Assembly (NCBI GenBank): GCA_009841165.1 | Contig: VXMI01000036.1 | Span: 1-63,091, forward strand | Source of the DNA: Gemmatimonadota bacterium | GTDB lineage: Bacteria; Gemmatimonadota; Gemmatimonadetes; Longimicrobiales; Gaopeijiaceae | Reading direction: 5' to 3' | DNA length: 63,091 nucleotides | Shown here: positions 1 through 63,091 of the stretch, one piece after another | How the letters are laid out: each line of letters begins with the position of its first letter | Position numbering within the stretch: position 1 is the stretch's first letter | Notes under the pieces: model-generated | Told to the model about the DNA's origin: nothing | Database searches by the model: none | What the model saw: the letters and a program-made list of their open reading frames with translations, nothing else | Program-made: the position numbers and the translations under genes

Positions 1-524
1 ATCACCTGCGCATAGGCCTGCATCTCGTTCGCCTCGGCCGCATCGTCGTCGCGGGTGCCGCTGCCGGCGTTGCCGTCGCCCAGGATCTGATGCTGATGAC
101 CCCCGTGATCGTCTCCCGCTTCCTCCTGGAGATTCCACGCCACTCCCGACTGCACGGCAAACTCGACGGGCGCGAACGCGGCATCGAGGCCCAGGCCGGC
201 GAAGCGCGCGTTGAACTCCAGGTTGTCCGTGCTGTTGGACCTGAGGATCCCGAGGGCGAAGTGGTCGTGGGGTGCGTACGCCAGGCCGAGACGGTTCAGC
301 ACGAATCCGTCGAGCCCCCACAGGTCGCTCCCGCCGTCCGACAGATAGCCGAACCTGTGCGAGATCTCGATCAGGATGTCGCCCGCGTTCATACCGGCTG
401 CAGTCGGCAGCGTCGCCGATTGCGTGGAGGCGAAGACGTCCTGCGCCGAGGCCGTGGCAGGCGTCGCCACCCAGAAGACGGCGACGCAGAGGCTCGGCAG
501 TGTCCGCTCGATGAGGATCTTCAT
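1..524 (-). CDS. DUF5777-type outer-membrane beta-barrel protein, C-terminus cut by window edge
   Basis: Reading leftward from an ATG at 522-524 the frame stays open to the window edge, so at least 174 residues are present and the C-terminal part is missing. The first 29 residues form a signal peptide ending in an Ala-rich stretch with a TASAQ cleavage region. The mature start contains GDILIEISHRF, followed by DLWGLDGFVLNRLGL and a run of short amphipathic strands; this order is typical of DUF5777 barrel proteins, whose function is unknown. A His/Asp-rich insert near residues 145-165 is probably a loop. A TATCCT box lies 6 bases before the ATG and no Shine-Dalgarno is visible, but there is no convincing -35. 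The gene is divergent from moxR. Family assignment is from memory of the motif pattern. Confidence 0.72.
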   Translation of the reverse strand, partial: MKILIERTLPSLCVAVFWVATPATASAQDVFASTQSATLPTAAGMNAGDILIEISHRFGYLSDGGSDLWGLDGFVLNRLGLAYAPHDHFALGILRSNSTDNLEFNARFAGLGLDAAFAPVEFAVQSGVAWNLQEEAGDDHGGHQHQILGDGNAGSGTRDDDAAEANEMQAYAQV

Positions 525-735
525 GCGTAAAGGATACGTGTGGCTGAGCGTCCCGGCGACCTTTCCCGGCCGGCTCGCCCAACACCCGGCAACCGTTCCC
601 CGCAGCCCTTCATCCATTAAGATTGTCTGCGAATCGAATCACGGGGCCTCCGCGGCCCTGCCGCGCTCTTCGCGGGCGGTGGGATTCCCGCGCCCACGCG
701 CACTCCCTGAACACGAACACTTACCACAAGGTGGC

Positions 736-1725
<990 letters not shown>

Positions 1726-1747
1726 GATTCAGGATAGTAAGGTCGAC

Positions 1748-1773
1748 ATGACATTTTGTAATGTTGTCATTAC
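1748..1773. promoter_or_regulatory. Nested inverted repeats between moxR and the DUF58 gene
   Basis: Two dyads overlap: ATGACA (1748-1753) pairs with TGTCAT (1765-1770), and GTAATG (1758-1763) pairs with CATTAC (1768-1773) across a TTGT loop. The stretch is strikingly AT-rich for this genome. It could be an operator, an RNA hairpin or a processing site within the operon. A related GTAATG/CATTAC dyad follows the last gene of the operon at 9284-9332. Confidence 0.35.
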
Positions 1774-1800
1774 AGCGTGGCCAGCTGAAGGCAGCGACCG

Positions 1801-2679
1801 GTGATTCCCCGCGAGATTCTCAGGCAGGTCAGGCTGCTGGAGATCACCACGCGCGGCCTGGTGAACGACGTGTTCTCGGGCGAGTACCACTCCGTCTTCA
1901 AGGGACGGGGGATGAGCTTCGCCGAGGTGCGGGAGTACCGCTACGGCGACGACATTCGAGGGATCGACTGGAACGTGACGGCGCGGACCGGCTCGCCCCA
2001 CGTGAAAGTCTTCGAGGAGGAGCGCGAGCTGACGCTGATGCTGGTCGTGGACGTGAGCGCGTCGGCGCACTTCGGGACCCGCGCGCGGATGAAGTCCGAG
2101 CTGGCGGCGGAGCTGTGTGGGGTGCTGGCGTTCAGCGCGATCAAGAACAACGACAAGGTCGGGCTGATTCTGTTTTCCGACCGGATCGAGCGGTTCGTGC
2201 CGCCGCGGAAGGGGCGCCGGCATGCGCTGCGGGTGCTGCGCGAGTTGCTGTACCACCCGGCTCAGGGGACGGGGACGGACATCGCGGGTGCGCTGGAGTA
2301 CCTGGCGCGGGTGACGCGGCGGCGGGCGGTTGCGTTCCTGGTGTCGGACTTTCTGGCCGAGGGGTACGAGCAGGCGCTGTCGGTGGCGGCGCGGCGGCAC
2401 GATCTGGTCGCGGTGCGCGTGGGCGATGTGCGCGAGGCCGAAGTTCCGCCGATGGGGTTCGTCGAGTTCGAGGACGCCGAAACGGGCGAGCGGGTGGTGG
2501 TGAACACGTCGGGCCGGGCGTTCCAGGCCCGGTACGGGGCCGGGAGCGCGGCGGCGCGGGCGCGCGTGGACGACGTCTTCCGGCGCAGCAAGGTGGACTC
2601 GATCGATGTGACGACGGGGGTGCCGTACGAGCGGGCGCTCAGGCGCTTCTTCGAGGAGCGGGGACGGCGGGTGCGGTGA
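1801..2679 (+). CDS. DUF58 (vWA-like) protein of the Bat operon
   Basis: A 292-residue DUF58 protein. The N-terminal signature DWNVTARTG lies at residues 56-64 and a MIDAS-like DVSAS at 84-88, showing the vWA fold typical of DUF58. There is no obvious membrane segment, so it is probably cytoplasmic or peripheral. The start is a GTG at 1801; the reading MIPREILRQVRLLE is the usual start of the family. DUF58 genes almost always follow moxR and are thought to be clients of that ATPase. The downstream gene begins 5 bases after the stop. Confidence 0.9.
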   Translation: MIPREILRQVRLLEITTRGLVNDVFSGEYHSVFKGRGMSFAEVREYRYGDDIRGIDWNVTARTGSPHVKVFEEERELTLMLVVDVSASAHFGTRARMKSELAAELCGVLAFSAIKNNDKVGLILFSDRIERFVPPRKGRRHALRVLRELLYHPAQGTGTDIAGALEYLARVTRRRAVAFLVSDFLAEGYEQALSVAARRHDLVAVRVGDVREAEVPPMGFVEFEDAETGERVVVNTSGRAFQARYGAGSAAARARVDDVFRRSKVDSIDVTTGVPYERALRRFFEERGRRVR

Positions 2680-2684
2680 GGGCC

Positions 2685-3692
2685 ATGGCCTGGTGGGGCG
2701 CGGTGGTCGCGGCGGCTGCGGCGACAGGCGCGGGAGTGGCGCCGGGCGCGGGTGTGCGGGAGGCGGCCGCGCAGGACTTGCGCGTCGCCATGGACGTCGA
2801 CACGACGATGATCCACCTGGGCGACCCGGTCTCGGTGTTGTTGCGGGTGGAGCACCCGGCGGACTGGTCGGTCGAGTGGGCGGACTCGCTCGATGTCGCG
2901 CCCTTCGAGGTGCTCAGCTATGGGGTCGCGCCACCGAGTGCCGCGCCGGGAGGTGATGGAGCGGTGTCCGCCGCGGCGCTCGTCCTCACGAGCTTCGAGC
3001 TGGGCGAGCTGGAGATCCCGGTGATCGACATCCCGGTGGTGGGCCCCGACGGCACCGTGCGAACGCTCTTCACCGACCCCTACCGCATCGGCGTCGTGAG
3101 CGTCGGGCTCGACGAGTCGGGCGACCTCCGTGAGATCAGGGGGCCGCTGTCGATCGCGCGCAACTGGTGGCTCCTGATCCCCTGGCTGCTGCTGGCGGCG
3201 GCCGTCGCGGCGGGTGCCTTCCTACTTCACCGGCGCAGGCGCGCGCGCCCCGTGGCCGAAGTCGCCAGGCCGAAGGTGCCGCCGCGCCCGCACCACCTGG
3301 TGGCGCTCGAGGCGCTCGACGAGCTGGAGCGGTCGTCGCTGCTGGAGCGCGGCGAGGTGAAGACCTGGCACGTGCGCGTGTCGGAGATCGTGCGCACCTA
3401 CGTCGAGGGGCAGCTCGAAGTGCCGGCCCTCGAGATGACCACGCGCGAGGTGGTCGCCGGGCTGCGCAACGCCGCGCTCGGCAGCCGGATCACGGACACC
3501 TTCCACACCTTCCTGGCCCGCTGCGACCTGGTGAAGTTCGCGAAGCTGCGACCCGGCGCGGACGCGTCACAGGAGGTGCTGGGCGTGGCGCGCACCCTGG
3601 TCGAGTTGACGAGCGGGCCGGGCCGGGGGCCGGAGTCGGGCAACGGCGAGCGGCCGGATGAAGCCGAGGAAGCAGCCGGGGGTAGCCGATGA
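2685..3692 (+). CDS. DUF4381/BatD-like single-pass membrane protein
   Basis: A 335-residue protein with a signal peptide (residues 1-28, ending AAAQ), an Ig-like extracytoplasmic segment of about 120 residues, one transmembrane helix near residues 160-180 (a WWLLIPWLLLAA stretch) followed at once by RRRRAR, and a cytoplasmic C-terminal domain of about 120 residues. This layout and its place between DUF58 and batA match the DUF4381-type genes of MoxR-Bat operons. An in-frame GTG at 2676 overlapping the DUF58 stop would add three residues; I chose the ATG at 2685. The stop overlaps the batA ATG by four bases (ATGA), implying translational coupling. Confidence 0.75.
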   Translation: MAWWGAVVAAAAATGAGVAPGAGVREAAAQDLRVAMDVDTTMIHLGDPVSVLLRVEHPADWSVEWADSLDVAPFEVLSYGVAPPSAAPGGDGAVSAAALVLTSFELGELEIPVIDIPVVGPDGTVRTLFTDPYRIGVVSVGLDESGDLREIRGPLSIARNWWLLIPWLLLAAAVAAGAFLLHRRRRARPVAEVARPKVPPRPHHLVALEALDELERSSLLERGEVKTWHVRVSEIVRTYVEGQLEVPALEMTTREVVAGLRNAALGSRITDTFHTFLARCDLVKFAKLRPGADASQEVLGVARTLVELTSGPGRGPESGNGERPDEAEEAAGGSR

Positions 3693-4681
3693 TCTTTCGA
3701 TTCGAGGATCCGTGGTTCCTGCTCTTCCTGGGTGTCGTCCCGCTGCTGGGGTGGTGGTACCTGTCGCGCGGGCGGAGGCGGCGGGGGTCGCTCACCCACC
3801 CGGACGTTGCGGGGCTCGCGCGCGCCGACGGCGGCGAGGGGCGGTGGCTGCGGCACCTGCCGGCCGCGCTGCGCGGACTGGCGCTGGTCTGCCTCATCGT
3901 GGCGTTCGCGCGGCCACAGACCGGGGTGACCGGCGAGAACGTCGTCTCGGAGGGGATCGACATCGTGATGGCGCTCGACGTTTCCAGCTCGATGCTCGCG
4001 GAGGACCTGGCGCCCAACCGGCTGGAGGCGGTCAAGGAGGTGGCCGCCGACTTCGCCGCGGGCCGCGCGAACGACCGCATCGGCCTGGTGATCTTCGCAG
4101 GCAGGGCGTTCACCCAGGCCCCGCTCACCCTGGATCACTCCGTGGTGACGTCGCTGATGGCCGAACTCGAGGTCGGCATGGTCGAGGACGGCACGGCGGT
4201 GGGGATGGGGCTGGCCACCGCGGTGAAGCGGCTGCAGGCGAGCGAGGCGGCGTCGAAGGTCGTGATCCTGCTGACCGACGGGCGCAACAACCGGGGCGAG
4301 ATCGATCCGGTCACCGCCGCTCAGGCAGCCCAGGCGCTGGGTGTGCGCGTCTACACGATAGGCGCGGGCGCGCGGGGCATGGCCCGGGTTCCGGTGACGG
4401 ACCGCTTCGGCGGGCGCCGCTACGTCACCACCCGTGTCGACGTGGACGAACCGGTGCTGCGGACCACCGCCGAGACGACCGGCGGCCGCTACTACCGCGC
4501 GACCGATCGCGAGAGCCTCGAGGCTATCTACGATGAGATCGACGAACTGGAGACGACCGAGATCCTTGTGCAGAATTTCACAAGCTACGGCGAACGCTTC
4601 ACCCTGCCGCTGGCTGCGGGACTGATCCTGCTGCTTCTCGAGGTGGTACTGAGGCGCACCTGGCTGAGGACACTGCCCTGA
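3689..4681 (+). CDS. batA: BatA: membrane-anchored vWA protein
   Basis: A 330-residue vWA-domain membrane protein. Two N-terminal helices (about 9-27 and 58-75) precede the vWA domain with MIDAS motif DVSSSM at residues 97-102, and a third hydrophobic helix lies near the C-terminus. The 2-helix/vWA/1-helix arrangement is that of BatA. Bat proteins were first linked to aerotolerance in Bacteroides; their biochemical role is unresolved but probably involves envelope protein assembly with MoxR. The start overlaps the preceding stop and the stop shares bases with the batB ATG (4681). Confidence 0.9.
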   Translation: MIFRFEDPWFLLFLGVVPLLGWWYLSRGRRRRGSLTHPDVAGLARADGGEGRWLRHLPAALRGLALVCLIVAFARPQTGVTGENVVSEGIDIVMALDVSSSMLAEDLAPNRLEAVKEVAADFAAGRANDRIGLVIFAGRAFTQAPLTLDHSVVTSLMAELEVGMVEDGTAVGMGLATAVKRLQASEAASKVVILLTDGRNNRGEIDPVTAAQAAQALGVRVYTIGAGARGMARVPVTDRFGGRRYVTTRVDVDEPVLRTTAETTGGRYYRATDRESLEAIYDEIDELETTEILVQNFTSYGERFTLPLAAGLILLLLEVVLRRTWLRTLP

Positions 4682-5685
4682 TGTTCCGCTTCGGCGCCGG
4701 TCCGTGGCTGTGGGCGCTGGCCCTCGTCCCGCTGCTCGCCGTGCTGTACTGGTACGCGAGCGGGCGGAGCCGCGCGCTCCTCGACCGCTTCGGAGAGCAC
4801 GAGCTGGTGCGACGCCTGCGGTCGTCGGTCAACACGACGGCCGTGCGGTGGAAGATGGCGCTCATCCTGGGCGCGGTCGCGCTGCTCGGCTTCGCGCTCG
4901 CGCGCCCGCAGTTCGGCACACGGGTGGAGACGCTGCGCCGCCAGGGCCAGGACGTGATGGTCGCGCTGGACGTCTCGAACTCGATGTACGCCGAGGACAT
5001 CGCACCCAACCGGCTGGAGCGCGCGAAGATCGAGATCGGCCGCATCATCCAGCGTCTGGACGGAGACCGGATCGGCCTGGTCGCCTTCGCGGGCGACGCC
5101 TTCGTGCAGAGCCCGCTCACGGCGGACTACGGCGCGGCGATGATGTTCCTGAGCGCCATGGACCCGACGCTGATGTCGACGCAGGGAACCGATCTTGCGA
5201 AGGCGATCACGGTGGCCGTGGAGGCGCTCGATGAGACTCCGGCCGAGAACAGGATCGTGGTGATCGTCACCGATGGCGAGGACCACGAGGGAGGGCTCGC
5301 CGAGGCGATCGCGGCGGCGGCCGAGGCCGAGGTCACGATCCACACGGTGGGCGTGGGATCGGTGGAGGGCGTGCCGCTCCCCGACGTGGAGGGCATGGAG
5401 CCGCGGGGCAGGTTCCGCCGTGACGAGCAGGGCAATGTGATCACGACCCGGCTCAACGAAACCGCGCTTCAGGACATCGCCCTGCAAACGGGCGGCGAGT
5501 ACCACAGAATCGGCCTGGGCACCGGAGGACTGACGCGCCTCGTAGACCGGATCGAAGACGGCGGCCGGGAGGTGGAGTCACGGGAAGTCACGCAGTTCGA
5601 GGAACAGTTTCAGATATTCCTGGGCGCCGCATTGCTTATGCTGGTCGCGGAGTTCATCGTGCCAGGCAGGCGACGCCGCCCGTGA
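4681..5685 (+). CDS. batB: BatB: membrane-anchored vWA protein
   Basis: A 334-residue paralogue of BatA with the same layout: N-terminal helices at about 7-26 and 57-75, vWA domain with MIDAS DVSNSM at residues 97-102 and a TDGEDHEGG metal-site loop, and a final hydrophobic helix. The ATG shares its A with the last base of the batA stop, which points to coupled translation. BatA and BatB are thought to act together in the inner membrane. The following gene begins 56 bases downstream of the stop if the ATG with a good ribosome site is used. Confidence 0.9.
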   Translation: MFRFGAGPWLWALALVPLLAVLYWYASGRSRALLDRFGEHELVRRLRSSVNTTAVRWKMALILGAVALLGFALARPQFGTRVETLRRQGQDVMVALDVSNSMYAEDIAPNRLERAKIEIGRIIQRLDGDRIGLVAFAGDAFVQSPLTADYGAAMMFLSAMDPTLMSTQGTDLAKAITVAVEALDETPAENRIVVIVTDGEDHEGGLAEAIAAAAEAEVTIHTVGVGSVEGVPLPDVEGMEPRGRFRRDEQGNVITTRLNETALQDIALQTGGEYHRIGLGTGGLTRLVDRIEDGGREVESREVTQFEEQFQIFLGAALLMLVAEFIVPGRRRRP

Positions 5686-5741
5686 ATGGAACCCCCACGG
5701 CATTCGAGCGGCGCTGCATCCGGGCTGTCGGAGGAAGCCAC

Positions 5742-6581
5742 ATGAGAACCCTTCGCTCGCTTGTGCGGCGGCGGCACGCCGCGGGATCCGCGGCCGGCGC
5801 GATCGTGCTATCCCTGGCGTGCATGATGACCGCGATCGTTGTGCCGGCGGTTCCTGCGGCCGCCCAGGACGGTCGCCGCGAGGTCGAGGCCGGGAACCGG
5901 CTCTACGACGAGGGACGCTACCAGGAGGCGCACGCCCGCTATCTGGAAGCCCTCGAGAAGGTCCCGGGGCTGCCGCTCGCCCGCTTCAACGAGGGCAACG
6001 CGCTCTACCGGAGCCAGGAGTTTCAGCGCGCGATGGAGGCATTCCTGGAGGCGGCCGAGGGAGCCGATCCGGAGTGGCAGGCGGGCGCCCTGTACAACCT
6101 CGGGAACGCGTTGATCAGGCAGCAGCAGCCGGGGCCGGCGGCCGAGGCGTACAAGCAGGCGCTGCGCCTGGATCCGGGAGATCGGGACGCGAAGCACAAC
6201 CTCGAGCTGGCGCTTCAGCAATTGGAGCAACAGCAGCAGCAACAGGGCGGCGAGGGGCAGGAAGGCGACGAGCAGAACCAGGATCAACAGCAGCAGGGAC
6301 AGGACCGGCAGCAGCCCCGGGGCGATCAGGAGAGCGAGCAGCAGAACGACCCCTCGGAGGGGGAGGACGGGCAGCAGCAGCCCCGGCCGCAGGACGGCCA
6401 GGCGGAAGGCGAATCGTCGCCGGAGGACCAGCAGGACGGGGAGGGGCAGCCCGAGATGCCACCACCGCAGATGACTCCCGAACAGGCCGAGCGCCTGTTG
6501 CAGGCGATTACCGAAGATCCGGGCGAGGTCAATCGGAAGGCGGCGCAGGCACGTGGCCCGCGGCCCAGGAGGGACTGGTAG
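5742..6581 (+). CDS. batC: BatC: TPR protein with Gln-rich tail
   Basis: A 279-residue secreted or periplasmic TPR protein. The ATG at 5742 is preceded by GGAGG and followed by a signal peptide ending AAAQDG; an alternative GTG at 5682 would put 20 extra residues before the signal, which is unlikely. TPR repeats cover roughly residues 40-145. From about residue 145 to 255 the protein is low-complexity and rich in Gln, Glu, Asp and Gly, which is why the DNA at 6200-6470 is full of CAG triplets. The tail ends in a short conserved segment (MTPEQAERLLQAITEDPGE), as in many BatC proteins. It is part of the Bat complex. Confidence 0.85.
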   Translation: MRTLRSLVRRRHAAGSAAGAIVLSLACMMTAIVVPAVPAAAQDGRREVEAGNRLYDEGRYQEAHARYLEALEKVPGLPLARFNEGNALYRSQEFQRAMEAFLEAAEGADPEWQAGALYNLGNALIRQQQPGPAAEAYKQALRLDPGDRDAKHNLELALQQLEQQQQQQGGEGQEGDEQNQDQQQQGQDRQQPRGDQESEQQNDPSEGEDGQQQPRPQDGQAEGESSPEDQQDGEGQPEMPPPQMTPEQAERLLQAITEDPGEVNRKAAQARGPRPRRDW

Positions 6582-6638
6582 GATGAGGGAGACGATCCAC
6601 GCCTGCACGATCACGGTCGTTCCCGCAGGCGAGGAGGC

Positions 6639-8498
6639 GTGGCAGGGGTGACGGTCGTATCACGGTCGGGGAGGGGCACGCCGTGGTCGAGCCTCCTTAC
6701 CCTGTGGATCATCGCGTTGGCCTCGCCCGGCGCCGTCCTTGCACAGGACGTCGGTGCGCGCGCGTTCCTCAGTGCTTCGCAGGTGGGGGTGGGGCGCCAG
6801 TTCGTGCTGAATGTGGAGGTTTCGGGCACGCAGCAGCTGGAGACCGATCCGGTGCTGCCCGACATGGAGGAGTTTGCCGGCTTTCTGAGCGCGGGGACGT
6901 CCACGTCGATCCAGATCGTGAACGGGCGCACGAGCATGGCGATCACCTACCAGTACCGCTTCCAGGCGCTTCAGGAGGGGACGTTCGAGATCGGGCCGGT
7001 GAGCGTCACGGTCGGGGACCGGACGGTGCACACGGAGCGGGTGACGCTGGTGGTCTCCGACGCTCCGCCGCCGTCTCCCGGACCCGGCGCGGGGGCTGGT
7101 GCCGGCGATCCGGGTGTGGCTGTTTCGCCGGAGGACCTCTTTGTCGAAACGAATGTTTCCACGACTCGGGTCTTCGAGAACGAACCGATCACCGTCGAGT
7201 ACCGGATCTTCACGCGCGTTCCCGTGCAGACGTACACGATCACGACGCTGCCGCAGGCGACGGGTTTCTGGTCGGAGGAGCTCGAGCAGCCCACCTCGCC
7301 GCAGACGCAGCAGGTGATCCGGGATGGGAGCGAATACCTGACGGCGACCATCCGGCGCATGGTGCTGTTCCCTACGGGCCCCGGCACCAGGACCCTCGAT
7401 CCCATGAGCGTGGAGGCGCAAGTGCGGGTGCGCGATCGCAGGGCTCTTGATCCGTTTGCCGACATCTTCGACTTCTCGAGTCTGATGGACCGCCGCATTC
7501 CGGTGGTGGTGGCCTCGCAGCCGGTGACCGTCGAGGTGCTTCCGTTGCCGGTCGAGGGCAGGCCCGGGTCGTTCGCGGGGCATGTCGGGAGTCTGGACGT
7601 TGCCACCTCGCTCGACAGCGATGCGGTGGAGACGAACGAGGCGGTCACGCTGACGGTCGAGTATTCCGGGACCGGGAACCTGCGCACGCTCGTGCCGCCC
7701 GACATCGAGTTCCCCGTCGAGTTCGAGGCGTTTCCGCCCGAGGCGAGCGACCGGATATCGGAGGGCGGCGGAAGCCTGCAGGGGTCGCGCACCTGGGAGT
7801 ACGTGCTGATTCCACGCGCGCCCGGCGAGTTGACGATTCCCCCGGTGGAGGTTTCCTACTTCGACCCTGCGTCCGGACGGTTCGGGAGCGCGCGGTCGCA
7901 GCCCCTGGGGATCACGGTTACCGGCGAGGCTCCTGCCGGCGAAGGCGCCGGGGCGGTGCCGACGGCCGTCGAGACGCTGCGCGAGGAAATCCGCTTCATC
8001 CGGATCGGAACGCCGCGCTTCAGGCGGGCGGATGTGTCGCTGTTCTCGATGGGAGCCTTCTGGGTGGTGCTGCTGCTTCCGCTCGTCGCCGCGGGGGGCG
8101 CGCTCGTGCTGCGCCGGCACCGGGACCGGCTCGAGGGCGACGTGGCCTATGCCCGGGTGAGGCGCGCCAGGCGCATGGCGAAAAGGCGGCTTGCCCGGGC
8201 CCGCGGCATGGCGTCGGGGGATCCGAGGGAGTTCCATGCCGAGGTCGCGGGAGCGCTTCAGGGGCTGTTGGCCGACAAGCTGAACATCGCCGAGGCGGGG
8301 CTGGTGAGGGAGGAAGCGGGAAGGATCGCGGCGCGGCGCGGTGTTTCAGCTGAAACGCTTGCTCGACTCTTCGCCTGCCTGGACGACTGCGACCGGCAGC
8401 GGTTTGCACCCGCGGGCGCGGACCGCGAGCCGGCGGAGAAGGTGCTGGAGCGGGCGGCGGCGATCATGGGCGATCTGGCGCGGGAGCTGTCGACGTGA
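6639..8498 (+). CDS. batD: BatD: large periplasmic Ig-domain protein
   Basis: A 619-residue protein with a signal peptide (ending VLAQD), repeated beta-rich Ig-like domains typical of BatD/oxygen-tolerance proteins (roughly residues 35-430), one transmembrane helix near residues 468-490, and a cytoplasmic alpha-helical tail beginning with a very basic stretch (RVRRARRMAKRRLARAR). The longest frame starts with GTG at 6639, but GAGGAGG at 6631-6637 sits only one base before it; a GTG at 6648 in the same frame has better spacing and may be the true start. The stop overlaps the batE GTG. Confidence 0.85.
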   Translation: MAGVTVVSRSGRGTPWSSLLTLWIIALASPGAVLAQDVGARAFLSASQVGVGRQFVLNVEVSGTQQLETDPVLPDMEEFAGFLSAGTSTSIQIVNGRTSMAITYQYRFQALQEGTFEIGPVSVTVGDRTVHTERVTLVVSDAPPPSPGPGAGAGAGDPGVAVSPEDLFVETNVSTTRVFENEPITVEYRIFTRVPVQTYTITTLPQATGFWSEELEQPTSPQTQQVIRDGSEYLTATIRRMVLFPTGPGTRTLDPMSVEAQVRVRDRRALDPFADIFDFSSLMDRRIPVVVASQPVTVEVLPLPVEGRPGSFAGHVGSLDVATSLDSDAVETNEAVTLTVEYSGTGNLRTLVPPDIEFPVEFEAFPPEASDRISEGGGSLQGSRTWEYVLIPRAPGELTIPPVEVSYFDPASGRFGSARSQPLGITVTGEAPAGEGAGAVPTAVETLREEIRFIRIGTPRFRRADVSLFSMGAFWVVLLLPLVAAGGALVLRRHRDRLEGDVAYARVRRARRMAKRRLARARGMASGDPREFHAEVAGALQGLLADKLNIAEAGLVREEAGRIAARRGVSAETLARLFACLDDCDRQRFAPAGADREPAEKVLERAAAIMGDLARELST

Positions 8499-9259
8499 GG
8501 CGGGGTCCGGTGCTGGCGCTGTCGGCCGTCGCCGCGCTACTCGCGCCCTCGGTCGCCCATGCCCAGGAGGCGCTCTTCGACGAAGGGAATCGCCTCTACC
8601 AGGAAGGCGACTTCGGGGGGGCGGCGGACCGCTATGTGGCCGTGCTGGAAGGCGGGTACGAATCGGCGGCTCTCTACTACAACCTCGGGAACGCGCACTT
8701 CCGCCTCGGTGAAGTGGCGCGGGCGGTCCTCAACTACGAACGTGCGGCGCGGCTCGACCCGGCGGACGAGGATGTCCAGGCGAACCTGGCGCTCGTCAAC
8801 CAGATGCTTCAGGACAGAATCGAACCGTTGCCGCGCTTCTGGATGCTGTCGGTCTTCGACTGGTGGATGGCCCTGATTCCGCGAGGATGGCTCGCGACCG
8901 CGGCGGCGGCGTGCTATTCAGTGCTCGGCCTTGCGGCGGTCCTCATGGTCCTGGATCGACCCCGCGGTTGGCGTGCAGCCCTGCGGAGAGCCGTGTACGC
9001 CGGGGCCGTGGGCACGGTAATCCTGGGGGGTACGCTGCTGATTCGGGAGACCGGTCTCGGACACGCCGAGCATGCAGTCGTCATGGCGACGGAGGCCCGC
9101 GTGCTGAATGCGCCGTCCGAGGAGGGGGGTCTGGCCGTATTCACGCTTCACGAGGGCACGAAGGTGCGCATCGACCGGCGCACGGGTGAATGGGCCGAAA
9201 TCGTCCTGGCCGACGGGAAGGTTGGCTGGCTGCGGGTCGCTCTGATCGAGGTGATCTGA
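8495..9259 (+). CDS. batE: BatE: TPR membrane protein with SH3-like C-terminus
   Basis: A 254-residue protein with a signal peptide (ending AHAQE), TPR repeats at about residues 27-105, two transmembrane helices at about 130-150 and 165-185, and a C-terminal SH3-like segment from about 190 ending in GWLRVALIEVI. This TPR-TM-SH3 arrangement is characteristic of BatE. The GTG start overlaps the batD stop by four bases. It is the last gene of the moxR-batE operon and converges on the TonB receptor gene. Confidence 0.87.
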   Translation: MRRGPVLALSAVAALLAPSVAHAQEALFDEGNRLYQEGDFGGAADRYVAVLEGGYESAALYYNLGNAHFRLGEVARAVLNYERAARLDPADEDVQANLALVNQMLQDRIEPLPRFWMLSVFDWWMALIPRGWLATAAAACYSVLGLAAVLMVLDRPRGWRAALRRAVYAGAVGTVILGGTLLIRETGLGHAEHAVVMATEARVLNAPSEEGGLAVFTLHEGTKVRIDRRTGEWAEIVLADGKVGWLRVALIEVI

Positions 9260-9283
9260 GGGGGCCGGGCTTATCGATCAAAT

Positions 9284-9332
9284 ATGTAATGTCGAGGCGA
9301 CACAATGACAAGTCAGCATTACATTATCTGAC
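9284..9332. promoter_or_regulatory. Cluster of inverted repeats between the convergent batE and TonB-receptor genes
   Basis: ATGTAATG (9284-9291) is mirrored by CATTACAT (9317-9324). Inside this lies the hairpin TGTCG-AGG-CGACA (9290-9302), and GTCAG (9312-9316) pairs with CTGAC (9328-9332), overlapping the receptor stop codon. It lies where two transcripts converge, so a bidirectional terminator is possible, but there is no T-run. The GTAATG/CATTAC arms match the dyad at 1758-1773. Confidence 0.35.
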
Positions 9333-11411
9333 GTTGAACTGAATGCGCAGGGTTCTTCCAGGCTGGGGAAGACCGCATTGGTCCAGCACGATCGAGTCGG
9401 TGACGTTCGCCACGCCCACGGTGCCGGCGACGCTGCGCCCCGATGAACCCCCGCCGACCTGGAAGATCCGTCTCGCCTCGAGGTCCACGGTCGTGCTCGA
9501 GTCGAGCCTGTCGAGGCCTGCAACCTCGACGTTCTCGCAGTACTGGACGCCCCGGTAGCGCAGAAAACCGTTCACGTCGACGGCCTCCGGGGCGACGACC
9601 CCGAGGTTCAGCGTGGCCGACACCGCCGGTTCGTATTCGGCGCGCTGCGCCTCACCGCCAAGGCTGGAATCCAGGACGCGAACCCGTTTCAGCGTGAGGT
9701 CTCCGCCGAAATTCAGGCGTCCGCGCGTACCCGCGCCAAGCAGTTCCACCCCGGTGGATCGGATATCGTCGCGGTTCACCCGCTTGAACCTGATGCCTTC
9801 GGTTGTCACCGTGCGGGCTCGCACGATCCCGTCGCTGAGGCGCTGGTGAAATCCCACCAGCTGCAGCCTCGCGTCCCCGACGCTCGCCGTGATGCCCACC
9901 TCGCCGGCCTGCAGATTCTCGGGCCTCAATTCGGGATTCGGCTCGAAGCGCCCCAGTGCACCGGAGTAGAGTTCTCGCAGCGACGGGAAGCGCGTGCGTC
10001 GGCTGACCCCGGCGTGATACAGGACGGTGCCTCCGCCGCCGAGAACGGTGACCCCGGCGCGCATCCCCCAGTCCCACAGGGTGTTCAGGGGCGTTTTGTC
10101 CCCGGAAAGAGGCGTGTCCGCTCCGTCCAGCGATGCCCCGAAGCTCCACATCGTGTTCAGGCCGTTGGACCCGGGGTTGCCCCGGTTTCCGACTTCGACC
10201 TCGGTTCCGAGGCTCCACAGGCGTTGCTGGTAGTCGAAGGCCTGGCCGTCGGCGAACGTCTCGGTGTGCTTGACGTTCGCGATGGTGAAGGCGCTCCAGA
10301 ACTCCGGTCCGGCGCTGAAGCGGTAGTCCCCCAGGACCCGCCCGGTCAGTGTGGTCGTGAGTCCGGTCTCACCCCCCACAACCGACAGGTAGGCCGGCGA
10401 GCCATACTCCTCAATCTCTGTCGAGGAGCGGTCCAGCCCGAAGGAGGCCTCCACATCGCCCTCGCCAAGCTCCGTTCGCCACTGGCCGGAACCTCCCGAC
10501 AGGGCCATCACCAGTCGATTCTGGTCGGGATACCTCCAGAGGCGAGGATCCGCCACGTGAGCCTCCGGTGGAACGCCGCGCGCCGCGTCGGCTGCCGTCA
10601 CCAGACCGGAAACCCAGCTCCCTCCCGGCCGCTGGTAGCGCGCGGAAACGAAGCCGTCAGCGAGTCTCCGATCGGAATTGAGACGCCGACCGTCGGCGTC
10701 GGCGAGCAATGCCGTGTTGAGCGTGGGATCGGAGAGAGCGCCCTCGGGAAGTGCGACGCCGGGGTTGTCCCGGTAGCCGGCGCCGGCTCTCAGCACCCAG
10801 TCGGTGAAGTCGTGCGTGAACGCGGTGCCCGAGGTGGCCCCGATGCTTGTGCCGCCCTCCTGGTCCAACGAAATGGCGCCCGCGAAGGGCTGAACACCGA
10901 GGCCGGCGGATTGTCCGCGTGACACGTCGAACTCGAGCGCGCCTCCGAGGACGTTGGGCCCGTGGAGCATCGAGGACAGGCCCCGCAGCAGGGTCACCGC
11001 GCGGACAGCGGTCAGGGGGATTATCGAGAGGTCGGTGCGGTGGTCCCAGCCCAGGGTCAGGGGTATGCCGTCGAGGAATACGGCGATCTGGCGGTCGTCG
11101 GCCCCGCGCAGATCGGGCTGCACTTCGCCCCGCGAGTTGCTGCGCATCTGGACCGAAGGGAGGCGGCGGAGAAGTTCCTCGGCGGTCGCCGCCGCCACGA
11201 CATTCAGCGAATCGGTGGCGATCTCGACCGCGCTGGTCCCGCCCGTCGTTGTGGAAGGCCGCGGTACTTCCACGCGCAGGCCACGCAACCGCATGACCGA
11301 GGTGGTGTCCTGGGCGGCAAGCGGGGACTCCGCAGCTGCCGCCAACGCGAGCAGGAGCAGGGCAGACAGACGCGCAGCCTTGCAAATCGTGCTTCTGCTT
11401 GCGCCGGTCAT
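9324..11411 (-). CDS. TonB-dependent outer-membrane receptor
   Basis: About 695 residues. The chosen ATG at 11411 starts a clear signal peptide (residues 1-30, Leu/Ala-rich, ending PLAAQD); the longer frame from 11543 would bury it. A plug domain follows (about residues 60-170, with motifs DDRQIAVFLDGIPL and LRGLSSMLHGPNVLGG), then a 22-strand-type barrel with aromatic-rich strands, ending in a C-terminal strand RIQFNVR. There is no N-terminal STN domain and no carboxypeptidase-like domain, so no sigma/anti-sigma signalling is expected. Substrate is unknown; the compact size resembles BtuB/siderophore receptors more than SusC-like ones. It is last in a minus-strand series after tkt, 97 bases downstream. 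Confidence 0.88.
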   Translation of the reverse strand: MTGASRSTICKAARLSALLLLALAAAAESPLAAQDTTSVMRLRGLRVEVPRPSTTTGGTSAVEIATDSLNVVAAATAEELLRRLPSVQMRSNSRGEVQPDLRGADDRQIAVFLDGIPLTLGWDHRTDLSIIPLTAVRAVTLLRGLSSMLHGPNVLGGALEFDVSRGQSAGLGVQPFAGAISLDQEGGTSIGATSGTAFTHDFTDWVLRAGAGYRDNPGVALPEGALSDPTLNTALLADADGRRLNSDRRLADGFVSARYQRPGGSWVSGLVTAADAARGVPPEAHVADPRLWRYPDQNRLVMALSGGSGQWRTELGEGDVEASFGLDRSSTEIEEYGSPAYLSVVGGETGLTTTLTGRVLGDYRFSAGPEFWSAFTIANVKHTETFADGQAFDYQQRLWSLGTEVEVGNRGNPGSNGLNTMWSFGASLDGADTPLSGDKTPLNTLWDWGMRAGVTVLGGGGTVLYHAGVSRRTRFPSLRELYSGALGRFEPNPELRPENLQAGEVGITASVGDARLQLVGFHQRLSDGIVRARTVTTEGIRFKRVNRDDIRSTGVELLGAGTRGRLNFGGDLTLKRVRVLDSSLGGEAQRAEYEPAVSATLNLGVVAPEAVDVNGFLRYRGVQYCENVEVAGLDRLDSSTTVDLEARRIFQVGGGSSGRSVAGTVGVANVTDSIVLDQCGLPQPGRTLRIQFNVR

Positions 11412-11508
11412 GTCGCTATGGCCGTTCCCGTTTCTGGTTCTGCAACCGCACCTTCCCCCGTGACTTGGACCCCCACACGGCCCAAAACGTTCGAGTTGGC
11501 GCTTGTGG

Positions 11509-13545
11509 TTACGCAGCTGAATTCCGTTGCGAAATACTCTCACGGACAGCGCGCCGCACCGCTTCGGCGGTCATACCATAGCGGCGGTAGACCTCCTGGA
11601 AGGGGGCTGAGGCGCCGAACCCGTCGACCCCTATCGAGATACCGTCCGTCCCTACCCATCGTTCCCACCCCATCGTGCAGCCGGCTTCCAGCGAGACCTT
11701 CAATACCCCTGCAGGGAGGATCTCGTTTCGGTAGGCCGCGGGCTGTGCCGCGAGGAGCCGCCAGCTGGGCAGGCTCACGACGCGCACGTGGATGCCGTCC
11801 GCGGCGAGGCCAGTCCGTGCCTCGAGAGCCGTGCCGACCTCGGATCCGGAGGCGATGACGATCGCGTCCGGGCGACTGGCGCGGGCCTCGCGGAGAATGT
11901 AGCCGCCCCTGTGCAGCCCGTCGGCGGAGGGACGGCCGGGCCCCCGGTCGATCGATGGGACCGTCTGCCGCGTCAGGGACAGGAAGGACGGTCCCGTGCG
12001 GTTGCGGAGTGCCGCGCGCCACGCCTCGGCCGTTTCGGGACCGTCGCATGGACGCAGGTCCAACAGGCCGGGGATTCCCCGCAGCGCGGCGAGATGCTCG
12101 ATGGGCTGATGTGTCGGCCCATCCTCCCCCAGACCGATACTGTCGTGCGTGAAGACGTAGATGACCGGGAGTCCCATCAGGGCCGCGAGGCGGATCGCCG
12201 GCCGCATGTAGTCCGAGAAAACCAGGAAGGTTCCGCCGAAGGGCTGGATGCCGCCGTGAAGCGCCATGCCGTTCATGATGGCGCCCATGGCGTGCTCGCG
12301 GACCCCGAAATGGATGATTCGCCCGGTGGGGTTTTCCGCGAGGAGGTCGCCGCCGCCCGCGATATCGGTCTTGTTGGAGCCGCCGAGATCCGCCGAGCCG
12401 CCGATCATCGCGGGGATGGCACCGGCTGCCCCCTGGAGCACCTTGCCGGAATGGTTGCGGGTCGCGGTCGCCGGTGCGGTGGTGAGGTCCGGGAGCGCGT
12501 CCTCCCAGCCGGCGGGCAGATCGCCCGAGATCGCCTGCTCGAACTCGGCAGCCAGGTCCGGGAAGGCGGCCCGGTAGGCCTCGAGGCGCCCTGTCCACGC
12601 TGCCTGCGAGCGGGCCCCGGCAGCGCCCCGTGCGCGCCAGTGATCGAGGGCGGCCGGCTCGACGTGGAACGGCTCCAGCGACGGATACCCGATGTTGAGC
12701 TTGGTGGCGGTGATCTCGTCCGCGCCGAGGGGGGCGCCGTGCGTCGAGGCCGACCCCGCCATGTTGGGGCTGCCCTCGGCGATGACGGTGCGGAGCACGA
12801 TGAGCGATGGGCGGCCGGTCTCCGCTCTGGCCGCGGTGAGCGCCGCGTCGATGGCGTCGAGGTCGGTGCCGTCGTCTACGGACAGGGTGTGCCATCCGTA
12901 CCCTTCGAAGCGCCGGCCGTGGTCGGTGGCCGTGGCCAGGTCGGTCGAGCCCTCGATGGTGATGCGGTTGTCGTCGAAGATCCAGATGAGCTTGCCGAGG
13001 CGCTGGTGCCCCGCGATTTCGGCGGCCTCGTGGGAGATGCCCTCCATGAGGTCGCCGTCGGAGCAGAGCGCGTAGGTGTGGTGGTCGACGATCTCGTGAC
13101 CCGGCCGGTTGTAGCGGGCGGCGAGCCAGCGCTCGGCGAGTGCCATGCCGACGGTGTTGGCGACACCCTGGCCGAGGGGGCCCGTGGTGGTCTCCACGCC
13201 GGGGGTATGGCCGAACTCCGGGTGGCCGGGGGTGCTGCTGCCCCACTGGCGGAAGCGGCGGATGTCGTCCAGCGAGATGTCGTAGCCGGTCAGATACAGC
13301 AGGCTGTAGAGGAACATCGAGGCGTGCCCGGCCGACAGGACGAACCTGTCCCGGTTGAACCAGCCGGGGTCGCGAGGATTGTGCCTGAGGTGCCGCGTCC
13401 AAAGGACGTAGCCGACCGGCGCAAGTGCCATCGGCGTGCCCGGGTGCCCCGACCTGGCCGCCTGAACGGCGTCCATTGCCAGAACCTTGATCGTGTCGAT
13501 TGCCAGCTTTTCGGTGCCTGTGGACCCGCCCACGGCTTGGGGCAT
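11509..13545 (-). CDS. tkt: Transketolase
   Basis: A 678-residue thiamine-diphosphate enzyme of the pentose phosphate pathway and of the Calvin/ribose interconversions. The TPP/Mg motif is visible as [14 protein letters not shown] around residue 160. The pyrimidine-binding domain holds [10 protein letters not shown], and the flexible loop [16 protein letters not shown] is typical of transketolase. Length is normal for the family. It follows leuS on the same strand with 47 bases between them, so the two may be co-transcribed. Confidence 0.95.
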
Positions 13546-13592
13546 CGCGTCAGCCTCGTTTTCTCGTCAGGGTCTCTTCGCGGATGTTCCGG

Positions 13593-16070
13593 TCACTTTC
13601 CGGCTGCGACGGCCTGCGCCACCACGAGATTGAGAAGCCGGTCCGGAATGTGGACGATTCGGCGCACCTCCGTACCCTCCAGGTGGCGCGCCACGTTGGG
13701 CTCTGCCCTGGCTTGCGCCACCACTTCGTCCCTGCCGGCGCCCATCGGCACGGAAACGGTGCCGCGCACCCGGCCGTTCACCTGCACGGCGATCCGGGCG
13801 TGCTGCTCGACGCACTTCGCGAGATCGCATTCGGGCCAGTTGGCGCCGTCGAAGATGCTCCCTTCGTGGCCCAGGCGGTGCCAGAGCTCCTCGGCGATGT
13901 GCGGTGCGAACGGCGCGACCATGCCGACCAGGGGTTCGACCTCGGCCCTCACGGGCGTGCGGCCGCCGGCGCGCACCGCATTGAGGTACTCCATCATCGC
14001 GGCGATGGCCGTGTTGTAGCGCAGATTCGCGATCTGGTCGGTGACGCGGTGGATCGTCCGGTGGAGCTTGCGGTCGACCGAGGGGTCGGGATCTCCGGTG
14101 GCGAGTTCGCTGCTCTCGGGGACCACGGATTCCCACAGGCGGTGGAGAAAGCCGTGCGGGCCGGATATCCCCTGGTCCTGATAGTCTCCGCCTTCGACGA
14201 AGGGGCCCAGGAACATGAGATACAGCCGGAACGTGTCGGCTCCGTACCGCTCGATGATCGGATCGGGGATAATGACGTTGCCCTTGCTCTTCGACATCTT
14301 GGCGCCTTCGCGGATGATCAGGCCGTGCGCGCGGAACCGGTCGTAGGGCTCCTCGAAGTCCAGCCATCCCATGTCGTGCAGCGCCATCACCACGAAGCGC
14401 GAGTACAGCAGGTGCAGGACCGCGTGCTCGTTGCCGCCGATGTACATGTCGACCGGAAGCCAGCGGCGAGTGATCCCGGCGTCGAAGGGCCTGTCGTCGA
14501 GGTCGGTGGAGGGGTAGCGCAGAAAGTACCAGGCGCTGTCCAGGAAGACGTCGGACACGTCGGTCTCGCGCGCGGCGTCGCGGCCACAGGAGGGGCAGGG
14601 TACTTCGTACCACTCCCTGACCCGCGCCAGCGGGCTGATCCCCGACTGGTCCGGCCTGAAATCCTCGACGTGCGGAAGCTCGACCGGCAGATCCTCCTCG
14701 GGCACGGGAACCGCGCCGCAATGGTCACAGTTGATGACGGGAATGGGCGGGCCCCAGTACCGCTGCCGCGAAATGCACCAGTCGTGGAGTCGGTAGGTGA
14801 CCCGGCTCTCGGCGAGGCCTTCCGCGGCGAGTTCATCCACGATCGCCCTCTTCGCCTCGTCCACGGCCACCCCGTCGTAGCGTCCCGAGTTGACCAGCGT
14901 GCCGGTCGGGTACTCGTAGGCGATCGACAGGGGGGTGGACGCGTCCTCGCCGGGGGCCGCGATCACCCTCAGGATGGGCAGCCCGTGCGCGTGGGCGAAG
15001 TCGAAGTCACGCTCGTCGTGCCCGGGCACCGCCATGATGGCTCCCGTGCCGTATCCCATGAGCACGTAGTCGGCGATCCACACGGGTACGCGCTCGCCCG
15101 TGGCGGGGTTGATGCAGTACCCGCCGGTGAAGACCCCGGTCTTGTCCTTCTCGATCTTCTTCCGGGCCACCAGGTCCATGGCCTGCGTCCTGGCCCGGTA
15201 GGCTTCCACCGATTTGCGGCACGAGTCGCTCGTGACGGCATCGACCAGGGGATGCTCCGGGGCCAGCACCACGTAGGTCGCTCCGAACACCGTGTCCGGG
15301 CGCGTGGTGAATACCTCGACGACCAGATCGTCCGCGTCGGCGACGGGGAAGCGAAGCTGCGCGCCCACCGAACGTCCGATCCAGTTGTATTGCGCCTTCA
15401 GGGTCGTGTCCGACCAGTCGATGTGCTTGAGGTTCTCCAGAAGCCGGTCCGCATAGTCGGTGATCCTGAGGAACCACTGGTGTATGAAGCGCTGCTCGAC
15501 CGCGGTGCCGCACCGTTCGCATTCCCCGACGATGACCTGTTCGTTTGCGAGCACGGTCATGCACGACGGGCACCAGTTGACGGGCGCCTCCTTCTTCTCC
15601 GCAAGCCCGTTCTTCAGGAACTGGACGAAGATCCACTGGGTCCACCGGTAGTAGTCCGGGTCGGTGGTGTCGACCGTGTGGGTCCAGTCGAACATGCCGC
15701 CGATGCGGCGCAGCTGCCGGCGGAAGTTGGCCATGTTGCCCGGAATCAGACGGCTCGGGTGAACCCCGGTCTTCAGCGCGAAGTTCTCGGAGTGGATGCC
15801 GAAGGCGTCGAACCCGATCGGCTCGAAGACATCGTACCCCTGCAGCCGCTTGAAGCGCCCGTAGACGTCGGCCCCGGTGAAGGCGTAGATGTTTCCCACG
15901 TGCAGCCCTTCCGCGGAAGGGTAGGGGAACATCATCAGGTTGAAAAAGGGACGTTCGGCGCCGCACAGCTCATCGAGCGTGAAGGCGTTGGTGCCGTCGC
16001 GGTCCCACTTCGCCTGCCACCGGTGTTCCACCGCGCTGGGGTCGTAGGCGTTGTCGACGTTCGAAGGCAT
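13593..16070 (-). CDS. leuS: Leucyl-tRNA synthetase
   Basis: A class I aminoacyl-tRNA synthetase of about 825 residues, charging tRNA-Leu. The HIGH-type motif reads HVGN (its last His replaced by Asn), the CP1 editing domain contains TTRPDTVFGATYV and the KMSKS loop is present as AKMSKSKGN, followed by the anticodon-binding and C-terminal domains. Cys pairs near residues 160-185 look like a zinc-ribbon. I chose ATG 16070 (MPSNVDNAYDP) because homology starts there; a GTG at 16097 would add nine residues. It lies downstream of a COG4324 lipoprotein gene and before tkt. Confidence 0.94.
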   Translation of the reverse strand: MPSNVDNAYDPSAVEHRWQAKWDRDGTNAFTLDELCGAERPFFNLMMFPYPSAEGLHVGNIYAFTGADVYGRFKRLQGYDVFEPIGFDAFGIHSENFALKTGVHPSRLIPGNMANFRRQLRRIGGMFDWTHTVDTTDPDYYRWTQWIFVQFLKNGLAEKKEAPVNWCPSCMTVLANEQVIVGECERCGTAVEQRFIHQWFLRITDYADRLLENLKHIDWSDTTLKAQYNWIGRSVGAQLRFPVADADDLVVEVFTTRPDTVFGATYVVLAPEHPLVDAVTSDSCRKSVEAYRARTQAMDLVARKKIEKDKTGVFTGGYCINPATGERVPVWIADYVLMGYGTGAIMAVPGHDERDFDFAHAHGLPILRVIAAPGEDASTPLSIAYEYPTGTLVNSGRYDGVAVDEAKRAIVDELAAEGLAESRVTYRLHDWCISRQRYWGPPIPVINCDHCGAVPVPEEDLPVELPHVEDFRPDQSGISPLARVREWYEVPCPSCGRDAARETDVSDVFLDSAWYFLRYPSTDLDDRPFDAGITRRWLPVDMYIGGNEHAVLHLLYSRFVVMALHDMGWLDFEEPYDRFRAHGLIIREGAKMSKSKGNVIIPDPIIERYGADTFRLYLMFLGPFVEGGDYQDQGISGPHGFLHRLWESVVPESSELATGDPDPSVDRKLHRTIHRVTDQIANLRYNTAIAAMMEYLNAVRAGGRTPVRAEVEPLVGMVAPFAPHIAEELWHRLGHEGSIFDGANWPECDLAKCVEQHARIAVQVNGRVRGTVSVPMGAGRDEVVAQARAEPNVARHLEGTEVRRIVHIPDRLLNLVVAQAVAAGK

Positions 16071-16151
16071 GGCGGGTCGATCGGTTCGGCTCTGCACCCT
16101 GCGGGGATCGCCGCGTCTTTCCTTCCTGGGTTGCGGGTAGGCGGGCCCGGC

Positions 16152-16168
16152 TTCGGACCAAGTCCGAA
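16152..16168. other. Small perfect hairpin between the aminopeptidase gene and leuS
   Basis: TTCGGAC (16152-16158) and GTCCGAA (16162-16168) form a 7-bp stem with a CAA loop. No T-run follows in either direction. It lies about 82 bases upstream of the leuS ATG, in the leader if the genes are co-transcribed. I see no T-box-like specifier structure around it. Confidence 0.25.
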
Positions 16169-16191
16169 AGCTAAAAGAGGGGGAGGGCCTT

Positions 16192-17322
16192 TTACAGCCC
16201 GGCGCCCGATCCGCCCGCCGTTTCGGGCAGGATCCCGAAGGGATCGTCCGCGTTCTCGATCCCGATCCTGAGTGCCTCGACCGCCTCGGCGAGCGACCCT
16301 CCGTTCGCCCGGAGAAAGGCGTCGAAGTCGGGTAGCCGGTGGTAGTAACGCATTCGGCTGAGCAGGGTTGCGTTGTTGAGGGGAAGGGTCTCGAAGCTGG
16401 CGAAGGTCAGCGCGACGAATCGTGGCTGGACCTCTTCGCGAAAGCGCCTGCGGTGGAACGCGTAGATTTCGTCCCGGCGCACGATCTTCTCCTGGCCCGT
16501 CATGGTCGCATCTCCGTAGACCGCCTCGAGATCGGCCACCAGTCCGTCGATGAAAAGCGAGAAACGCTGTACATCCTCCCATCGGCCCTGCGCACGCTCG
16601 CACCACACGGTATCGGGTCCTCCTCCTTCGCGGGTGCAGAAGAACTCGGCGCCGCCGCTTCGGCCCACCCATGTCGCGAAGCTCTCGTTGAAACGCACGT
16701 GGCCCGGAACGAAAAGGTGGTTGTGGGACAGCTCGTGGATGATTGTCGTCACCAGCTCCACCTCGTCATACCGCACGACGGTCGAAAGCAGCGGATCGGA
16801 AAACCAGCCGAGCGTGCTGAAGGCGGACGTGGGCCTGAGGTAGGTGTCGAATCCTTCCTCTTCGAGCTTCTCCTGCTCGCGAAGCGCTTCATCCAGGTCG
16901 AAGAATCCCCGGTAGGGCACGTGGCCCACGATCGGGAACCACCATGTCACGGGCGCGAGCCGGTCGCGGTGGGCCGCCGACAGCACCATGGCCAGGGTGT
17001 CGCGGTCCAGTTTCGTGTACGTCGTGTAGCTGTCGCCCACGTCCAGTCGCAGCGTGTTCATCGCGAACTCGCGTGCCTCGCGAGCCAGCGTCAGCTTGCC
17101 CCGGGTACGCTCGTCGGTGTCGGGAGAGAGAATCACCTCGGGAATGGGCCGGCGCGCGCTCAGGATCTTCGCCTCGGCCCATCCTGCCTTGATCACGTAG
17201 ATGGGCGAGCACGCCGATCCCGGCCAGAGCGCGGCCGCCACCACGACGATGCAGGCAGCGGCCGCAAGCGCCCTTGCTCGCGGCCGCCGCCCCGTGCGGG
17301 ACTTCCCGGGGGCCGGGGTCAC
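16192..17322 (-). CDS. COG4324-type putative aminopeptidase, probable lipoprotein
   Basis: A 376-residue protein of the putative-aminopeptidase family (COG4324/Aminopep). It begins with a basic region and hydrophobic helix (about 16-36) ending in a possible lipobox, GSAC followed by S, so it is probably a lipoprotein. The segment YVIKAGWAEAKILSARRPI just after the Cys is characteristic of the family. A zinc-protease motif HELSH is present near residue 195 (TTIIHELSHNHLF), with a downstream Glu in FNESFATWVG. The GTG start at 17322 has GGAGG seven bases upstream. It sits 11 bases after the SPFH gene. Confidence 0.8.
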   Translation of the reverse strand: MTPAPGKSRTGRRPRARALAAAACIVVVAAALWPGSACSPIYVIKAGWAEAKILSARRPIPEVILSPDTDERTRGKLTLAREAREFAMNTLRLDVGDSYTTYTKLDRDTLAMVLSAAHRDRLAPVTWWFPIVGHVPYRGFFDLDEALREQEKLEEEGFDTYLRPTSAFSTLGWFSDPLLSTVVRYDEVELVTTIIHELSHNHLFVPGHVRFNESFATWVGRSGGAEFFCTREGGGPDTVWCERAQGRWEDVQRFSLFIDGLVADLEAVYGDATMTGQEKIVRRDEIYAFHRRRFREEVQPRFVALTFASFETLPLNNATLLSRMRYYHRLPDFDAFLRANGGSLAEAVEALRIGIENADDPFGILPETAGGSGAGL

Positions 17323-17333
17323 GCCGGTACCTC

Positions 17334-18221
17334 CTACCTGCCGCCGCCCAGGTTCCTGATCAGCGGGATGCCGCCCTCGGTCGGAACGTAGACCAGCGAC
17401 CCCTCGGGCATCTGTGCCAACTGCTGGATGTAGAAGAAGGTCAGGTACTCCTGAGTCAGCCCCTCGGAGATGATCTGCTGGGCCTCCGCGATTCCCTTGG
17501 CCTCCTCGGCCTGCTGGCGGGCCTGTTCCTGGATGATCTGGGTCTGGAACTCCTCCGCCGCGACCTGCTGCTCGCGCTCCAGCTTCTGCTCGATCGCCTC
17601 ACGAACGCGTGAGGGCGCCTGGATGTCCCGCACGAAGACGTCCTTGACCTCGATGCGGTCCCCCGCCTTGGCCTGGATCTCCGTCCGCATGGCGTCGGCC
17701 ACGTCACGCCGGTTGGGCGAGAAGATGTCGTTGATCGACTTGGTCGCCACGGCGTCGCGCACCCCGTTCCTGACGGCGTTCAGCACGATCTGGCGTTTGA
17801 TCTCGTTCTCCGAGCCGATGCGTTGGTAGAGGCTCGGCGCGTTGCCTCCATTGATCTGGAAGATGATCGACACCTCGAGCGTGACGTTAAGCTGTTCCGA
17901 AGTCTGCGCTTCGATCTGCTCCACGCTTCCCTGTGCGGGGAAGGACTGTTCGCGGACGGACATCCTCTCGACCGTCGCCAGTGGGTTGATCACGCGCACC
18001 CCGGCCTCGAGCGGCCGGTCCGAGACTCTTCCCAGAAAATGCTCCACCCCCACCTCGCCCACGCGGACGACCACCACCGTGTTCATCACGACGAGGACGA
18101 GGCCGACGACCATGACCACCGTGCCCACCAGCCTGTTCGGGATCTTCGCGTTCGCGGACGGGATCGTACGTACGATTGCCCCGATGACGATCAGAACCGC
18201 GGCGATTGCCAGAAAACCCAT
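17334..18221 (-). CDS. Prohibitin-family SPFH membrane protein
   Basis: A 295-residue SPFH/prohibitin protein. Two N-terminal hydrophobic helices (about 2-18 and 30-52) anchor it; the SPFH domain follows (about residues 50-205), then a long Gln/Glu/Ala-rich coiled coil (about 205-255) and a short conserved tail. Such proteins form large ring assemblies in the inner membrane and often modulate FtsH or other proteases; that role is inferred from family. An AAAGGAAAG ribosome site lies just before the ATG. It is the first gene of a minus-strand series that continues with the aminopeptidase and leuS. Confidence 0.88.
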   Translation of the reverse strand: MGFLAIAAVLIVIGAIVRTIPSANAKIPNRLVGTVVMVVGLVLVVMNTVVVVRVGEVGVEHFLGRVSDRPLEAGVRVINPLATVERMSVREQSFPAQGSVEQIEAQTSEQLNVTLEVSIIFQINGGNAPSLYQRIGSENEIKRQIVLNAVRNGVRDAVATKSINDIFSPNRRDVADAMRTEIQAKAGDRIEVKDVFVRDIQAPSRVREAIEQKLEREQQVAAEEFQTQIIQEQARQQAEEAKGIAEAQQIISEGLTQEYLTFFYIQQLAQMPEGSLVYVPTEGGIPLIRNLGGGR

Positions 18222-18299
18222 CTTGCTTTCCTTTCATGTTGCCAAGAGAGACTGTCCATCAGTACTGAAGATAAGCTACGTCGGACTCTCCCGGGTCCG

Positions 18300-19607
18300 T
18301 CAGGGGTCGGACTTTCGCAGCGCCATCGTCGGCAGATAGTGAAGCGCCCGTCCCCGCCCCCCGGCCCTCAGAAAACCCTGGTCGACCAGGGCGTCGAGTT
18401 CCCGCTTCGCGGTCGGATAGCTGACCCCGAAAGTCTCCCGGTAGTCGACGTTGCCCAGACGCATGTGCTTCCGGAAGTGCTCGCGGAGCTTCGGTATGCG
18501 GTCTTCCAGAAACCAGCGGTTCGCATCGAGATCCGGGGTGAGGAAATACGTGCAGTGCGATTCGCCACGGTTGGTCACGGGCGTGATGATGTCGCCATCG
18601 ACAAGCCCCTGGATCTGCCGTCGCGCTTCACCCCCGGAAACCGAATTGAGCCGCAGGTAGTCGTCCTCGGAGAAGCCGTCCGGGCAGGCCAGCAACATGC
18701 GCTTCTGGTCGACGTCGATCGGAAGCCTGCCGACAATCCAGCTCCAGCCGGGACCCGAGGTTGCAAACTGGGGACCGTTGTACAGCGTTACGGTGAATCG
18801 TCCGCTGTTGTTGGCAAACTCCGGTTCGACAAGGAGGGAATCCTCCATGTCCTTGAAGACACGCACAAGTCCCGAGGCTTTGCAGCTCACAAGTTTCTTG
18901 TCCTTCAATACTCTGTTCAACAACGGATTGCGCGTGTTGTAAACCACTCTGCCTTCGTTGACATCGGTTTTCGAAAACGGATCAAGCGGGAGGCCCGGAC
19001 TCGTAACCTCAACACGGTCGTCGTAGAACACGATCTCGATCTCGGCGATTCCGTCATAGTCCCGGTGGGCGATCGCATTCAAGACGACTTCGCGCCATGC
19101 GGACTCCGGATACTCCGGAACATCGCGGAAGAAGATGCGCCGAAGGTGCTCGGAAGTGCTGATCTGGTCCCGTGCAAGGCGAATTCCTTCGTCGATTGCA
19201 CTGGCGAGCGGCGGACCTGCATAAGCCATCCACGTAACGCTCTGGCGGTGGCCGACGAGTCGCGCGGTGCCCGCGGCACGGATCACGCGGATCCCCGCAC
19301 CGGGATTCCAGTGGCGCGCGGAGGTGCCGGCGAACAGCAGCAGAGCCGCGTTGGTGATCCCCCAATCCGGCGCATCGCCCTTGACAAGTCCGTAGTCCCG
19401 AAGGGCATCGAGCACCGGTTTGCCACCCGACGGCGTGTCCTTCAGAAAGGACTTCGCGAGATCCAGGTCGAGATCCGACAGGGAAGCGTCGCCTCTGACG
19501 CGCTGCTCATAGTCCGCGACCGTGCTGCGGGATGTACCGCCGGCCGGGCGACGCCGGGTGCGCCGTGCACCGGGGCGTATGAGGTGCGTCAGATCGACTC
19601 TGTCCAT
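18300..19607 (-). CDS. RecG/Schlafen-like ATP-binding regulator lacking the AlbA_2 domain
   Basis: A 435-residue protein resembling the AlbA_2-HATPase_c_4 putative transcriptional regulators. The middle contains the conserved GITNAALLLFAG and the WREVVLNAIAHRDY segment that marks the HATPase_c_4 region (about residues 165-260), and the C-terminus looks like a winged helix (SYPTAKRELDALVDQGFL). The usual N-terminal AlbA_2 nucleic-acid-binding domain of about 100 residues is not visible: the protein begins with a basic Arg-rich tail. The intergenic space upstream (140 bases to the divergent SDR) is too short to hide it. It is either a natural short form or a truncation. Confidence 0.65.
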   Translation of the reverse strand: MDRVDLTHLIRPGARRTRRRPAGGTSRSTVADYEQRVRGDASLSDLDLDLAKSFLKDTPSGGKPVLDALRDYGLVKGDAPDWGITNAALLLFAGTSARHWNPGAGIRVIRAAGTARLVGHRQSVTWMAYAGPPLASAIDEGIRLARDQISTSEHLRRIFFRDVPEYPESAWREVVLNAIAHRDYDGIAEIEIVFYDDRVEVTSPGLPLDPFSKTDVNEGRVVYNTRNPLLNRVLKDKKLVSCKASGLVRVFKDMEDSLLVEPEFANNSGRFTVTLYNGPQFATSGPGWSWIVGRLPIDVDQKRMLLACPDGFSEDDYLRLNSVSGGEARRQIQGLVDGDIITPVTNRGESHCTYFLTPDLDANRWFLEDRIPKLREHFRKHMRLGNVDYRETFGVSYPTAKRELDALVDQGFLRAGGRGRALHYLPTMALRKSDP

Positions 19608-19747
19608 TTCAAGATCCGGATCGGGTATTCCGGTGTCGGCAGGGTGGCCGGGTGAGGTTATCCTTACACACTACACCCTGCGATCATCAAAGTGTCAGCG
19701 CGGACAGGGCACCGCCAGTATTCCCCGAATCCCAGGAAGGCAACTCC

Positions 19748-20512
19748 GTGGAGAACACACCCAGCAGCAGTCTCACCGGGAAGGTTGCGGTCGTCACGGG
19801 CGCGTCGTCCGGAATCGGCCGGGCCGTAGCCGCGGCCCTCGCGGCGGAGGGTGCGGCCGTCGTGCTCGCCGCACGCCGCAGGGAGCGGCTCGAGGACGAC
19901 GCGCGGGAACTCCAGGGCAGCGGTGCCCGTGCCGTCGCGGTGCAGACGGACGTGACGAGCCTCGGGGAGATGCGGGCACTCGTGGCCAGGGCCGTGGACA
20001 CCTTCGGCCGTGTGGACATCTTCGTGAACAACGCGGGGATCATGCCGCTTTCACCCCTGACGGAGGCGCGCGTCGAGGACTGGACCCGCATGGTGGACGT
20101 GAACGTCAACGGGGTGCTGCACGGCATCGGCGCGGTGCTTCCCCACATGCTCGAACGGGGAAGCGGACACATCGTCAACGTGGGTTCCATAGCCGGGCGG
20201 CGTCCTTTTCCGGGCGGCACGGTGTACGCCGCCACCAAGTTCGCGGTCCGCTGCCTGTCCTGGGGGCTCCACCTGGAGCTCGGGGCGGAGCACGGGATCC
20301 GCACCACCGATATTCAGCCCGGATACGTCGACACGGAGCTGATCGACACGGTGCCCGATGCCGCGGCACGCGAAGCCTGGGCGGAGCGCTGGGCGGACAA
20401 GCGGGCGCTACAGGCCGACGACGTCGCGCAGGCGGTCCTGTACGCGGTGACCTCGCCGCCGCATGTGGCCGTGAGCGAGGTGCTGGTCAGACCGCTCGAC
20501 CAGCCGACGTAG
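19748..20512 (+). CDS. Short-chain dehydrogenase/reductase
   Basis: A 254-residue classical SDR. The cofactor motif is TGASSGIG near residue 16, NNAG follows, and the catalytic Ser and Tyr-x3-Lys appear in VGSIAG and YAATK. Arg residues after the second strand (ARRRER) suggest NADP(H). The longest frame starts at 19652, but GTG 19748 has an AGGAAGG ribosome site and gives the normal SDR start (SLTGKVAVVTG), so I use that. It is divergent from the ATP-binding regulator and convergent with the ABC transporter gene. Substrate unknown. Confidence 0.87.
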   Translation: MENTPSSSLTGKVAVVTGASSGIGRAVAAALAAEGAAVVLAARRRERLEDDARELQGSGARAVAVQTDVTSLGEMRALVARAVDTFGRVDIFVNNAGIMPLSPLTEARVEDWTRMVDVNVNGVLHGIGAVLPHMLERGSGHIVNVGSIAGRRPFPGGTVYAATKFAVRCLSWGLHLELGAEHGIRTTDIQPGYVDTELIDTVPDAAAREAWAERWADKRALQADDVAQAVLYAVTSPPHVAVSEVLVRPLDQPT

Positions 20513-20547
20513 ACGCGACCAGCGCTTCCCCGGGACGCCCGCGTCGC

Positions 20548-22332
20548 TCAGGCCACCGCGCCCGCGAACTGGAGTTCATGCAGGCGGCGATACAGACCTT
20601 CCCGGGCCAGTAGCGTGCCGTGGCTGCCTTCCTCGACCAGCTTGCCGTGGTGCATGACCAGGATCCGGTCGGCGCCCTGCACGGTCGAGAGGCGGTGGGC
20701 GATCACGAGTGACGTCCGGCCCCGCATGAGGCGGTCGGTGGCCTCCTCGATGCGCGCCTCGATCTCGGAATCGACCGAACTGGTCGCCTCGTCCAGCACC
20801 AGTATGGCGGGATCGAAGGCGAGCGCGCGTGCGAAGGAGAGGAGCTGCCGTTCGCCCACCGAGAGGCTGGCGCCCCGTTCGCCGAGGGGCTGGGCCGTCT
20901 TTTCCGGGAGCCGCTCGACAAAGGGGGCGGCCCCGACCGCTTCCAGCGCCGAGTCCACGGCAGCCGCGCCGATGTCGGTGGAGCCCAGTCTCACGTTGTA
21001 GTCCACCGACTGGCTGAAGAGAAAGATGTCCTGTAGCACGAGGCCGATCCGACTGCGCAAATCACGCAGGCGCAGCCGGTTGATCGGCACGCCGTCGATC
21101 AGGATGCGTCCCCGCTGGGGCTCGTAGAACCTCATCAACAGATTGATGATTGTGGTCTTGCCGGCTCCGGTATGTCCGACGATGGCCAGTTTCTCGCCGG
21201 GAGCGACCTTGAAGGAGAGGTCGCGGATCACCCAGTCGTGGCCGCCGCCGCGGTAGGCGAACCACACGTTCTCGAAGCGGATTTCGCCCGGCGAGTCGGC
21301 GGGCAGCGCCCTGGGCACCGCGGCATCGACGATCGTCGGCTCGCGGTCGAGAAGCCGGAAGATGCGTTCCGACGACGCCATCGCGCCCTGCAGCAGGTTG
21401 TACTTCTCGGAAAGGTCCTGGATGGGGCGGAAAAAGCGGCGGGCGTAGTCCAGGAAGGCGGCCAGGACCCCGATGGTGACGGCGCCCTGGATCATGGCGC
21501 CGCCGCCGTACCAGATGATCAGCGCCAGCGCCACCGCCGTGAAGAGCTGGATTACGGGGAAGAAGAGCGCGTAATAGGTGATCGAGCGGAGGTGTGCGTT
21601 CAGGTAGTCGTCGTCGAGGTCCTTGAAGCGCTCGAGATCGGCGCCCTCGCGGTTGAAGAGCTGGACGACGCGGATCCCCGTGAAGCGTTCCTGCAGGAAG
21701 GCGTTGAGGCGCGCGAGACGCACGCGGATGTCGCGGTAGGCGGATCGGATGCGAGAGCGGAAGACGAAGGCGGTGTAGCCCACGAACGGCAGCACGCTGA
21801 AGGTGACCAGCGCGAGTTCGGCGTCCATCTGCAGCATGGCCGCCACGATGAAGAAGAGGATGAACAGGTCGCCGAAGACGGTGACCACGCCCGAGCTGAA
21901 GAGCTCGTTGAGCGTCTCGACGTCGGATGTGATCCGCGTCATGAGGCGGCCGACGGGGTTACGGTCGTAGAAGGCCAGGTCGAGCTGCTGCAGCTTGCGG
22001 AAGATCTGGGTGCGCAGGTCGTACATGACGCGCTGGCCCAGCCAGGTGGTCACCAGCGCCTGGATGTACTCGAAGACGAAGATGAGGACCGTCGCCGAGA
22101 GGAAGAGGATGGCCAGGAAGGCGAGCTGCCGGCCATCGCCGCGGGGGATTGCCTCGTCCAGCGCGATCATGGTGAGGTAGGGGCCGACGACCCCGAGGAG
22201 CGACGCCACCATGAGCAGCACCAGCGCGCCCGCGACCTGCCATTTGTACGGGCGCAGGTAGCGGAGCAGGCGGGCCATCAGGCGCGAGTCGTACGCCTTG
22301 CCGAGGACCTCCTCCTCGTAGCCGGTGCTCAC
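20548..22332 (-). CDS. ABC exporter half (MsbA/MdlB-like)
   Basis: A 594-residue half-transporter: six-helix type-1 exporter domain (about residues 30-325) followed by a nucleotide-binding domain. Walker A is HTGAGKTT, Walker B is ILVLDEATSS, the D-loop SVDSE follows, and the switch His is in IAHRLST. The signature motif is LSVGE rather than LSGGQ, a degenerate form often seen in one subunit of heterodimeric exporters, but no partner lies beside it. The GTG start has GGAAGG upstream. It is 24 bases downstream of the aminotransferase gene on the same strand. Confidence 0.9.
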   Translation of the reverse strand: MSTGYEEEVLGKAYDSRLMARLLRYLRPYKWQVAGALVLLMVASLLGVVGPYLTMIALDEAIPRGDGRQLAFLAILFLSATVLIFVFEYIQALVTTWLGQRVMYDLRTQIFRKLQQLDLAFYDRNPVGRLMTRITSDVETLNELFSSGVVTVFGDLFILFFIVAAMLQMDAELALVTFSVLPFVGYTAFVFRSRIRSAYRDIRVRLARLNAFLQERFTGIRVVQLFNREGADLERFKDLDDDYLNAHLRSITYYALFFPVIQLFTAVALALIIWYGGGAMIQGAVTIGVLAAFLDYARRFFRPIQDLSEKYNLLQGAMASSERIFRLLDREPTIVDAAVPRALPADSPGEIRFENVWFAYRGGGHDWVIRDLSFKVAPGEKLAIVGHTGAGKTTIINLLMRFYEPQRGRILIDGVPINRLRLRDLRSRIGLVLQDIFLFSQSVDYNVRLGSTDIGAAAVDSALEAVGAAPFVERLPEKTAQPLGERGASLSVGERQLLSFARALAFDPAILVLDEATSSVDSEIEARIEEATDRLMRGRTSLVIAHRLSTVQGADRILVMHHGKLVEEGSHGTLLAREGLYRRLHELQFAGAVA

Positions 22333-22356
22333 GGCGGGCTTCCTTCCACGTGCGGG

Positions 22357-23424
22357 CTAGACTGCGCCGGCCGCCACCAGGTCGAGCCCGTCCAGCAGCC
22401 GCTGCATCCTGTCCCACGGACCGACCGTGGCGCGCAGCCCGTTCGCCAGCTTCGTGGGTCCGCGGAAGGGCCGAACCCGCACGCCGCAGCGCTCCAGTCG
22501 CCGGGTCATGTCGTCGAGTTCGTCTTCGGGGCGCAGGATGAAGACGAAGTTGGCAGCCGAGGTCGGAACTTCGTAGCCCCGGTGCCGCAGGGATGCCTGC
22601 ACGCGCTCCCGATTGACGAGGGTCTCGGCGATCGTGTCCTCAAGCCAGAGGGACTCGCTGGAAATGGCGGCGGCCGCCGCCGCGGACGTTACGCCCGACA
22701 CCACGAAGGGACCGCGTCCCTTGTCCACCTCCAGCATCAGCGAGGGACTTCCCACCCCGTACCCCGCCCGGAGTCCGGCCAGGCCGTACGCCTTTGACAG
22801 CGTCTTGACGCAGATCGTGCGCTCGCCGGCCAGCGCCATGTCGAAGGGGGTCGTGTCGTCCAGGTCGCGGTTGTACTCGCCGTAGGCCTCGTCGATGATC
22901 AGGATGCTGCCGACCGCTTCGGTGCGTTCCTGGACCGCCCGCATCCATTCGTCCGGGATCGCCTCGGCGGTCGGGTTGCCCGGATTCGGCGCGAACACGA
23001 TGGCCGGTTCGGACCCGGCAAAGCCCACCGGGTCGTCCAGGCCGACGCTCCATTCCACCGGCACCGGCCTGTGCCCGTTCATGACCGCGAGCATTCCCGC
23101 GGCGGGCCATCCGGGGTCGAGATAGCGCATGGTGGTGGGCGCCACGGCACGCATCAGCGCATCCAGCACTCCGGTGCCGCCCGCACCCGTCGTCACGCTC
23201 GCCGGATGGATCCCGAGTTCGCCGGCGACGGCGTCCACGAGGCGCGCGGAGTAGCTGCCGGGGTACTCGGAGGCTTCCGTCGTGCCTGCGCCCGCGAGCA
23301 CTTCCAGTGCGGCGGGATGGGCACCCCAGAGGTTTCGGTTGTCGCTCAGATCGGCGGCGATGGGCGAGCGGTCGGGGAGGTAGCGGTCCAGGCCGCGGTA
23401 GTCGGTGCGGGGATAGATGTCCAT
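22357..23424 (-). CDS. HisC-like class I/II aminotransferase
   Basis: A 355-residue PLP-dependent fold-type I aminotransferase resembling histidinol-phosphate aminotransferase. The PLP Lys lies in TLSKAYGLAGLR, the Asn/Asp binding residues in FAPNPGNPT and IIDEAYGEY. I start at ATG 23424 (MDIYPRTDYRG) because the extra N-terminal residues in the longer frame (to 23493) do not look conserved. Because no other his gene is present, it may act on another amino acid or phosphonate. It is divergent from uvrA across 139 bases. Confidence 0.8.
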   Translation of the reverse strand: MDIYPRTDYRGLDRYLPDRSPIAADLSDNRNLWGAHPAALEVLAGAGTTEASEYPGSYSARLVDAVAGELGIHPASVTTGAGGTGVLDALMRAVAPTTMRYLDPGWPAAGMLAVMNGHRPVPVEWSVGLDDPVGFAGSEPAIVFAPNPGNPTAEAIPDEWMRAVQERTEAVGSILIIDEAYGEYNRDLDDTTPFDMALAGERTICVKTLSKAYGLAGLRAGYGVGSPSLMLEVDKGRGPFVVSGVTSAAAAAAISSESLWLEDTIAETLVNRERVQASLRHRGYEVPTSAANFVFILRPEDELDDMTRRLERCGVRVRPFRGPTKLANGLRATVGPWDRMQRLLDGLDLVAAGAV

Positions 23425-23563
23425 GACGACGTCTTCCGTGCTGGTAGATTGTTGGGCACGGCGGCCGCCTTCGCGGCGCGCCAGCCGTTCCACGGTCGGG
23501 GAAACCGCGCGTTATGGCAACGGTGCGGCCCCCGGACAGGATCGACGGGGTACTCGGAGGTTC

Positions 23564-26437
23564 ATGCAAGAGCCGATTCGCATCAGGGGCGCGCGCCAGC
23601 ACAACCTGAAGGGGATCGACCTGGATCTCCCCCGCAACGCGCTCACCGTGGTTACCGGGCCTTCCGGTTCGGGCAAGTCGTCGCTCGCGCTGGACACCCT
23701 CTTCGCGGCGGGTCAGCGGCGCTACGTGGAAGCCCTTTCCACCTACGCCAAGCAGTTCCTCGACCGCCTCGAGAAGCCCGATGTCGACCGGATCGAGGGC
23801 CTCTGCCCGGCGGTGGCCATCGAACAGCGCAACCCCACCACCTCGAGCCGCTCCACCGTGGGCACCGCGACCGAGGTGCACGACTTCCTCCGCCTCCTGT
23901 TCGCTCGCGTGGGGCGCACGCACTGCCCCGACTGCGGCGACGAGGTGCGACCCGACTCGGTGGGCAGCGCCGCCGACGTGGTGTCCGGCCTGCCTCCGGG
24001 GACGCGGATCATGATCGGATTCCCCCTGACCCGCAGCGACCGCGTCTCCCACCGGCTGGTTGCCGAAAACCTGCGCGCGCTGGGGTTCGTGCGCGTTATC
24101 GCTGACGGCGTGCCCGCGGAGCTGTCCGAGCTTCTCGCGCCGGGTGCCGAGCCGGGGGTCACGGTGCCGGATCTGGGCCAGGCCCGCGACGTGACGGTTG
24201 TGGTGGACCGCATGAAGGTGGTGAAGGAGCCCGACCAGGGCTGGCACGACCGAGTGGCCGACTCACTCACCACCTGTTTCCGCGAGGGAGAAGGGGAGGC
24301 TGTAGTGATCCCCGCGGGAGCGGATGCGGAGCCTGGCCTGCGGTTCTCCGAGGCGTTCCGGTGCCCGCGCCACCCGGAAACCGCCTTCCTCGAGCCGGAG
24401 CCCAAGCTCTTCTCGTTCAACAATCCCTACGGCAGCTGTCCCGTCTGCACCGGCTTCGGCGCCACGCTCGAGTACGATCCCGCGCTGATCGTGCCCAACC
24501 CGGAACTGTCTCTGGAACAGGGAGCCGTCGACCCCTGGGCAAAGCCCCGCTATACACGGGAACGCGCGGCGCTGCGGAGGTTCGCCACCCACGAGGGCGT
24601 ATCGAACTACACGCCGTGGGAGGAGTTGCCCTCGGGCTTCCGCGACAGCGTCCTCTACGGGAAGGGTTCCTTCCGGGGCGTCATGGGATTCCTGGTGTCG
24701 AAGGAACCCAAGAGGTACAAGCAGTACATACGGATCTACCTGCGCCAGTACCAGCGTCCTCTGCCGTGCAGCGCCTGCGGCGGATCCCGGCTGCGCCCCG
24801 AAGCGGGACATGTCACGGTCGGCGGGCTGGACATCGGACGCGTGAGCGAACTGCCGATCGGAGAGCTGCCCGACTGGCTGGCGGGTCTTGAGCTGCGGCC
24901 CATGGAAGCGCGGATCGGCGCCACGATTCTGAGGGAGCTGCGCGCCAGGACGCGGTTTCTGGTGGACGTTGGACTCGGCTACATGACCCTGAGCCGCCAG
25001 ATGCGCACGCTTTCCGGCGGCGAGGCCCAGCGCATTTCGCTGGCGAACTCGCTGGGTTCGCGTCTCGTGGACACGCTGTACGTGCTCGACGAGCCCTCGA
25101 TCGGTCTCCACCCACAGGACATCGACGCCCTGCTTCGACTCCTCGACCGCCTGCGCGACGGCGGCAACACCGTCGTGGTGGTCGAACACAACGCCACCGC
25201 GATCCAGGCGGCCGACCACGTGGTGGAGCTGGGACCCGGGTCGGGTGATCTGGGCGGCGAGGTCGTCTTCGAGGGCTCGCCCGGGGATCTGGCCGATTCC
25301 GAAACGAACACCGGGCGATACCTGTCACGCCTGATCTCCGGCGAAGCGATGGAATCGTGGCCGCCGCGGTCGCGGCGCCCGGTCGACGGCGCGCGCATCC
25401 GCGTGACGGGTGCGACGCTGCACAACCTCCGCGGCGTCGAGGCCGAGTTTCCGGTGGGCGCGATGACAGCGGTCACGGGTGTGTCGGGGTCGGGTAAGTC
25501 CACGCTGGTGCACGACATTCTCTACCGCGCTCTCGAACGCGAACTGCGGGAGGGCCGCACGTCGGCCAGGAAGCACCTGGGCGAGGTGGTCGGCTCCTGG
25601 CGCGCGCTCAGCGGGCTCGGGCACGTCGACGACGTCGTGCTCATCGACCAGAGTCCGATCGGCCGCACTCCCCGCTCCAACCCGATCACCTACATCCGGG
25701 CGTGGGGCGAGATCCGGCGCATCTTCGCAAGCCAGCCGTCGGCGCGAACCCGGAGGCTGGAGCCGCGCAGCTTCTCGTTCAACGTGAAGGGAGGACGCTG
25801 CGAGGAGTGCTCCGGCGCGGGTTTCGTGCGCGTCGAGATGGTCTTCATGGCCGACCTTCACGTACCGTGCGAGGTGTGCGAGGGGAGGCGCTACCGCCCC
25901 GAAGTCCTCGAGGTCGAGGTGCGCGGCCACAACGTGAACGAGGTGCTCGATTTCACCGTCGATCGTGCCGTGCGGTTCTTCCTGCGCGAACCGAAGCTCG
26001 GCCACGCCCTGTGGCATCTGCAGCAGGTGGGGCTCGGCTATCTCCGACTGGGTCAGCCCGCCACGCACCTTTCGGGCGGCGAGGCGCAGCGTCTCAAGAT
26101 CGCGCGCGAACTGATCGCTGCCGCGTCGCGCAAGGGGGCGCGCAAGGTCTACATCCTGGACGAGCCGACCACCGGCCTTTCGGGGGAGGACGTAGCACAG
26201 CTCAACACGGTGCTCCGCAAGCTGGTCGCCGCCGGCAACACGCTGATCGTGGTGGAGCACGACCTCGATGTCATCAGGGAGGCCGACTGGGTCGTCGACC
26301 TGGGCCCGGGCGCGGGGGAGCGCGGGGGCGAGGTCGTCGCCATGGGGAGGCCCGAAGACGTGGCCACCGTGCCCGAGAGCGTGACGGGACGGTTCCTGGG
26401 CGATCTCGTGGGCGCGGCGGCGCGGAGCGGCGCTTGA
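23564..26437 (+). CDS. uvrA: Excinuclease ABC subunit UvrA (possibly a UvrA paralogue)
   Basis: A 957-residue UvrA with two ABC ATPase halves. The first Walker A is GPSGSGKSS near residue 37, the second GVSGSGKST near 645; both signature motifs read LSGGEAQR, and the zinc-binding Cys pairs are present (CPDC; CPVC; CSAC; CEEC with CEVC). It begins at ATG 23564 with GGAGG at 23556-23560. UvrA finds bulky lesions for nucleotide-excision repair. Around the second half, the segment after IGRTPRSNP reads ITYIRAWGEIRRIFA, and the signature of the last domain ends LSGEDV instead of the usual LHFEDI, so it may be a second-type UvrA. It is 26 bases from the glycosyltransferase gene. Confidence 0.88.
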   Translation: MQEPIRIRGARQHNLKGIDLDLPRNALTVVTGPSGSGKSSLALDTLFAAGQRRYVEALSTYAKQFLDRLEKPDVDRIEGLCPAVAIEQRNPTTSSRSTVGTATEVHDFLRLLFARVGRTHCPDCGDEVRPDSVGSAADVVSGLPPGTRIMIGFPLTRSDRVSHRLVAENLRALGFVRVIADGVPAELSELLAPGAEPGVTVPDLGQARDVTVVVDRMKVVKEPDQGWHDRVADSLTTCFREGEGEAVVIPAGADAEPGLRFSEAFRCPRHPETAFLEPEPKLFSFNNPYGSCPVCTGFGATLEYDPALIVPNPELSLEQGAVDPWAKPRYTRERAALRRFATHEGVSNYTPWEELPSGFRDSVLYGKGSFRGVMGFLVSKEPKRYKQYIRIYLRQYQRPLPCSACGGSRLRPEAGHVTVGGLDIGRVSELPIGELPDWLAGLELRPMEARIGATILRELRARTRFLVDVGLGYMTLSRQMRTLSGGEAQRISLANSLGSRLVDTLYVLDEPSIGLHPQDIDALLRLLDRLRDGGNTVVVVEHNATAIQAADHVVELGPGSGDLGGEVVFEGSPGDLADSETNTGRYLSRLISGEAMESWPPRSRRPVDGARIRVTGATLHNLRGVEAEFPVGAMTAVTGVSGSGKSTLVHDILYRALERELREGRTSARKHLGEVVGSWRALSGLGHVDDVVLIDQSPIGRTPRSNPITYIRAWGEIRRIFASQPSARTRRLEPRSFSFNVKGGRCEECSGAGFVRVEMVFMADLHVPCEVCEGRRYRPEVLEVEVRGHNVNEVLDFTVDRAVRFFLREPKLGHALWHLQQVGLGYLRLGQPATHLSGGEAQRLKIARELIAAASRKGARKVYILDEPTTGLSGEDVAQLNTVLRKLVAAGNTLIVVEHDLDVIREADWVVDLGPGAGERGGEVVAMGRPEDVATVPESVTGRFLGDLVGAAARSGA

Positions 26438-26463
26438 CCGGGTCCGCGCGTAAGAGGCCTCTC

Positions 26464-27468
26464 GTGCCTCCTGTTTCCGTCGTGCTGCCGGTGCGCGACG
26501 GCGCCGTGACGCTGGAGGCCGCGCTGCGGTCCCTGGCCGCACAGACCTTCGCGCGCTTCGAGGTCGTGGTCGTGGACGACGGTTCCCGCGACGATACGCC
26601 GCTGGTGGCGCGGGCGTGGGAGCAGCGCGATGGGCGCTTCCGCGTGGTGCGCACCGAGCCCCGGGGCATTGTGGGGGCCTTGCAGTGCGGTCTCGCCGAA
26701 GCGCGGGGCCGGTACGTCGCGCGCATGGACGCGGACGATATCTGCCACCCCGCGCGGCTGGCCGCCCAGTTCGACCTGCTCGAACGCGCTCCCGGTCTCG
26801 CGGGCTGCGGCACCGGCGTGCGCTACGTGCCGGAGTCCGGCGTCACCCCGCGGGCCGCCGAATACGCCTCATGGCTGAATTCCATGACCGACTGGGAGAC
26901 CGTCGCGTCCAACATCTTCGTGGAGTGCCCCCTGGCCCACCCGACCTTCATGTTCCGTCGCGAGGCCCTTGCCGCCGTCGGGGGCTACCGCGACCGCGGC
27001 TGGCCCGAGGACTACGACCTGCTGCTGCGGCTGTGGCGCCGCGGCGAACGATTCGTGACCATCCCCCGCGTGCTCCTCGACTGGGGGAACGGCGACGGGC
27101 GCCTGAGCCGCACCCACCCCGCGTATTCGCTGGACGCGTTCCGGGCCTGCCGGGTGCACCACCTGCGCCGCAGCCTGCTGATCGGGCGCGAAGGCGTGGT
27201 GATGTGGGGTGCGGGCCCAACCGGCAAGGCGCTGGCCCTCGAATTCCGGCGGCAGGGGGTACCGGTGCTGGCCTTCATCGAGGTCGACCCACGCAAGATC
27301 GGACAGGTCATCCACGGCGCGCCGGTGCGGTCGATGCGCGCGGCCGGGGGCTTTCCGCGAGCGCTTCATGTGGGGTCGGTCGCCCGGGCGGTGGGGCGAG
27401 CGACGGTTCGCTCGGCGGCCCGGGAGGCGGGCCTGACGGACGGCGAGGACTTCATTTCGATGGCGTGA
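26464..27468 (+). CDS. GT2 glycosyltransferase with C-terminal Rossmann-like domain
   Basis: A 334-residue protein. Residues 1-225 are a family-2 glycosyltransferase: VSVVLPVRDGAVTLE at the start, DDGSRDDTP, and the metal-binding RMDADD; the acceptor region has WPEDYDLLLR. The last 80 residues begin with VVMWGAGPTGKALALEF, a dinucleotide- or nucleotide-sugar-binding-like loop, and continue to a short tail. The GTG at 26464 has AAGAGG seven bases upstream; a TTG at 26434 overlapping the uvrA stop would add ten residues. The acceptor is unknown. It is probably co-transcribed with uvrA by proximity. Confidence 0.8.
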   Translation: MPPVSVVLPVRDGAVTLEAALRSLAAQTFARFEVVVVDDGSRDDTPLVARAWEQRDGRFRVVRTEPRGIVGALQCGLAEARGRYVARMDADDICHPARLAAQFDLLERAPGLAGCGTGVRYVPESGVTPRAAEYASWLNSMTDWETVASNIFVECPLAHPTFMFRREALAAVGGYRDRGWPEDYDLLLRLWRRGERFVTIPRVLLDWGNGDGRLSRTHPAYSLDAFRACRVHHLRRSLLIGREGVVMWGAGPTGKALALEFRRQGVPVLAFIEVDPRKIGQVIHGAPVRSMRAAGGFPRALHVGSVARAVGRATVRSAAREAGLTDGEDFISMA

Positions 27469-27489
27469 CAGCCGCGCCGCTGCGCCGCA

Positions 27490-27508
27490 GGCCGGGACGA
27501 CACCGGCC
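27490..27508 (+). terminator. GC-rich hairpin after the glycosyltransferase gene, possible terminator
   Basis: GGCCGG (27490-27495) and CCGGCC (27503-27508) form a perfect 6-bp stem with a 7-base loop, 22 bases after the stop codon. There is no T-run, so it would be an I-shaped or factor-assisted terminator at best. Confidence 0.3.
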
Positions 27509-27628
27509 GCCCCGCGAGAGTGCCCGCCCGACAAGCTCGCGCGCCACGTTTCGGCGGCCCGCAGAGCGACCCACCCGACCATCCTCCCGAAGCCGTTTCG
27601 ACGCCTCGCCAGAACCCCCTTCACACCC

Positions 27629-27657
27629 TTGAGCGAGAGACTCTAAACTGTTAGAAT
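27629..27657 (+). promoter_or_regulatory. sigma70-type promoter of gyrA
   Basis: TTGAGC (27629-27634) and TAGAAT (27652-27657) are separated by exactly 17 bases in a locally AT-rich patch of the only long intergenic region here (27469-27753). Initiation would be near 27664, giving a leader of about 90 bases before the gyrA ATG. No riboswitch-like structure is visible in the leader. Confidence 0.65.
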
Positions 27658-27753
27658 AAAAGGCTATCCACAACACGCCGGAACACCCGCTCCCCACGTT
27701 CCGGCCCACTCCGCGGGCCACTGAGGTTCCGTCCTTTCCTCCGCCCGACAGCC

Positions 27754-30207
27754 ATGGCCGAAAACGACCCCGGAAGCACCGGCGAACGGGTTCTCGAACG
27801 AATCCTCGAACACGAGATGCGCGAGTCGTTCATCGACTATTCGATGAGCGTGAACGTGCAGCGCGCCCTGCCCGACGTGAGGGACGGGCTGAAGCCGGTG
27901 CACCGGCGCATCCTCTACGCGATGTCCGAGCTGGGACTGTCGCCGGGGCGGGCGTACAAGAAGTGCGCGACCGTCGTGGGCGAGGTCCTGGGCAAATACC
28001 ATCCGCACGGGGACTCGGCGGTCTACGACGCGCTGGTGCGGATGGTGCAGGACTTTTCGCTGCGCTATCCGCTCGTGGACGGCCAGGGCAACTTCGGGTC
28101 CATCGACGGCGACTCGGCGGCCGCCTACCGGTACACCGAGGCCCGCCTGCAGCGCCTCTCCATGGAACTGCTGGCCGACATCGACAAGGACACGGTCCGC
28201 TTCGACGAGAACTTCGACGGACGCCTGAAGGAGCCGTCGGTGCTCCCGTGCAAGGCGCCCAACCTGCTCATCAACGGTTCGTCCGGGATCGCGGTGGGAA
28301 TGGCCACCAACATCCCGCCCCACAATCTGCGCGAGATCGTGTCGGGCCTGCTGGCGCTGATCGACAACCCGCACCTTTCCCAGGACGAGCTCGAGGGGCA
28401 CGTCAAGGGACCGGACTTCCCGACCGGCGGCTACATCTGCGGTACCGACGGGGTCCAGGAGGCGTACCGGACCGGGCGCGGGCGCATCGTCATCCGGGCC
28501 AGGGCCGACATCGAGCTCGACGACGACGGACCGGCGCGGATCATCGTGAGCGAGATCCCGTTCATGTTGAACAAGGCCCGCCTCATCGAGCAGATCGCGG
28601 CCCTCGTGCGCGAGAAGAGGATCACGTCGATCCGCGACCTGCGCGACGAATCGGACCGTGACGGGCTCCGCGTCGTCATCGAGCTGAAGCGCGACGCCGT
28701 GCCGCAGATCGTGCTGAACCGGCTGTACAAGCACACCCAGATGCAGTCCACCTTCGGCGTCATCCTGCTTGCGCTGGTGGACGGCGTTCCCAGGGTCATG
28801 CCGCTGAGGGACATGCTGACCCACTTCATCGACCACCGGCACACAGTAGTCGTGCGGCGCAGCGAGTTCGACCTGGCGGCCGCCCGGGAGCGCGAGCACG
28901 TGCTGGAAGGCCTGCGCATCGCGGTCGACAACATCGACGAAGTGGTTCGGATCATCCGCGGTTCACGCGACGCGGCCGAGGCCGCGGTGGGGCTGAGGGG
29001 GGCGTTCGACCTCTCGGAGCGGCAGGCCCGGGCCATTCTGGACATGCGACTGGCCCGTCTGACGGGTCTGGAGAAGGAGAAGCTCGACACCGAGCTCGCC
29101 GAGGTGCGCGAACGGATCGCCGAGCTGGTGCGGATTCTCTCCGACCAGTCGGTCCGCATGGGGATCATCAAGGACGAGCTGCGGGAGATGGCCGCCCGCT
29201 ACGGCGACGACCGCCGCTCCGAGATCATCGGCACGGTCTCTTCCTTCGACGTCGAGGACCTGATCGCCGACGAAGAGGTGGTGCTGACGATGTCCCGCCA
29301 GGGCTACGTGAAGCGCATCCCGATCGACACCTACCGGGCCCAGAGGCGCGGCGGACGGGGAATCGCGGGCATGGACACCAAGGCCGAGGACTGGGTCGAG
29401 AACCTCTTCGTGGCATCCACGCACGAATACCTCATGGCCTTCACCGACCAGGGCCGCTGCCACTGGGTGAAGGTGTGGGGCATTCCCCACGGAAGCCGGT
29501 ATTCGAAGGGGAAGCCCATCGTCAACTTCCTCGAGCTTGCTCCCGGCGAGAAGGTCGCTTCGGTGCTGCCGGTGCGGAAGTTCAGCGGAGATCGCTTCCT
29601 GCTCTTCTGCACGAAGAACGGCGTCGTGAAGAAGACCCCGCTGTCGGCGTACGGCAACGTGCGCGCCATGGGAATCTACGCGATCAAGTTTCGCGAAGGC
29701 GACGAACTCATCGACGTCCGGATAACCGACGGCACCAACGAAGTCGTCCTGGCGACGCGGCGGGGCAAGGCGATCCGCTTCCACGAGTCCGATGTCCGGC
29801 CCATGGGGCGCCACACGGAAGGCGTGATGGGGATCCGGCTGGGCAGGGGCGACGAGGTGGTGGGGATGGTCGTGGTTACTCGGCCGGAAGAGACGCTGCT
29901 GAGCGCGACCGAATACGGAATGGGGAAGAGAAGCCAGATCCGCGACTACCGGTTGCAGCAGCGGGGGGGACTGGGGGTCATCAACCTGAAGCTGTCGAAG
30001 AAGACCGACCGGGTGGTTGCGGTACGTGCCGTCACCTGCGACGACCAGCTCATGGTCATCACGCGCAACGGGGTGGTGAATCGCCAGCCGGTCTCGGACA
30101 TGCGCGTGATCGGGCGCGCGTCCCAGGGAGTGCGCCTGATCAATCTCGACAGGGGTGACGCCGTGGTCGATGTCGCGCGTGTGGTCGGCGACGATGACGA
30201 CCAGTAG
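27754..30207 (+). CDS. gyrA: DNA gyrase subunit A
   Basis: An 817-residue type IIA topoisomerase subunit that introduces negative supercoils with GyrB. The catalytic Tyr is Y127 in RYTE. The quinolone-resistance region reads [10 protein letters not shown], with the wild-type-like Ser and Asp (S88, D92). The C-terminal six-bladed pinwheel contains the GyrA box as QRRGGRG, which separates it from ParC. The ATG at 27754 lacks an obvious Shine-Dalgarno. The 3' end overlaps the threonine dehydratase start by 14 bases. gyrB is not in the window. Confidence 0.96.
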
Positions 30208-31186
30208 CGACCGGCTGGTTCCGCTGGCCGAGATCGAGGCCGCCGCCGGGCGGATTCGCGGCACCGTGGTGCGTACGCCGCTCATTCCCGACCCGGATCT
30301 GTCGGAGGCGGTCGGCGGCGAGATCCGGCTCAAGTGCGAGTCGCTGCAGAAGGCGGGTGCCTTCAAGGCCCGGGGCGCATGCAATTTCATGGCGCGCCTG
30401 ACCCCGGAGGAGCTGGCGAGAGGCGTGATCACCTACTCGTCGGGGAACCACGCGCAGGCGGTGGCGTTCGCAGCCGGGCTGAAGGGTGTGCGCGCCGTGG
30501 TCGTCATGCCCACGACCGCGCCCCGGGTCAAGAGCGACGGCGCCCGCCGGCTGGGCGCGCGGGTCGAGTTCGCCGGAACCACGTCGGAGCATCGCCGGGT
30601 GCGCGCCGAGGAGATCGCCGCTGCAGAAGGTCTGGTCATGGTCCCGCCCTTCGATCATCCCTGGATCATCGCGGGCGCGGGGACGGTGGCGCTGGAGGTC
30701 TTCGAGGACTGGCCCGAGGTGGACACGCTGCTCGTGCCGATCGGGGGCGGAGGACAGATGGCGGGTTGCGCGGCGGCGCTCCGGCGCCTGAAGCCCGAGG
30801 CTTCGGTGATCGGCGTCGAGCCGGCGGGGGCGCCGACCATGCGGCGCGCCCTCGACGCAGGGGGACCGTCCACGCTCCCAGGCATCGACACCATCGCCGA
30901 CGGCCTCGCGCCGACGCGCGCCGGCGACCTCACCTACGCCCACGCGGCTGCGTTCCTGGACGACGTGGTGCTCGTCGAGGACGACGACATCCGGCGCGCG
31001 GCGGCCCACCTCCTCACGCGGCGCAAGCTCGTGGTCGAATACTCGGGCGCGGCCACCATCGCCGCACTGACCTCCGGCCGCGTGGATGCGCGCGGCCGCA
31101 ACGTCTGCGCGGTCATCTCGGGCGGCAACCTCGACACTTCGCTGCTCGGCGACATCCTGGCCGCAGCCCCGGACCAGGCGGCCTGA
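30194..31186 (+). CDS. Threonine/serine dehydratase family PLP enzyme
   Basis: A 330-residue fold-type II PLP enzyme. The PLP Lys is in GAFKARG near residue 58, the phosphate-binding loop is IGGGGQMAG, and SSGNHAQA binds the substrate carboxylate. It has no C-terminal ACT regulatory domain, so it resembles the catabolic (TdcB) or serine-racemase-like members rather than biosynthetic IlvA. The ATG at 30194 lies inside the end of gyrA, giving a 14-base overlap, so the two are probably co-translated. It is followed 48 bases later by a HAD phosphatase. Confidence 0.87.
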
Positions 31187-31234
31187 CGCGCCCACACGCC
31201 CCACGCCCGCTCCCCAGCCGCCCGCCCCGCTCCC

Positions 31235-31918
31235 ATGCTCCTTCTCTTCGATATCGACGGCACGCTCACCATCGGCGGACCCGGCAAGGCCGCGTTCGGC
31301 GCCGCGCTACAAGGCACCTTCGGCACCACGGGGCCGCTCGCCAACCACGACTTTGCCGGCAAGACCGACCCGCTCCTCCTGCGCGAACTCCTGACCGCCG
31401 CGGGCCGGGGCGCGCGCAACATCGAGGCCGGGCTGCCGCGCTTCTGGCAGCGGTACGTCGCGGAACTCGAGGCCAGGATCGAGGCCGAACCCGTCACCGT
31501 GCTGCCGGGCGTCCACGAGCTGATCGGCGCCCTCGCCGCCCGGGACGATGTCTTCCTGGGCCTCGTCACCGGCAACGTCGAGGGTGGTGCACGGCTCAAG
31601 CTGCTGTCCGCTGGGCTCTGGCACCACTTTCCGATCGGCTCGTACGGGTCGGACCACGAGTCGCGCAACGAGTTGCCGCGCTTCGCGCTCGAGCGGGCGG
31701 CCGCGCACTGGGGACGCGCATTCCGGGGCAGGGACGCCGTTGTCATCGGCGACACCCCTCGCGACGTGGAGTGCGGCCGGGCGATCGGGGCGGCGACGGT
31801 GGCCGTGGCCACGGGACGGTTTTCGGTGGCCGCGTTGCGCGCGACGGGCGCGGACCGCGTACTGACGGGACTTGCGGACACCCGCGCGGTGATCGACGTA
31901 CTCACCACCCCCCGCTGA
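31235..31918 (+). CDS. HAD-superfamily phosphatase
   Basis: A 227-residue HAD hydrolase of the phosphoglycolate-phosphatase-like group. Motif I is DIDGTL at residues 6-11 (nucleophile D6, acid/base D8), motif II is in VTGN near residue 112, and motif IV is IGDTPRDVE near 171. A helical cap lies between motifs I and II. Substrate cannot be inferred; family members act on small phosphorylated metabolites. No Shine-Dalgarno is apparent at the ATG. Confidence 0.85.
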   Translation: MLLLFDIDGTLTIGGPGKAAFGAALQGTFGTTGPLANHDFAGKTDPLLLRELLTAAGRGARNIEAGLPRFWQRYVAELEARIEAEPVTVLPGVHELIGALAARDDVFLGLVTGNVEGGARLKLLSAGLWHHFPIGSYGSDHESRNELPRFALERAAAHWGRAFRGRDAVVIGDTPRDVECGRAIGAATVAVATGRFSVAALRATGADRVLTGLADTRAVIDVLTTPR

Positions 31919-31968
31919 GGAGCGTTCCCTCGGTGCGCACGAACCCCGTTTCGACCGGAATCACCGAC

Positions 31969-31988
31969 ACTAAACAAAAATATTTAGT
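31969..31988. promoter_or_regulatory. AT-rich palindrome upstream of the DsbA-VKOR genes
   Basis: ACTAAA (31969-31974) and TTTAGT (31983-31988) are perfect inverted arms around an 8-base A-rich centre. It is one of the most AT-rich spots in the window and lies 99 bases before the DsbA ATG. It looks like a repressor operator or part of a promoter, but I could not fit a convincing -35/-10 pair. Confidence 0.4.
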
Positions 31989-32087
31989 ATTGTCCGCGCA
32001 CCCGGAACGGCCCATTTTTCCGGAGTCCCGCCCAGGCTTCGAGACGGAGCCGGGCGCCCCGGGCAACGACAGCTGGAGCAAGCAATC

Positions 32088-32765
32088 ATGAAGAACTTCT
32101 ACATCATTCTCGGCGCCGTGGGCGTGGTCGGCGTGGTGGTCGTCGCCTTCACGATCCGGGGCGGCGGTTCCGCCGCGAGCGTGCCGGTCGACCTGCCCCC
32201 GGACATGACGGATTCGGAGCTGGTCGACCTGGCCCAGGGCATCGTGTACGGCGACCCGAACGCGCCGATCACGATCATGGAGTTCGGGAACTACCAGTGT
32301 CCGGCCTGCATGATCTTTGCGCTACAGGTCAAACCCCAGCTGGATCTGGCCTACATCGAGGCGGGTCAGGCCAAGCTGGTCTACTATGACTTCCCGACGG
32401 CCGGCCTCCCTCATTCCTTTGTGGCAGCGCGGGCTGCCCGCTGCGCCGGCGACCAGGACCGCTACTTCCAATACCACGACGAGGTCTACCGCACACAGCG
32501 CGAGTGGTCGGTGCCCAGCAGCCCGGTGGGTCACTTCAAGGACCTGGCCGACGACCTGAATCTGGATACCCGGGCCTTCGACGAGTGCCTCGATAGCGAC
32601 ATGCACGCGGACGTGGTCACCGCGAACCTGCAGCTGGGCGTCAGGATCGGAGTCACCGCTACCCCGAACATCTTCGTCCACGACGGAGGACCGCCCTTCC
32701 AGAAGCTCGGCGGCTTCCAGTTCATCGACGTCCAGCAGGCCGTGGATGCTATAAGCCAGAATTGA
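32088..32765 (+). CDS. Membrane-anchored DsbA-family thiol oxidoreductase
   Basis: A 225-residue thioredoxin-fold protein. One N-terminal hydrophobic helix (residues 4-22) without a clear cleavage site suggests it is anchored facing the periplasm. The active site is CPAC at residues 71-74 and the cis-Pro is in ATPNIFVH near residue 195, giving the DsbA/DsbG-like (Thioredoxin_4) architecture. It should introduce or isomerise disulfides in exported proteins. The following VKOR gene begins within its stop codon, so the two form an oxidant relay. Confidence 0.88.
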   Translation: MKNFYIILGAVGVVGVVVVAFTIRGGGSAASVPVDLPPDMTDSELVDLAQGIVYGDPNAPITIMEFGNYQCPACMIFALQVKPQLDLAYIEAGQAKLVYYDFPTAGLPHSFVAARAARCAGDQDRYFQYHDEVYRTQREWSVPSSPVGHFKDLADDLNLDTRAFDECLDSDMHADVVTANLQLGVRIGVTATPNIFVHDGGPPFQKLGGFQFIDVQQAVDAISQN

Positions 32766-33250
32766 CCGACGTGTCGCAGAACTCCGGCGGCGGGGAGTCC
32801 GCGCCAGCCACCTCCCCGGCCTCCGGTCCGGTCAACCGAATGATCGCGGCCGTCCTTTCCCTGATCGGGGTGTTCCTCGCCTTCTACCTGGTGGCGAACA
32901 ACATGGGGTGGGTTCCGCCGATCCCCTGCGGGAGCGGGGCGTGCGGGCTCGTGCAGTCATCGAAGTACGCGTGGATCGGTCCCGTGCCGGTGTCCGCCGT
33001 CGGGCTGGCGGGCTACCTGGCGCTGTTTGCCCTCTCGATCGCGGGTCTGCAGGCCTCGCTGGCCGGCTCCAGGGCGATCGCCTTCCTGCTCTTCGCGGGC
33101 GCCCTCCTCGGCGTGCTCTTCAGCGCCTACCTGACCTACCTCGAGGCGATGGTCATCCAGGCCTGGTGCCGGTACTGCGTGGCCTCGGCGATCCTGATCA
33201 CCGTGATCTTCGTGGCGACGTTGCCCGAGGTGAAGCGGATTCGGGATTAG
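32762..33250 (+). CDS. Vitamin K epoxide reductase (VKOR) family protein
   Basis: A 162-residue four-helix quinone-linked thiol oxidase that replaces DsbB in many bacteria. The loop Cys pair is C56 and C61 (PCGSGAC) and the catalytic CxxC is C136-C139 (WCRYC), just before the last helix. The start is a TTG that overlaps the dsbA stop (TTGA); a GTG at 32771 in frame is an alternative. It re-oxidises the partner DsbA and passes electrons to quinone; this is family knowledge. Its last 53 bases overlap, tail to tail, the end of the DUF402 gene. Confidence 0.9.
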   Translation: MTDVSQNSGGGESAPATSPASGPVNRMIAAVLSLIGVFLAFYLVANNMGWVPPIPCGSGACGLVQSSKYAWIGPVPVSAVGLAGYLALFALSIAGLQASLAGSRAIAFLLFAGALLGVLFSAYLTYLEAMVIQAWCRYCVASAILITVIFVATLPEVKRIRD

Positions 33251-33800
33251 CTTGCACGCGCGCCCGCGCCGTCGCCCGCTCCAGTGACCATTCCCCCACC
33301 AGACAAGGCGGCCACCTGCCTGCCCGATGACCCCGCAGCAACGCTGCCGCCTCGGCCCGCGCCCGCCCGGCCAGCTCCTGGTCGACCAGCGCAGCCGCCT
33401 CGGCCTCGTCCAGCTCAGCCTCGTCCAGCAGCCGCGCCCGACCCCCGGAAGGCACCCACACGTCGAGGCACAGGTCGGTCGTCGCCCACGCACCCTCGCC
33501 CACGAACTCCACCGGAGTGAGGATGTTGGCGTAGACCCCCGTGAACGTGCCGTCGGCACGGTGGAAGAGGCCGATGTCGTGCCACACGCGCGGAAAGGTG
33601 AACCAGATGACCGGTGAGCCCGGTTCCAGAATCGTCGCTCCGTCGACCCGCGCGGGCGATTGGATGGGCGTATGGGACTGGAAGGTGACGATCCCCGCCG
33701 GTCCGCTCTCGAGCACGAACTGCCGATAGGTTTCGGCGGGCCGTCCGATCCGCCGATAGTGGATGTCGACCCAGGATCCCGATCGGGGCAGAGCGGTCAA
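33198..33800 (-). CDS. DUF402 domain protein
   Basis: A protein of about 200 residues with a DUF402 domain: VDIHYRRIG near the start, and the cluster FHRADGTFTGVYANILTP with Asp and Tyr residues that form the metal/phosphate site in this family. Characterised members include nucleoside phosphatases and tRNA-related hydrolases, so a nucleotide-phosphate substrate is possible but not shown. The start is a TTG overlapping the stop of the upstream XdhC-type gene by four bases. The last 30 or so residues are low-complexity and overlap the VKOR gene on the other strand, so the exact end is less certain. Confidence 0.68.
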   Translation of the reverse strand: MTALPRSGSWVDIHYRRIGRPAETYRQFVLESGPAGIVTFQSHTPIQSPARVDGATILEPGSPVIWFTFPRVWHDIGLFHRADGTFTGVYANILTPVEFVGEGAWATTDLCLDVWVPSGGRARLLDEAELDEAEAAALVDQELAGRARAEAAALLRGHRAGRWPPCLVGEWSLERATARARVQANPESASPRATSPRRSR

Positions 33801-34126
33801 ACGTCCCCGAACAGGTCCGGGTTCGCGCGCTCGATGAACACGTTCATGATCCCGCCGCACACCGCCGGGCTCCACGATGTGAAGTCGTCGGTCAGGTCGA
33901 CACGCACCGTGGTCGGGGGCCCGCCGTCGAAGAGGTCCTGGGCGGCCGTGATCACCTCGCCCTCGCCGCACCCGCCCCCGACGGTCCCCGCGATCACGCC
34001 GTCGCGCCCAATGAGCATCCGCGCACCCGTCTTCCGCGGCGTCGACCCCTTCGCCGACACGATCGTGGCCAGCACCGCAGGCTCCTCCAGATTCGCCAGC
34101 AGGGCCATCACTTCCTTCTCGTCCAT
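33797..34126 (-). CDS. Stand-alone XdhC/CoxI N-terminal domain
   Basis: Only 109 residues, containing just the XdhC_CoxI domain: LATIVSAKGSTPRKTGARML and the conserved GGGCGE motif near residue 53, with CGGIMNVFIE near the end. In full-length XdhC this domain is fused to a C-terminal Rossmann domain; here that domain is in the preceding gene (34127-34960). XdhC proteins insert the sulfurated molybdenum cofactor into xanthine dehydrogenase-type enzymes. The ATG immediately follows the upstream gene's TAG. Confidence 0.8.
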   Translation of the reverse strand: MDEKEVMALLANLEEPAVLATIVSAKGSTPRKTGARMLIGRDGVIAGTVGGGCGEGEVITAAQDLFDGGPPTTVRVDLTDDFTSWSPAVCGGIMNVFIERANPDLFGDV

Positions 34127-34960
34127 CTACGCGCCCTCCCCGCCAAAGAAACGTTCCACCACCCGCTCCTTCTCGACCAATGGCACCCCCGTGCCGCCCG
34201 CATGAAACAGGATGATCTCGGCCGCGACCGAGACCGCGATCTCCGCCGGCGTCTGACCGCCGAGATCCAGCCCCACCGGCGCCCGCACCCGCCCCATATC
34301 CTCCGTGGTGAAGCCCTCGCGCGCCAGTTGCTCGTGGGTCGCGCGCACCCGCCGCCTGCTCCCGATCATCCCGATGTAGCCGGGCGGCGCCTCCATGCGC
34401 AGCAGCCGCACCAGGCACTCGTAGTCGAAGCTGTGCCCCCGCGTCACCAGAATCACGTGGTCGGAGGGCCCGAGCGCCGTCGCCGCGAACGGATCGCGAA
34501 AATCGATCACTCGCACCGCGTCCGCATCCGGAAAGCGGTCGGCCGAGGCGAACTCCGGGCGGTCGTCCAGCACCTCGACGCGCATCCCCAGCATGGAGCC
34601 CATTCGGGCCAGCGGAATAGCGATATGCCCCGCCCCGACGATCACCATCCGCGCCGGCGGCCCGTGCAGCTCCAGGTAGACCCGTGCGGTCACGGCGCGT
34701 TCACCGTCCCGGTACTCGAAATCGCGGCTCAGCGCACCACGGGATTCCCTTGGGGGAAAGAGCGACGGCACCGCCCCGGCCACCGCCGCGTCCAGCGCCG
34801 GGTCGCCCAGCGTGCCCCGGCTGCGCCTGCCCGAAAGCCACCACCGCCGCCCGATCATCGATCGATCCGCCGAGTCCACCACCACCGCCGTGTAGATGCG
34901 CTCCCCCATCTCGAGCGCCTCCAGAACCCGGGCGGCTACGCGCGCGGCCGACAGCTTCAT
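34127..34960 (-). CDS. XdhC-family protein with C-terminal Rossmann domain
   Basis: A 277-residue XdhC-family protein. An N-terminal region of about 100 residues is a divergent XdhC domain without the GGGCGE motif; the Rossmann domain begins at MVIVGAGHIAIPLARM near residue 108 and holds DDRPEFA and YIGMIGSRRR, both typical of XdhC_C. It ends in the conserved GxTPAEIAVSVAAEI segment. The ATG overlaps the MocA stop (ATGA). With the 109-residue gene that follows it would restore a complete XdhC function. Confidence 0.82.
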   Translation of the reverse strand: MKLSAARVAARVLEALEMGERIYTAVVVDSADRSMIGRRWWLSGRRSRGTLGDPALDAAVAGAVPSLFPPRESRGALSRDFEYRDGERAVTARVYLELHGPPARMVIVGAGHIAIPLARMGSMLGMRVEVLDDRPEFASADRFPDADAVRVIDFRDPFAATALGPSDHVILVTRGHSFDYECLVRLLRMEAPPGYIGMIGSRRRVRATHEQLAREGFTTEDMGRVRAPVGLDLGGQTPAEIAVSVAAEIILFHAGGTGVPLVEKERVVERFFGGEGA

Positions 34961-35571
34961 CCGTGGCTCCCTCCAAACCGGTCGCGGTACCGGCGCGGCG
35001 TATCGATGTCGTCGATCGTCGCGGCATCGTCGACCGGCACCTCGAGGACGCGCGCGGGATCGCGCCTCACGACGGTGCGGGCCCCCTCCCCCAGCCCCGG
35101 CGCCAGGAACTCGTCTGCGATCGTCATGTCGGCCAGCACCGGATGACCGCGCTCCTCTCCGTGGCGGGGCATCACGATGAGAGCTCGCGAAGCCTGCCAG
35201 CCTTCGATGAGCCTGCCGACCGTGTCGGGCGTTACGGCGGGGTTGTCCACGGGCGTAAACACGATCGCGGCGGGCGGCTCGTCAAGTTTGCCCAGGAAGT
35301 CAAGGGCGGCCCTCAGCGAGCCGATCTGGCCACCCGTGCCTTCCGGATTCACCACCAGACGCGCCCCGCAGCGCGCCACCTCGGACGCCACGGCTCCGGA
35401 ACCTGCCGCGGCCACCACCACGACCGATGCGCAGCCGCCCTGGCGTAGCGTCTCCACGAGCCGGGCCACGAAGGTGACGCCGTCGGCCTCGAGGAGTGCC
35501 TTCGGGGCACCCATTCGCGAGGACGCCCCCGCCGCGAGCACGATCCCGACCGGGCGGCCCTTCACATTCAC
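34957..35571 (-). CDS. mocA: Molybdenum cofactor cytidylyltransferase-like nucleotidyltransferase (MocA)
   Basis: A 204-residue NTP-transferase of the MocA/MobA-like group: the N-terminal signature LAAGASSRMGAPKALL near residues 12-27, and a metal-binding acidic site in TPVDNPAVTP. MocA makes the cytosine dinucleotide form of molybdopterin used by xanthine dehydrogenase and CO-dehydrogenase-type enzymes. It sits between fadJ and the XdhC pair with four-base overlaps on both sides. No molybdenum hydroxylase gene is in the window, so the client enzyme must be encoded elsewhere. Confidence 0.83.
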   Translation of the reverse strand: MNVKGRPVGIVLAAGASSRMGAPKALLEADGVTFVARLVETLRQGGCASVVVVAAAGSGAVASEVARCGARLVVNPEGTGGQIGSLRAALDFLGKLDEPPAAIVFTPVDNPAVTPDTVGRLIEGWQASRALIVMPRHGEERGHPVLADMTIADEFLAPGLGEGARTVVRRDPARVLEVPVDDAATIDDIDTPRRYRDRFGGSHG

Positions 35572-37766
35572 TCGCGGCCAGCCGGAAACGCCCCGTGAAA
35601 CGTCTCACCCGACTCGCCGAGCTCCCGCACGAGCGGGCTGGGCGCGAAGCGGTGGCCATACGTCACCTCGAGCACCTCGAGCGAGCGCAGCACCTCTGCC
35701 GGACCCCGGTCGTCCGCGTACTTGAGCAGCCCCCCACGGAAGGGGGGGAAGCCGGTGCCCATGACCATGCCCAGATCCACGTCCGCGGCCGATGTCACCA
35801 CCCGTTCCTCGAGCACCCTTGCCGCCTCGTTGACCATCGCGAACACCAGGCGGTCCTGCACGCGCCCTTCGTCGGGGGTGGACCGCGTCCCGGACAGCTT
35901 CATGTCGGCGTACACGGTCTGGTCGAACCCCTTCTCCCGTCCGCCTTCGTAGCGGTAGAAGCCCTTGTCGCCCTTTCGTCCCGGCCGGCCGGAGATGGCG
36001 AGAGAGACCAGGGCGGCCGCGGGCGCCATCCGCTCTCCGAACTGCTGCGCCATGGCTTCGCCGGCGTGGGACATGACGTCGATCCCGATCTCGTCGATCA
36101 GGCGGAACGGCCCCATCGGCATCCCAAAACGCTTCCAGGCCCGGTCGACCGCGAGGGCGTCCCACCCCTCGCTCAACAGGTGGCCGGCCTCGTTGAGGCA
36201 GGGCCCCAGCACCCGGTTGACCAGGAAGCCGGGCGCATCGCGCGTCACGACGGGGACCTTGCCCAGCCGGACCGCGAGCGCGGCGACCGTTTCCACCGTG
36301 TCGGCATCGGTCGCGGCCCCCTTCACCACCTCGACGAGGGGCATGCGATGGACCGGGTTGAAGAAGTGCATGCCCGCGAACCGCTCCGGGCGCTCGATCG
36401 CTGCTGCCATCTCGTCCACGGAAAGCGACGACGTGTTCGTCGCGATCACCGCATCCGGCCCCACCACACCCTCGACCTCGCGAAGCACGGCGCGCTTGAC
36501 CGCCATCCGCTCCACGACCGCCTCGACCACCAGGTCGGCCGATCCCACGCCGGCGTAGTCTATCCCGCCCGAGATCAATCCCATGCGCGCATCCGCGTCA
36601 CGCTTCCGAAGCGACCTGCGGCGAACCGCGCCGTCGAAGACCGAGCGCGCATGCGCGAGTCCTCCCGCCACCGCCTCGTGATGGATGTCCTTCATGCGGA
36701 CCCGGATCCCGTTGTAGGCCGCAACCTGCGCGATGCCGCCCCCCATCGGCCCGGCTCCGAGCACGGCCATGCGCGCGACCGGCTTCGCACGGCCCCCGTC
36801 CGACCAGGGCGCCTTGCGCGCCTGCTCGCGCAGCTGGAAGACGAACAGGAGGTTCTTGCACTCGGGCGAAGTGATCAGGTCGCCCGCCGCGCGGGCCTCG
36901 CGTTCCAGGCTCGCAGCGACCGTGCCGCGCGCTCCCTTGCGGGCGACATCGAGGATCCGGAGCGGTGCCGGATAGCGGCCACCCGTTCGCTTGCGGACCT
37001 GTTTGGCCGCAGCCCTCAGGACCAGCGCGCGCCCGGGGGCCGTACCATCCAGGAGGCGACCGACCAGGTTGCGGCGCCGGCCCTTGCGGGTCGGCGGCAG
37101 CCCCTCTCCGCGTGCAAGGCCCCGGACCAGCTCCAGGCACTGCTCCTCGAACTGCTCGCGCGGGAGGACCCGGTCGATCAGTCCGATACGGCGGGCCTTC
37201 GAGACACGGGCCGGCTTGCCCGTGAGCATGAGGTCGAGCGCGGCCGACAGCCCCACCAGACGCGGCAGGCGCGTCGTGCCTCCCCACGCCGGGAGAATGC
37301 CGAGCAAAACCTCGGGCAGACCGATGCGCGTACGGTCCCCGTCGTCGGCGACCCGTTGGTCGCAGGAGAGCGCCAACTCGGTGCCGCCACCGAGGCAGAT
37401 GCCGCGGATTGCCGCGACCGTGGGAACGGGGAGCGCCGCGATCCGGCCGAAGAGCGTCTGCCCCTGCCGCGCGGCCTCCGTGCCCTCATCCGGATCGTCG
37501 ACCGCGGCGATCGCGTTGACGTCGGCCCCGGCGATGAACGAGCCGGGCTTCGCCGAGCGGAACATCAGGGCGCGAAGGGTGCCATCCGCCGCGGCCGCCT
37601 CCGCCTCGGTGACCACACCCTCCAGAGTCCGCATGACCTCCAGGGTCAGGACATTCTGGCCCCTCGCGGGATCGTCGAAGGTCGCCAGACCGATCCCGTC
37701 GGGATCGATTTCGAACAGCAACCCTTCGCTGGAGCTACCCGTCGCCGGCTCCGGGCGCGGATTCAC
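35568..37766 (-). CDS. fadJ: Fatty-acid oxidation multifunctional protein (enoyl-CoA hydratase / 3-hydroxyacyl-CoA dehydrogenase)
   Basis: A 732-residue FadJ/FadB-type protein. Residues 1-210 are a crotonase domain with oxyanion-hole segments AGADVNAI and GICLGGGTELAL, and both catalytic Glu positions in that region. The NAD-binding half begins at VLGAGPMGGGIAQV near residue 335, with ATNTSSLSV and the dehydrogenase His/Glu pair in GMHFFNPVHRMPLVEVV, and two C-terminal helical domains follow. It carries out hydration and oxidation in beta-oxidation. Position just before mocA with overlapping codons suggests one operon, although the functions differ. It could also serve the aromatic-CoA pathway at 41801-51761. 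Confidence 0.9.
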   Translation of the reverse strand: MNPRPEPATGSSSEGLLFEIDPDGIGLATFDDPARGQNVLTLEVMRTLEGVVTEAEAAAADGTLRALMFRSAKPGSFIAGADVNAIAAVDDPDEGTEAARQGQTLFGRIAALPVPTVAAIRGICLGGGTELALSCDQRVADDGDRTRIGLPEVLLGILPAWGGTTRLPRLVGLSAALDLMLTGKPARVSKARRIGLIDRVLPREQFEEQCLELVRGLARGEGLPPTRKGRRRNLVGRLLDGTAPGRALVLRAAAKQVRKRTGGRYPAPLRILDVARKGARGTVAASLEREARAAGDLITSPECKNLLFVFQLREQARKAPWSDGGRAKPVARMAVLGAGPMGGGIAQVAAYNGIRVRMKDIHHEAVAGGLAHARSVFDGAVRRRSLRKRDADARMGLISGGIDYAGVGSADLVVEAVVERMAVKRAVLREVEGVVGPDAVIATNTSSLSVDEMAAAIERPERFAGMHFFNPVHRMPLVEVVKGAATDADTVETVAALAVRLGKVPVVTRDAPGFLVNRVLGPCLNEAGHLLSEGWDALAVDRAWKRFGMPMGPFRLIDEIGIDVMSHAGEAMAQQFGERMAPAAALVSLAISGRPGRKGDKGFYRYEGGREKGFDQTVYADMKLSGTRSTPDEGRVQDRLVFAMVNEAARVLEERVVTSAADVDLGMVMGTGFPPFRGGLLKYADDRGPAEVLRSLEVLEVTYGHRFAPSPLVRELGESGETFHGAFPAGRE

Positions 37767-37807
37767 CCTGGCAGCCCGCCGAGATTGGTGCGGTGATCAG
37801 GCCCCGG

Positions 37808-38578
37808 TCAGAAGATCGGCCTGCGGTCCGCGTTCTCGGCGCTGAGGCGCAACACGAACGGCTCTTCCCGCGTGATCGCGACCTGGACGTTCCAGTAGAG
37901 CTCGTCGTAGGGCAGCCTGTGGCGGGCATGCACCCAGTACGTGCCGGGCGCGACGCCATCCTGGAAGTCCGCAATGCCGTTGGCCTCGGTCGTGTCGGCG
38001 AGTGCATCCAGACCCGACGCCTCGGTCTTCATGAAGACCACCAGGTCGTAGTCGTCGAACGCCTGGTCGGCCCAGTCGCCCTGGACGGCCCGCATGCTGT
38101 CCATGCGCCCGATCGCGGCCTGTTGCAGGGCGTCGAACTCGTCGAACAGTCGGCCCATCTCGCGGTCGGCCGCATTGTATTGGCCCTCGAAGTCCTCCCA
38201 GTCCATGTATAGCTGGCGATACAGGCTCTCGGCCTCGTTCAGCCCCTCCATGGCATCGGTGAGCTTCTGGAGAGTGTCTCGCAGAACCCCCCACCGAGTT
38301 TCGGAATCGCGCCACGCCTGCTGTGCCAGGGCGATTTCGTCGCGCGCCGCCATCAGGTCGGGCGGGATCTGCGGTTCGGGCGTGGCCGCCTCGGAGGCCA
38401 GCGAGTCGAAGATCTGGTCGCGGTCGTACGGAAGCAGGCGCACCTCGACGGCGTCGAGGGGCTCGGGGTTCGCTTCGTCCCCGAGCGCGACAAAGACAGT
38501 CACGTCCGCGGGGCCGCACGCCGTGAAGGCCAGGGTGGCGAGTATCGCCAGACCGATACCGTTGTTGCGTCGCGTCAT
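37808..38578 (-). CDS. Lipoprotein with central coiled coil, function unknown
   Basis: A 256-residue lipoprotein: the signal peptide ends in a lipobox, FTACG, near residues 18-22. The mature protein starts with a small beta-domain (VFVALGDEANPEPLDAVEVRL), has a long acidic/amphipathic helical stretch (about 75-150, rich in Gln, Glu and Leu), and ends with a beta-rich part containing GTYWVHARHRLPY, which looks like a prealbumin-like or carboxypeptidase-regulatory-like fold. I do not recognise a named family. ATG 38578 has an AGGGAG site; the longer frame is not supported. It is 41 bases before fadJ on the same strand. Confidence 0.7.
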   Translation of the reverse strand: MTRRNNGIGLAILATLAFTACGPADVTVFVALGDEANPEPLDAVEVRLLPYDRDQIFDSLASEAATPEPQIPPDLMAARDEIALAQQAWRDSETRWGVLRDTLQKLTDAMEGLNEAESLYRQLYMDWEDFEGQYNAADREMGRLFDEFDALQQAAIGRMDSMRAVQGDWADQAFDDYDLVVFMKTEASGLDALADTTEANGIADFQDGVAPGTYWVHARHRLPYDELYWNVQVAITREEPFVLRLSAENADRRPIF

Positions 38579-38704
38579 CACTTGACTCCCTGAAAACTGA
38601 CCCAAGAGGTGGGAAACTTGCCGAAAAGCAGGATCTCGCCGCCCAAGGTAAAGGCGGAAATGGAAGGCATCAAGGCTCCGGGCGAGGCGGAATAGAGGTC
38701 GAGC

Positions 38705-39634
38705 CTAGGGCGCCGTACGGCGCAGCACATGCGTCAAGGGATCCACGGGCTGTCCGTTCACGTGCACTTCGTAGTGTACGTGAGGCCCGGTGCACGTGCC
38801 GGTGCAGCCGATCTGTCCGATCACATCGTCCCGGCTTACCCGCGTTCCGGCGCTGACGAGGAGCTTGGAGGCGTGGGCGTACAGCGTCGTCACGCCGAAG
38901 CCGTGATCGATTTCGACGGTGTTGCCGTAGCCGGGCTTCCAACCGGAGAACTTCACCACGCCGTCCGCGGTCGCCACGAACCGGGTGCCCCTGGCTGCCG
39001 TCTGGTCGATTCCGTCGTGCGGCATGTAGATCCTGTGCACGGGGTGGCGTCTGCTTACGCTGAACGCGCTGGACACCGGTCCATGGATGGGAAGGATCGA
39101 CGGAGTGTGCTTGAGACGCTCTGCCTGCCCCTCGAGCGACGCCTCGGTTTCCGAGAAACTCCGCGAAAGGAGGTCTGCCCTGCGCAGGAGAACCGCCAGG
39201 TCGTAGCGGACCGCGTAGGCGGCTTCGGAAGTCTCTCGATCCAGCGCCCACAACTCGCTCTCGTCCGGAGAGTCGAGCCCGGGCCCGCCGACACCGACTT
39301 CGAAGACCTCCTCGTCGATTTCGAGCAGCCCGGCAACCAGGCGCACCCTGCGGTCCTTCTCGGCCAGCGTGGCCATCTCGCGGTCGAGTTCGTCCACCGA
39401 GACCCGAACGCGCTCGATCTCCGCTTCGAGCAGCCGGTTTTCACGGGCCAGGTGCGCCGCGCGCACGCGGGCACCCGTGTCGAACAGGAAGAACGCGGTG
39501 GCACCCACAAGGAACACACCGAGAACGCACGCTGCCGTCAAACAGCGGCGCACCAGCGGGGCTGGCAAGGAAAACTGCCGGGAATCCGTGGCGTCTTCCC
39601 GAAAGAAGAGCACCGTCCATCTGTCGTTTTTCAT
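38705..39634 (-). CDS. M23 (LytM-type) peptidase
   Basis: A 309-residue membrane-anchored murein peptidase. One helix (about residues 30-52) near the N-terminus is followed by a coiled coil (about 60-95) and the LytM domain from about residue 183. Zinc and catalytic residues are complete: H206 and D210 (HDGID), H254, and H285/H287 (HVH). The glycine-rich loop before HVH, normally Ser/Thr-rich (GSTG...STGPH), has C277 and C281 instead. It should cut peptide cross-links or activate amidases. The promoter at 39644-39672 puts the start of the mRNA at the ATG. It is 58 bases upstream of the metG stop. Confidence 0.9.
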   Translation of the reverse strand: MKNDRWTVLFFREDATDSRQFSLPAPLVRRCLTAACVLGVFLVGATAFFLFDTGARVRAAHLARENRLLEAEIERVRVSVDELDREMATLAEKDRRVRLVAGLLEIDEEVFEVGVGGPGLDSPDESELWALDRETSEAAYAVRYDLAVLLRRADLLSRSFSETEASLEGQAERLKHTPSILPIHGPVSSAFSVSRRHPVHRIYMPHDGIDQTAARGTRFVATADGVVKFSGWKPGYGNTVEIDHGFGVTTLYAHASKLLVSAGTRVSRDDVIGQIGCTGTCTGPHVHYEVHVNGQPVDPLTHVLRRTAP

Positions 39635-39643
39635 GCGGCCACA

Positions 39644-39672
39644 AGAATACCGTGCAGTTCCGGTCCGGTCAA
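39644..39672 (-). promoter_or_regulatory. sigma70-type promoter of the M23 gene, leaderless
   Basis: On the minus strand TTGACC (39667-39672) and TATTCT (39644-39649) are separated by exactly 17 bases. The ATG begins at 39634, only 9 bases past the -10, so initiation seven or so bases downstream gives a 5' leader of zero to three bases. No Shine-Dalgarno is present before the ATG. Confidence 0.7.
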
Positions 39673-39692
39673 CCGGCCGTCCCCGCCCCGGG

Positions 39693-41228
39693 TCAGTCCG
39701 GATCCACCCGCGGGAAGAGCGGGGCGCCGACGCTGACCACGTTTCCAGCGAGGTTCAGGCGGTCCAATTCGTCGAAAAGTGGGATGCCGCCAAGCCCCAG
39801 CCGGGTTGCCAGCTCGGCCGCCTTCTCCGGTGTCACGGGTTCGAAGAGACATGCAAGGACCGCCAGCGTGTGGGCCAGGGTGGCGAGCGCGTGGTCCAGC
39901 TCGGCGGCGGCGTCCGGCCTGCGGGCCAGCGCCCAGGGCTCCTGCGTTTCGACGAACCCGTTGGCGGTCCTCGCCAGGTCCATCGCCGCCGCGAACCCTT
40001 CGTGGAGCCTGTAGCCGTCCAGACCGCGCCGATAGGTCCCGACCGCTGCCGCCGTTTCATCGGCGAGCCCGTCGGCCGGTGCCGCCGGAACGGTCCCGTC
40101 CCGGTAGCGCCTGATCATCGAGAGGGTGCGGTGGGCCAGGTTGCCGAAGATGTTGCGCAACTCGTCGTACCGGGTCAGGAACCGCTCCGGGGTGTACGAT
40201 GCGTCCTGGCCGGTGGCCATCTCGCGCATCAGGTACCAGCGAACGGCTTCCGGGCCGTAGCGCTCGCGCAGGTCGAGCGGGTCCACCACGTTGCCGAGCG
40301 ACTTGGACATCTTGGTGTCGCCGACGACCCACCAGCCGTGCGCGAGGATCTTCCGGGGCAGCGCGAGGTCGGCGCCCATCAGCAGGGTGGGCCAGTATAC
40401 CGCGTGGGTGGTGATGATGTCCTTGCCCATGAGGTGGACGTCGGCAGGCCAGCGCGAAGGCAGCGGCTCCCCGAAGCCGCGCCGGCCACGTGGCGCATCC
40501 GGGTCGACCGCACCCGCGGCGGTCACGTAGTTGGTGAGCGCATCCACCCACACGTATGTGACCTGGTCGGGGTCCCAGGGGATGGGGATCCCCCAGTGGA
40601 TCCGCGAGCGGGGGCGCGAGATCGAAAGATCGCCGAGTCCCTGGCTCAGGAAGCCGAGCACCTCGTTGCGGCGCGTGGCGGGCACGATCCACTCCGGGTT
40701 CTTCTCGATGTGCTCGACCAGGCGGTCGCGGAAGTGGCTCATGCGGAAGAACCAGTTCTTTTCGCGAATCCTCGTCACAGGCCCGCCGGCGATCGGGTCA
40801 ACCCGGTCGGGCCCGATCTCCTTCTCGGTGAAGTAGCGCTCCTGACCGACCGAGTACCACCCCGTGTACTCGGCCTCGTAGATGAACCCGTTGTCATGGA
40901 GGCGCTCCAGGAGCGCGCCGACCACCGCGATGTGCTCCGGCTCGGTCGTGCGGATGAAGCGGTCGTTGGAGATGCCCAGCTCCACCCATGCCGCCTTGAA
41001 GCGGTCGACCATGCGGTCGCAGAGTTCAAGCGGCGTCAACCCGTGCTCGGCCGCCGCCTCCTGGATCTTCTGTCCGTGCTCGTCGGTTCCCGTGAGGAAG
41101 AGCACATCGTCGCCCGCGCGGCGATGGTAGCGCGCGAGAACATCGGCCAGGATCGTGGTGTAGGCATGCCCCAGGTGGGGCTCGCCCGAGGCGTAGTAGA
41201 TCGGCGTGGTGAGGTAGAAGGATCCCAT
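39693..41228 (-). CDS. metG: Methionyl-tRNA synthetase
   Basis: A 511-residue class I aminoacyl-tRNA synthetase charging tRNA-Met. The HIGH motif is HLGH at residues 18-21 and the KMSKS motif is TKMSKSLGN near residue 300; the connective segment YSVGQERYFTEKEI lacks the zinc-binding Cys of the longer class, so it is a zinc-free type. It has no C-terminal EMAP dimerisation domain. The start is 3 bases after the FMN reductase stop, making the three minus-strand genes (ligase, reductase, metG) look like one transcript, though the functions are unrelated. Confidence 0.95.
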   Translation of the reverse strand: MGSFYLTTPIYYASGEPHLGHAYTTILADVLARYHRRAGDDVLFLTGTDEHGQKIQEAAAEHGLTPLELCDRMVDRFKAAWVELGISNDRFIRTTEPEHIAVVGALLERLHDNGFIYEAEYTGWYSVGQERYFTEKEIGPDRVDPIAGGPVTRIREKNWFFRMSHFRDRLVEHIEKNPEWIVPATRRNEVLGFLSQGLGDLSISRPRSRIHWGIPIPWDPDQVTYVWVDALTNYVTAAGAVDPDAPRGRRGFGEPLPSRWPADVHLMGKDIITTHAVYWPTLLMGADLALPRKILAHGWWVVGDTKMSKSLGNVVDPLDLRERYGPEAVRWYLMREMATGQDASYTPERFLTRYDELRNIFGNLAHRTLSMIRRYRDGTVPAAPADGLADETAAAVGTYRRGLDGYRLHEGFAAAMDLARTANGFVETQEPWALARRPDAAAELDHALATLAHTLAVLACLFEPVTPEKAAELATRLGLGGIPLFDELDRLNLAGNVVSVGAPLFPRVDPD

Positions 41229-41231
41229 CGC

Positions 41232-41804
41232 TCAACCCTGCTCCGCATCCAGCGCGGCCCCGATCGCCCTCGCGTGCCACGAAAGGGTATCGACGAAGCG
41301 CGCGAACGCCTTCTCGTACCTCTCCTCCCGCGGCTCTCCGTCGGCGTCGAAGCTGCGGGCCACGTGCGTCACCGCCATGTGAGCCACCGGAAGGGCCTTG
41401 AGACGCAGGAAGAGGAGCTGGAGGAGATAGTGCACCTGAATGCCGCCGAAGGCTCCGGCCGACAGGGTGACGATCCCCACCGGCTTCCGGTCCCACTCGC
41501 CGTAGATGTAGTCCAGTGCGTTCTTGAGCACACCCGGAATCGAGCCGTTGTATTCGGGACTGACGACGACCACGGCGTCGGCCTCGCGGATCGCTTCGGA
41601 GAACGGGACCAGTCCGGGCGGCGGGTCGTCGCGCCGGTGGAGACGCTCTTCCATGATCGGGAGGTCGAACTCGGCCAGGTCGAGAAGCGGCGCGTCCGCT
41701 CCGGCCCGGCACAGGCGATCGCTGGCGAAGCGGGCCACCCTGATCGATTGCCGGCCCCGGCGCACGGATCCGACAAGGACGGGGATGCGGAGCGGGTCGT
41801 TCAT
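41232..41804 (-). CDS. NADPH-dependent FMN reductase-family protein
   Basis: A 190-residue flavodoxin-like protein. The phosphate-binding loop GSVRRGRQSIRVARF is at the N-terminus, and VVVSPEYNGSIPGVLKNALDY, the typical NADPH-dependent FMN reductase/azoreductase segment, lies near residue 80. It would bind FMN and reduce it or a quinone. Its ATG overlaps the ligase stop by four bases, so it is in one operon with the CoA ligase. Whether it helps the flavoprotein reductase of the neighbouring pathway is open. Confidence 0.85.
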   Translation of the reverse strand: MNDPLRIPVLVGSVRRGRQSIRVARFASDRLCRAGADAPLLDLAEFDLPIMEERLHRRDDPPPGLVPFSEAIREADAVVVVSPEYNGSIPGVLKNALDYIYGEWDRKPVGIVTLSAGAFGGIQVHYLLQLLFLRLKALPVAHMAVTHVARSFDADGEPREERYEKAFARFVDTLSWHARAIGAALDAEQG

Positions 41805-43354
41805 GGGGCGCCGCTGCGCTTGAGCGCGCCGCGGTCCACCTTGCCCAGGTGCGTCCGCGGCAGGTCCGCCAGAAGGTGGATCGCGTGCGGGACCTTGTAG
41901 GACTCCAGGCGCGCGCGGGCATGGGCACGCAGTTCCGCTTCGGTGATTCCGGCCGCCGCGCCGCCGCCGGCATCGGACTCGGCCGCCGGGACCACGAACC
42001 CGACCGGGACCACCAGCCCGTCCTCGTTTTCGACGCCGACCACCGCGGCTTCGCGCACACCGGGGTGGGCGAGCAGGCACTCCTCGGCCTCGCGAGGCGA
42101 GAACCACTTGCCGGACACCTTGAGGAGGTCGTCGGCCCGGCCCTGGTAGGTGAACCAGCCGTCCGCGTCGCGGGTCATCATGTCGCCGGAGACGTACCAG
42201 TCGTGGGCGAAGGCTCGCCGGGTCTCGCGCGGATGCCGCCAGTAGCCGTGCGCGCGGGAGCCGCCCCGGACCCGCATGCGTCCCACCTCGCCGTGCGGCA
42301 CTTCGCGGCCGTCGTCGTCGCAGAGCCGTACCTCGAAGCCGGGGACCGCCGTGCCCAGGGTGCCCGGGCGGACCGCGCCTGGCCGGTTGGAGATGAAAAC
42401 GTGCCACATCTCGGCCGTGCCAAGGCCGTCGAGCAGTTCGACGCCGAAGGTGTCGTTCCAGCGTCGGTGAAGCGACGGCGGCAGGGCTTCGCCGGCCGAG
42501 GTGGCCACGCGCAGGCAGCTCAGGTCCTGCCGGGCCGCTTCGGGGTGCGAGACCATCCGGTTCACCATGGTGGGCACGTTGATGAGGATCGTGGGGCGGT
42601 GGCGGGCGATCTGGGCGAAAAGCTCGTCGGCGGTGCAGCGCTCCGGGAAGAGCACCGCGGATCCGCCCGCCGAGAGCGGGAAGAAGAGATTGGACCCGGT
42701 AGCATAACCAAAGTAGAGCTTGGGCACCGAGATCGTGATGTCGTCGGCCGAGTACCCGAGAACGTGCCGGGCGTAGCACTCGGTCGAGTTGGCGAACGAG
42801 GCGTGGGGCTGGACAACTCCCTTCGGCGCGCCCGTCGTTCCGCCGGAAAAAAGCCAGATCGCCGGATCGTCCGGATGTGAAGCGAAGTTGTCAAAGTGTG
42901 AACTGGAGTTGTCAACTCGTTGATCGCCTTCGTCGGTTCCGAGCACCAGCAGCCGAGGACTCCGCCGTGCTGACGCCGCCGCCCGCGCAAACACGTCGCC
43001 CTGATCGGCGTGCAGCACCACCGCCGCGGCCCGCGCGTAGTCGCAGATGTCGCGGAGCCTGCGCTCGTCCAGGAAGCAGTTCACCATCACGCCGACGGCG
43101 CCCAGCTTGAGCGTGCCGAAGAGCGCCGCGGCGAAGTCGGGGACGTCGGGCAGCGCGATCAGCACCCGTTCCTCGGGCCGCACGCCCATGGCGGTCAGCG
43201 CGTTGGCGATGCGGTTTGCACGCCCCTGCAGGGCCGCATAGGTGACGTCTCCGTCGCCCGTCCGCAGCGCGACGCGGTGGCCCGTTCCCTCCCGGACGCG
43301 GTCGTCCAGGAAGCTGTCGGCGATATTGAACGGGTTGGGCGGATCGAAGCGCAT
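41801..43354 (-). CDS. Benzoate/2-aminobenzoate-type aryl-CoA ligase
   Basis: A 517-residue acyl-adenylate-forming enzyme of the benzoate-CoA ligase family: P-loop SGGTTGAPKGV near residue 167, GTAEMWHVFISNRPG, WYVSGDMM with the adenosine-binding Asp, and the C-terminal catalytic Lys in GKVDRGALK. It would make an aryl-CoA from the acid with ATP. Because the divergent operon encodes tryptophan dioxygenase and kynureninase, the likely acid is anthranilate; benzoate or salicylate remain possible. The ATG at 43354 is preceded by a promoter placed for a leaderless mRNA. Only 37 bases separate it from the divergent operon, so one regulator could control both. Confidence 0.87.
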   Translation of the reverse strand: MRFDPPNPFNIADSFLDDRVREGTGHRVALRTGDGDVTYAALQGRANRIANALTAMGVRPEERVLIALPDVPDFAAALFGTLKLGAVGVMVNCFLDERRLRDICDYARAAAVVLHADQGDVFARAAASARRSPRLLVLGTDEGDQRVDNSSSHFDNFASHPDDPAIWLFSGGTTGAPKGVVQPHASFANSTECYARHVLGYSADDITISVPKLYFGYATGSNLFFPLSAGGSAVLFPERCTADELFAQIARHRPTILINVPTMVNRMVSHPEAARQDLSCLRVATSAGEALPPSLHRRWNDTFGVELLDGLGTAEMWHVFISNRPGAVRPGTLGTAVPGFEVRLCDDDGREVPHGEVGRMRVRGGSRAHGYWRHPRETRRAFAHDWYVSGDMMTRDADGWFTYQGRADDLLKVSGKWFSPREAEECLLAHPGVREAAVVGVENEDGLVVPVGFVVPAAESDAGGGAAAGITEAELRAHARARLESYKVPHAIHLLADLPRTHLGKVDRGALKRSGAP

Positions 43355-43360
43355 CGGAGG

Positions 43361-43392
43361 ATTATGTTTAGGGACCAAGGAGGGATGGTCAA
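43361..43392 (-). promoter_or_regulatory. Promoter of the aryl-CoA ligase gene, leaderless
   Basis: On the minus strand TTGACC (43387-43392) is followed by TAAACA (43365-43370, 16-base spacer) and CATAAT (43361-43366, 20-base spacer). With either -10 choice the start of transcription falls at or within a few bases of the ATG at 43354. No Shine-Dalgarno precedes the ATG. The -35 overlaps the start codon of the divergent operon. Confidence 0.55.
43377..43384 (+). promoter_or_regulatory. Strong ribosome-binding site of the tryptophan operon
   Basis: AAGGAGGG lies seven bases before ATG 43392 and fixes the start of the first gene; the longer open frame to 43242 would run back into the divergent ligase gene. 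A possible plus-strand -10, TATGTT at 43363-43368, has no good -35. Confidence 0.75.
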
Positions 43393-44216
43393 TGGATAGC
43401 GGCCTCTGGGGCAATGCGACGTGGACGGAGCTTGAAGCACTGGGTCTTGGGTGCAGGGGCGCGGGTGGGAGCACGCCCACCCCACACGGCTCCCATGTCG
43501 TCGCATTGCTCCCGGTCGGCGCGGTCGAGGCGCACGGCCCCCACCTCCCCCTGATCACCGACGTGATCATCGCGGCCGCGGCCGCGAAGGCGGCGCTTCC
43601 GGGTCTCCGCGCCCAGGGCCGCCACCCCGTCATCCTTCCGCCCCTGGCCTACACCGCCGCCCCCTTCGCGGCGGGCTTCCCGGGAACCATCTCGGTGCGC
43701 CCCGCGACCTTCGCCGCGCTGCTGGCCGACGTGGCCGCCTCCCTGGAGCGGCAGGGCGTGGCCGCGCTCGTCGTGGTCAACGCGCACCTCGACCCCGCGC
43801 ACCTCGGCGCGATCACCGACGTGGCGCGCCCCTCCGGCGCGGCCGATGCACGCGCCGCCGCCATGCCCGTCATCCACCCCGACCTCACCCGGCGACGCTG
43901 GGCATCGCGCCTCACCCCCGAGTTCCGGAGCGGCGCTTGTCACGCGGGCTGCTACGAGACCTCGGTGGTCATGGCGGCCGCCCCCGAACTGGTGCGGGAC
44001 GAAGTGCGGCTCGGCCTGGCCGAAAACCCGGCGTCGCTGTCGGTCGCGATCCGCGCGGGCGCGGCCACCTTCGAGGAAGCGGGGGTGAGCGAGGCGTACT
44101 GCGGCGACCCCGCCGCCGCGACCCGGGAAGAAGGAGGACGGACCGTGGAGATCCTGGCGCGCATCGTGGTCGACGCGGTGGCGGAGCGGCTGGGGCAACC
44201 GGAGGCCGCGCCGTGA
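43392..44216 (+). CDS. Creatininase-family metal-dependent amidohydrolase; candidate N-formylkynurenine formamidase
   Basis: A 274-residue creatininase-family protein. Likely metal ligands are E46, H48 and D57 in the PVGAVEAHGPHLPLITD segment, H132 with D134 in NAHLDPAH, and H184/E189 in HAGCYETS. In creatininase itself two metals are held by Glu, His, Asp and a His-x-Glu pair; here the pair is His-x-Asp, and the common HGGN motif of other members is absent. The family also contains formamide hydrolases (the archaeal ArfB deformylase). As the first gene of an operon with tryptophan dioxygenase and kynureninase but no normal formamidase, it is the best candidate to deformylate N-formylkynurenine; this is inference. 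Overlaps the next gene by four bases. Confidence 0.8.
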   Translation: MDSGLWGNATWTELEALGLGCRGAGGSTPTPHGSHVVALLPVGAVEAHGPHLPLITDVIIAAAAAKAALPGLRAQGRHPVILPPLAYTAAPFAAGFPGTISVRPATFAALLADVAASLERQGVAALVVVNAHLDPAHLGAITDVARPSGAADARAAAMPVIHPDLTRRRWASRLTPEFRSGACHAGCYETSVVMAAAPELVRDEVRLGLAENPASLSVAIRAGAATFEEAGVSEAYCGDPAAATREEGGRTVEILARIVVDAVAERLGQPEAAP

Positions 44217-44980
44217 CGCGGGGCGCGGTCGTGACCGGTGGCGGTCGGGGGATCGGCGTCGCGGTGGCCCACGCGCTCGCCCGTTCGGGCGCCGCGGTGG
44301 TCGTCACCGCGCGCACGGCGGCCGAGATCGAAACCGTTGCCGAGGGACTGCGGGCGGCCGGCCGCACGGCCCACTCGGTGCCCTGCGACGTCGGCGATCC
44401 CGAATCGGTCGACGAGATGGCAGCCCGGGCCCGGGAGCTACTCGGCACGGTGGACATCGTGGTCAACAACGCGGGGATCGCGCGCTCGGCGCCATTCCAT
44501 CGCGTGTCGCTCGACCAGTGGGACACCGTGCACCGGGTGAACGCGACCGGACCGCTCCTGGTCACGCAGGCGTTCCTTCCCGGAATGCTGGAGCGCGGCT
44601 GGGGCCGCATCGTGAACGTCGCGTCGGTCGCGAGCCTAGAGGGGCATCGCTACATCACCTCCTATGCCGCATCCAAGCACGCGCTGATGGGAATGACGCG
44701 CTGCCTCGCGGCCGAGCTCGCCGGAACCGGCGTCACCGTCAACTCGGTGTGCCCGAGCTACGTCGACACGCCCATGACCGACGCGAACATCGAGCGGATC
44801 GCGGCGACCACGGGCCGCGACCCGGAAGCGATCCGCGAAGGGCTGGAGGACATGCAGCCCGGCGGCCGCCTCATTACCGCCGACGAGGTGGCGCACGCCG
44901 TGATGACGTTCATCCCGGACGCGGCCGCGTCGCTGCAGGGAAGCGAGCTGGTGGTGCGGGGTGGGGGCGGGGCCGCGTGA
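44213..44980 (+). CDS. SDR-family 3-hydroxyacyl-CoA-type dehydrogenase of the aromatic-CoA operon
   Basis: A 255-residue classical SDR with TGGGRGIG at residues 8-15, NNAG, and catalytic Ser, Tyr and Lys in VASVASLEG and YAASK. It starts with GTG overlapping the creatininase-family stop by four bases and its own stop overlaps the RidA GTG. Similar SDRs accompany the salicylyl-CoA/2-aminobenzoyl-CoA hydroxylase clusters of proteobacteria, where they are assigned to reduction or oxidation of the alicyclic CoA intermediates. The exact step here is not determined; an alcohol/ketone interconversion on the ring after dearomatisation is likely. Confidence 0.83.
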   Translation: MTRGAVVTGGGRGIGVAVAHALARSGAAVVVTARTAAEIETVAEGLRAAGRTAHSVPCDVGDPESVDEMAARARELLGTVDIVVNNAGIARSAPFHRVSLDQWDTVHRVNATGPLLVTQAFLPGMLERGWGRIVNVASVASLEGHRYITSYAASKHALMGMTRCLAAELAGTGVTVNSVCPSYVDTPMTDANIERIAATTGRDPEAIREGLEDMQPGGRLITADEVAHAVMTFIPDAAASLQGSELVVRGGGGAA

Positions 44981-45420
44981 CATTCGAGATCGTCAACCCG
45001 GAAGCGCTGGGGAGTCCCCGTGGGTGGAACAACGGGATGCTCGCGCCGGAGGGAGGCCGGGTGCTGTTCGTGGCCGGGCAGATCGGGGTGGAGGGCGGCC
45101 CGACGCTCGCCGGGCAGTTCGGGGCCGCGCTCGCCAACGTGGCGCGCGTCGTGGAGGCGGCGGGGGGCACGGTCGCCGATGTCGGACGGCTCACCATGTT
45201 TGTGACGGACATGGAGGCCTATCGGGGATCGCTGCGCGAGATCGGGGCCCGGTACATGGCGGTGTTTGGGAAGCACTTCCCCGCCATGGCGCTCGTGGCC
45301 GTGACCGAACTGGTCGATGCGCGTGCGGTGGTGGAGATCGAGGCCACGGCGGTGATCCCGCAGGCGTGCCCGGATGGGGTGCGCGCCGAGCGGGACACGG
45401 CCAGTGAGGAGCAGAGATGA
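44977..45420 (+). CDS. RidA-family enamine/imine deaminase
   Basis: A 147-residue YjgF/YER057c/UK114 (RidA) protein. The fold is indicated by VLFVAGQIGVEGG, the helix NVARVVEAAGGTVADVGRLT, and a C-terminal ALVAVTELVDARAVVEIEATAV segment; the usual catalytic Arg position near residue 105 is replaced by a Asp-Ala-Arg context (VDARAVVEIE), where the Arg is still present. RidA hydrolyses enamines and imines and releases ammonia. The ring product expected from the downstream monooxygenase/reductase on anthraniloyl-CoA carries an enamine, so RidA could release its nitrogen; this is inference. Start GTG and stop overlap both neighbours by four bases. Confidence 0.87.
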   Translation: MTFEIVNPEALGSPRGWNNGMLAPEGGRVLFVAGQIGVEGGPTLAGQFGAALANVARVVEAAGGTVADVGRLTMFVTDMEAYRGSLREIGARYMAVFGKHFPAMALVAVTELVDARAVVEIEATAVIPQACPDGVRAERDTASEEQR

Positions 45421-46238
45421 CCGAACTGAAATCCCCCTTCCTGGACCCGCCGAACTCGTTTCTGCTGGACTGCGACACGGAGACGGGCGTGGCGCGGATC
45501 ACGCTGAACCGGCCCGAGAGGCTGAACGCGCTGACGTTCGAGGTCTACGACGAACTGCGGAGCACGTTGCGGGCGCTGGATTCGGAGCCCGAGGTGCGCG
45601 CGATCGTGATCACGGGGGCGGGACGCGGGTTCTGTAGCGGCGGGGATGTCGAGGACATCATCGGGGCGCTGTTCGAGCGCGATTTCGAGGGGTTGCTCGA
45701 GTTCACGCGGATGACGTGCGACGTGATCGAGGCGATTCGGCGGTGCCGGCAGCCGGTCGTGGCGGCGCTGAACGGGACGGTGGCGGGTGCGGGGGCGGTG
45801 ATTGCGACGGCGTGCGACGTGCGGATCGCGGCCGAGTCGGCGCGGATCGCGTACCTCTTCACGCGCGTGGGGCTGTCCGGGGCGGATATGGGTGCGGCCT
45901 GGCTGCTGCCGCGGATCGTGGGTCTCGGGCGGGCGAGCGAGCTGCTGATGACCGGGGCGTTCATCGACGCGGCCGAGGCGTACCGGATCGGGCTGTACAA
46001 CCGGGTGGTGCCGGACGGCGAGGTGGTCGGCGCGGCCACGGCGCTGGCGGAGGAGCTGGCGCGGGGACCGTCGTTCGCGCTGCAGGTGACCAAGGACGCG
46101 CTGAACCGGGAAGCGCACATGAAGCTCGGCGAGGCGCTCGAGGCCGAGGCGCGGGCGCAGGCGGTGTGCATGCTGAACCCGAACTTCCGCGAGGCCTACC
46201 AGGCGTTCATCGAGAAGCGGAGGCCGCGTTTTGATTGA
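45417..46238 (+). CDS. Enoyl-CoA hydratase-family protein
   Basis: A 273-residue crotonase-family protein. The oxyanion-hole segments are GAGRGFCSGGDVEDI and ALNGTVAGAGAVIATACD, and LTRVGLSGADMGAAWLLPR follows; one catalytic Glu position normal in hydratases is Asp/Ala-like here (SGADMGAAWLL), as in many aromatic-degradation crotonases, so it may be a hydrolase (ring opening) rather than a simple hydratase. ATG overlaps the RidA stop, and the stop overlaps the next gene by eight bases. It is the likely hydration or ring-cleavage step of the alicyclic CoA path. Confidence 0.85.
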   Translation: MTELKSPFLDPPNSFLLDCDTETGVARITLNRPERLNALTFEVYDELRSTLRALDSEPEVRAIVITGAGRGFCSGGDVEDIIGALFERDFEGLLEFTRMTCDVIEAIRRCRQPVVAALNGTVAGAGAVIATACDVRIAAESARIAYLFTRVGLSGADMGAAWLLPRIVGLGRASELLMTGAFIDAAEAYRIGLYNRVVPDGEVVGAATALAEELARGPSFALQVTKDALNREAHMKLGEALEAEARAQAVCMLNPNFREAYQAFIEKRRPRFD

Positions 46239-47397
46239 CTCGGACGGGCTGTCACTCGATCCGGTTGCGGCGTTCGTGGAGGGGCCGCATCGGGAGTACC
46301 GGGAGCGGGTCGCGGCGTTCTGCCGGGACGAGATCGGCGGCCGGTCGGACCCGGAGAGCGACGCCGGCGCGCGGGTGCGGGCGCGGGAGCTGGTCGGGTC
46401 GATGGGGGCGGCGGGGCTGTTCCGGCCGATCGCGGAGGCGGATGTGCGGGGGTGCCTGGTGGCGCGCGAGGTGCTGGGTTGGTGGTCGCCGCTGGCGGAC
46501 TCGGTCTTTGCGCTGCAGGGGCTGAGCGCGACTCCGGGGCTGGTCGTGGGCGAGGATCCGGGCGGCTGGGTGGCGCGGGCGCTCGCCGGCGACGCGGTGG
46601 GCGCGTTCGCGATGACCGAGTGGGAGGCGGGGTCGGACGTGGCATCGATGGCGACGGCGGCGGTGCCGGAGGGGGACGGGGCGGGCCACTATGTGCTCGA
46701 CGGCGGCAAGGCGTTCATCTCGAATGCCGGGATCGCGGACTTCTACATGGTATTCGCGTCGACGGATCCGGGTGCGGGGACGCCGGGGATCTCATGCTTC
46801 GTGGTGCCCGCCGATGCGCCCGGGCTGGAGTTCGTGGGCGCGCAGGTGATGAGCGCGCCGCACCCGCTGGGCGAGATCCGTTTCCGCGGCTGCCGGGTGC
46901 CGGCGGGGGCGCTCCTGGGCGAGGTCGGGGCGGGGTTCAGGACGGGGATGGCGGCGCTGGATCGGCTGCGCCCCACGGTGGCGGCTGCCGCGTGCGGGAT
47001 GGCCGGGCGCGCGCTGTGGGAGGCGGTGCAGCACGCGCGGCGTCGGCAGCAGTTCGGGAAGCCGCTGGGGTCCTTTCAGTTGATCCAGGAGAAGCTCGCC
47101 GAGTCGGCCACGGAGCTGACCGCCGGGCGGCTGCTCACCTACCGCGCCGCGTGGGAGAAGGACCGGGGAGCCGCCCGGATCACCGTCGAGGCGGCGATGG
47201 CGAAGGCGTTCTCGACCGAGGCCGCGCAGCGGATTGTGGACCGCTCGGTGCAGGTCCTGGGGGGCAGGGGCGTGCTCGCGTCCCATCCGGTGGAGCACCT
47301 CTACCGGAGCGTGCGGGCGCTGCGCATCTACGAGGGGACGACCGAGATCCAGCACCTGATCATCGGCGGCGCGCTGGTCAGGGGATCCTCCCCTTGA
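46231..47397 (+). CDS. Acyl-CoA dehydrogenase
   Basis: A 388-residue FAD-dependent acyl-CoA dehydrogenase. The FAD-binding segment FAMTEWEAGSDV, the middle beta-domain GGKAFISNAG, FGKPLGSFQLIQ, GGRGV and the C-terminal catalytic Glu in YEGTTEIQ (near residue 373) are all present. It begins with TTG overlapping the hydratase stop by eight bases, and its stop overlaps the following TTG. It should introduce a double bond alpha-beta to the CoA thioester of an alicyclic or open-chain intermediate. Confidence 0.88.
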   Translation: MIDSDGLSLDPVAAFVEGPHREYRERVAAFCRDEIGGRSDPESDAGARVRARELVGSMGAAGLFRPIAEADVRGCLVAREVLGWWSPLADSVFALQGLSATPGLVVGEDPGGWVARALAGDAVGAFAMTEWEAGSDVASMATAAVPEGDGAGHYVLDGGKAFISNAGIADFYMVFASTDPGAGTPGISCFVVPADAPGLEFVGAQVMSAPHPLGEIRFRGCRVPAGALLGEVGAGFRTGMAALDRLRPTVAAAACGMAGRALWEAVQHARRRQQFGKPLGSFQLIQEKLAESATELTAGRLLTYRAAWEKDRGAARITVEAAMAKAFSTEAAQRIVDRSVQVLGGRGVLASHPVEHLYRSVRALRIYEGTTEIQHLIIGGALVRGSSP

Positions 47398-49748
47398 AGG
47401 TCAACGTCGTCGGGGGCGGGCCCGGCGGCCTCTTCGCCGCGCTGCTCCTCAAGAAGGACGACCCGCTCCGCGCGGTGCAGGTCTTCGAGCGCAACCGCCC
47501 CGACGACACCTTCGGCTTCGGTGTCGTCTTCTCGGACGCGACGCTGCAGGAGGTCGCCGACGCCGACCCGCCGACCCTTCGCGCCATCGAGGAGCGCTTC
47601 TACCACTGGGACGACATCCACATCCACTACCGGGGCCGCCGCCTGGAGTCGACCGGGCACGGCTTCGCGGGACTGTCGCGCCGGGAGCTGCTGTTGCTGT
47701 TGCACCGGCGCTGCCGCGAGGTGGGGGTGGAGCTGCACTTCGAGACGGATGTGGGAGACCTGGACCCGTACCTGGACGCCGACCTGGTGATCGGTGCCGA
47801 CGGGCTGAACAGCGCCGTGCGGGAGCGGTTCGCCGACGCCTTCGAGCCCGCCGTCGACCTGCGCCCCAACCGCTTCGCCTGGCTGGGCACCACGCGGCCC
47901 TTCCCCGCGTTCACCTTCCATTTCCGCGAGAACGAGCACGGCCTTTGGCGGGTGCATGCGTACCAGTACGACGCGTCGGGCAGGTCGACCTTCATCGTGG
48001 AGGCGACCGACGAGACGTGGCGGCGCGCGGGGATGGACCGGGCCGGAGAGGAAGGGACGGTCCGCTTCCTGTCCCGGCTCTTCGCCGACGAGCTCGATGG
48101 CCATCCGCTGATTCGCAACCGGTCGGTGTGGCGGCGCTTCCCCACGGTCGTGAACGCGCACTGGTCGGCGGGCAATGTCGTACTCATCGGGGACGCGGCA
48201 CACACGGCGCACTTCTCGGTGGGATCGGGGACGCGCCTGGCCATGCTCGACGCGATCGCGCTGGCGGACGCGCTGCGGGCGGGCGGCCAGGACGGGGGCG
48301 GCCGGGCACCCCTAACCGATGCGCTGGCTGCCTACGAGGCCGAGCGCCGCCGGCCGGTCGAGTCGCTGCAGCGCGCGGCCCACGCCAGCCTCCAGTGGTT
48401 CGAGGACACCGAGCGCTACTTCCGGCTGGAGCCCGAGCAGTTCGCCTTTTCGCTGCTGACACGCAGCCTGCGCATCTCGCACGAGAACCTGCGCGAGCGT
48501 GACCCGGCGTTCGTGGAAGAGGTGGACCGGTGGGTGGCGCGGAAGGCCGAGATCCAGGCCGGGGTGACGATAGCGGAGCATGAAGAATCGCTGGGGATCG
48601 TGCGGGCCGCCGGAGACCGCGCGCCTCCGCCCCCGCTGTTCACGCCGTTTCGCCTGCGCGAACTCACGCTGGCGAACCGCGTGGGCGTCTCGGCCATGTG
48701 CCAGTACTCGGCCCGGGACGGGACGGTCGACGACTGGCACCTCATCAACCTCGGCTCCCGTGCCATCGGCGGCGCGGGACTCGTGATGGCCGAGATGACT
48801 GCGATCGGGCGGGACGGGCGGATCTCGCCCGGTTGCGCGGGCATTTACATGGCCGAACACGTCACCGCGTGGCGGCGCCTGGTCGACTTTGTGAAGCGGT
48901 TCACAAGCGCGGCTGTCGGAATCCAGCTCGGCCACGCGGGGCGCAAGGGCTCGACGCGGCTGGACTGGGAGGGCCCCAACGAGCCCCTCGAAGAGGACGG
49001 CTGGCCCATCGTTTCGGCTTCGCCGATCGGGTTCTTCGAGCACAGCCCGGTACCTGCGGAGCTGGACGAGGCGGGGATGGATGCGCTGGTCGCGGACTTC
49101 GAGCGGTCCACCGCAATGGCGGTCGAGGCGGGGTTCGACATCGTCGAGATCCACATGGCGCACGGGTATCTGCTGGCCAGCTTCCTGTCGCCGCTGACCA
49201 ACCGGCGCACCGACGACTACGGGGGCAGCCTGGAGAATCGGCTGAGGTTTCCGTTGCGGGTCGTCGATGCGGTGCGTGCGGTGTGGCCGGACGAGCTTCC
49301 GCTCTCGGTGAGGCTGTCGGCGGTCGACTGGTGGCCCGGCGGCAACGAGCCCGAGGACGCGGTCGAGATTTCGCGGGCGCTGAAAGCCCACGGATGCGAC
49401 GTCGTGGACGTTTCGGCCGGCCAGACCGTGCCCTACCAGCAGCCCCGCTACGGGCGGCAGTTCCAGACGCCGTTTGCGGACCGGATCCGCCACGAGGTCG
49501 GAATCGCGACCATGGCCGTCGGAAACATCTCGTCCTTCGAGGACGTGAACGGGATCATCGCGGCGGGCAGGGCCGACCTGTGCCTGATGGCGCGTGCGCA
49601 CCTGTGGGATCCATACTGGACAAGGCACGCCGCCTACGCGCTGGGGTATCCCCTGCCGTGGCCATCGCAGTACGAGACCCTGGACAACTATACGCCGCGT
49701 TTCGGCGCGGCTTCGGGGGCCTTCGGGCCGGAGACCGAAGATGAGTGA
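47394..49748 (+). CDS. Bifunctional 2-aminobenzoyl-CoA monooxygenase/reductase-type flavoprotein
   Basis: A 784-residue fusion. Residues 1 to about 390 are a PHBH-like FAD monooxygenase: GGGPGG at the N-terminus and GDAAHTAHFSVGSGT near residue 265. From about 410 to 770 an old-yellow-enzyme domain follows (FTPFRLRELTLANRV, LGHAGRKGS, HMAHGYLLASFLSPLTN, RRTDDYGGSLENRLRF). This is the architecture of the salicylyl-CoA 5-hydroxylase/2-aminobenzoyl-CoA monooxygenase-reductase family known from Azoarcus evansii, which hydroxylates and reduces anthraniloyl-CoA to an alicyclic enamine CoA. Because kynureninase is encoded next, anthraniloyl-CoA is the likely substrate. The start is TTG 47394; the open frame upstream to 46452 overlaps acyl-CoA dehydrogenase and is not real. 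It overlaps the next ATG by eight bases. Confidence 0.9.
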   Translation: MKVNVVGGGPGGLFAALLLKKDDPLRAVQVFERNRPDDTFGFGVVFSDATLQEVADADPPTLRAIEERFYHWDDIHIHYRGRRLESTGHGFAGLSRRELLLLLHRRCREVGVELHFETDVGDLDPYLDADLVIGADGLNSAVRERFADAFEPAVDLRPNRFAWLGTTRPFPAFTFHFRENEHGLWRVHAYQYDASGRSTFIVEATDETWRRAGMDRAGEEGTVRFLSRLFADELDGHPLIRNRSVWRRFPTVVNAHWSAGNVVLIGDAAHTAHFSVGSGTRLAMLDAIALADALRAGGQDGGGRAPLTDALAAYEAERRRPVESLQRAAHASLQWFEDTERYFRLEPEQFAFSLLTRSLRISHENLRERDPAFVEEVDRWVARKAEIQAGVTIAEHEESLGIVRAAGDRAPPPPLFTPFRLRELTLANRVGVSAMCQYSARDGTVDDWHLINLGSRAIGGAGLVMAEMTAIGRDGRISPGCAGIYMAEHVTAWRRLVDFVKRFTSAAVGIQLGHAGRKGSTRLDWEGPNEPLEEDGWPIVSASPIGFFEHSPVPAELDEAGMDALVADFERSTAMAVEAGFDIVEIHMAHGYLLASFLSPLTNRRTDDYGGSLENRLRFPLRVVDAVRAVWPDELPLSVRLSAVDWWPGGNEPEDAVEISRALKAHGCDVVDVSAGQTVPYQQPRYGRQFQTPFADRIRHEVGIATMAVGNISSFEDVNGIIAAGRADLCLMARAHLWDPYWTRHAAYALGYPLPWPSQYETLDNYTPRFGAASGAFGPETEDE

Positions 49749-50532
49749 ACGACGAGAACAGATGGACTATCAGTACTTCGCCATGCTCCCGGAGCTGCTG
49801 TCCCTGCAACGGCCGCTCTCCGATCCGCCGGAGCACGACGAGATGTTGTTCATCATCGTCCACCAGGTGCACGAGCTGTGGTTCAAGGCCTCGCTGCACG
49901 AGCTCGATCATGCACGAGACCTTTTTGTTGCCGGCGATGAGCCCCGCGTGTCCGCGACGCTCAAGCGCGTGCGCTCGATCATGAAGGTCCTGGTGGGCCA
50001 GCTGGACATCCTGGAGACGATGACGCCCGTCGAGTTCGAGTCCTTCCGCGACCGGCTCGACACGGCCAGCGGTTTCCAGTCGGCGCAGTTCCGTGAACTG
50101 GAGTTCGCCTTTGGAATGAAGAAGGCGTCGGTCCTCAAGGCGTTTCCGTATGCGGATGAACAGCGGCGGCTGCAGCGCCGGCTTGAGGAGCCGTCGCTCT
50201 GGGATGCCTTCCTGCGGTTCCTGGTCGGCAAGGGGTACCAGGTCCCGGAGGGCGCGCTTGGCCGCGATGTGACCAGACCCGTGGCGCCGGACCCGCAGGT
50301 GCAGGCGATGCTGGTCGAGGCGTATCGCTCGGATCCTGGGCTGGTCAACCTGTGCGAGCGCCTGGTGGACCTGGACGAGGGGTTCCAGGAGTGGCGCTAC
50401 CGGCACGTCAAGATGGTGGAGCGCACGATCGGCAATAAGCCGGGGACGGGGGACAGCGCGGGGGTGGCCTACCTGGCGACCACGATCAAGCCGGCGTTTC
50501 CGGACCTGTGGGAGATGAGGACGGCGTTGTGA
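49741..50532 (+). CDS. kynA: Tryptophan 2,3-dioxygenase
   Basis: A 263-residue all-alpha haem enzyme that cleaves the indole ring of L-tryptophan to N-formylkynurenine. The substrate-binding helix has MLFIIVHQVHELWFK around residues 37-51 with its His, and the proximal haem His lies near residue 222 in WRYRHVKMVERTIG; GTGDSAGVAYL follows. The length is typical of bacterial enzymes. The ATG lies inside the end of the monooxygenase/reductase gene and its stop overlaps the kynureninase GTG, so the tryptophan enzymes are coupled to the aromatic-CoA enzymes. Oxygen-dependent, so this branch works aerobically. Confidence 0.94.
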   Translation: MSERREQMDYQYFAMLPELLSLQRPLSDPPEHDEMLFIIVHQVHELWFKASLHELDHARDLFVAGDEPRVSATLKRVRSIMKVLVGQLDILETMTPVEFESFRDRLDTASGFQSAQFRELEFAFGMKKASVLKAFPYADEQRRLQRRLEEPSLWDAFLRFLVGKGYQVPEGALGRDVTRPVAPDPQVQAMLVEAYRSDPGLVNLCERLVDLDEGFQEWRYRHVKMVERTIGNKPGTGDSAGVAYLATTIKPAFPDLWEMRTAL

Positions 50533-51761
50533 CGGAGGCGGACGGCGCGGCCGGGCACACCGCGTCCGGTTTGGCGCGCCATTACTCGCGCTTTCGCGTG
50601 GTGGACCGCGTGTTGCTCACCGGGCACTCCCACCAGGCGTGGCCGGATGTGGCGTTTTCCGCCCAGAAGCAGGCCTGGCTCGACGCCGCCGAAATGGTGG
50701 ACGACAAGTGGGGGCGGGCCTTCGAGGTCGCCGACGAGGTTCGGGCGGGCTACCGGCGCCTTCTGGACGACCCGGACGGGCACATCGCGCTGGGGCAGAA
50801 CACCCACGAACTGCTGATCCGGTTCCTATCGGCGCTGCCGTTGCGGAAGCGGCCGCGCCTGGTGACCACCGACGGCGAGTTCCACACGATCCGGCGCCAG
50901 CTCGACCGGCTGGAGGCCGAAGGGATCGAGATCGTGCGCGTGCCAACGGGCACCGATGACGGGACGAGCGAAGACAGGTCGGTGGCGGAGGGGATCGTGG
51001 ACGCCGTGGACGACCGGACCGCCGCTGTGGTGGTCTCGTCGGTGCTGTTCCGGGACGCGCGGATCGTGGAGGGGCTGGACCAGGTGGCTGCGGCGTGCAT
51101 GAGGGTGGGGGCCGAGTTGCTCGTGGACGCCTACCACTCGCTCAACGCGGTGCCGTTTTCGGTCGTGGAGACGGGGCTGGAGGGCGCGTTCGTCGTGGGC
51201 GGCGGGTACAAGTACTGTCAGCTGGGGGAGGGGAATTGCTTCCTGAGGTTCCCGCGGGACTGCAAGTTGCGACCCGTGCTGACGGGCTGGTTCGCGGAAT
51301 TCGGGACGCTGGCGGCGGAGGCGGGGGGAGAGGCGGGCGAAGGCGGCGTTGGATACGGAGAAGGGCACCTGCGGTTCGCGGGGTCCACGTACGATCCGGT
51401 CAGCCACTATCGCGGCGCGGCGGTGTTCGAGTTCTTCCGCGAGATGGGGCTCGACGCGGCGCGGTTGCGGAAGATCAGCCTGGCGCAGATCCGGCGGTTG
51501 GCGTCGCGGGTGGACGCTCTGGACCTGGATCCGGCGTTGCTGTCGCGGGATCGCTCGGTTCGGCTGGAGCGAAGGGGCGGGTTTCTGGCGCTGGAGGTGC
51601 CCCGCGCCGGGGAGGTCTGCTGCAAGCTCCGCGGGCGGAAGGTCTACGCCGATTTCCGGGGCCGCGTGCTGCGCCTGGGCCCCGCCCTGTACGTGACCGC
51701 GGAGCAGCTGGACGAGGCCGTGGACGAGTTGGGAGAGGTGGTGAGGGGGCTGGCGGGCTAA
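50529..51761 (+). CDS. kynU: Kynureninase-type PLP enzyme
   Basis: A 410-residue fold-type I PLP enzyme of the kynureninase/class V aminotransferase group. The PLP Lys is K228 in VGGGYKYCQLGEG and the ring-binding Asp is D200 in LLVDAYHS; the N-terminal TGHSHQAWP segment is typical of kynureninase-like proteins. It would split kynurenine into anthranilate and alanine. The GTG start overlaps the dioxygenase stop by four bases. It is the last gene of the operon; 15 bases separate it from the convergent M24 peptidase gene. Class assignment is clear, exact substrate from context. Confidence 0.86.
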   Translation: MTEADGAAGHTASGLARHYSRFRVVDRVLLTGHSHQAWPDVAFSAQKQAWLDAAEMVDDKWGRAFEVADEVRAGYRRLLDDPDGHIALGQNTHELLIRFLSALPLRKRPRLVTTDGEFHTIRRQLDRLEAEGIEIVRVPTGTDDGTSEDRSVAEGIVDAVDDRTAAVVVSSVLFRDARIVEGLDQVAAACMRVGAELLVDAYHSLNAVPFSVVETGLEGAFVVGGGYKYCQLGEGNCFLRFPRDCKLRPVLTGWFAEFGTLAAEAGGEAGEGGVGYGEGHLRFAGSTYDPVSHYRGAAVFEFFREMGLDAARLRKISLAQIRRLASRVDALDLDPALLSRDRSVRLERRGGFLALEVPRAGEVCCKLRGRKVYADFRGRVLRLGPALYVTAEQLDEAVDELGEVVRGLAG

Positions 51762-51776
51762 CGGCCGGTCAGGCCG

Positions 51777-53147
51777 TCACCGCACCATCGCCTCCAGCGC
51801 GGCGGGATCGCGCGGCAGCGAGGCCGTCAGCACCTCCACACCGTCCTCCGTCACCAGCACCACCTCCTCGATGAAGACCGAGACCCCGATCTCGTGGTTG
51901 TAGTACCACGGCTCCACGGTAAAGACCATGCCAGGCGCGAGCGGCTCGTCGAGCAGCGCGGGGTCGCCCACCGAAAGGCCGATGTGATGGCCGAAGAACG
52001 AGGGCGTCTGCATGTACGGCTCCTCGTCGTCGGGGATGGCCTCGTACGCCACGGCGGTCAGTTCGCGAAGCGTCACCCCCGGTCGCACCGCCGCAATGAT
52101 CGCCTCCGCGGCGCGCGTGCTGACCAGCAGCTTCTCGCGCTGGACGTCGCTGAACGACCCGCCCACGGGAAAGGTGCGCCCGACGTCGCTGACGTAGCCG
52201 TCCACCTCGCACCCCACGTCGAAGATGACGAGTTCACCGTCCTGCATGGCCCGGTTGCGCCGGTTGTAGTGCGCGGCGAGGATGCGCCAGGCCCACAGGC
52301 TGTTGGGCCCCGACTTGATGATCGGCGTGAACGGGATCGACTGTGAGCCGAAGGTCCGGCAGGTCCGCTCGAACTCGCCCTGCAGGCTCCGCTCGTCGAT
52401 CCCTGAGCGGATCCGGCCGACCGCCGCGCGGATCCCGGCCATGGTCGCGTCCGCAGCCGCACGCATCCGCTGAATCTCTGCGGGCGTCTTCACCATGCGC
52501 ATGCGCGCGATCACCTCGAACGCGTTCAGCATTGGCGCCCCCGGATGGTCGGACCGCAGGCGGTGGATGAGGGCGGCGTTGGCGTCCAGGCTGCCGATCA
52601 TCGGCACCACCGGCTCCGGCACCGGCCCGGCCGCGCCTGCGTTGACGCGCAGGGTTGCCCCTTCGGCCACCCGTTCCCGCACATAGGCGTCCAGCTCCAC
52701 GATGTCCCGGTACTCGTCGATCCCGGCGATGCTGCGAAGCTGATAGTCGTCCAGCAGCGGCCTTCCAGGGAAGTCGTTCGTCCTGCCGGGATTCTCGAAT
52801 CGCGGATCCCTTCGCGGCATGAAGAGGACAGAGCGGCTCCGGTCGGCGTCGAGGACGAGCATCGACTGCGGGATCTCGAGCCCGGTCAGATACCAGAAGT
52901 CCTCGAGCTGCCGGAAGGTGCCGCCGTGGGTGACGCCGTCCGACGAGGGGGTCAGCAGGAGGCCGCCGCCGGAAGCCCGCAGTCCGTCGATCGTGCGGCC
53001 GCGGCGGTATTGGTACTCCTGCGGGCGGAAGTCGCGGCGGACCCAGTCGGTGTAGCGCTGTTCCGGGGTCTGGGCGGCAACCGGCGAGGCCGGGAGAGCG
53101 GCGACAACGGCCGCGGCGGCGACCGGCAGTGTACGGCTGAGCATCAT
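51777..53147 (-). CDS. Exported Xaa-Pro aminopeptidase (M24)
   Basis: A 456-residue M24 metallopeptidase. Two ATGs stand in a row; the first, at 53147, has GGGAGGG upstream. A signal peptide (residues 1-24, ending PVAAQT) exports it. The N-terminal creatinase-like domain (about 30-215) precedes the pita-bread catalytic domain, whose metal ligands appear in VIFDVGCEVDGYVSDVGRTF (two Asp), FFGHHIGL (His) and the late Glu pair (FTVEPWY, IEEVVLV). It would remove N-terminal residues before proline in the periplasm. It is convergent with kynureninase and divergent from the ketopantoate reductase gene. Confidence 0.9.
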   Translation of the reverse strand: MMLSRTLPVAAAAVVAALPASPVAAQTPEQRYTDWVRRDFRPQEYQYRRGRTIDGLRASGGGLLLTPSSDGVTHGGTFRQLEDFWYLTGLEIPQSMLVLDADRSRSVLFMPRRDPRFENPGRTNDFPGRPLLDDYQLRSIAGIDEYRDIVELDAYVRERVAEGATLRVNAGAAGPVPEPVVPMIGSLDANAALIHRLRSDHPGAPMLNAFEVIARMRMVKTPAEIQRMRAAADATMAGIRAAVGRIRSGIDERSLQGEFERTCRTFGSQSIPFTPIIKSGPNSLWAWRILAAHYNRRNRAMQDGELVIFDVGCEVDGYVSDVGRTFPVGGSFSDVQREKLLVSTRAAEAIIAAVRPGVTLRELTAVAYEAIPDDEEPYMQTPSFFGHHIGLSVGDPALLDEPLAPGMVFTVEPWYYNHEIGVSVFIEEVVLVTEDGVEVLTASLPRDPAALEAMVR

Positions 53148-53190
53148 CCTGCCCTCCCGTGTCGGTGACTGTGTTGCATATGGCCAGCCT

Positions 53191-53218
53191 TTGAGCCCGC
53201 CCGGCATCAGGGTAACTT
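53191..53218 (+). promoter_or_regulatory. Promoter of the ketopantoate-reductase-family gene, leaderless
   Basis: TTGAGC (53191-53196) and TAACTT (53213-53218) are separated by 16 bases. The ATG begins at 53226, seven bases past the -10, so transcription should start at or next to the A of the ATG. No Shine-Dalgarno precedes the ATG. The -35 is identical to that of the gyrA promoter. Confidence 0.6.
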
Positions 53219-53225
53219 CGCCACC

Positions 53226-54146
53226 ATGAGAATCGCCATCTACGGTGCGGGGGGCGTGGGCGGCTACTACGGCGGTGTATTGGCCCGCGCCGGTTACGAT
53301 GTCTCCCTGCTCGCCCGCGGAGCGCACCTCGAAGCCATCCGGGCGTCGGGGCTCAGCGTGCGCTCTCCGGGAGGGGACTTCGTGGTACGGCCCGCCGCCA
53401 CCGACGATCCCGCACGGATCGGTCCCGTCGACGCCGTCATCGTGGCCGTGAAATCGATGCATCTTGCGGCGGTCTGCGGGGGCATCGCGCCGCTGCTCGG
53501 CGCCGATACGCTGGTGGTGCCGATGCTCAACGGAGTGGACGCGCACGAGGCCCTGCTTCCCGCCGTGGGGCGCTCGCGCATGGGCAAGGGGCTGACCCGG
53601 ATCATCAGCGAGGTCGCGGCACCGGGCCAAATCCGCCACGTGGGGGTGGAGCCGTACGTCGCGCTCGCCGAATGGGACGGCAGCCGGACTCGCCGGGTCG
53701 ACTCCCTGGTGGCCGCGCTCCGCGACGCGGGCGTCGACGCCGAGGTGCCGCCCGACATCGACGCGGCAATCTGGCTCAAGTTCCTCTTCGTGTGCTCGGT
53801 TGGCGGCGTCTGCGGAGCGTGCCGGATGCCGTTGGGCCCGGTACGCACGCTCCCGGAGAGCCGGGCCCTGCTACGGCGGGCCATGGCGGAGATCGCGGCG
53901 GTTGCGGCCGCCCACGGAGTGTCGCTGCAGGACGACGCGGTCGCCTTCGCGATGAACACGGTGGACACCTTCCCGGCCGAGGGCACCTCGTCCCTGCAGC
54001 GCGACATCGCCGCGGGCGTGCCCTCCGAGCTGGACGCCTGGACCGGCGCGGCGGTGCGGCTCGGGGCAACGGCGGGGGTCGCGACACCCGTCCATTCCTT
54101 CATCCACGCGGTCTTGCTGCCGAGCGAGATGCAGGCCCGCGGTTAG
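53226..54146 (+). CDS. 2-dehydropantoate 2-reductase family (PanE/ApbA-type) protein
   Basis: A 306-residue NADP-binding oxidoreductase. The N-terminal GAGGVGGYYGGVLARAG loop and the KSMH segment near residue 75 are typical of ketopantoate reductases; the C-terminal helical half contains SLQRDI and LDAWTGAAVRLG, with the catalytic Lys near residue 180 in WLKFLF. The family is broad, so pantothenate synthesis is plausible but not certain without panB or panC nearby. The ATG is at 53226, with a leaderless promoter. A rhomboid gene follows after 45 bases. Confidence 0.83.
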   Translation: MRIAIYGAGGVGGYYGGVLARAGYDVSLLARGAHLEAIRASGLSVRSPGGDFVVRPAATDDPARIGPVDAVIVAVKSMHLAAVCGGIAPLLGADTLVVPMLNGVDAHEALLPAVGRSRMGKGLTRIISEVAAPGQIRHVGVEPYVALAEWDGSRTRRVDSLVAALRDAGVDAEVPPDIDAAIWLKFLFVCSVGGVCGACRMPLGPVRTLPESRALLRRAMAEIAAVAAAHGVSLQDDAVAFAMNTVDTFPAEGTSSLQRDIAAGVPSELDAWTGAAVRLGATAGVATPVHSFIHAVLLPSEMQARG

Positions 54147-54191
54147 ATTGAAGGGCGGGAGAAGGGTCCCGCTGGAGAACGGAGTAGCCAC

Positions 54192-54962
54192 GTGCTGATG
54201 ACACCATGGGTTCAGCGTCTGCTGCTGGCCAACGTCGTGGTGTTTGTGCTCACCTGGGTGAATCCCGGTCTTCGAACGGACTTCGCGTTCATCCCGGCTC
54301 TGGTCCTCTACAGGCCCTGGACGATCGTGACTTACGCGTTCCTGCACGCGAACGGGATGCACATCCTCTTCAACATGCTCATGCTGTTCTTCTTCGGGCC
54401 GCGGCTCGAGGAGCGGCTGGGGAGCCGCACCTTCATCTGGTTCTACATCCTGTGCGGCATTGGCGGCGCGATCCTCTCCTTCGCCTTCTCGCCCAACGCC
54501 GCCGTTGTCGGTGCCTCCGGCGCGATCTTCGGCGTCGTGATCGGCTTCGCCCGCTACTGGCCCCGCGAGGACATCTACATCTGGGGCATTCTGCCGATCC
54601 AGGCGCGGATGCTTGCATTCCTCATGGTCGCATCAAGTCTCTTCGCAGGCTTCGCGGGCACACAGGACGGCATTGCCCACTTCGCCCATCTGGGAGGACT
54701 GGCGACGGGCTGGCTCTTCCTGCGGCGGTGGGAGAGCCGTCGGCATCGCAGGGTGGTCAGGCAGCCCACGCTGACGAGGATTCAGGCGGAAATAGTGGAC
54801 GCCGATACCCTGCGACGCTGGGAAGCGATCCCGCGCGAACGGTTGCACGAGATCAACCGCGAAGAGCTGGAGTCCCTGCTGCGGAAAGCCAGGAAAGCCG
54901 GCGCCAGGGCGCTCAGCCACGAAGAGCGGGCCTTTCTGGACCGAATGGCGAATACGCCTTAA
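54192..54962 (+). CDS. Rhomboid-family intramembrane serine protease
   Basis: A 256-residue rhomboid with about six transmembrane helices. The catalytic Ser is S109 in GASGAIFG and the catalytic His is H166 in AHFAHLGG, with HILFNMLMLFFFGPRLE (Asn 61, Leu-Glu) as the second signature. A soluble, charged C-terminal tail of about 80 residues, ending near MANTP, resembles the DUF6576-type extension. It would cleave transmembrane substrates. The GTG/ATG pair at 54192/54198 both have a GGAG upstream; the first is used here. Confidence 0.88.
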   Translation: MLMTPWVQRLLLANVVVFVLTWVNPGLRTDFAFIPALVLYRPWTIVTYAFLHANGMHILFNMLMLFFFGPRLEERLGSRTFIWFYILCGIGGAILSFAFSPNAAVVGASGAIFGVVIGFARYWPREDIYIWGILPIQARMLAFLMVASSLFAGFAGTQDGIAHFAHLGGLATGWLFLRRWESRRHRRVVRQPTLTRIQAEIVDADTLRRWEAIPRERLHEINREELESLLRKARKAGARALSHEERAFLDRMANTP

Positions 54963-55020
54963 GGCACTAAGGCGTCCGGCCCGCCCTTTGGTCCGACATC
55001 CATTGCGTCTTCCCGGCCGA

Positions 55021-55072
55021 TTGTGTAGTGTATGCCCACATGGGTAATGCATCTATACCAAACGGGCAGCAT
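55021..55072. promoter_or_regulatory. Promoter/operator region of the Xre-RES toxin-antitoxin pair
   Basis: TTGTGT (55021-55026) and TAATGC (55045-55050) stand 18 bases apart. Between and over them lies the dyad CCCA-CA-TGGG (55035-55044). A second, looser inverted pair ATGCCC/GGGCA(GC)AT spans 55032-55075. Autorepression by the antitoxin is usual in such operons, so I read this as its operator. Confidence 0.4.
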
Positions 55073-55492
55073 ATGAAATACTCCAAGCCAGGAAGCGGGT
55101 CGGCGGTCTATCCCCTGCTCGTCCGTGAAGGAGCCGTGGCTGCGGTTCGACGCGGCCTCGCGTTCTCGGCGCTGGATGACGTGGCTGGCGCGGCGGGAGT
55201 CGGACGTCTCGCGCTGGCCCGTGTCATCGGTCTGCCGTCAACCACGCTGGCCCGAAGACGGAAGGCCGGCTCGCTGTCTTCGGAAGAATCCGATCGGCTG
55301 GTGCGTGTGGCGCGCCTGGTCTCGATGGTCCACGAGATGATGGGGGGCAACGAGGTCGCTGCCCGCCGGTGGCTGAGCGATCCCCACGAACTACTGGAAG
55401 CGGAGTCGCCGCTCGACCGGGCATCGACCGAGGTGGGTGGCCGGGAAGTCGAGCAGATCATCGGACGACTGGCGCACGGGGTATTCAGCTAG
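55073..55492 (+). CDS. Xre/MbcA/ParS-type antitoxin
   Basis: A protein of about 139 residues. The N-terminal half contains a helix-turn-helix-like segment (LARVIGLPSTTLARRRKAG, residues about 55-73) and the C-terminal half the ParS/MbcA toxin-binding pattern: VARLVSMVHEMMGG, AARRWLSDPHELLEAESPLD, and a final helix ending IGRLAHGVFS. In-frame starts exist at 55028 (GTG), 55040 and 55073 (ATG); I chose 55073 because a dyad overlaps the earlier ATG. It would bind and neutralise the RES toxin encoded 5 bases downstream and repress the operon. Confidence 0.85.
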   Translation: MKYSKPGSGSAVYPLLVREGAVAAVRRGLAFSALDDVAGAAGVGRLALARVIGLPSTTLARRRKAGSLSSEESDRLVRVARLVSMVHEMMGGNEVAARRWLSDPHELLEAESPLDRASTEVGGREVEQIIGRLAHGVFS

Positions 55493-55497
55493 CGGCC

Positions 55498-55983
55498 GTG
55501 GCCGGCGTTGTCACGACCTGGCGTCTGACCAGGCCCGAGCACTCCCGTACCGTCGAGGAAGTGCTGTCCGGTGAGGGCGCGCTGCAATACGGCGGACGCT
55601 GGAACAGTCCGGGGCGGCGGGCAGTGTACCTGGGTGGGAATCTGGCCCTCGCGAGCCTGGAGCTGCTGGTTCACGTTTGGACACCCGATGTCCTGGCACG
55701 GTATCGGAAGCTGCCCGTCGGAATCCCCGAAGACCTGATCAACGTCATCAGGGTGTGTGATCTGCCTGTGGATTGGGCGGTGCCAAGCCTTCACCCTGCC
55801 ACCAGGAAGATCTGCGACCGCTGGATCGACTCGCTGGCGTCGGCGGTGCTCCAGGTACCGAGCGCTGTCGTGGTCGGCGAGGTCAACTACATTGCGAATC
55901 CCGTTCATCCGGACTTTGCCCGACTCCAGCCGGGGACGATCACCGACTACCGATTCGACTCACGCGTCCTGAGGTCACGCTGA
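55498..55983 (+). CDS. RES-domain toxin (NAD+-consuming)
   Basis: A 161-residue RES-family toxin. Characteristic residues are R9 in TTWRL, Y31-G-G-R34 in YGGRWNSPG, Y44 (VYLGG) and E55 (LASLELLVHV). Studied RES toxins (MbcT, ParT-like, Xre-RES partners) degrade or phosphorolyse NAD+, or modify metabolic enzymes with it; which reaction this one uses is unknown. The GTG start follows the antitoxin stop by five bases, and the order antitoxin-toxin is usual for Xre-RES systems. The longer frame beginning at 55369 lies inside the antitoxin gene and is not real. Confidence 0.87.
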   Translation: MAGVVTTWRLTRPEHSRTVEEVLSGEGALQYGGRWNSPGRRAVYLGGNLALASLELLVHVWTPDVLARYRKLPVGIPEDLINVIRVCDLPVDWAVPSLHPATRKICDRWIDSLASAVLQVPSAVVVGEVNYIANPVHPDFARLQPGTITDYRFDSRVLRSR

Positions 55984-56029
55984 GGCCCCGGCTGGGTCGC
56001 ACACCCCTTCAACCAGCAAAGGAACATCC

Positions 56030-56464
56030 ATGCACGAAGTCAATCTGCTCGCGGTACTGGTCGCCGGTATCGTTCCGATGATCGTCGGCTCGTTGTGGTA
56101 CGGCCCCATCTTCGGCAAGCGCTGGCTGGCGCTGATGGAGATGACGGCCGAGGAGATCCAGGAAGGGTTCAATCCGGTCAAGACCTACGGGGTGACCTTG
56201 CTGCTGTCGCTGGTCACCGCCTTTGTGCTGGCCCAGCTCATCGCCGAATTCGCACCTGCCGATGTCTCGTCGGTGGGTGGAAGTGGAGGCTCCGCGATGG
56301 TCGGCGTGCACGTGGCGCTCATGGCGTTGGTCGGCTTCATTCTCCCGGTCGCAAATCAGTCCATCGCCTTCGAGAAGCGCAAACCGGGTCTCGCGTGGCT
56401 CAACGTCGCCTACAACGGCGTGGCGCTGCTCGCTCAGGCCCTCGTGATCGCTCTGTGGCGGTGA
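56030..56464 (+). CDS. DUF1761 family small membrane protein
   Basis: A 144-residue protein with four hydrophobic helices (about residues 5-25, 53-72, 87-108 and 122-142). The N-terminal VAGIVPMIVGSLWYGPIFGKRW is the signature of the DUF1761 family, whose function is unknown. AAAGGA lies before the ATG. It follows the toxin gene by 46 bases and is convergent with the cupin gene, and is probably not part of the toxin-antitoxin system. Confidence 0.8.
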   Translation: MHEVNLLAVLVAGIVPMIVGSLWYGPIFGKRWLALMEMTAEEIQEGFNPVKTYGVTLLLSLVTAFVLAQLIAEFAPADVSSVGGSGGSAMVGVHVALMALVGFILPVANQSIAFEKRKPGLAWLNVAYNGVALLAQALVIALWR

Positions 56465-56487
56465 GTGCGGACTGAGCCCGGCCGGCG

Positions 56488-56955
56488 CTACCCCTCCCGG
56501 CTGGCTTCCCGCTTCGGAATGACTTCCCCCGTCTCCCGGTCGTAGTCGACGATATTCTCCCACTCCGAGGCGTCGGATCGGGCAACGACAGCCACCACGT
56601 CATCGGTTTCGCTGATGTTGACGACCTCGTGCGGCACGCCCGGCTCGATGAAGATGAAGTCGCCGGCGCGATTCACGATCGAGTGGCGGAGATTGGGGCC
56701 GAAGTCGTGACGCACCGTGCCTTCGAGCAGGTACAGCATGACCTCGAAGTCCACGTGGATGTGTGCGAAGGCCACGCCGCCGGGCGGGATCCGGGCGACG
56801 TTCATCGACAGATCGCGGGCCGGGACGTTCTTCGCCGACAGGCCCGTCTTGTAGTGGATCCCGTTCCAGTCCCGGTGGATCCCGCTGGCACGGATGGTGT
56901 GGATGCCGTCCCCGCCATCGGGAACACCGGGCTTGCCGGTTCCGTCGGTGCTCAT
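56488..56955 (-). CDS. Cupin-domain protein
   Basis: A 155-residue single-domain cupin. Motif 1 residues appear in GGVAFAHIHVDFEVMLYLLEG (two His and a Glu) and motif 2 in GDFIFIEPGVPHEVVN (final His), so the metal site looks complete. No enzyme-specific feature is visible. Its ATG overlaps the stop of the upstream haloacid-dehalogenase-like gene by four bases, and it is the last gene of the DinB-HAD-cupin unit. Confidence 0.85.
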   Translation of the reverse strand: MSTDGTGKPGVPDGGDGIHTIRASGIHRDWNGIHYKTGLSAKNVPARDLSMNVARIPPGGVAFAHIHVDFEVMLYLLEGTVRHDFGPNLRHSIVNRAGDFIFIEPGVPHEVVNISETDDVVAVVARSDASEWENIVDYDRETGEVIPKREASREG

Positions 56956-57659
56956 TCGGCCCCCAGGAGCAGCGTCGCCAACGCCGCCATGTCCGCGACC
57001 TCGACATCGGCTCGCGCCCGGGCCGGGGGCGTCGCTCCGGTCGCGCCCCCCCGGCTGGGCCGGTTCACGTGAACGGTCGCGTAGCCGAGCGCCGACGCCG
57101 GTGCGATATCGTGGAAAAGGCTTTGGGCGACGTGCAGTGTGCGGTCCCGCGGTATCCCCGAGCGCCGAACCATTTCCTCGAAGTGCGCAGTGTCGGGTTT
57201 GTAGTGTCGCACCTGCTGCGCCGTGACCACCCAGTCGAACCCGGTTGCGAGCCGCTTGCTGCTGCGGGCGAAGAGGTCGTCGTCCACGTTCGAGACGATC
57301 CCGAGCGCGTAGCGCTTTCCCAGTCGCTGCAGCGCGGCCACGGTGTCGGGAAAGGGCGGCCAGTCACCCACGGAAGCCGCGAAGGCGTCGCACTCCGCCG
57401 CCGTCGGCTCGAAGCCGAGCCGCGGCCCCATCCGTTCGAGCGTCAGGGCGAGCACCTCGCGATAGGTTCGGTAGCGCTCCCCCTGCACCACGTGCTCGGC
57501 CTCGCCGAAGGCCGCGAGGATCGCCGCGTCGGTCGGTGACCTGCCGCGGGAGGCGCAGACCGGTTCGACGGCGGCGATGATCCCCGCCTCCCAGTCCACC
57601 AGCGTCCCGTAGCAGTCGAAGGTCAGCAGCTCGAAGCGGCCGGAGTCCAGTGCCGGCAC
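56952..57659 (-). CDS. HAD hydrolase, 2-haloacid dehalogenase-like
   Basis: A 235-residue HAD-superfamily protein. Motif I is FDCYGTLVDWE near residues 11-21 with the nucleophilic Asp, motif II lies in IVSNVDDDLF (near 120), and the Lys/Asp pair in HYKPDTAHFE and VAQSLFHDI. The DCYGTL form of motif I and overall length match the haloacid-dehalogenase type II group, although phosphatase activity is equally possible. The start is GTG 57659, two bases after the DinB stop; the long upstream frame overlaps DinB and is not real. Confidence 0.83.
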   Translation of the reverse strand: MPALDSGRFELLTFDCYGTLVDWEAGIIAAVEPVCASRGRSPTDAAILAAFGEAEHVVQGERYRTYREVLALTLERMGPRLGFEPTAAECDAFAASVGDWPPFPDTVAALQRLGKRYALGIVSNVDDDLFARSSKRLATGFDWVVTAQQVRHYKPDTAHFEEMVRRSGIPRDRTLHVAQSLFHDIAPASALGYATVHVNRPSRGGATGATPPARARADVEVADMAALATLLLGAE

Positions 57660-57661
57660 GG

Positions 57662-58168
57662 CTAGGCGTCGGGGAAGTCTGCGGTTGGCCCGAAGATCTG
57701 CGGCACCGGCACGTCGAGAAGCCGGAGATATACGCCGATCTGGGCACGGTGGTGGATCATGTGGTCGAGGATGAAGGTGCGCACCACGACCGCTTTGGGG
57801 AGCGTAAAGCGCGGCTCGCCCGCCACGAGCATGGTCCACGGACCCGCCAAGTCCTCCTCCGAACTGTTCTCGATCGACGCACGAGCCGCCGCCGAGCTGG
57901 CGTCGAGCGCGGAGAGAAGCTCCTCGGTTGTGTTGAATGCGGCCATCGGCGGCGGCCCGCCCTCTGCGGGCGCAATGTCGAACTCGGAGGCCGCCAGAGT
58001 GGGCATCGTCCAGTTGGGAATGTTGGCCAGGTGGGTCGCGAGTTCGCCGAGGGTCCACGACTTGTCATGCGGCCGCCAGCCCATGCGATTCTCGGGAACG
58101 GCCTGGAGAACAGCTTTCGAGCCGGCGACGATCTGGTCGAACGCCGCCAGGGTGCCTCTTACCGACAT
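57662..58168 (-). CDS. DinB-like four-helix protein
   Basis: A 168-residue DinB/YfiT-like protein. Three His residues suited to a metal site are visible: in SWTLGELATHLANI near residue 44 and in VRTFILDHMIHHRAQIG near 135-139. DinB-type proteins are four-helix-bundle thiol-transferases or of unknown role. The ATG at 58168 has AAAGG upstream. Three 17-bp tandem repeats start 14 bases before it. First gene of the DinB-HAD-cupin unit. Confidence 0.83.
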   Translation of the reverse strand: MSVRGTLAAFDQIVAGSKAVLQAVPENRMGWRPHDKSWTLGELATHLANIPNWTMPTLAASEFDIAPAEGGPPPMAAFNTTEELLSALDASSAAARASIENSSEEDLAGPWTMLVAGEPRFTLPKAVVVRTFILDHMIHHRAQIGVYLRLLDVPVPQIFGPTADFPDA

Positions 58169-58181
58169 TGTCCAGCCTTTG

Positions 58182-58232
58182 CGTTGGGGTGAACGGGGCG
58201 TTGGGGTGAGCGGCGTGTTGGGGTGAACAATC
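58182..58232. repeat. Three 17-bp tandem repeats upstream of the DinB gene
   Basis: Three head-to-tail copies with a 17-bp period: CGTTGGGGTGAACGGGG (58182-58198), CGTTGGGGTGAGCGGCG (58199-58215) and TGTTGGGGTGAACAATC (58216-58232). The core GTTGGGGTGA is identical in all; only the ends vary. They stop 14 bases before the DinB ATG. The period is not a multiple of three and they are not inside a recognised gene. They could be iterated protein-binding sites or a young duplication. Confidence 0.75.
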
Positions 58233-58328
58233 CTCTGGCCGCTCGAAAAGATATCAGCCCCCGGGGAGGAGCGCCCCTCGCATAGCGGCCACCCCAATCA
58301 CGGTGCGGGCCGGTTGTCGTTCGCCGGG

Positions 58329-59594
58329 CTACCGTACCACGCGCCGGAAGAGGCGGTCGGCCGCCACGGCCGCGAGGGGAGCGCCCACCACGGTCATGAG
58401 GACGCCGATCCCGGTCGATCCCGGGAAGCCGTCCTGGTCGTCGGTGAGGGCCAGCACGATTCCGGGCGCCGACATGATCGTGCCTGCGACCGCGTTCTTC
58501 CACATGCTGCCGCGCGAGAGGTCGGTCGCGCCGACCCGGCCGGTCAGATACCCGACGCCGAGCTGCGGCGCCGCGTAGAGGACGATGCGCGACCCCGCGT
58601 TGCGCAGCCCGCCGCAGCGCGCCCCGACGAAGTGCTCGGAGAGGTCTTCGAAGCTCAGGCAGGACCGCGACAGTGCGTACCCGGCGAGGAGGCCCAGCGT
58701 GTTTGCCCCGACGGCCACGCCGAGCGCCTTGCCCCAGGGGTAGGGTTCGGACTCGAGGGCCCAGCTGTAGATCCGGCTCGGTGTACTTCCGGGTGCCGCA
58801 AGAGGGGCGCCGCCCGATACCGTCTCGATCAGGATCACGCCGTAGTTCGAGTCCGCTCCGAATCTCACGCCCGCCTGTGCGGGACCTACGGCCTCGACAC
58901 TCCTTATGTGGGCGATCGGCAGCGTGTTGAGGGTGATGAGGCCATTGGCCTGGCGCACGTTGTCGACGATCACAACCGGGGCACGACACCCCGGCGCAGC
59001 GAGGGAGGCGGGATCGCGGAACTCCAGGCAGACGAGCTGGCCGGGCTGGCTCCGGCCGCTTCGGACCCGCACGCCCGGCAGAAGGCGCGCGAGCGCGTTG
59101 GCCAGGTGGTCTCCCGATCTCGCCGCCGGTGTCAGTTCCTCTGCGGTGAGCCGATGTCGCGCCGTGCCCAGGGCACGGTCCCTGAGGGTCCCATCCCGGA
59201 AGGCCTCGACGGTGACCGGTTCCAGCGCGATCGCGGTGGGCGACAGGGTCATGCGGAGCGCGATCCGGTCGCCGGTCGCCAGCGTGACCCGATCGTCGAA
59301 GGTCCCGTACGCGATGTGATTGACCGTGATCCGGTAGTCGCCCGAAGCCACCCGCTCGAACTGGAAGGTCCCCGCGCGGTCGGTCGCCGTCTCGGCGCGG
59401 GTCGAGTCGGCCACACCGGCACGGAGACGCACCAGCGCGATCGACGCGCCCTCGACCGAGGCACCCGTATCGAGGTCCACCACCCTGCCTTCGATGCGCG
59501 GCGGTCGATCCTGCGCCGCGAGAACACCGGCGAAGGCAAAGGCCAACATGGCCCCGAGCGCGCAAGCGCCACCCCGGGGCCGCGTCGCTACCAC
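58329..59594 (-). CDS. Carboxypeptidase-regulatory-like/TonB-plug protein without a barrel
   Basis: A 421-residue secreted protein. The signal peptide (residues 1-24) ends GVLAAQD. A carboxypeptidase-like regulatory domain (about 28-110, RIEGRVVDLDTGASVEGASI) is followed by a plug-like segment (about 125-240, with PVVIVDNVRQANGLITLN and IRSVEAVGP). Instead of a 22-strand barrel there is only a C-terminal part of about 170 residues with three or four hydrophobic helices. It starts with GTG inside the end of the giant upstream gene (7-base overlap), suggesting coupled translation. Role unknown; it may associate with a separate barrel. Confidence 0.7.
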   Translation of the reverse strand: MVATRPRGGACALGAMLAFAFAGVLAAQDRPPRIEGRVVDLDTGASVEGASIALVRLRAGVADSTRAETATDRAGTFQFERVASGDYRITVNHIAYGTFDDRVTLATGDRIALRMTLSPTAIALEPVTVEAFRDGTLRDRALGTARHRLTAEELTPAARSGDHLANALARLLPGVRVRSGRSQPGQLVCLEFRDPASLAAPGCRAPVVIVDNVRQANGLITLNTLPIAHIRSVEAVGPAQAGVRFGADSNYGVILIETVSGGAPLAAPGSTPSRIYSWALESEPYPWGKALGVAVGANTLGLLAGYALSRSCLSFEDLSEHFVGARCGGLRNAGSRIVLYAAPQLGVGYLTGRVGATDLSRGSMWKNAVAGTIMSAPGIVLALTDDQDGFPGSTGIGVLMTVVGAPLAAVAADRLFRRVVR

Positions 59595-62500
59595 ATGATT
59601 CTCCAAATCCGTCCGTCCCCTCCCGCGGCCCATCCAACCCGGCCGCCCGGCGCGAACTCGACCGCCCATGCGCTCAACTCCTCGAGCGGCTGCCAGGTTT
59701 CGCCCATGTCGGCGGTGAACGCGGCGCCGGGCGGCGCCACCGCCACGATGTTCCGATACGGGCCCCAGCGGCCCACCGCGCTCCCGTACACGGCTCCGTC
59801 GATCGGCGCGGCGCTGGCGGCCGTCCAGGTGCGGCCCCCGTCCCTGGTGACGGCCGCGTTCGCGGCGACCACTTCGTCGCGCGCGCCCAGATCCCCGCCC
59901 AGCGCCACGAGCGGCGACCCGTCCGCCAGGGCCAGCGTGAAGATCCCGGCCGCATCGCCCGTCGCCATCGGCACGGCGACCTCGCTCCATGTGGCGCCGT
60001 AGTCGTCCGTCGCCAGGATCCGCGCCGACCCGCCCGCACCGGTCCCGATCCACCCCCGTCCCGAGTCGCCCGCACGGGCGCAGGTGCCGCTGGCCGCGAA
60101 GCCGCCCTCGCCCTCTCCGGCCGCCGGGGCGGCATCGGCGGGGACACGCGCCCAGCTCCGCCCGCCGTCCTCGGTGAGCAGGATGTACGGGACGCCGTCG
60201 AAGGAATCGCCATACGCGAAGCCCCGCTCGCCGTCCCAGAAGTCGAGGCAGTCGAGGAAGCCCTCGGGCGCGTCCATCAGAAAGCGGAGCCTCCAGGTCT
60301 CGCCGCCGTCGGCGGTGCGGTAGATCCGCGACGCCGGTCCGGTGCCGGCGGTCAGCGCAATGGCCGTACGGGACGAGAATCCGTGGATGTCGCGGAACTG
60401 GAGCGAGTCCCCGCCGGGCGCCGGCACGCGTTCCCACTCGTCCCCACCGTCGACCGTCCGCAGGATCACGCCGCCGTGGCCGCTCGCCCACACGGTTTCC
60501 GCCGACACCGGGCTGATCGCCTGCAGGACCTCGGTGGTGCCACTGGACTGTTCGGTGATGGCGGGAAGGGGTGTGCCGGGGTCGTGCGCCGCTTCCTCCC
60601 CGCGCTGCCGGTACACCTCGCGCGCCTCCTCGAACTGCGCGTACACGTGCTCCTTCTCCCGCTCCGACCGCCACCCCGGCCACAACTCCGCCATGACCTC
60701 CAGCTTGTCGATCCAGCGGAGCGCATAGTCCGTGGCGGCTGCGCTCCGGATCGGGCGCCCCGCGACGGTCACCCAGACCGGGTTGGTGAACGCCTGCGGA
60801 TACGACGTGTCGAGCGGCCAGCGGTCCTCGCGGGCGCCTTCGACCCGCAGGTGGATCCAGCCGCTCGCGCCAATGGCCAGGGTGTCGTCGATGTCGAGGG
60901 ACTTCCTGTCGCCGGCGGGTTCCCAGGTGCGGACCACGTTACCGTCTACGACCAGCTCGACCCTTTCCATCGGCACCACGCCCCACACCCTGCCGCGCAC
61001 CCGCACCTCGGCCGGGCCGGCGAGGTCGAGCTCTTCCCCCGGCCCTCTGCCATCGACCGTGAACTCTATCAGGGGGCCGGAGGTGACGAACGAGCTGCCG
61101 TCGCGAATGCCCTGGAACCACCCGTCCATGGTCAGCGTGCCGTCCGGCGTGCGGACGTAGGTGCGCATCGAGCCTACCAGGGGCGTCGCGTGGAGGCTGG
61201 AGATGGAATCCTCGCCGCCGACCACGGTTGCGCGGATCCCGCTGCTCCACACGGCGTAGACCGGGGGCCAGCCGTCCTGGGGCGTGGACCACTCGACCGC
61301 GTCCGCGGCCGCAAGCGCGGCGTCGACGATGTATCCCTTGGCGCCCCCGAGGTTCCCTTCCAGCGGGTCGCCGTTGTAGAACGAGTGGACGTAGGCGGTC
61401 GTCGCTCCCTGGGCCTTGGCCTTCAGCATCATGTCCGTGTTGCTCGGGTAGAGGCTCTCGATCCCGGTGCCCTCGTACCCCATCGCGTACGGCGCGATCA
61501 GGTGTTCCCGCTGGCCGAACATGAAGACGTGTCCATAGAAGGGCGGGCGGTACTCCTGCCCGACGACCAGCAGGCGGTCCGGCTCGGAAAGGGGATGCGG
61601 GCCCCCGCCCGGGAGCCAGTACTGGTGGTCGAGGATGCGGTTGTCCTTGTTGGCGACCTGCTCGGCGACGACGTCCTGGTCTTCCGCGTCGGACATCATC
61701 ATCAGGTTGGCGAGGCTGTTGCGCAGGTTGCCGGCGTAGTTCATGTGGACGTGCGTGGAGCCCGAGAACCAGCCCTGGTCGGAGAGGTCGGAGATCTCCG
61801 TGAGCGTGATCGTCATCGTGGTGACCTCGCCGGGGCGGATGACGGCGGTGTAGGTCACGGGGGCGGTCTCGAAGCCGCGCACGATGGTCATCTCGGCTTC
61901 GCCCGCCGGGAGCTCCACGGTGAACCAGCCCGGGTGATGGAAGATCCGGTCACCCTCGCGTGCCACGCGGGCGTAGGCGTCGGCAGGTGCATGGAACTTG
62001 CCGTCCGCAGCGGTCAGGTGGACGCGGCTGGCCAGCATCTCGCCGGCCTGGCCGACGGTGGTCACTTCGAGCGTGCCGGTCGGCCGCGCCCAATGCCGTT
62101 CGGTGATGTTGACGCGGCGCAGTCTGCCGCCGTTGGCTTCCAGCAGGTACAGGTGCGGCAGGCCGGTCAGGTGGTGCGGCACGCCCTGGGTACCGGGACT
62201 GCCGCCGTTCGCCACGAAGGCGATCCACTCCGCGTCGGGCGACCAGCGCGGGTGGAAGGCGTCGTGGTCGAAGAAGGTCATCTTGTACGGCTCACCACCC
62301 GTCGTGGGCTGCACGTACAGGTTCTGGAACTGGTCCGCGGCGCCCGCGGTCGAGGAGTAGACGAAGCGCTGGCCGTCGTACGAGACGTGTGGCTGGGTGC
62401 GGTAGAGGGACTGCTCGGCGAGGACGAGCTGGCGGTCCTCGATGCCGCCGGCCCGGGCGGGAACCCGGTAGACGTTGCCGCTGCCGAGCGCGACGTCGCG

Positions 62501-63091
62501 GTTGGAGACGATCAGCAGTTCCTCGCCGCTGGGCAGCCACGCGGGGGAGATGTGCATGTCCCAGGCGCCGAAGTACAGCCGGTCGCGGCCGAAGGTGTTG
62601 TCGGCCGTGACCGAGACATCCGGCCCGGCCCAGGCACCGTCGGCGAAGGGGCGGATGTAGACGTTGAAGTAGCCCTGCGGAGCGGTCGAGACGTAGGCGA
62701 TGCGGCCGCCGTCCGGCGAGAAGCGGGGGTCGGTGTGGACGTGAGCGCCCTCGGTGAGGCGGTGGCGCTCGCCCGTGGCCGTGTTCATGACCTCGAGGTC
62801 GATCGTGCCGCCGCCATCGTCCGCCGTGTAGAGCAGCCACGCGCCGTCCGGCGAGTAGTTGGGCGACGAGTAGTAGTCGGGGCCGTGCACGATCTCGTGA
62901 GCGTCGCCGGTAGCGATGTCCACCTCCCAGAGCGACCCGCTCATCGCCAACGCGACGCGTTCGCCGCCGGGGTGCCACTCGGGGTACCAGGGCGATGAGG
63001 AGGGCGCCGGGGGGAAGTAGAAGTTGTGCATGTAGTTGCCGCCGTGCGAGGCGGCGGGGTAGGCGCGCTGCGCGGCGAGGTGGGCGGGGGG
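59588..63091 (-). CDS. TolB-type propeller / CehA-McbA metallohydrolase / YCF48-type propeller fusion, N-terminus beyond window
   Basis: At least 1167 residues are in the window and the frame is open to the edge. Counting from the edge, residues about 35-330 are PD40/TolB-like propeller blades (repeated SPDGxxIAY motifs); about 360-800 are a CehA/McbA-type metallohydrolase region, with GWFSGSTHVHMNYAGN near residue 440 holding putative metal-binding His, and EDQDVVAEQVANKDN after it. From about 845 to the end are YCF48/BNR-like blades (ILRTVDGGDEW, IYRTADGGETW, AVTRDGGRTW). Standalone YCF48-type proteins carry a signal peptide; here it is absent, so this is a clean fusion, not a lost stop. 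It is probably exported and may bind or hydrolyse an ester or amide, but no substrate can be named. Confidence 0.75.
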   Translation of the reverse strand, partial: PPAHLAAQRAYPAASHGGNYMHNFYFPPAPSSSPWYPEWHPGGERVALAMSGSLWEVDIATGDAHEIVHGPDYYSSPNYSPDGAWLLYTADDGGGTIDLEVMNTATGERHRLTEGAHVHTDPRFSPDGGRIAYVSTAPQGYFNVYIRPFADGAWAGPDVSVTADNTFGRDRLYFGAWDMHISPAWLPSGEELLIVSNRDVALGSGNVYRVPARAGGIEDRQLVLAEQSLYRTQPHVSYDGQRFVYSSTAGAADQFQNLYVQPTTGGEPYKMTFFDHDAFHPRWSPDAEWIAFVANGGSPGTQGVPHHLTGLPHLYLLEANGGRLRRVNITERHWARPTGTLEVTTVGQAGEMLASRVHLTAADGKFHAPADAYARVAREGDRIFHHPGWFTVELPAGEAEMTIVRGFETAPVTYTAVIRPGEVTTMTITLTEISDLSDQGWFSGSTHVHMNYAGNLRNSLANLMMMSDAEDQDVVAEQVANKDNRILDHQYWLPGGGPHPLSEPDRLLVVGQEYRPPFYGHVFMFGQREHLIAPYAMGYEGTGIESLYPSNTDMMLKAKAQGATTAYVHSFYNGDPLEGNLGGAKGYIVDAALAAADAVEWSTPQDGWPPVYAVWSSGIRATVVGGEDSISSLHATPLVGSMRTYVRTPDGTLTMDGWFQGIRDGSSFVTSGPLIEFTVDGRGPGEELDLAGPAEVRVRGRVWGVVPMERVELVVDGNVVRTWEPAGDRKSLDIDDTLAIGASGWIHLRVEGAREDRWPLDTSYPQAFTNPVWVTVAGRPIRSAAATDYALRWIDKLEVMAELWPGWRSEREKEHVYAQFEEAREVYRQRGEEAAHDPGTPLPAITEQSSGTTEVLQAISPVSAETVWASGHGGVILRTVDGGDEWERVPAPGGDSLQFRDIHGFSSRTAIALTAGTGPASRIYRTADGGETWRLRFLMDAPEGFLDCLDFWDGERGFAYGDSFDGVPYILLTEDGGRSWARVPADAAPAAGEGEGGFAASGTCARAGDSGRGWIGTGAGGSARILATDDYGATWSEVAVPMATGDAAGIFTLALADGSPLVALGGDLGARDEVVAANAAVTRDGGRTWTAASAAPIDGAVYGSAVGRWGPYRNIVAVAPPGAAFTADMGETWQPLEELSAWAVEFAPGGRVGWAAGGDGRIWRIMW

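Follow-up and report, generated by a model that had tools for sequence, protein, structure and literature searches.

We have identified, at the head of a tryptophan-catabolic operon in a member of the Gemmatimonadota, a creatininase-family gene whose product, judged from its sequence and gene neighbourhood, is probably the formamidase of the pathway, acting on either the N-formylkynurenine or the N-formylanthranilate form. N-formylkynurenine itself is fairly likely to be the substrate, and the protein may well belong to a third kynurenine formamidase class, one that arose independently, uses the creatininase fold and is standard for tryptophan catabolism via 2-aminobenzoyl-CoA in several phyla of largely uncultured bacteria. 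Two unrelated enzymes are known to act as kynurenine formamidase: eukaryotes use a serine hydrolase, bacteria the zinc enzyme KynB. If our reading is true, a third unrelated fold would show plainly that the enzyme of this step has been replaced more than once, a function would be assigned to a creatininase subfamily of at least five phyla, and a gap would be closed in the predicted route from tryptophan to 2-aminobenzoyl-CoA in these bacteria. Our search of the open-access literature found no report linking creatininase to kynurenine formamidase.

Within the window (the whole stretch of 63,091 nucleotides analysed), the operon occupies positions 43392-51761 of the + strand, and stops and starts overlap at the junctions inspected. 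The first-pass annotation had placed the creatininase-family gene first in the cluster; this holds, and a divergent aryl-CoA ligase is now added to the set. The order is creatininase, SDR, RidA, enoyl-CoA hydratase (ECH), acyl-CoA dehydrogenase (ACAD), 2-aminobenzoyl-CoA monooxygenase/reductase (ACMR), tryptophan dioxygenase (TDO) and kynureninase-like gene:

41801-43354, - strand: benzoate-CoA-ligase-family protein, presumed 2-aminobenzoate (anthranilate)-CoA ligase (TIGR02262, 458.5 bits, cut-off 375)
43392-44216, + strand: creatininase-family metal hydrolase, proposed N-formylkynurenine formamidase (PF02633, 4e-49)
44213-44980, + strand: putative SDR-family dehydrogenase, presumed beta-oxidation-type step (Rossmann and YxxxK motifs, conserved position)
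44977-45420, + strand: RidA-family enamine deaminase (PF01042, 4e-16)
45417-46238, + strand: enoyl-CoA hydratase family protein (NF006107, 382 bits, cut-off 330)
46231-47397, + strand: acyl-CoA dehydrogenase (PF00441, 3e-47)
47394-49748, + strand: bifunctional 2-aminobenzoyl-CoA / salicylyl-CoA monooxygenase-reductase, ACMR type (NF006101, 1088 bits, cut-off 1078)
49741-50532, + strand: tryptophan 2,3-dioxygenase (PF03301, 4e-58; TIGR03036, 268 bits, cut-off 391)
50529-51761, + strand: divergent kynureninase-like PLP enzyme (PF22580 KYNU_C, 33 bits, cut-off 27)

The SDR gene shares 4 bp with the stop of the creatininase gene, and on the other side only 37 bp separate the start codons of the creatininase gene and the ligase, a divergent pair kept in most loci. 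The kynureninase-like protein retains the D-x-x-H and YKY motifs despite its divergence (25 bits to TIGR01814, 27% identity to canonical kynureninase); its gene accompanies TDO in the order, and the enzyme may have a substrate preference of its own. Downstream of the ligase and adjoining metG, an NADPH-dependent FMN-reductase-type gene (41232-41804) is kept in the genus and may be connected with the pathway's flavin enzymes.

The operon shares its ligase, ACMR, SDR, ECH, ACAD and RidA genes with abm-type 2-aminobenzoyl-CoA (anthranilate) clusters, and differs from them in adding TDO and kynureninase-like genes and in having the creatininase gene at its head. The route runs through tryptophan, N-formylkynurenine, kynurenine, anthranilate and 2-aminobenzoyl-CoA, followed by ring oxidation/reduction and beta-oxidation, and the operon would carry tryptophan along it to anthranilate and 2-aminobenzoyl-CoA and on through these last stages, with RidA presumably removing the enamine nitrogen. 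Down to ring attack, the formamidase step is the only one that would be left without a candidate gene, unless the creatininase-family protein fills it. As had been noted at first pass, the cluster holds no KynB-type or stand-alone arylformamidase-type gene.

The creatininase-family open reading frame encodes 274 aa and has an AGGAGG-type ribosome site directly 5' of it. Its product matches the Pfam profile Creatininase (PF02633), scoring 167.6 bits where the cut-off is 31.3, and no other Pfam family; profile scans gave no match to the alpha/beta hydrolases of AFMID type, with their serine triad, or to PF04199 or TIGR03035 (KynB, Cyclase family). In phmmer alignments with solved creatininases (1q3k, 1j2t family), E46, H48, D57, H132 and D134 fall on creatininase E34, H36, D45, H120 and E122, which we take to be the metal ligands, and H184 and E189 fall on H178 and E183, presumably the catalytic His and Glu. 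Across 123 subfamily sequences E46, H48, D57, H132, H184 and E189 are invariant, and position 134 is Asp in 118 and Glu in 5. An AlphaFold model of an ortholog (pLDDT 94.8) superposes on creatininase with Z 24.7 and 2.5 A over 232 residues. The profile match and this fold agree with the earlier call of a metal-dependent creatininase-family protein, and the alignment confirms that its five proposed residues are placed like the creatininase metal ligands. On its sequence, the predicted product is a creatininase-fold hydrolase with the full set of metal and catalytic residues.

The protein scored below the cut-offs of the equivalog models for MftE (TIGR03964, 91.5 bits against 172), creatininase proper (EC 3.5.2.10; TIGR04448, 82.4 against 235) and IolN (3-dehydro-scyllo-inosose hydrolase; NF041098, 34.5 against 245). 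It resembles creatininase (PF02633; PDB 1j2t, 1q3k, 3a6j) in fold, in all metal ligands, in the H178/E183 equivalents and in belonging to a family of C-N bond hydrolases, but differs in its 26-27% identity, its hydrophobic Y87/F92/F96, its Asp for Glu122 and its tryptophan-catabolism operon. In a FastTree phylogeny, 103 subfamily members form one clade with support of 100, which a long branch parts from MftE, from other creatininase-family proteins and from the window genome's own paralogs. MftE, the peptidyl-dipeptidase of mycofactocin biosynthesis, is the best NCBIfam neighbour within the creatininase superfamily, but it lies outside this clade, with Glu-His at positions 92-93 and no Asp134.

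The subfamily has its own signature: Phe-Ala at positions 92-93, where most comparators have Glu-His; a metal motif of NAHLDP in place of the usual NGHGGN; nearly invariant Y87, F96, E177, C183 and Y236; and a subfamily-specific hydrophobic segment formed by Y87, F92 and F96. Such an aromatic hydrophobic wall would be compatible with an aminobenzoyl substrate, which is suggestive only. KynB, whose structure has a binuclear zinc site and a confined hydrophobic pocket (PMC4243253), is like the protein described here in the proposed reaction and in metal dependence, but belongs to an unrelated sequence family with, by published description, its own fold. The alpha/beta-hydrolase formamidases (AFMID, Drosophila 4e11) share the proposed reaction too, but are serine hydrolases of another fold.

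By analogy with creatininase, we infer that E46, H48, D57, H132 and D134 would bind two divalent metals, that a metal-bound water would attack the formyl carbon and that H184 and E189 would aid proton transfer. The wall of Y87, F92 and F96, replacing the polar Glu-His pair, may hold the aminobenzoyl ring. As the second step of the operon's pathway, this dinuclear-metal amidohydrolase would split the formamide bond of N-formyl-L-kynurenine, releasing kynurenine and formate.

Classical formamidases were sought across the genome that carries the window, which is an estimated 96.6% complete, so that their absence is likely rather than certain. PF04199 picks out one protein, a cyclase that looks like a secreted lipoprotein and was rejected as KynB for its lipoprotein-type leader and weak match to TIGR03035, a profile whose best hit in the genome reaches only 3.7e-7. 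An alpha/beta-type formamidase query from Thalassospira found nothing at 1e-8, and no stand-alone AFMID-type gene was found; matches to PF20434 (BD-FAE) come from frames of 650-1090 aa that are more peptidase-like than the 300-aa AFMID. A classical formamidase elsewhere in the genome, named at first pass as the finding that would count against replacement, was therefore not encountered in any of these searches (PF04199, TIGR03035, alpha/beta, PF20434).

In the order, surveyed through 146 genomes, the subfamily (close relatives above about 43% identity, other creatininases lying mostly at 29-39%) is present in 45. All 45 carriers have TDO, compared with 44 of the 101 other genomes (Fisher 5e-13), although families f1/f2 and f3 are separate clades, so that the distribution is clade-structured and Fisher values overstate independence. 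The carriers share the same gene order wherever the contig permits, and in one (G090) the cluster is divided between two contigs. ACMR falls into two groups. Of the 49 genomes in which it is about 60% identical or more, 45 have the creatininase gene; in the remaining four the locus ends at a contig boundary before the expected place of that gene. The group at 52-57% comprises family f3 plus two f2 genomes; its anthranilate clusters lack the gene, TDO adjoins ACMR only in G015 and G018 among the loci read, and 11 of its 17 genomes have KynB. Taking together the 63 genomes of the order with both TDO and ACMR, 43 have the creatininase alone, 13 a KynB or alpha/beta candidate alone, 2 both and 5 neither, a complementary but clade-structured pattern in which the f3 alpha/beta candidates (1e-9 to 1e-15 over about 110 residues) may be generic esterases. 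Four of the five genomes with neither (G014, G091, G007, G034) are explained by contig breaks; the fifth is G036.

Genomes with TDO and no ACMR behave differently. Among 22 of them in the order, including G001, G011, G067, G071, G079, G081, G119 and G127, there is no subfamily member, KynB or alpha/beta candidate, even though kynureninase adjoins TDO in several. The creatininase gene is thus not present in every genome where TDO and kynureninase lack another formamidase, and TDO neighbours in the creatininase-less genomes inspected offered no convincing formamidase candidate. These 22 genomes may hold an unrecognised formamidase, or the step may run there without a dedicated gene. In G081, of the same genus as the window genome, open TDO and kynureninase frames persist where ligase, creatininase, SDR, RidA, ACAD and ACMR have been lost; the operon remnant (locus L102, 7543-13320) retains MetRS, FMN reductase, ECH, TDO and kynureninase-like genes. 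G071 resembles it, and most other members of its genus have the full operon. Such losses imply either another formamidase in these genomes or a different reaction order. Within the order, the creatininase gene goes with the ACMR module and not with TDO alone; it tracks the whole tryptophan to 2-aminobenzoyl-CoA module.

A scan of GTDB genomes gave 539 relatives, and the best 80 loci, examined under the phylum names of their genome records, place the subfamily in Gemmatimonadota, Acidobacteriota, Myxococcota, Planctomycetota, Eisenbacteria and others. In most of these 80 loci the ligase and creatininase genes again diverge from each other, and the same genes follow. Across 50 cross-phylum carriers, TDO is found in 46 (including genomes where it lies away from the creatininase gene), ACMR in 44 and a KynB-like gene in only 7. 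At one locus (L190 in G165) the creatininase gene sits with TDO, kynureninase and ligase, and none of their neighbours belongs to the lower pathway; the same genome has a second TDO elsewhere (contig C80, 31661-33084), directly followed by KynB.

Other bacteria fill the same position in other ways. In Thalassospira marina a single cluster encodes the entire tryptophan to 2-aminobenzoyl-CoA set, its kynU and kynA being canonical, and in place of the creatininase gene it has an alpha/beta hydrolase that matches Drosophila kynurenine formamidase at 1.5e-15, its best named family being lipase. Between this protein and the KynB encoded elsewhere in f3 genomes, lineages thus differ in the fold that fills the gap. 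Annotated plasmid ACMR clusters of Phyllobacterium, Azospirillum, Aminobacter, Comamonas and Rhodococcus, which hold a partial or complete lower set, have no creatininase gene within 10 kb.

Several lines converge on the creatininase-family protein as N-formylkynurenine formamidase: an overlapping operon with TDO and kynureninase-like genes and no other formamidase candidate; conserved synteny, both within the order and across at least five phyla; TDO in every carrier of the order and nearly all elsewhere, even where it is distant; reciprocal replacement by KynB or an alpha/beta hydrolase; the composition of L190; and the monophyly, hydrophobic residues and NAHLDP motif of the subfamily. The reading is weakened by the 22 TDO-bearing genomes without ACMR or any recognised formamidase, by G081, which kept TDO and kynureninase, by KynB-like genes in 2 of the 45 order and 7 of the 50 cross-phylum carriers, and by the divergence of the operon kynureninase, which leaves its substrate uncertain. 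These same KynB-like genes qualify the check proposed at first pass, that creatininase genes beside TDO occur only where a classical formamidase is missing, which is mostly the case. The proposed replacement of kynurenine formamidase likewise stands in part: the lack of a classical enzyme, the TDO association, the reciprocal distribution and the absence from anthranilate-only clusters agree with it, whereas the gene's tracking of the whole module rather than TDO does not.

Since the gene follows the whole module, deformylation of N-formylanthranilate is the main rival. The divergent kynureninase, so far from the canonical family, would cleave N-formylkynurenine directly, giving alanine and N-formylanthranilate, from which the creatininase-family protein would remove the formyl group ahead of CoA ligation. 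We consider this unlikely. It would account for the losses in G081 and G071, and for the absence of the creatininase gene wherever TDO and kynureninase persist in the order without the ACMR module, and it would tie the gene to the ligase, its most conserved neighbour. However, that adjacency may merely reflect a common divergent promoter, and homologous clusters substitute KynB or alpha/beta hydrolases, types known for N-formylkynurenine. Still less probable is that an unrecognised housekeeping amidase elsewhere is the formamidase, leaving the creatininase-family protein another role such as side-product repair or accessory peptidase; the 22 genomes just mentioned would fit, but near-perfect linkage to TDO and a first-gene position conserved across five phyla speak against it, as do the classical candidates present where TDO- and ACMR-bearing genomes miss the creatininase gene. 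Least probable, in our view, is a hydrolytic role in the lower 2-aminobenzoyl-CoA pathway, such as ring opening of a cyclic diketone intermediate in the manner of IolN, a creatininase-family protein annotated as acting on diketo-inositol. Presence in nearly all genomes of the closer ACMR group, loss along with the lower pathway in G081 and a weak similarity to IolN point that way. Against it stand the low IolN score, L190 with its lack of adjacent lower-pathway genes and, above all, anthranilate-only clusters (f3 Gemmatimonadota, Alpha- and Betaproteobacteria such as Phyllobacterium and Comamonas, and others) that hold ACMR, SDR, ECH, ACAD, ligase and RidA and no creatininase gene; because of these, a lower-pathway role is improbable and IolN-like ring opening was largely rejected.

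Some loci carry additional genes of about 500 aa beside ACMR. These were considered as kynurenine monooxygenases and set aside, the two scanned being OYE-type flavoproteins. The extra OYE-family gene lies near ACMR in loci outside the window's genus (L170, 10793-12241; L173, 14043-15569), and similar partial matches to it occur in L181, L220, L234 and L236.
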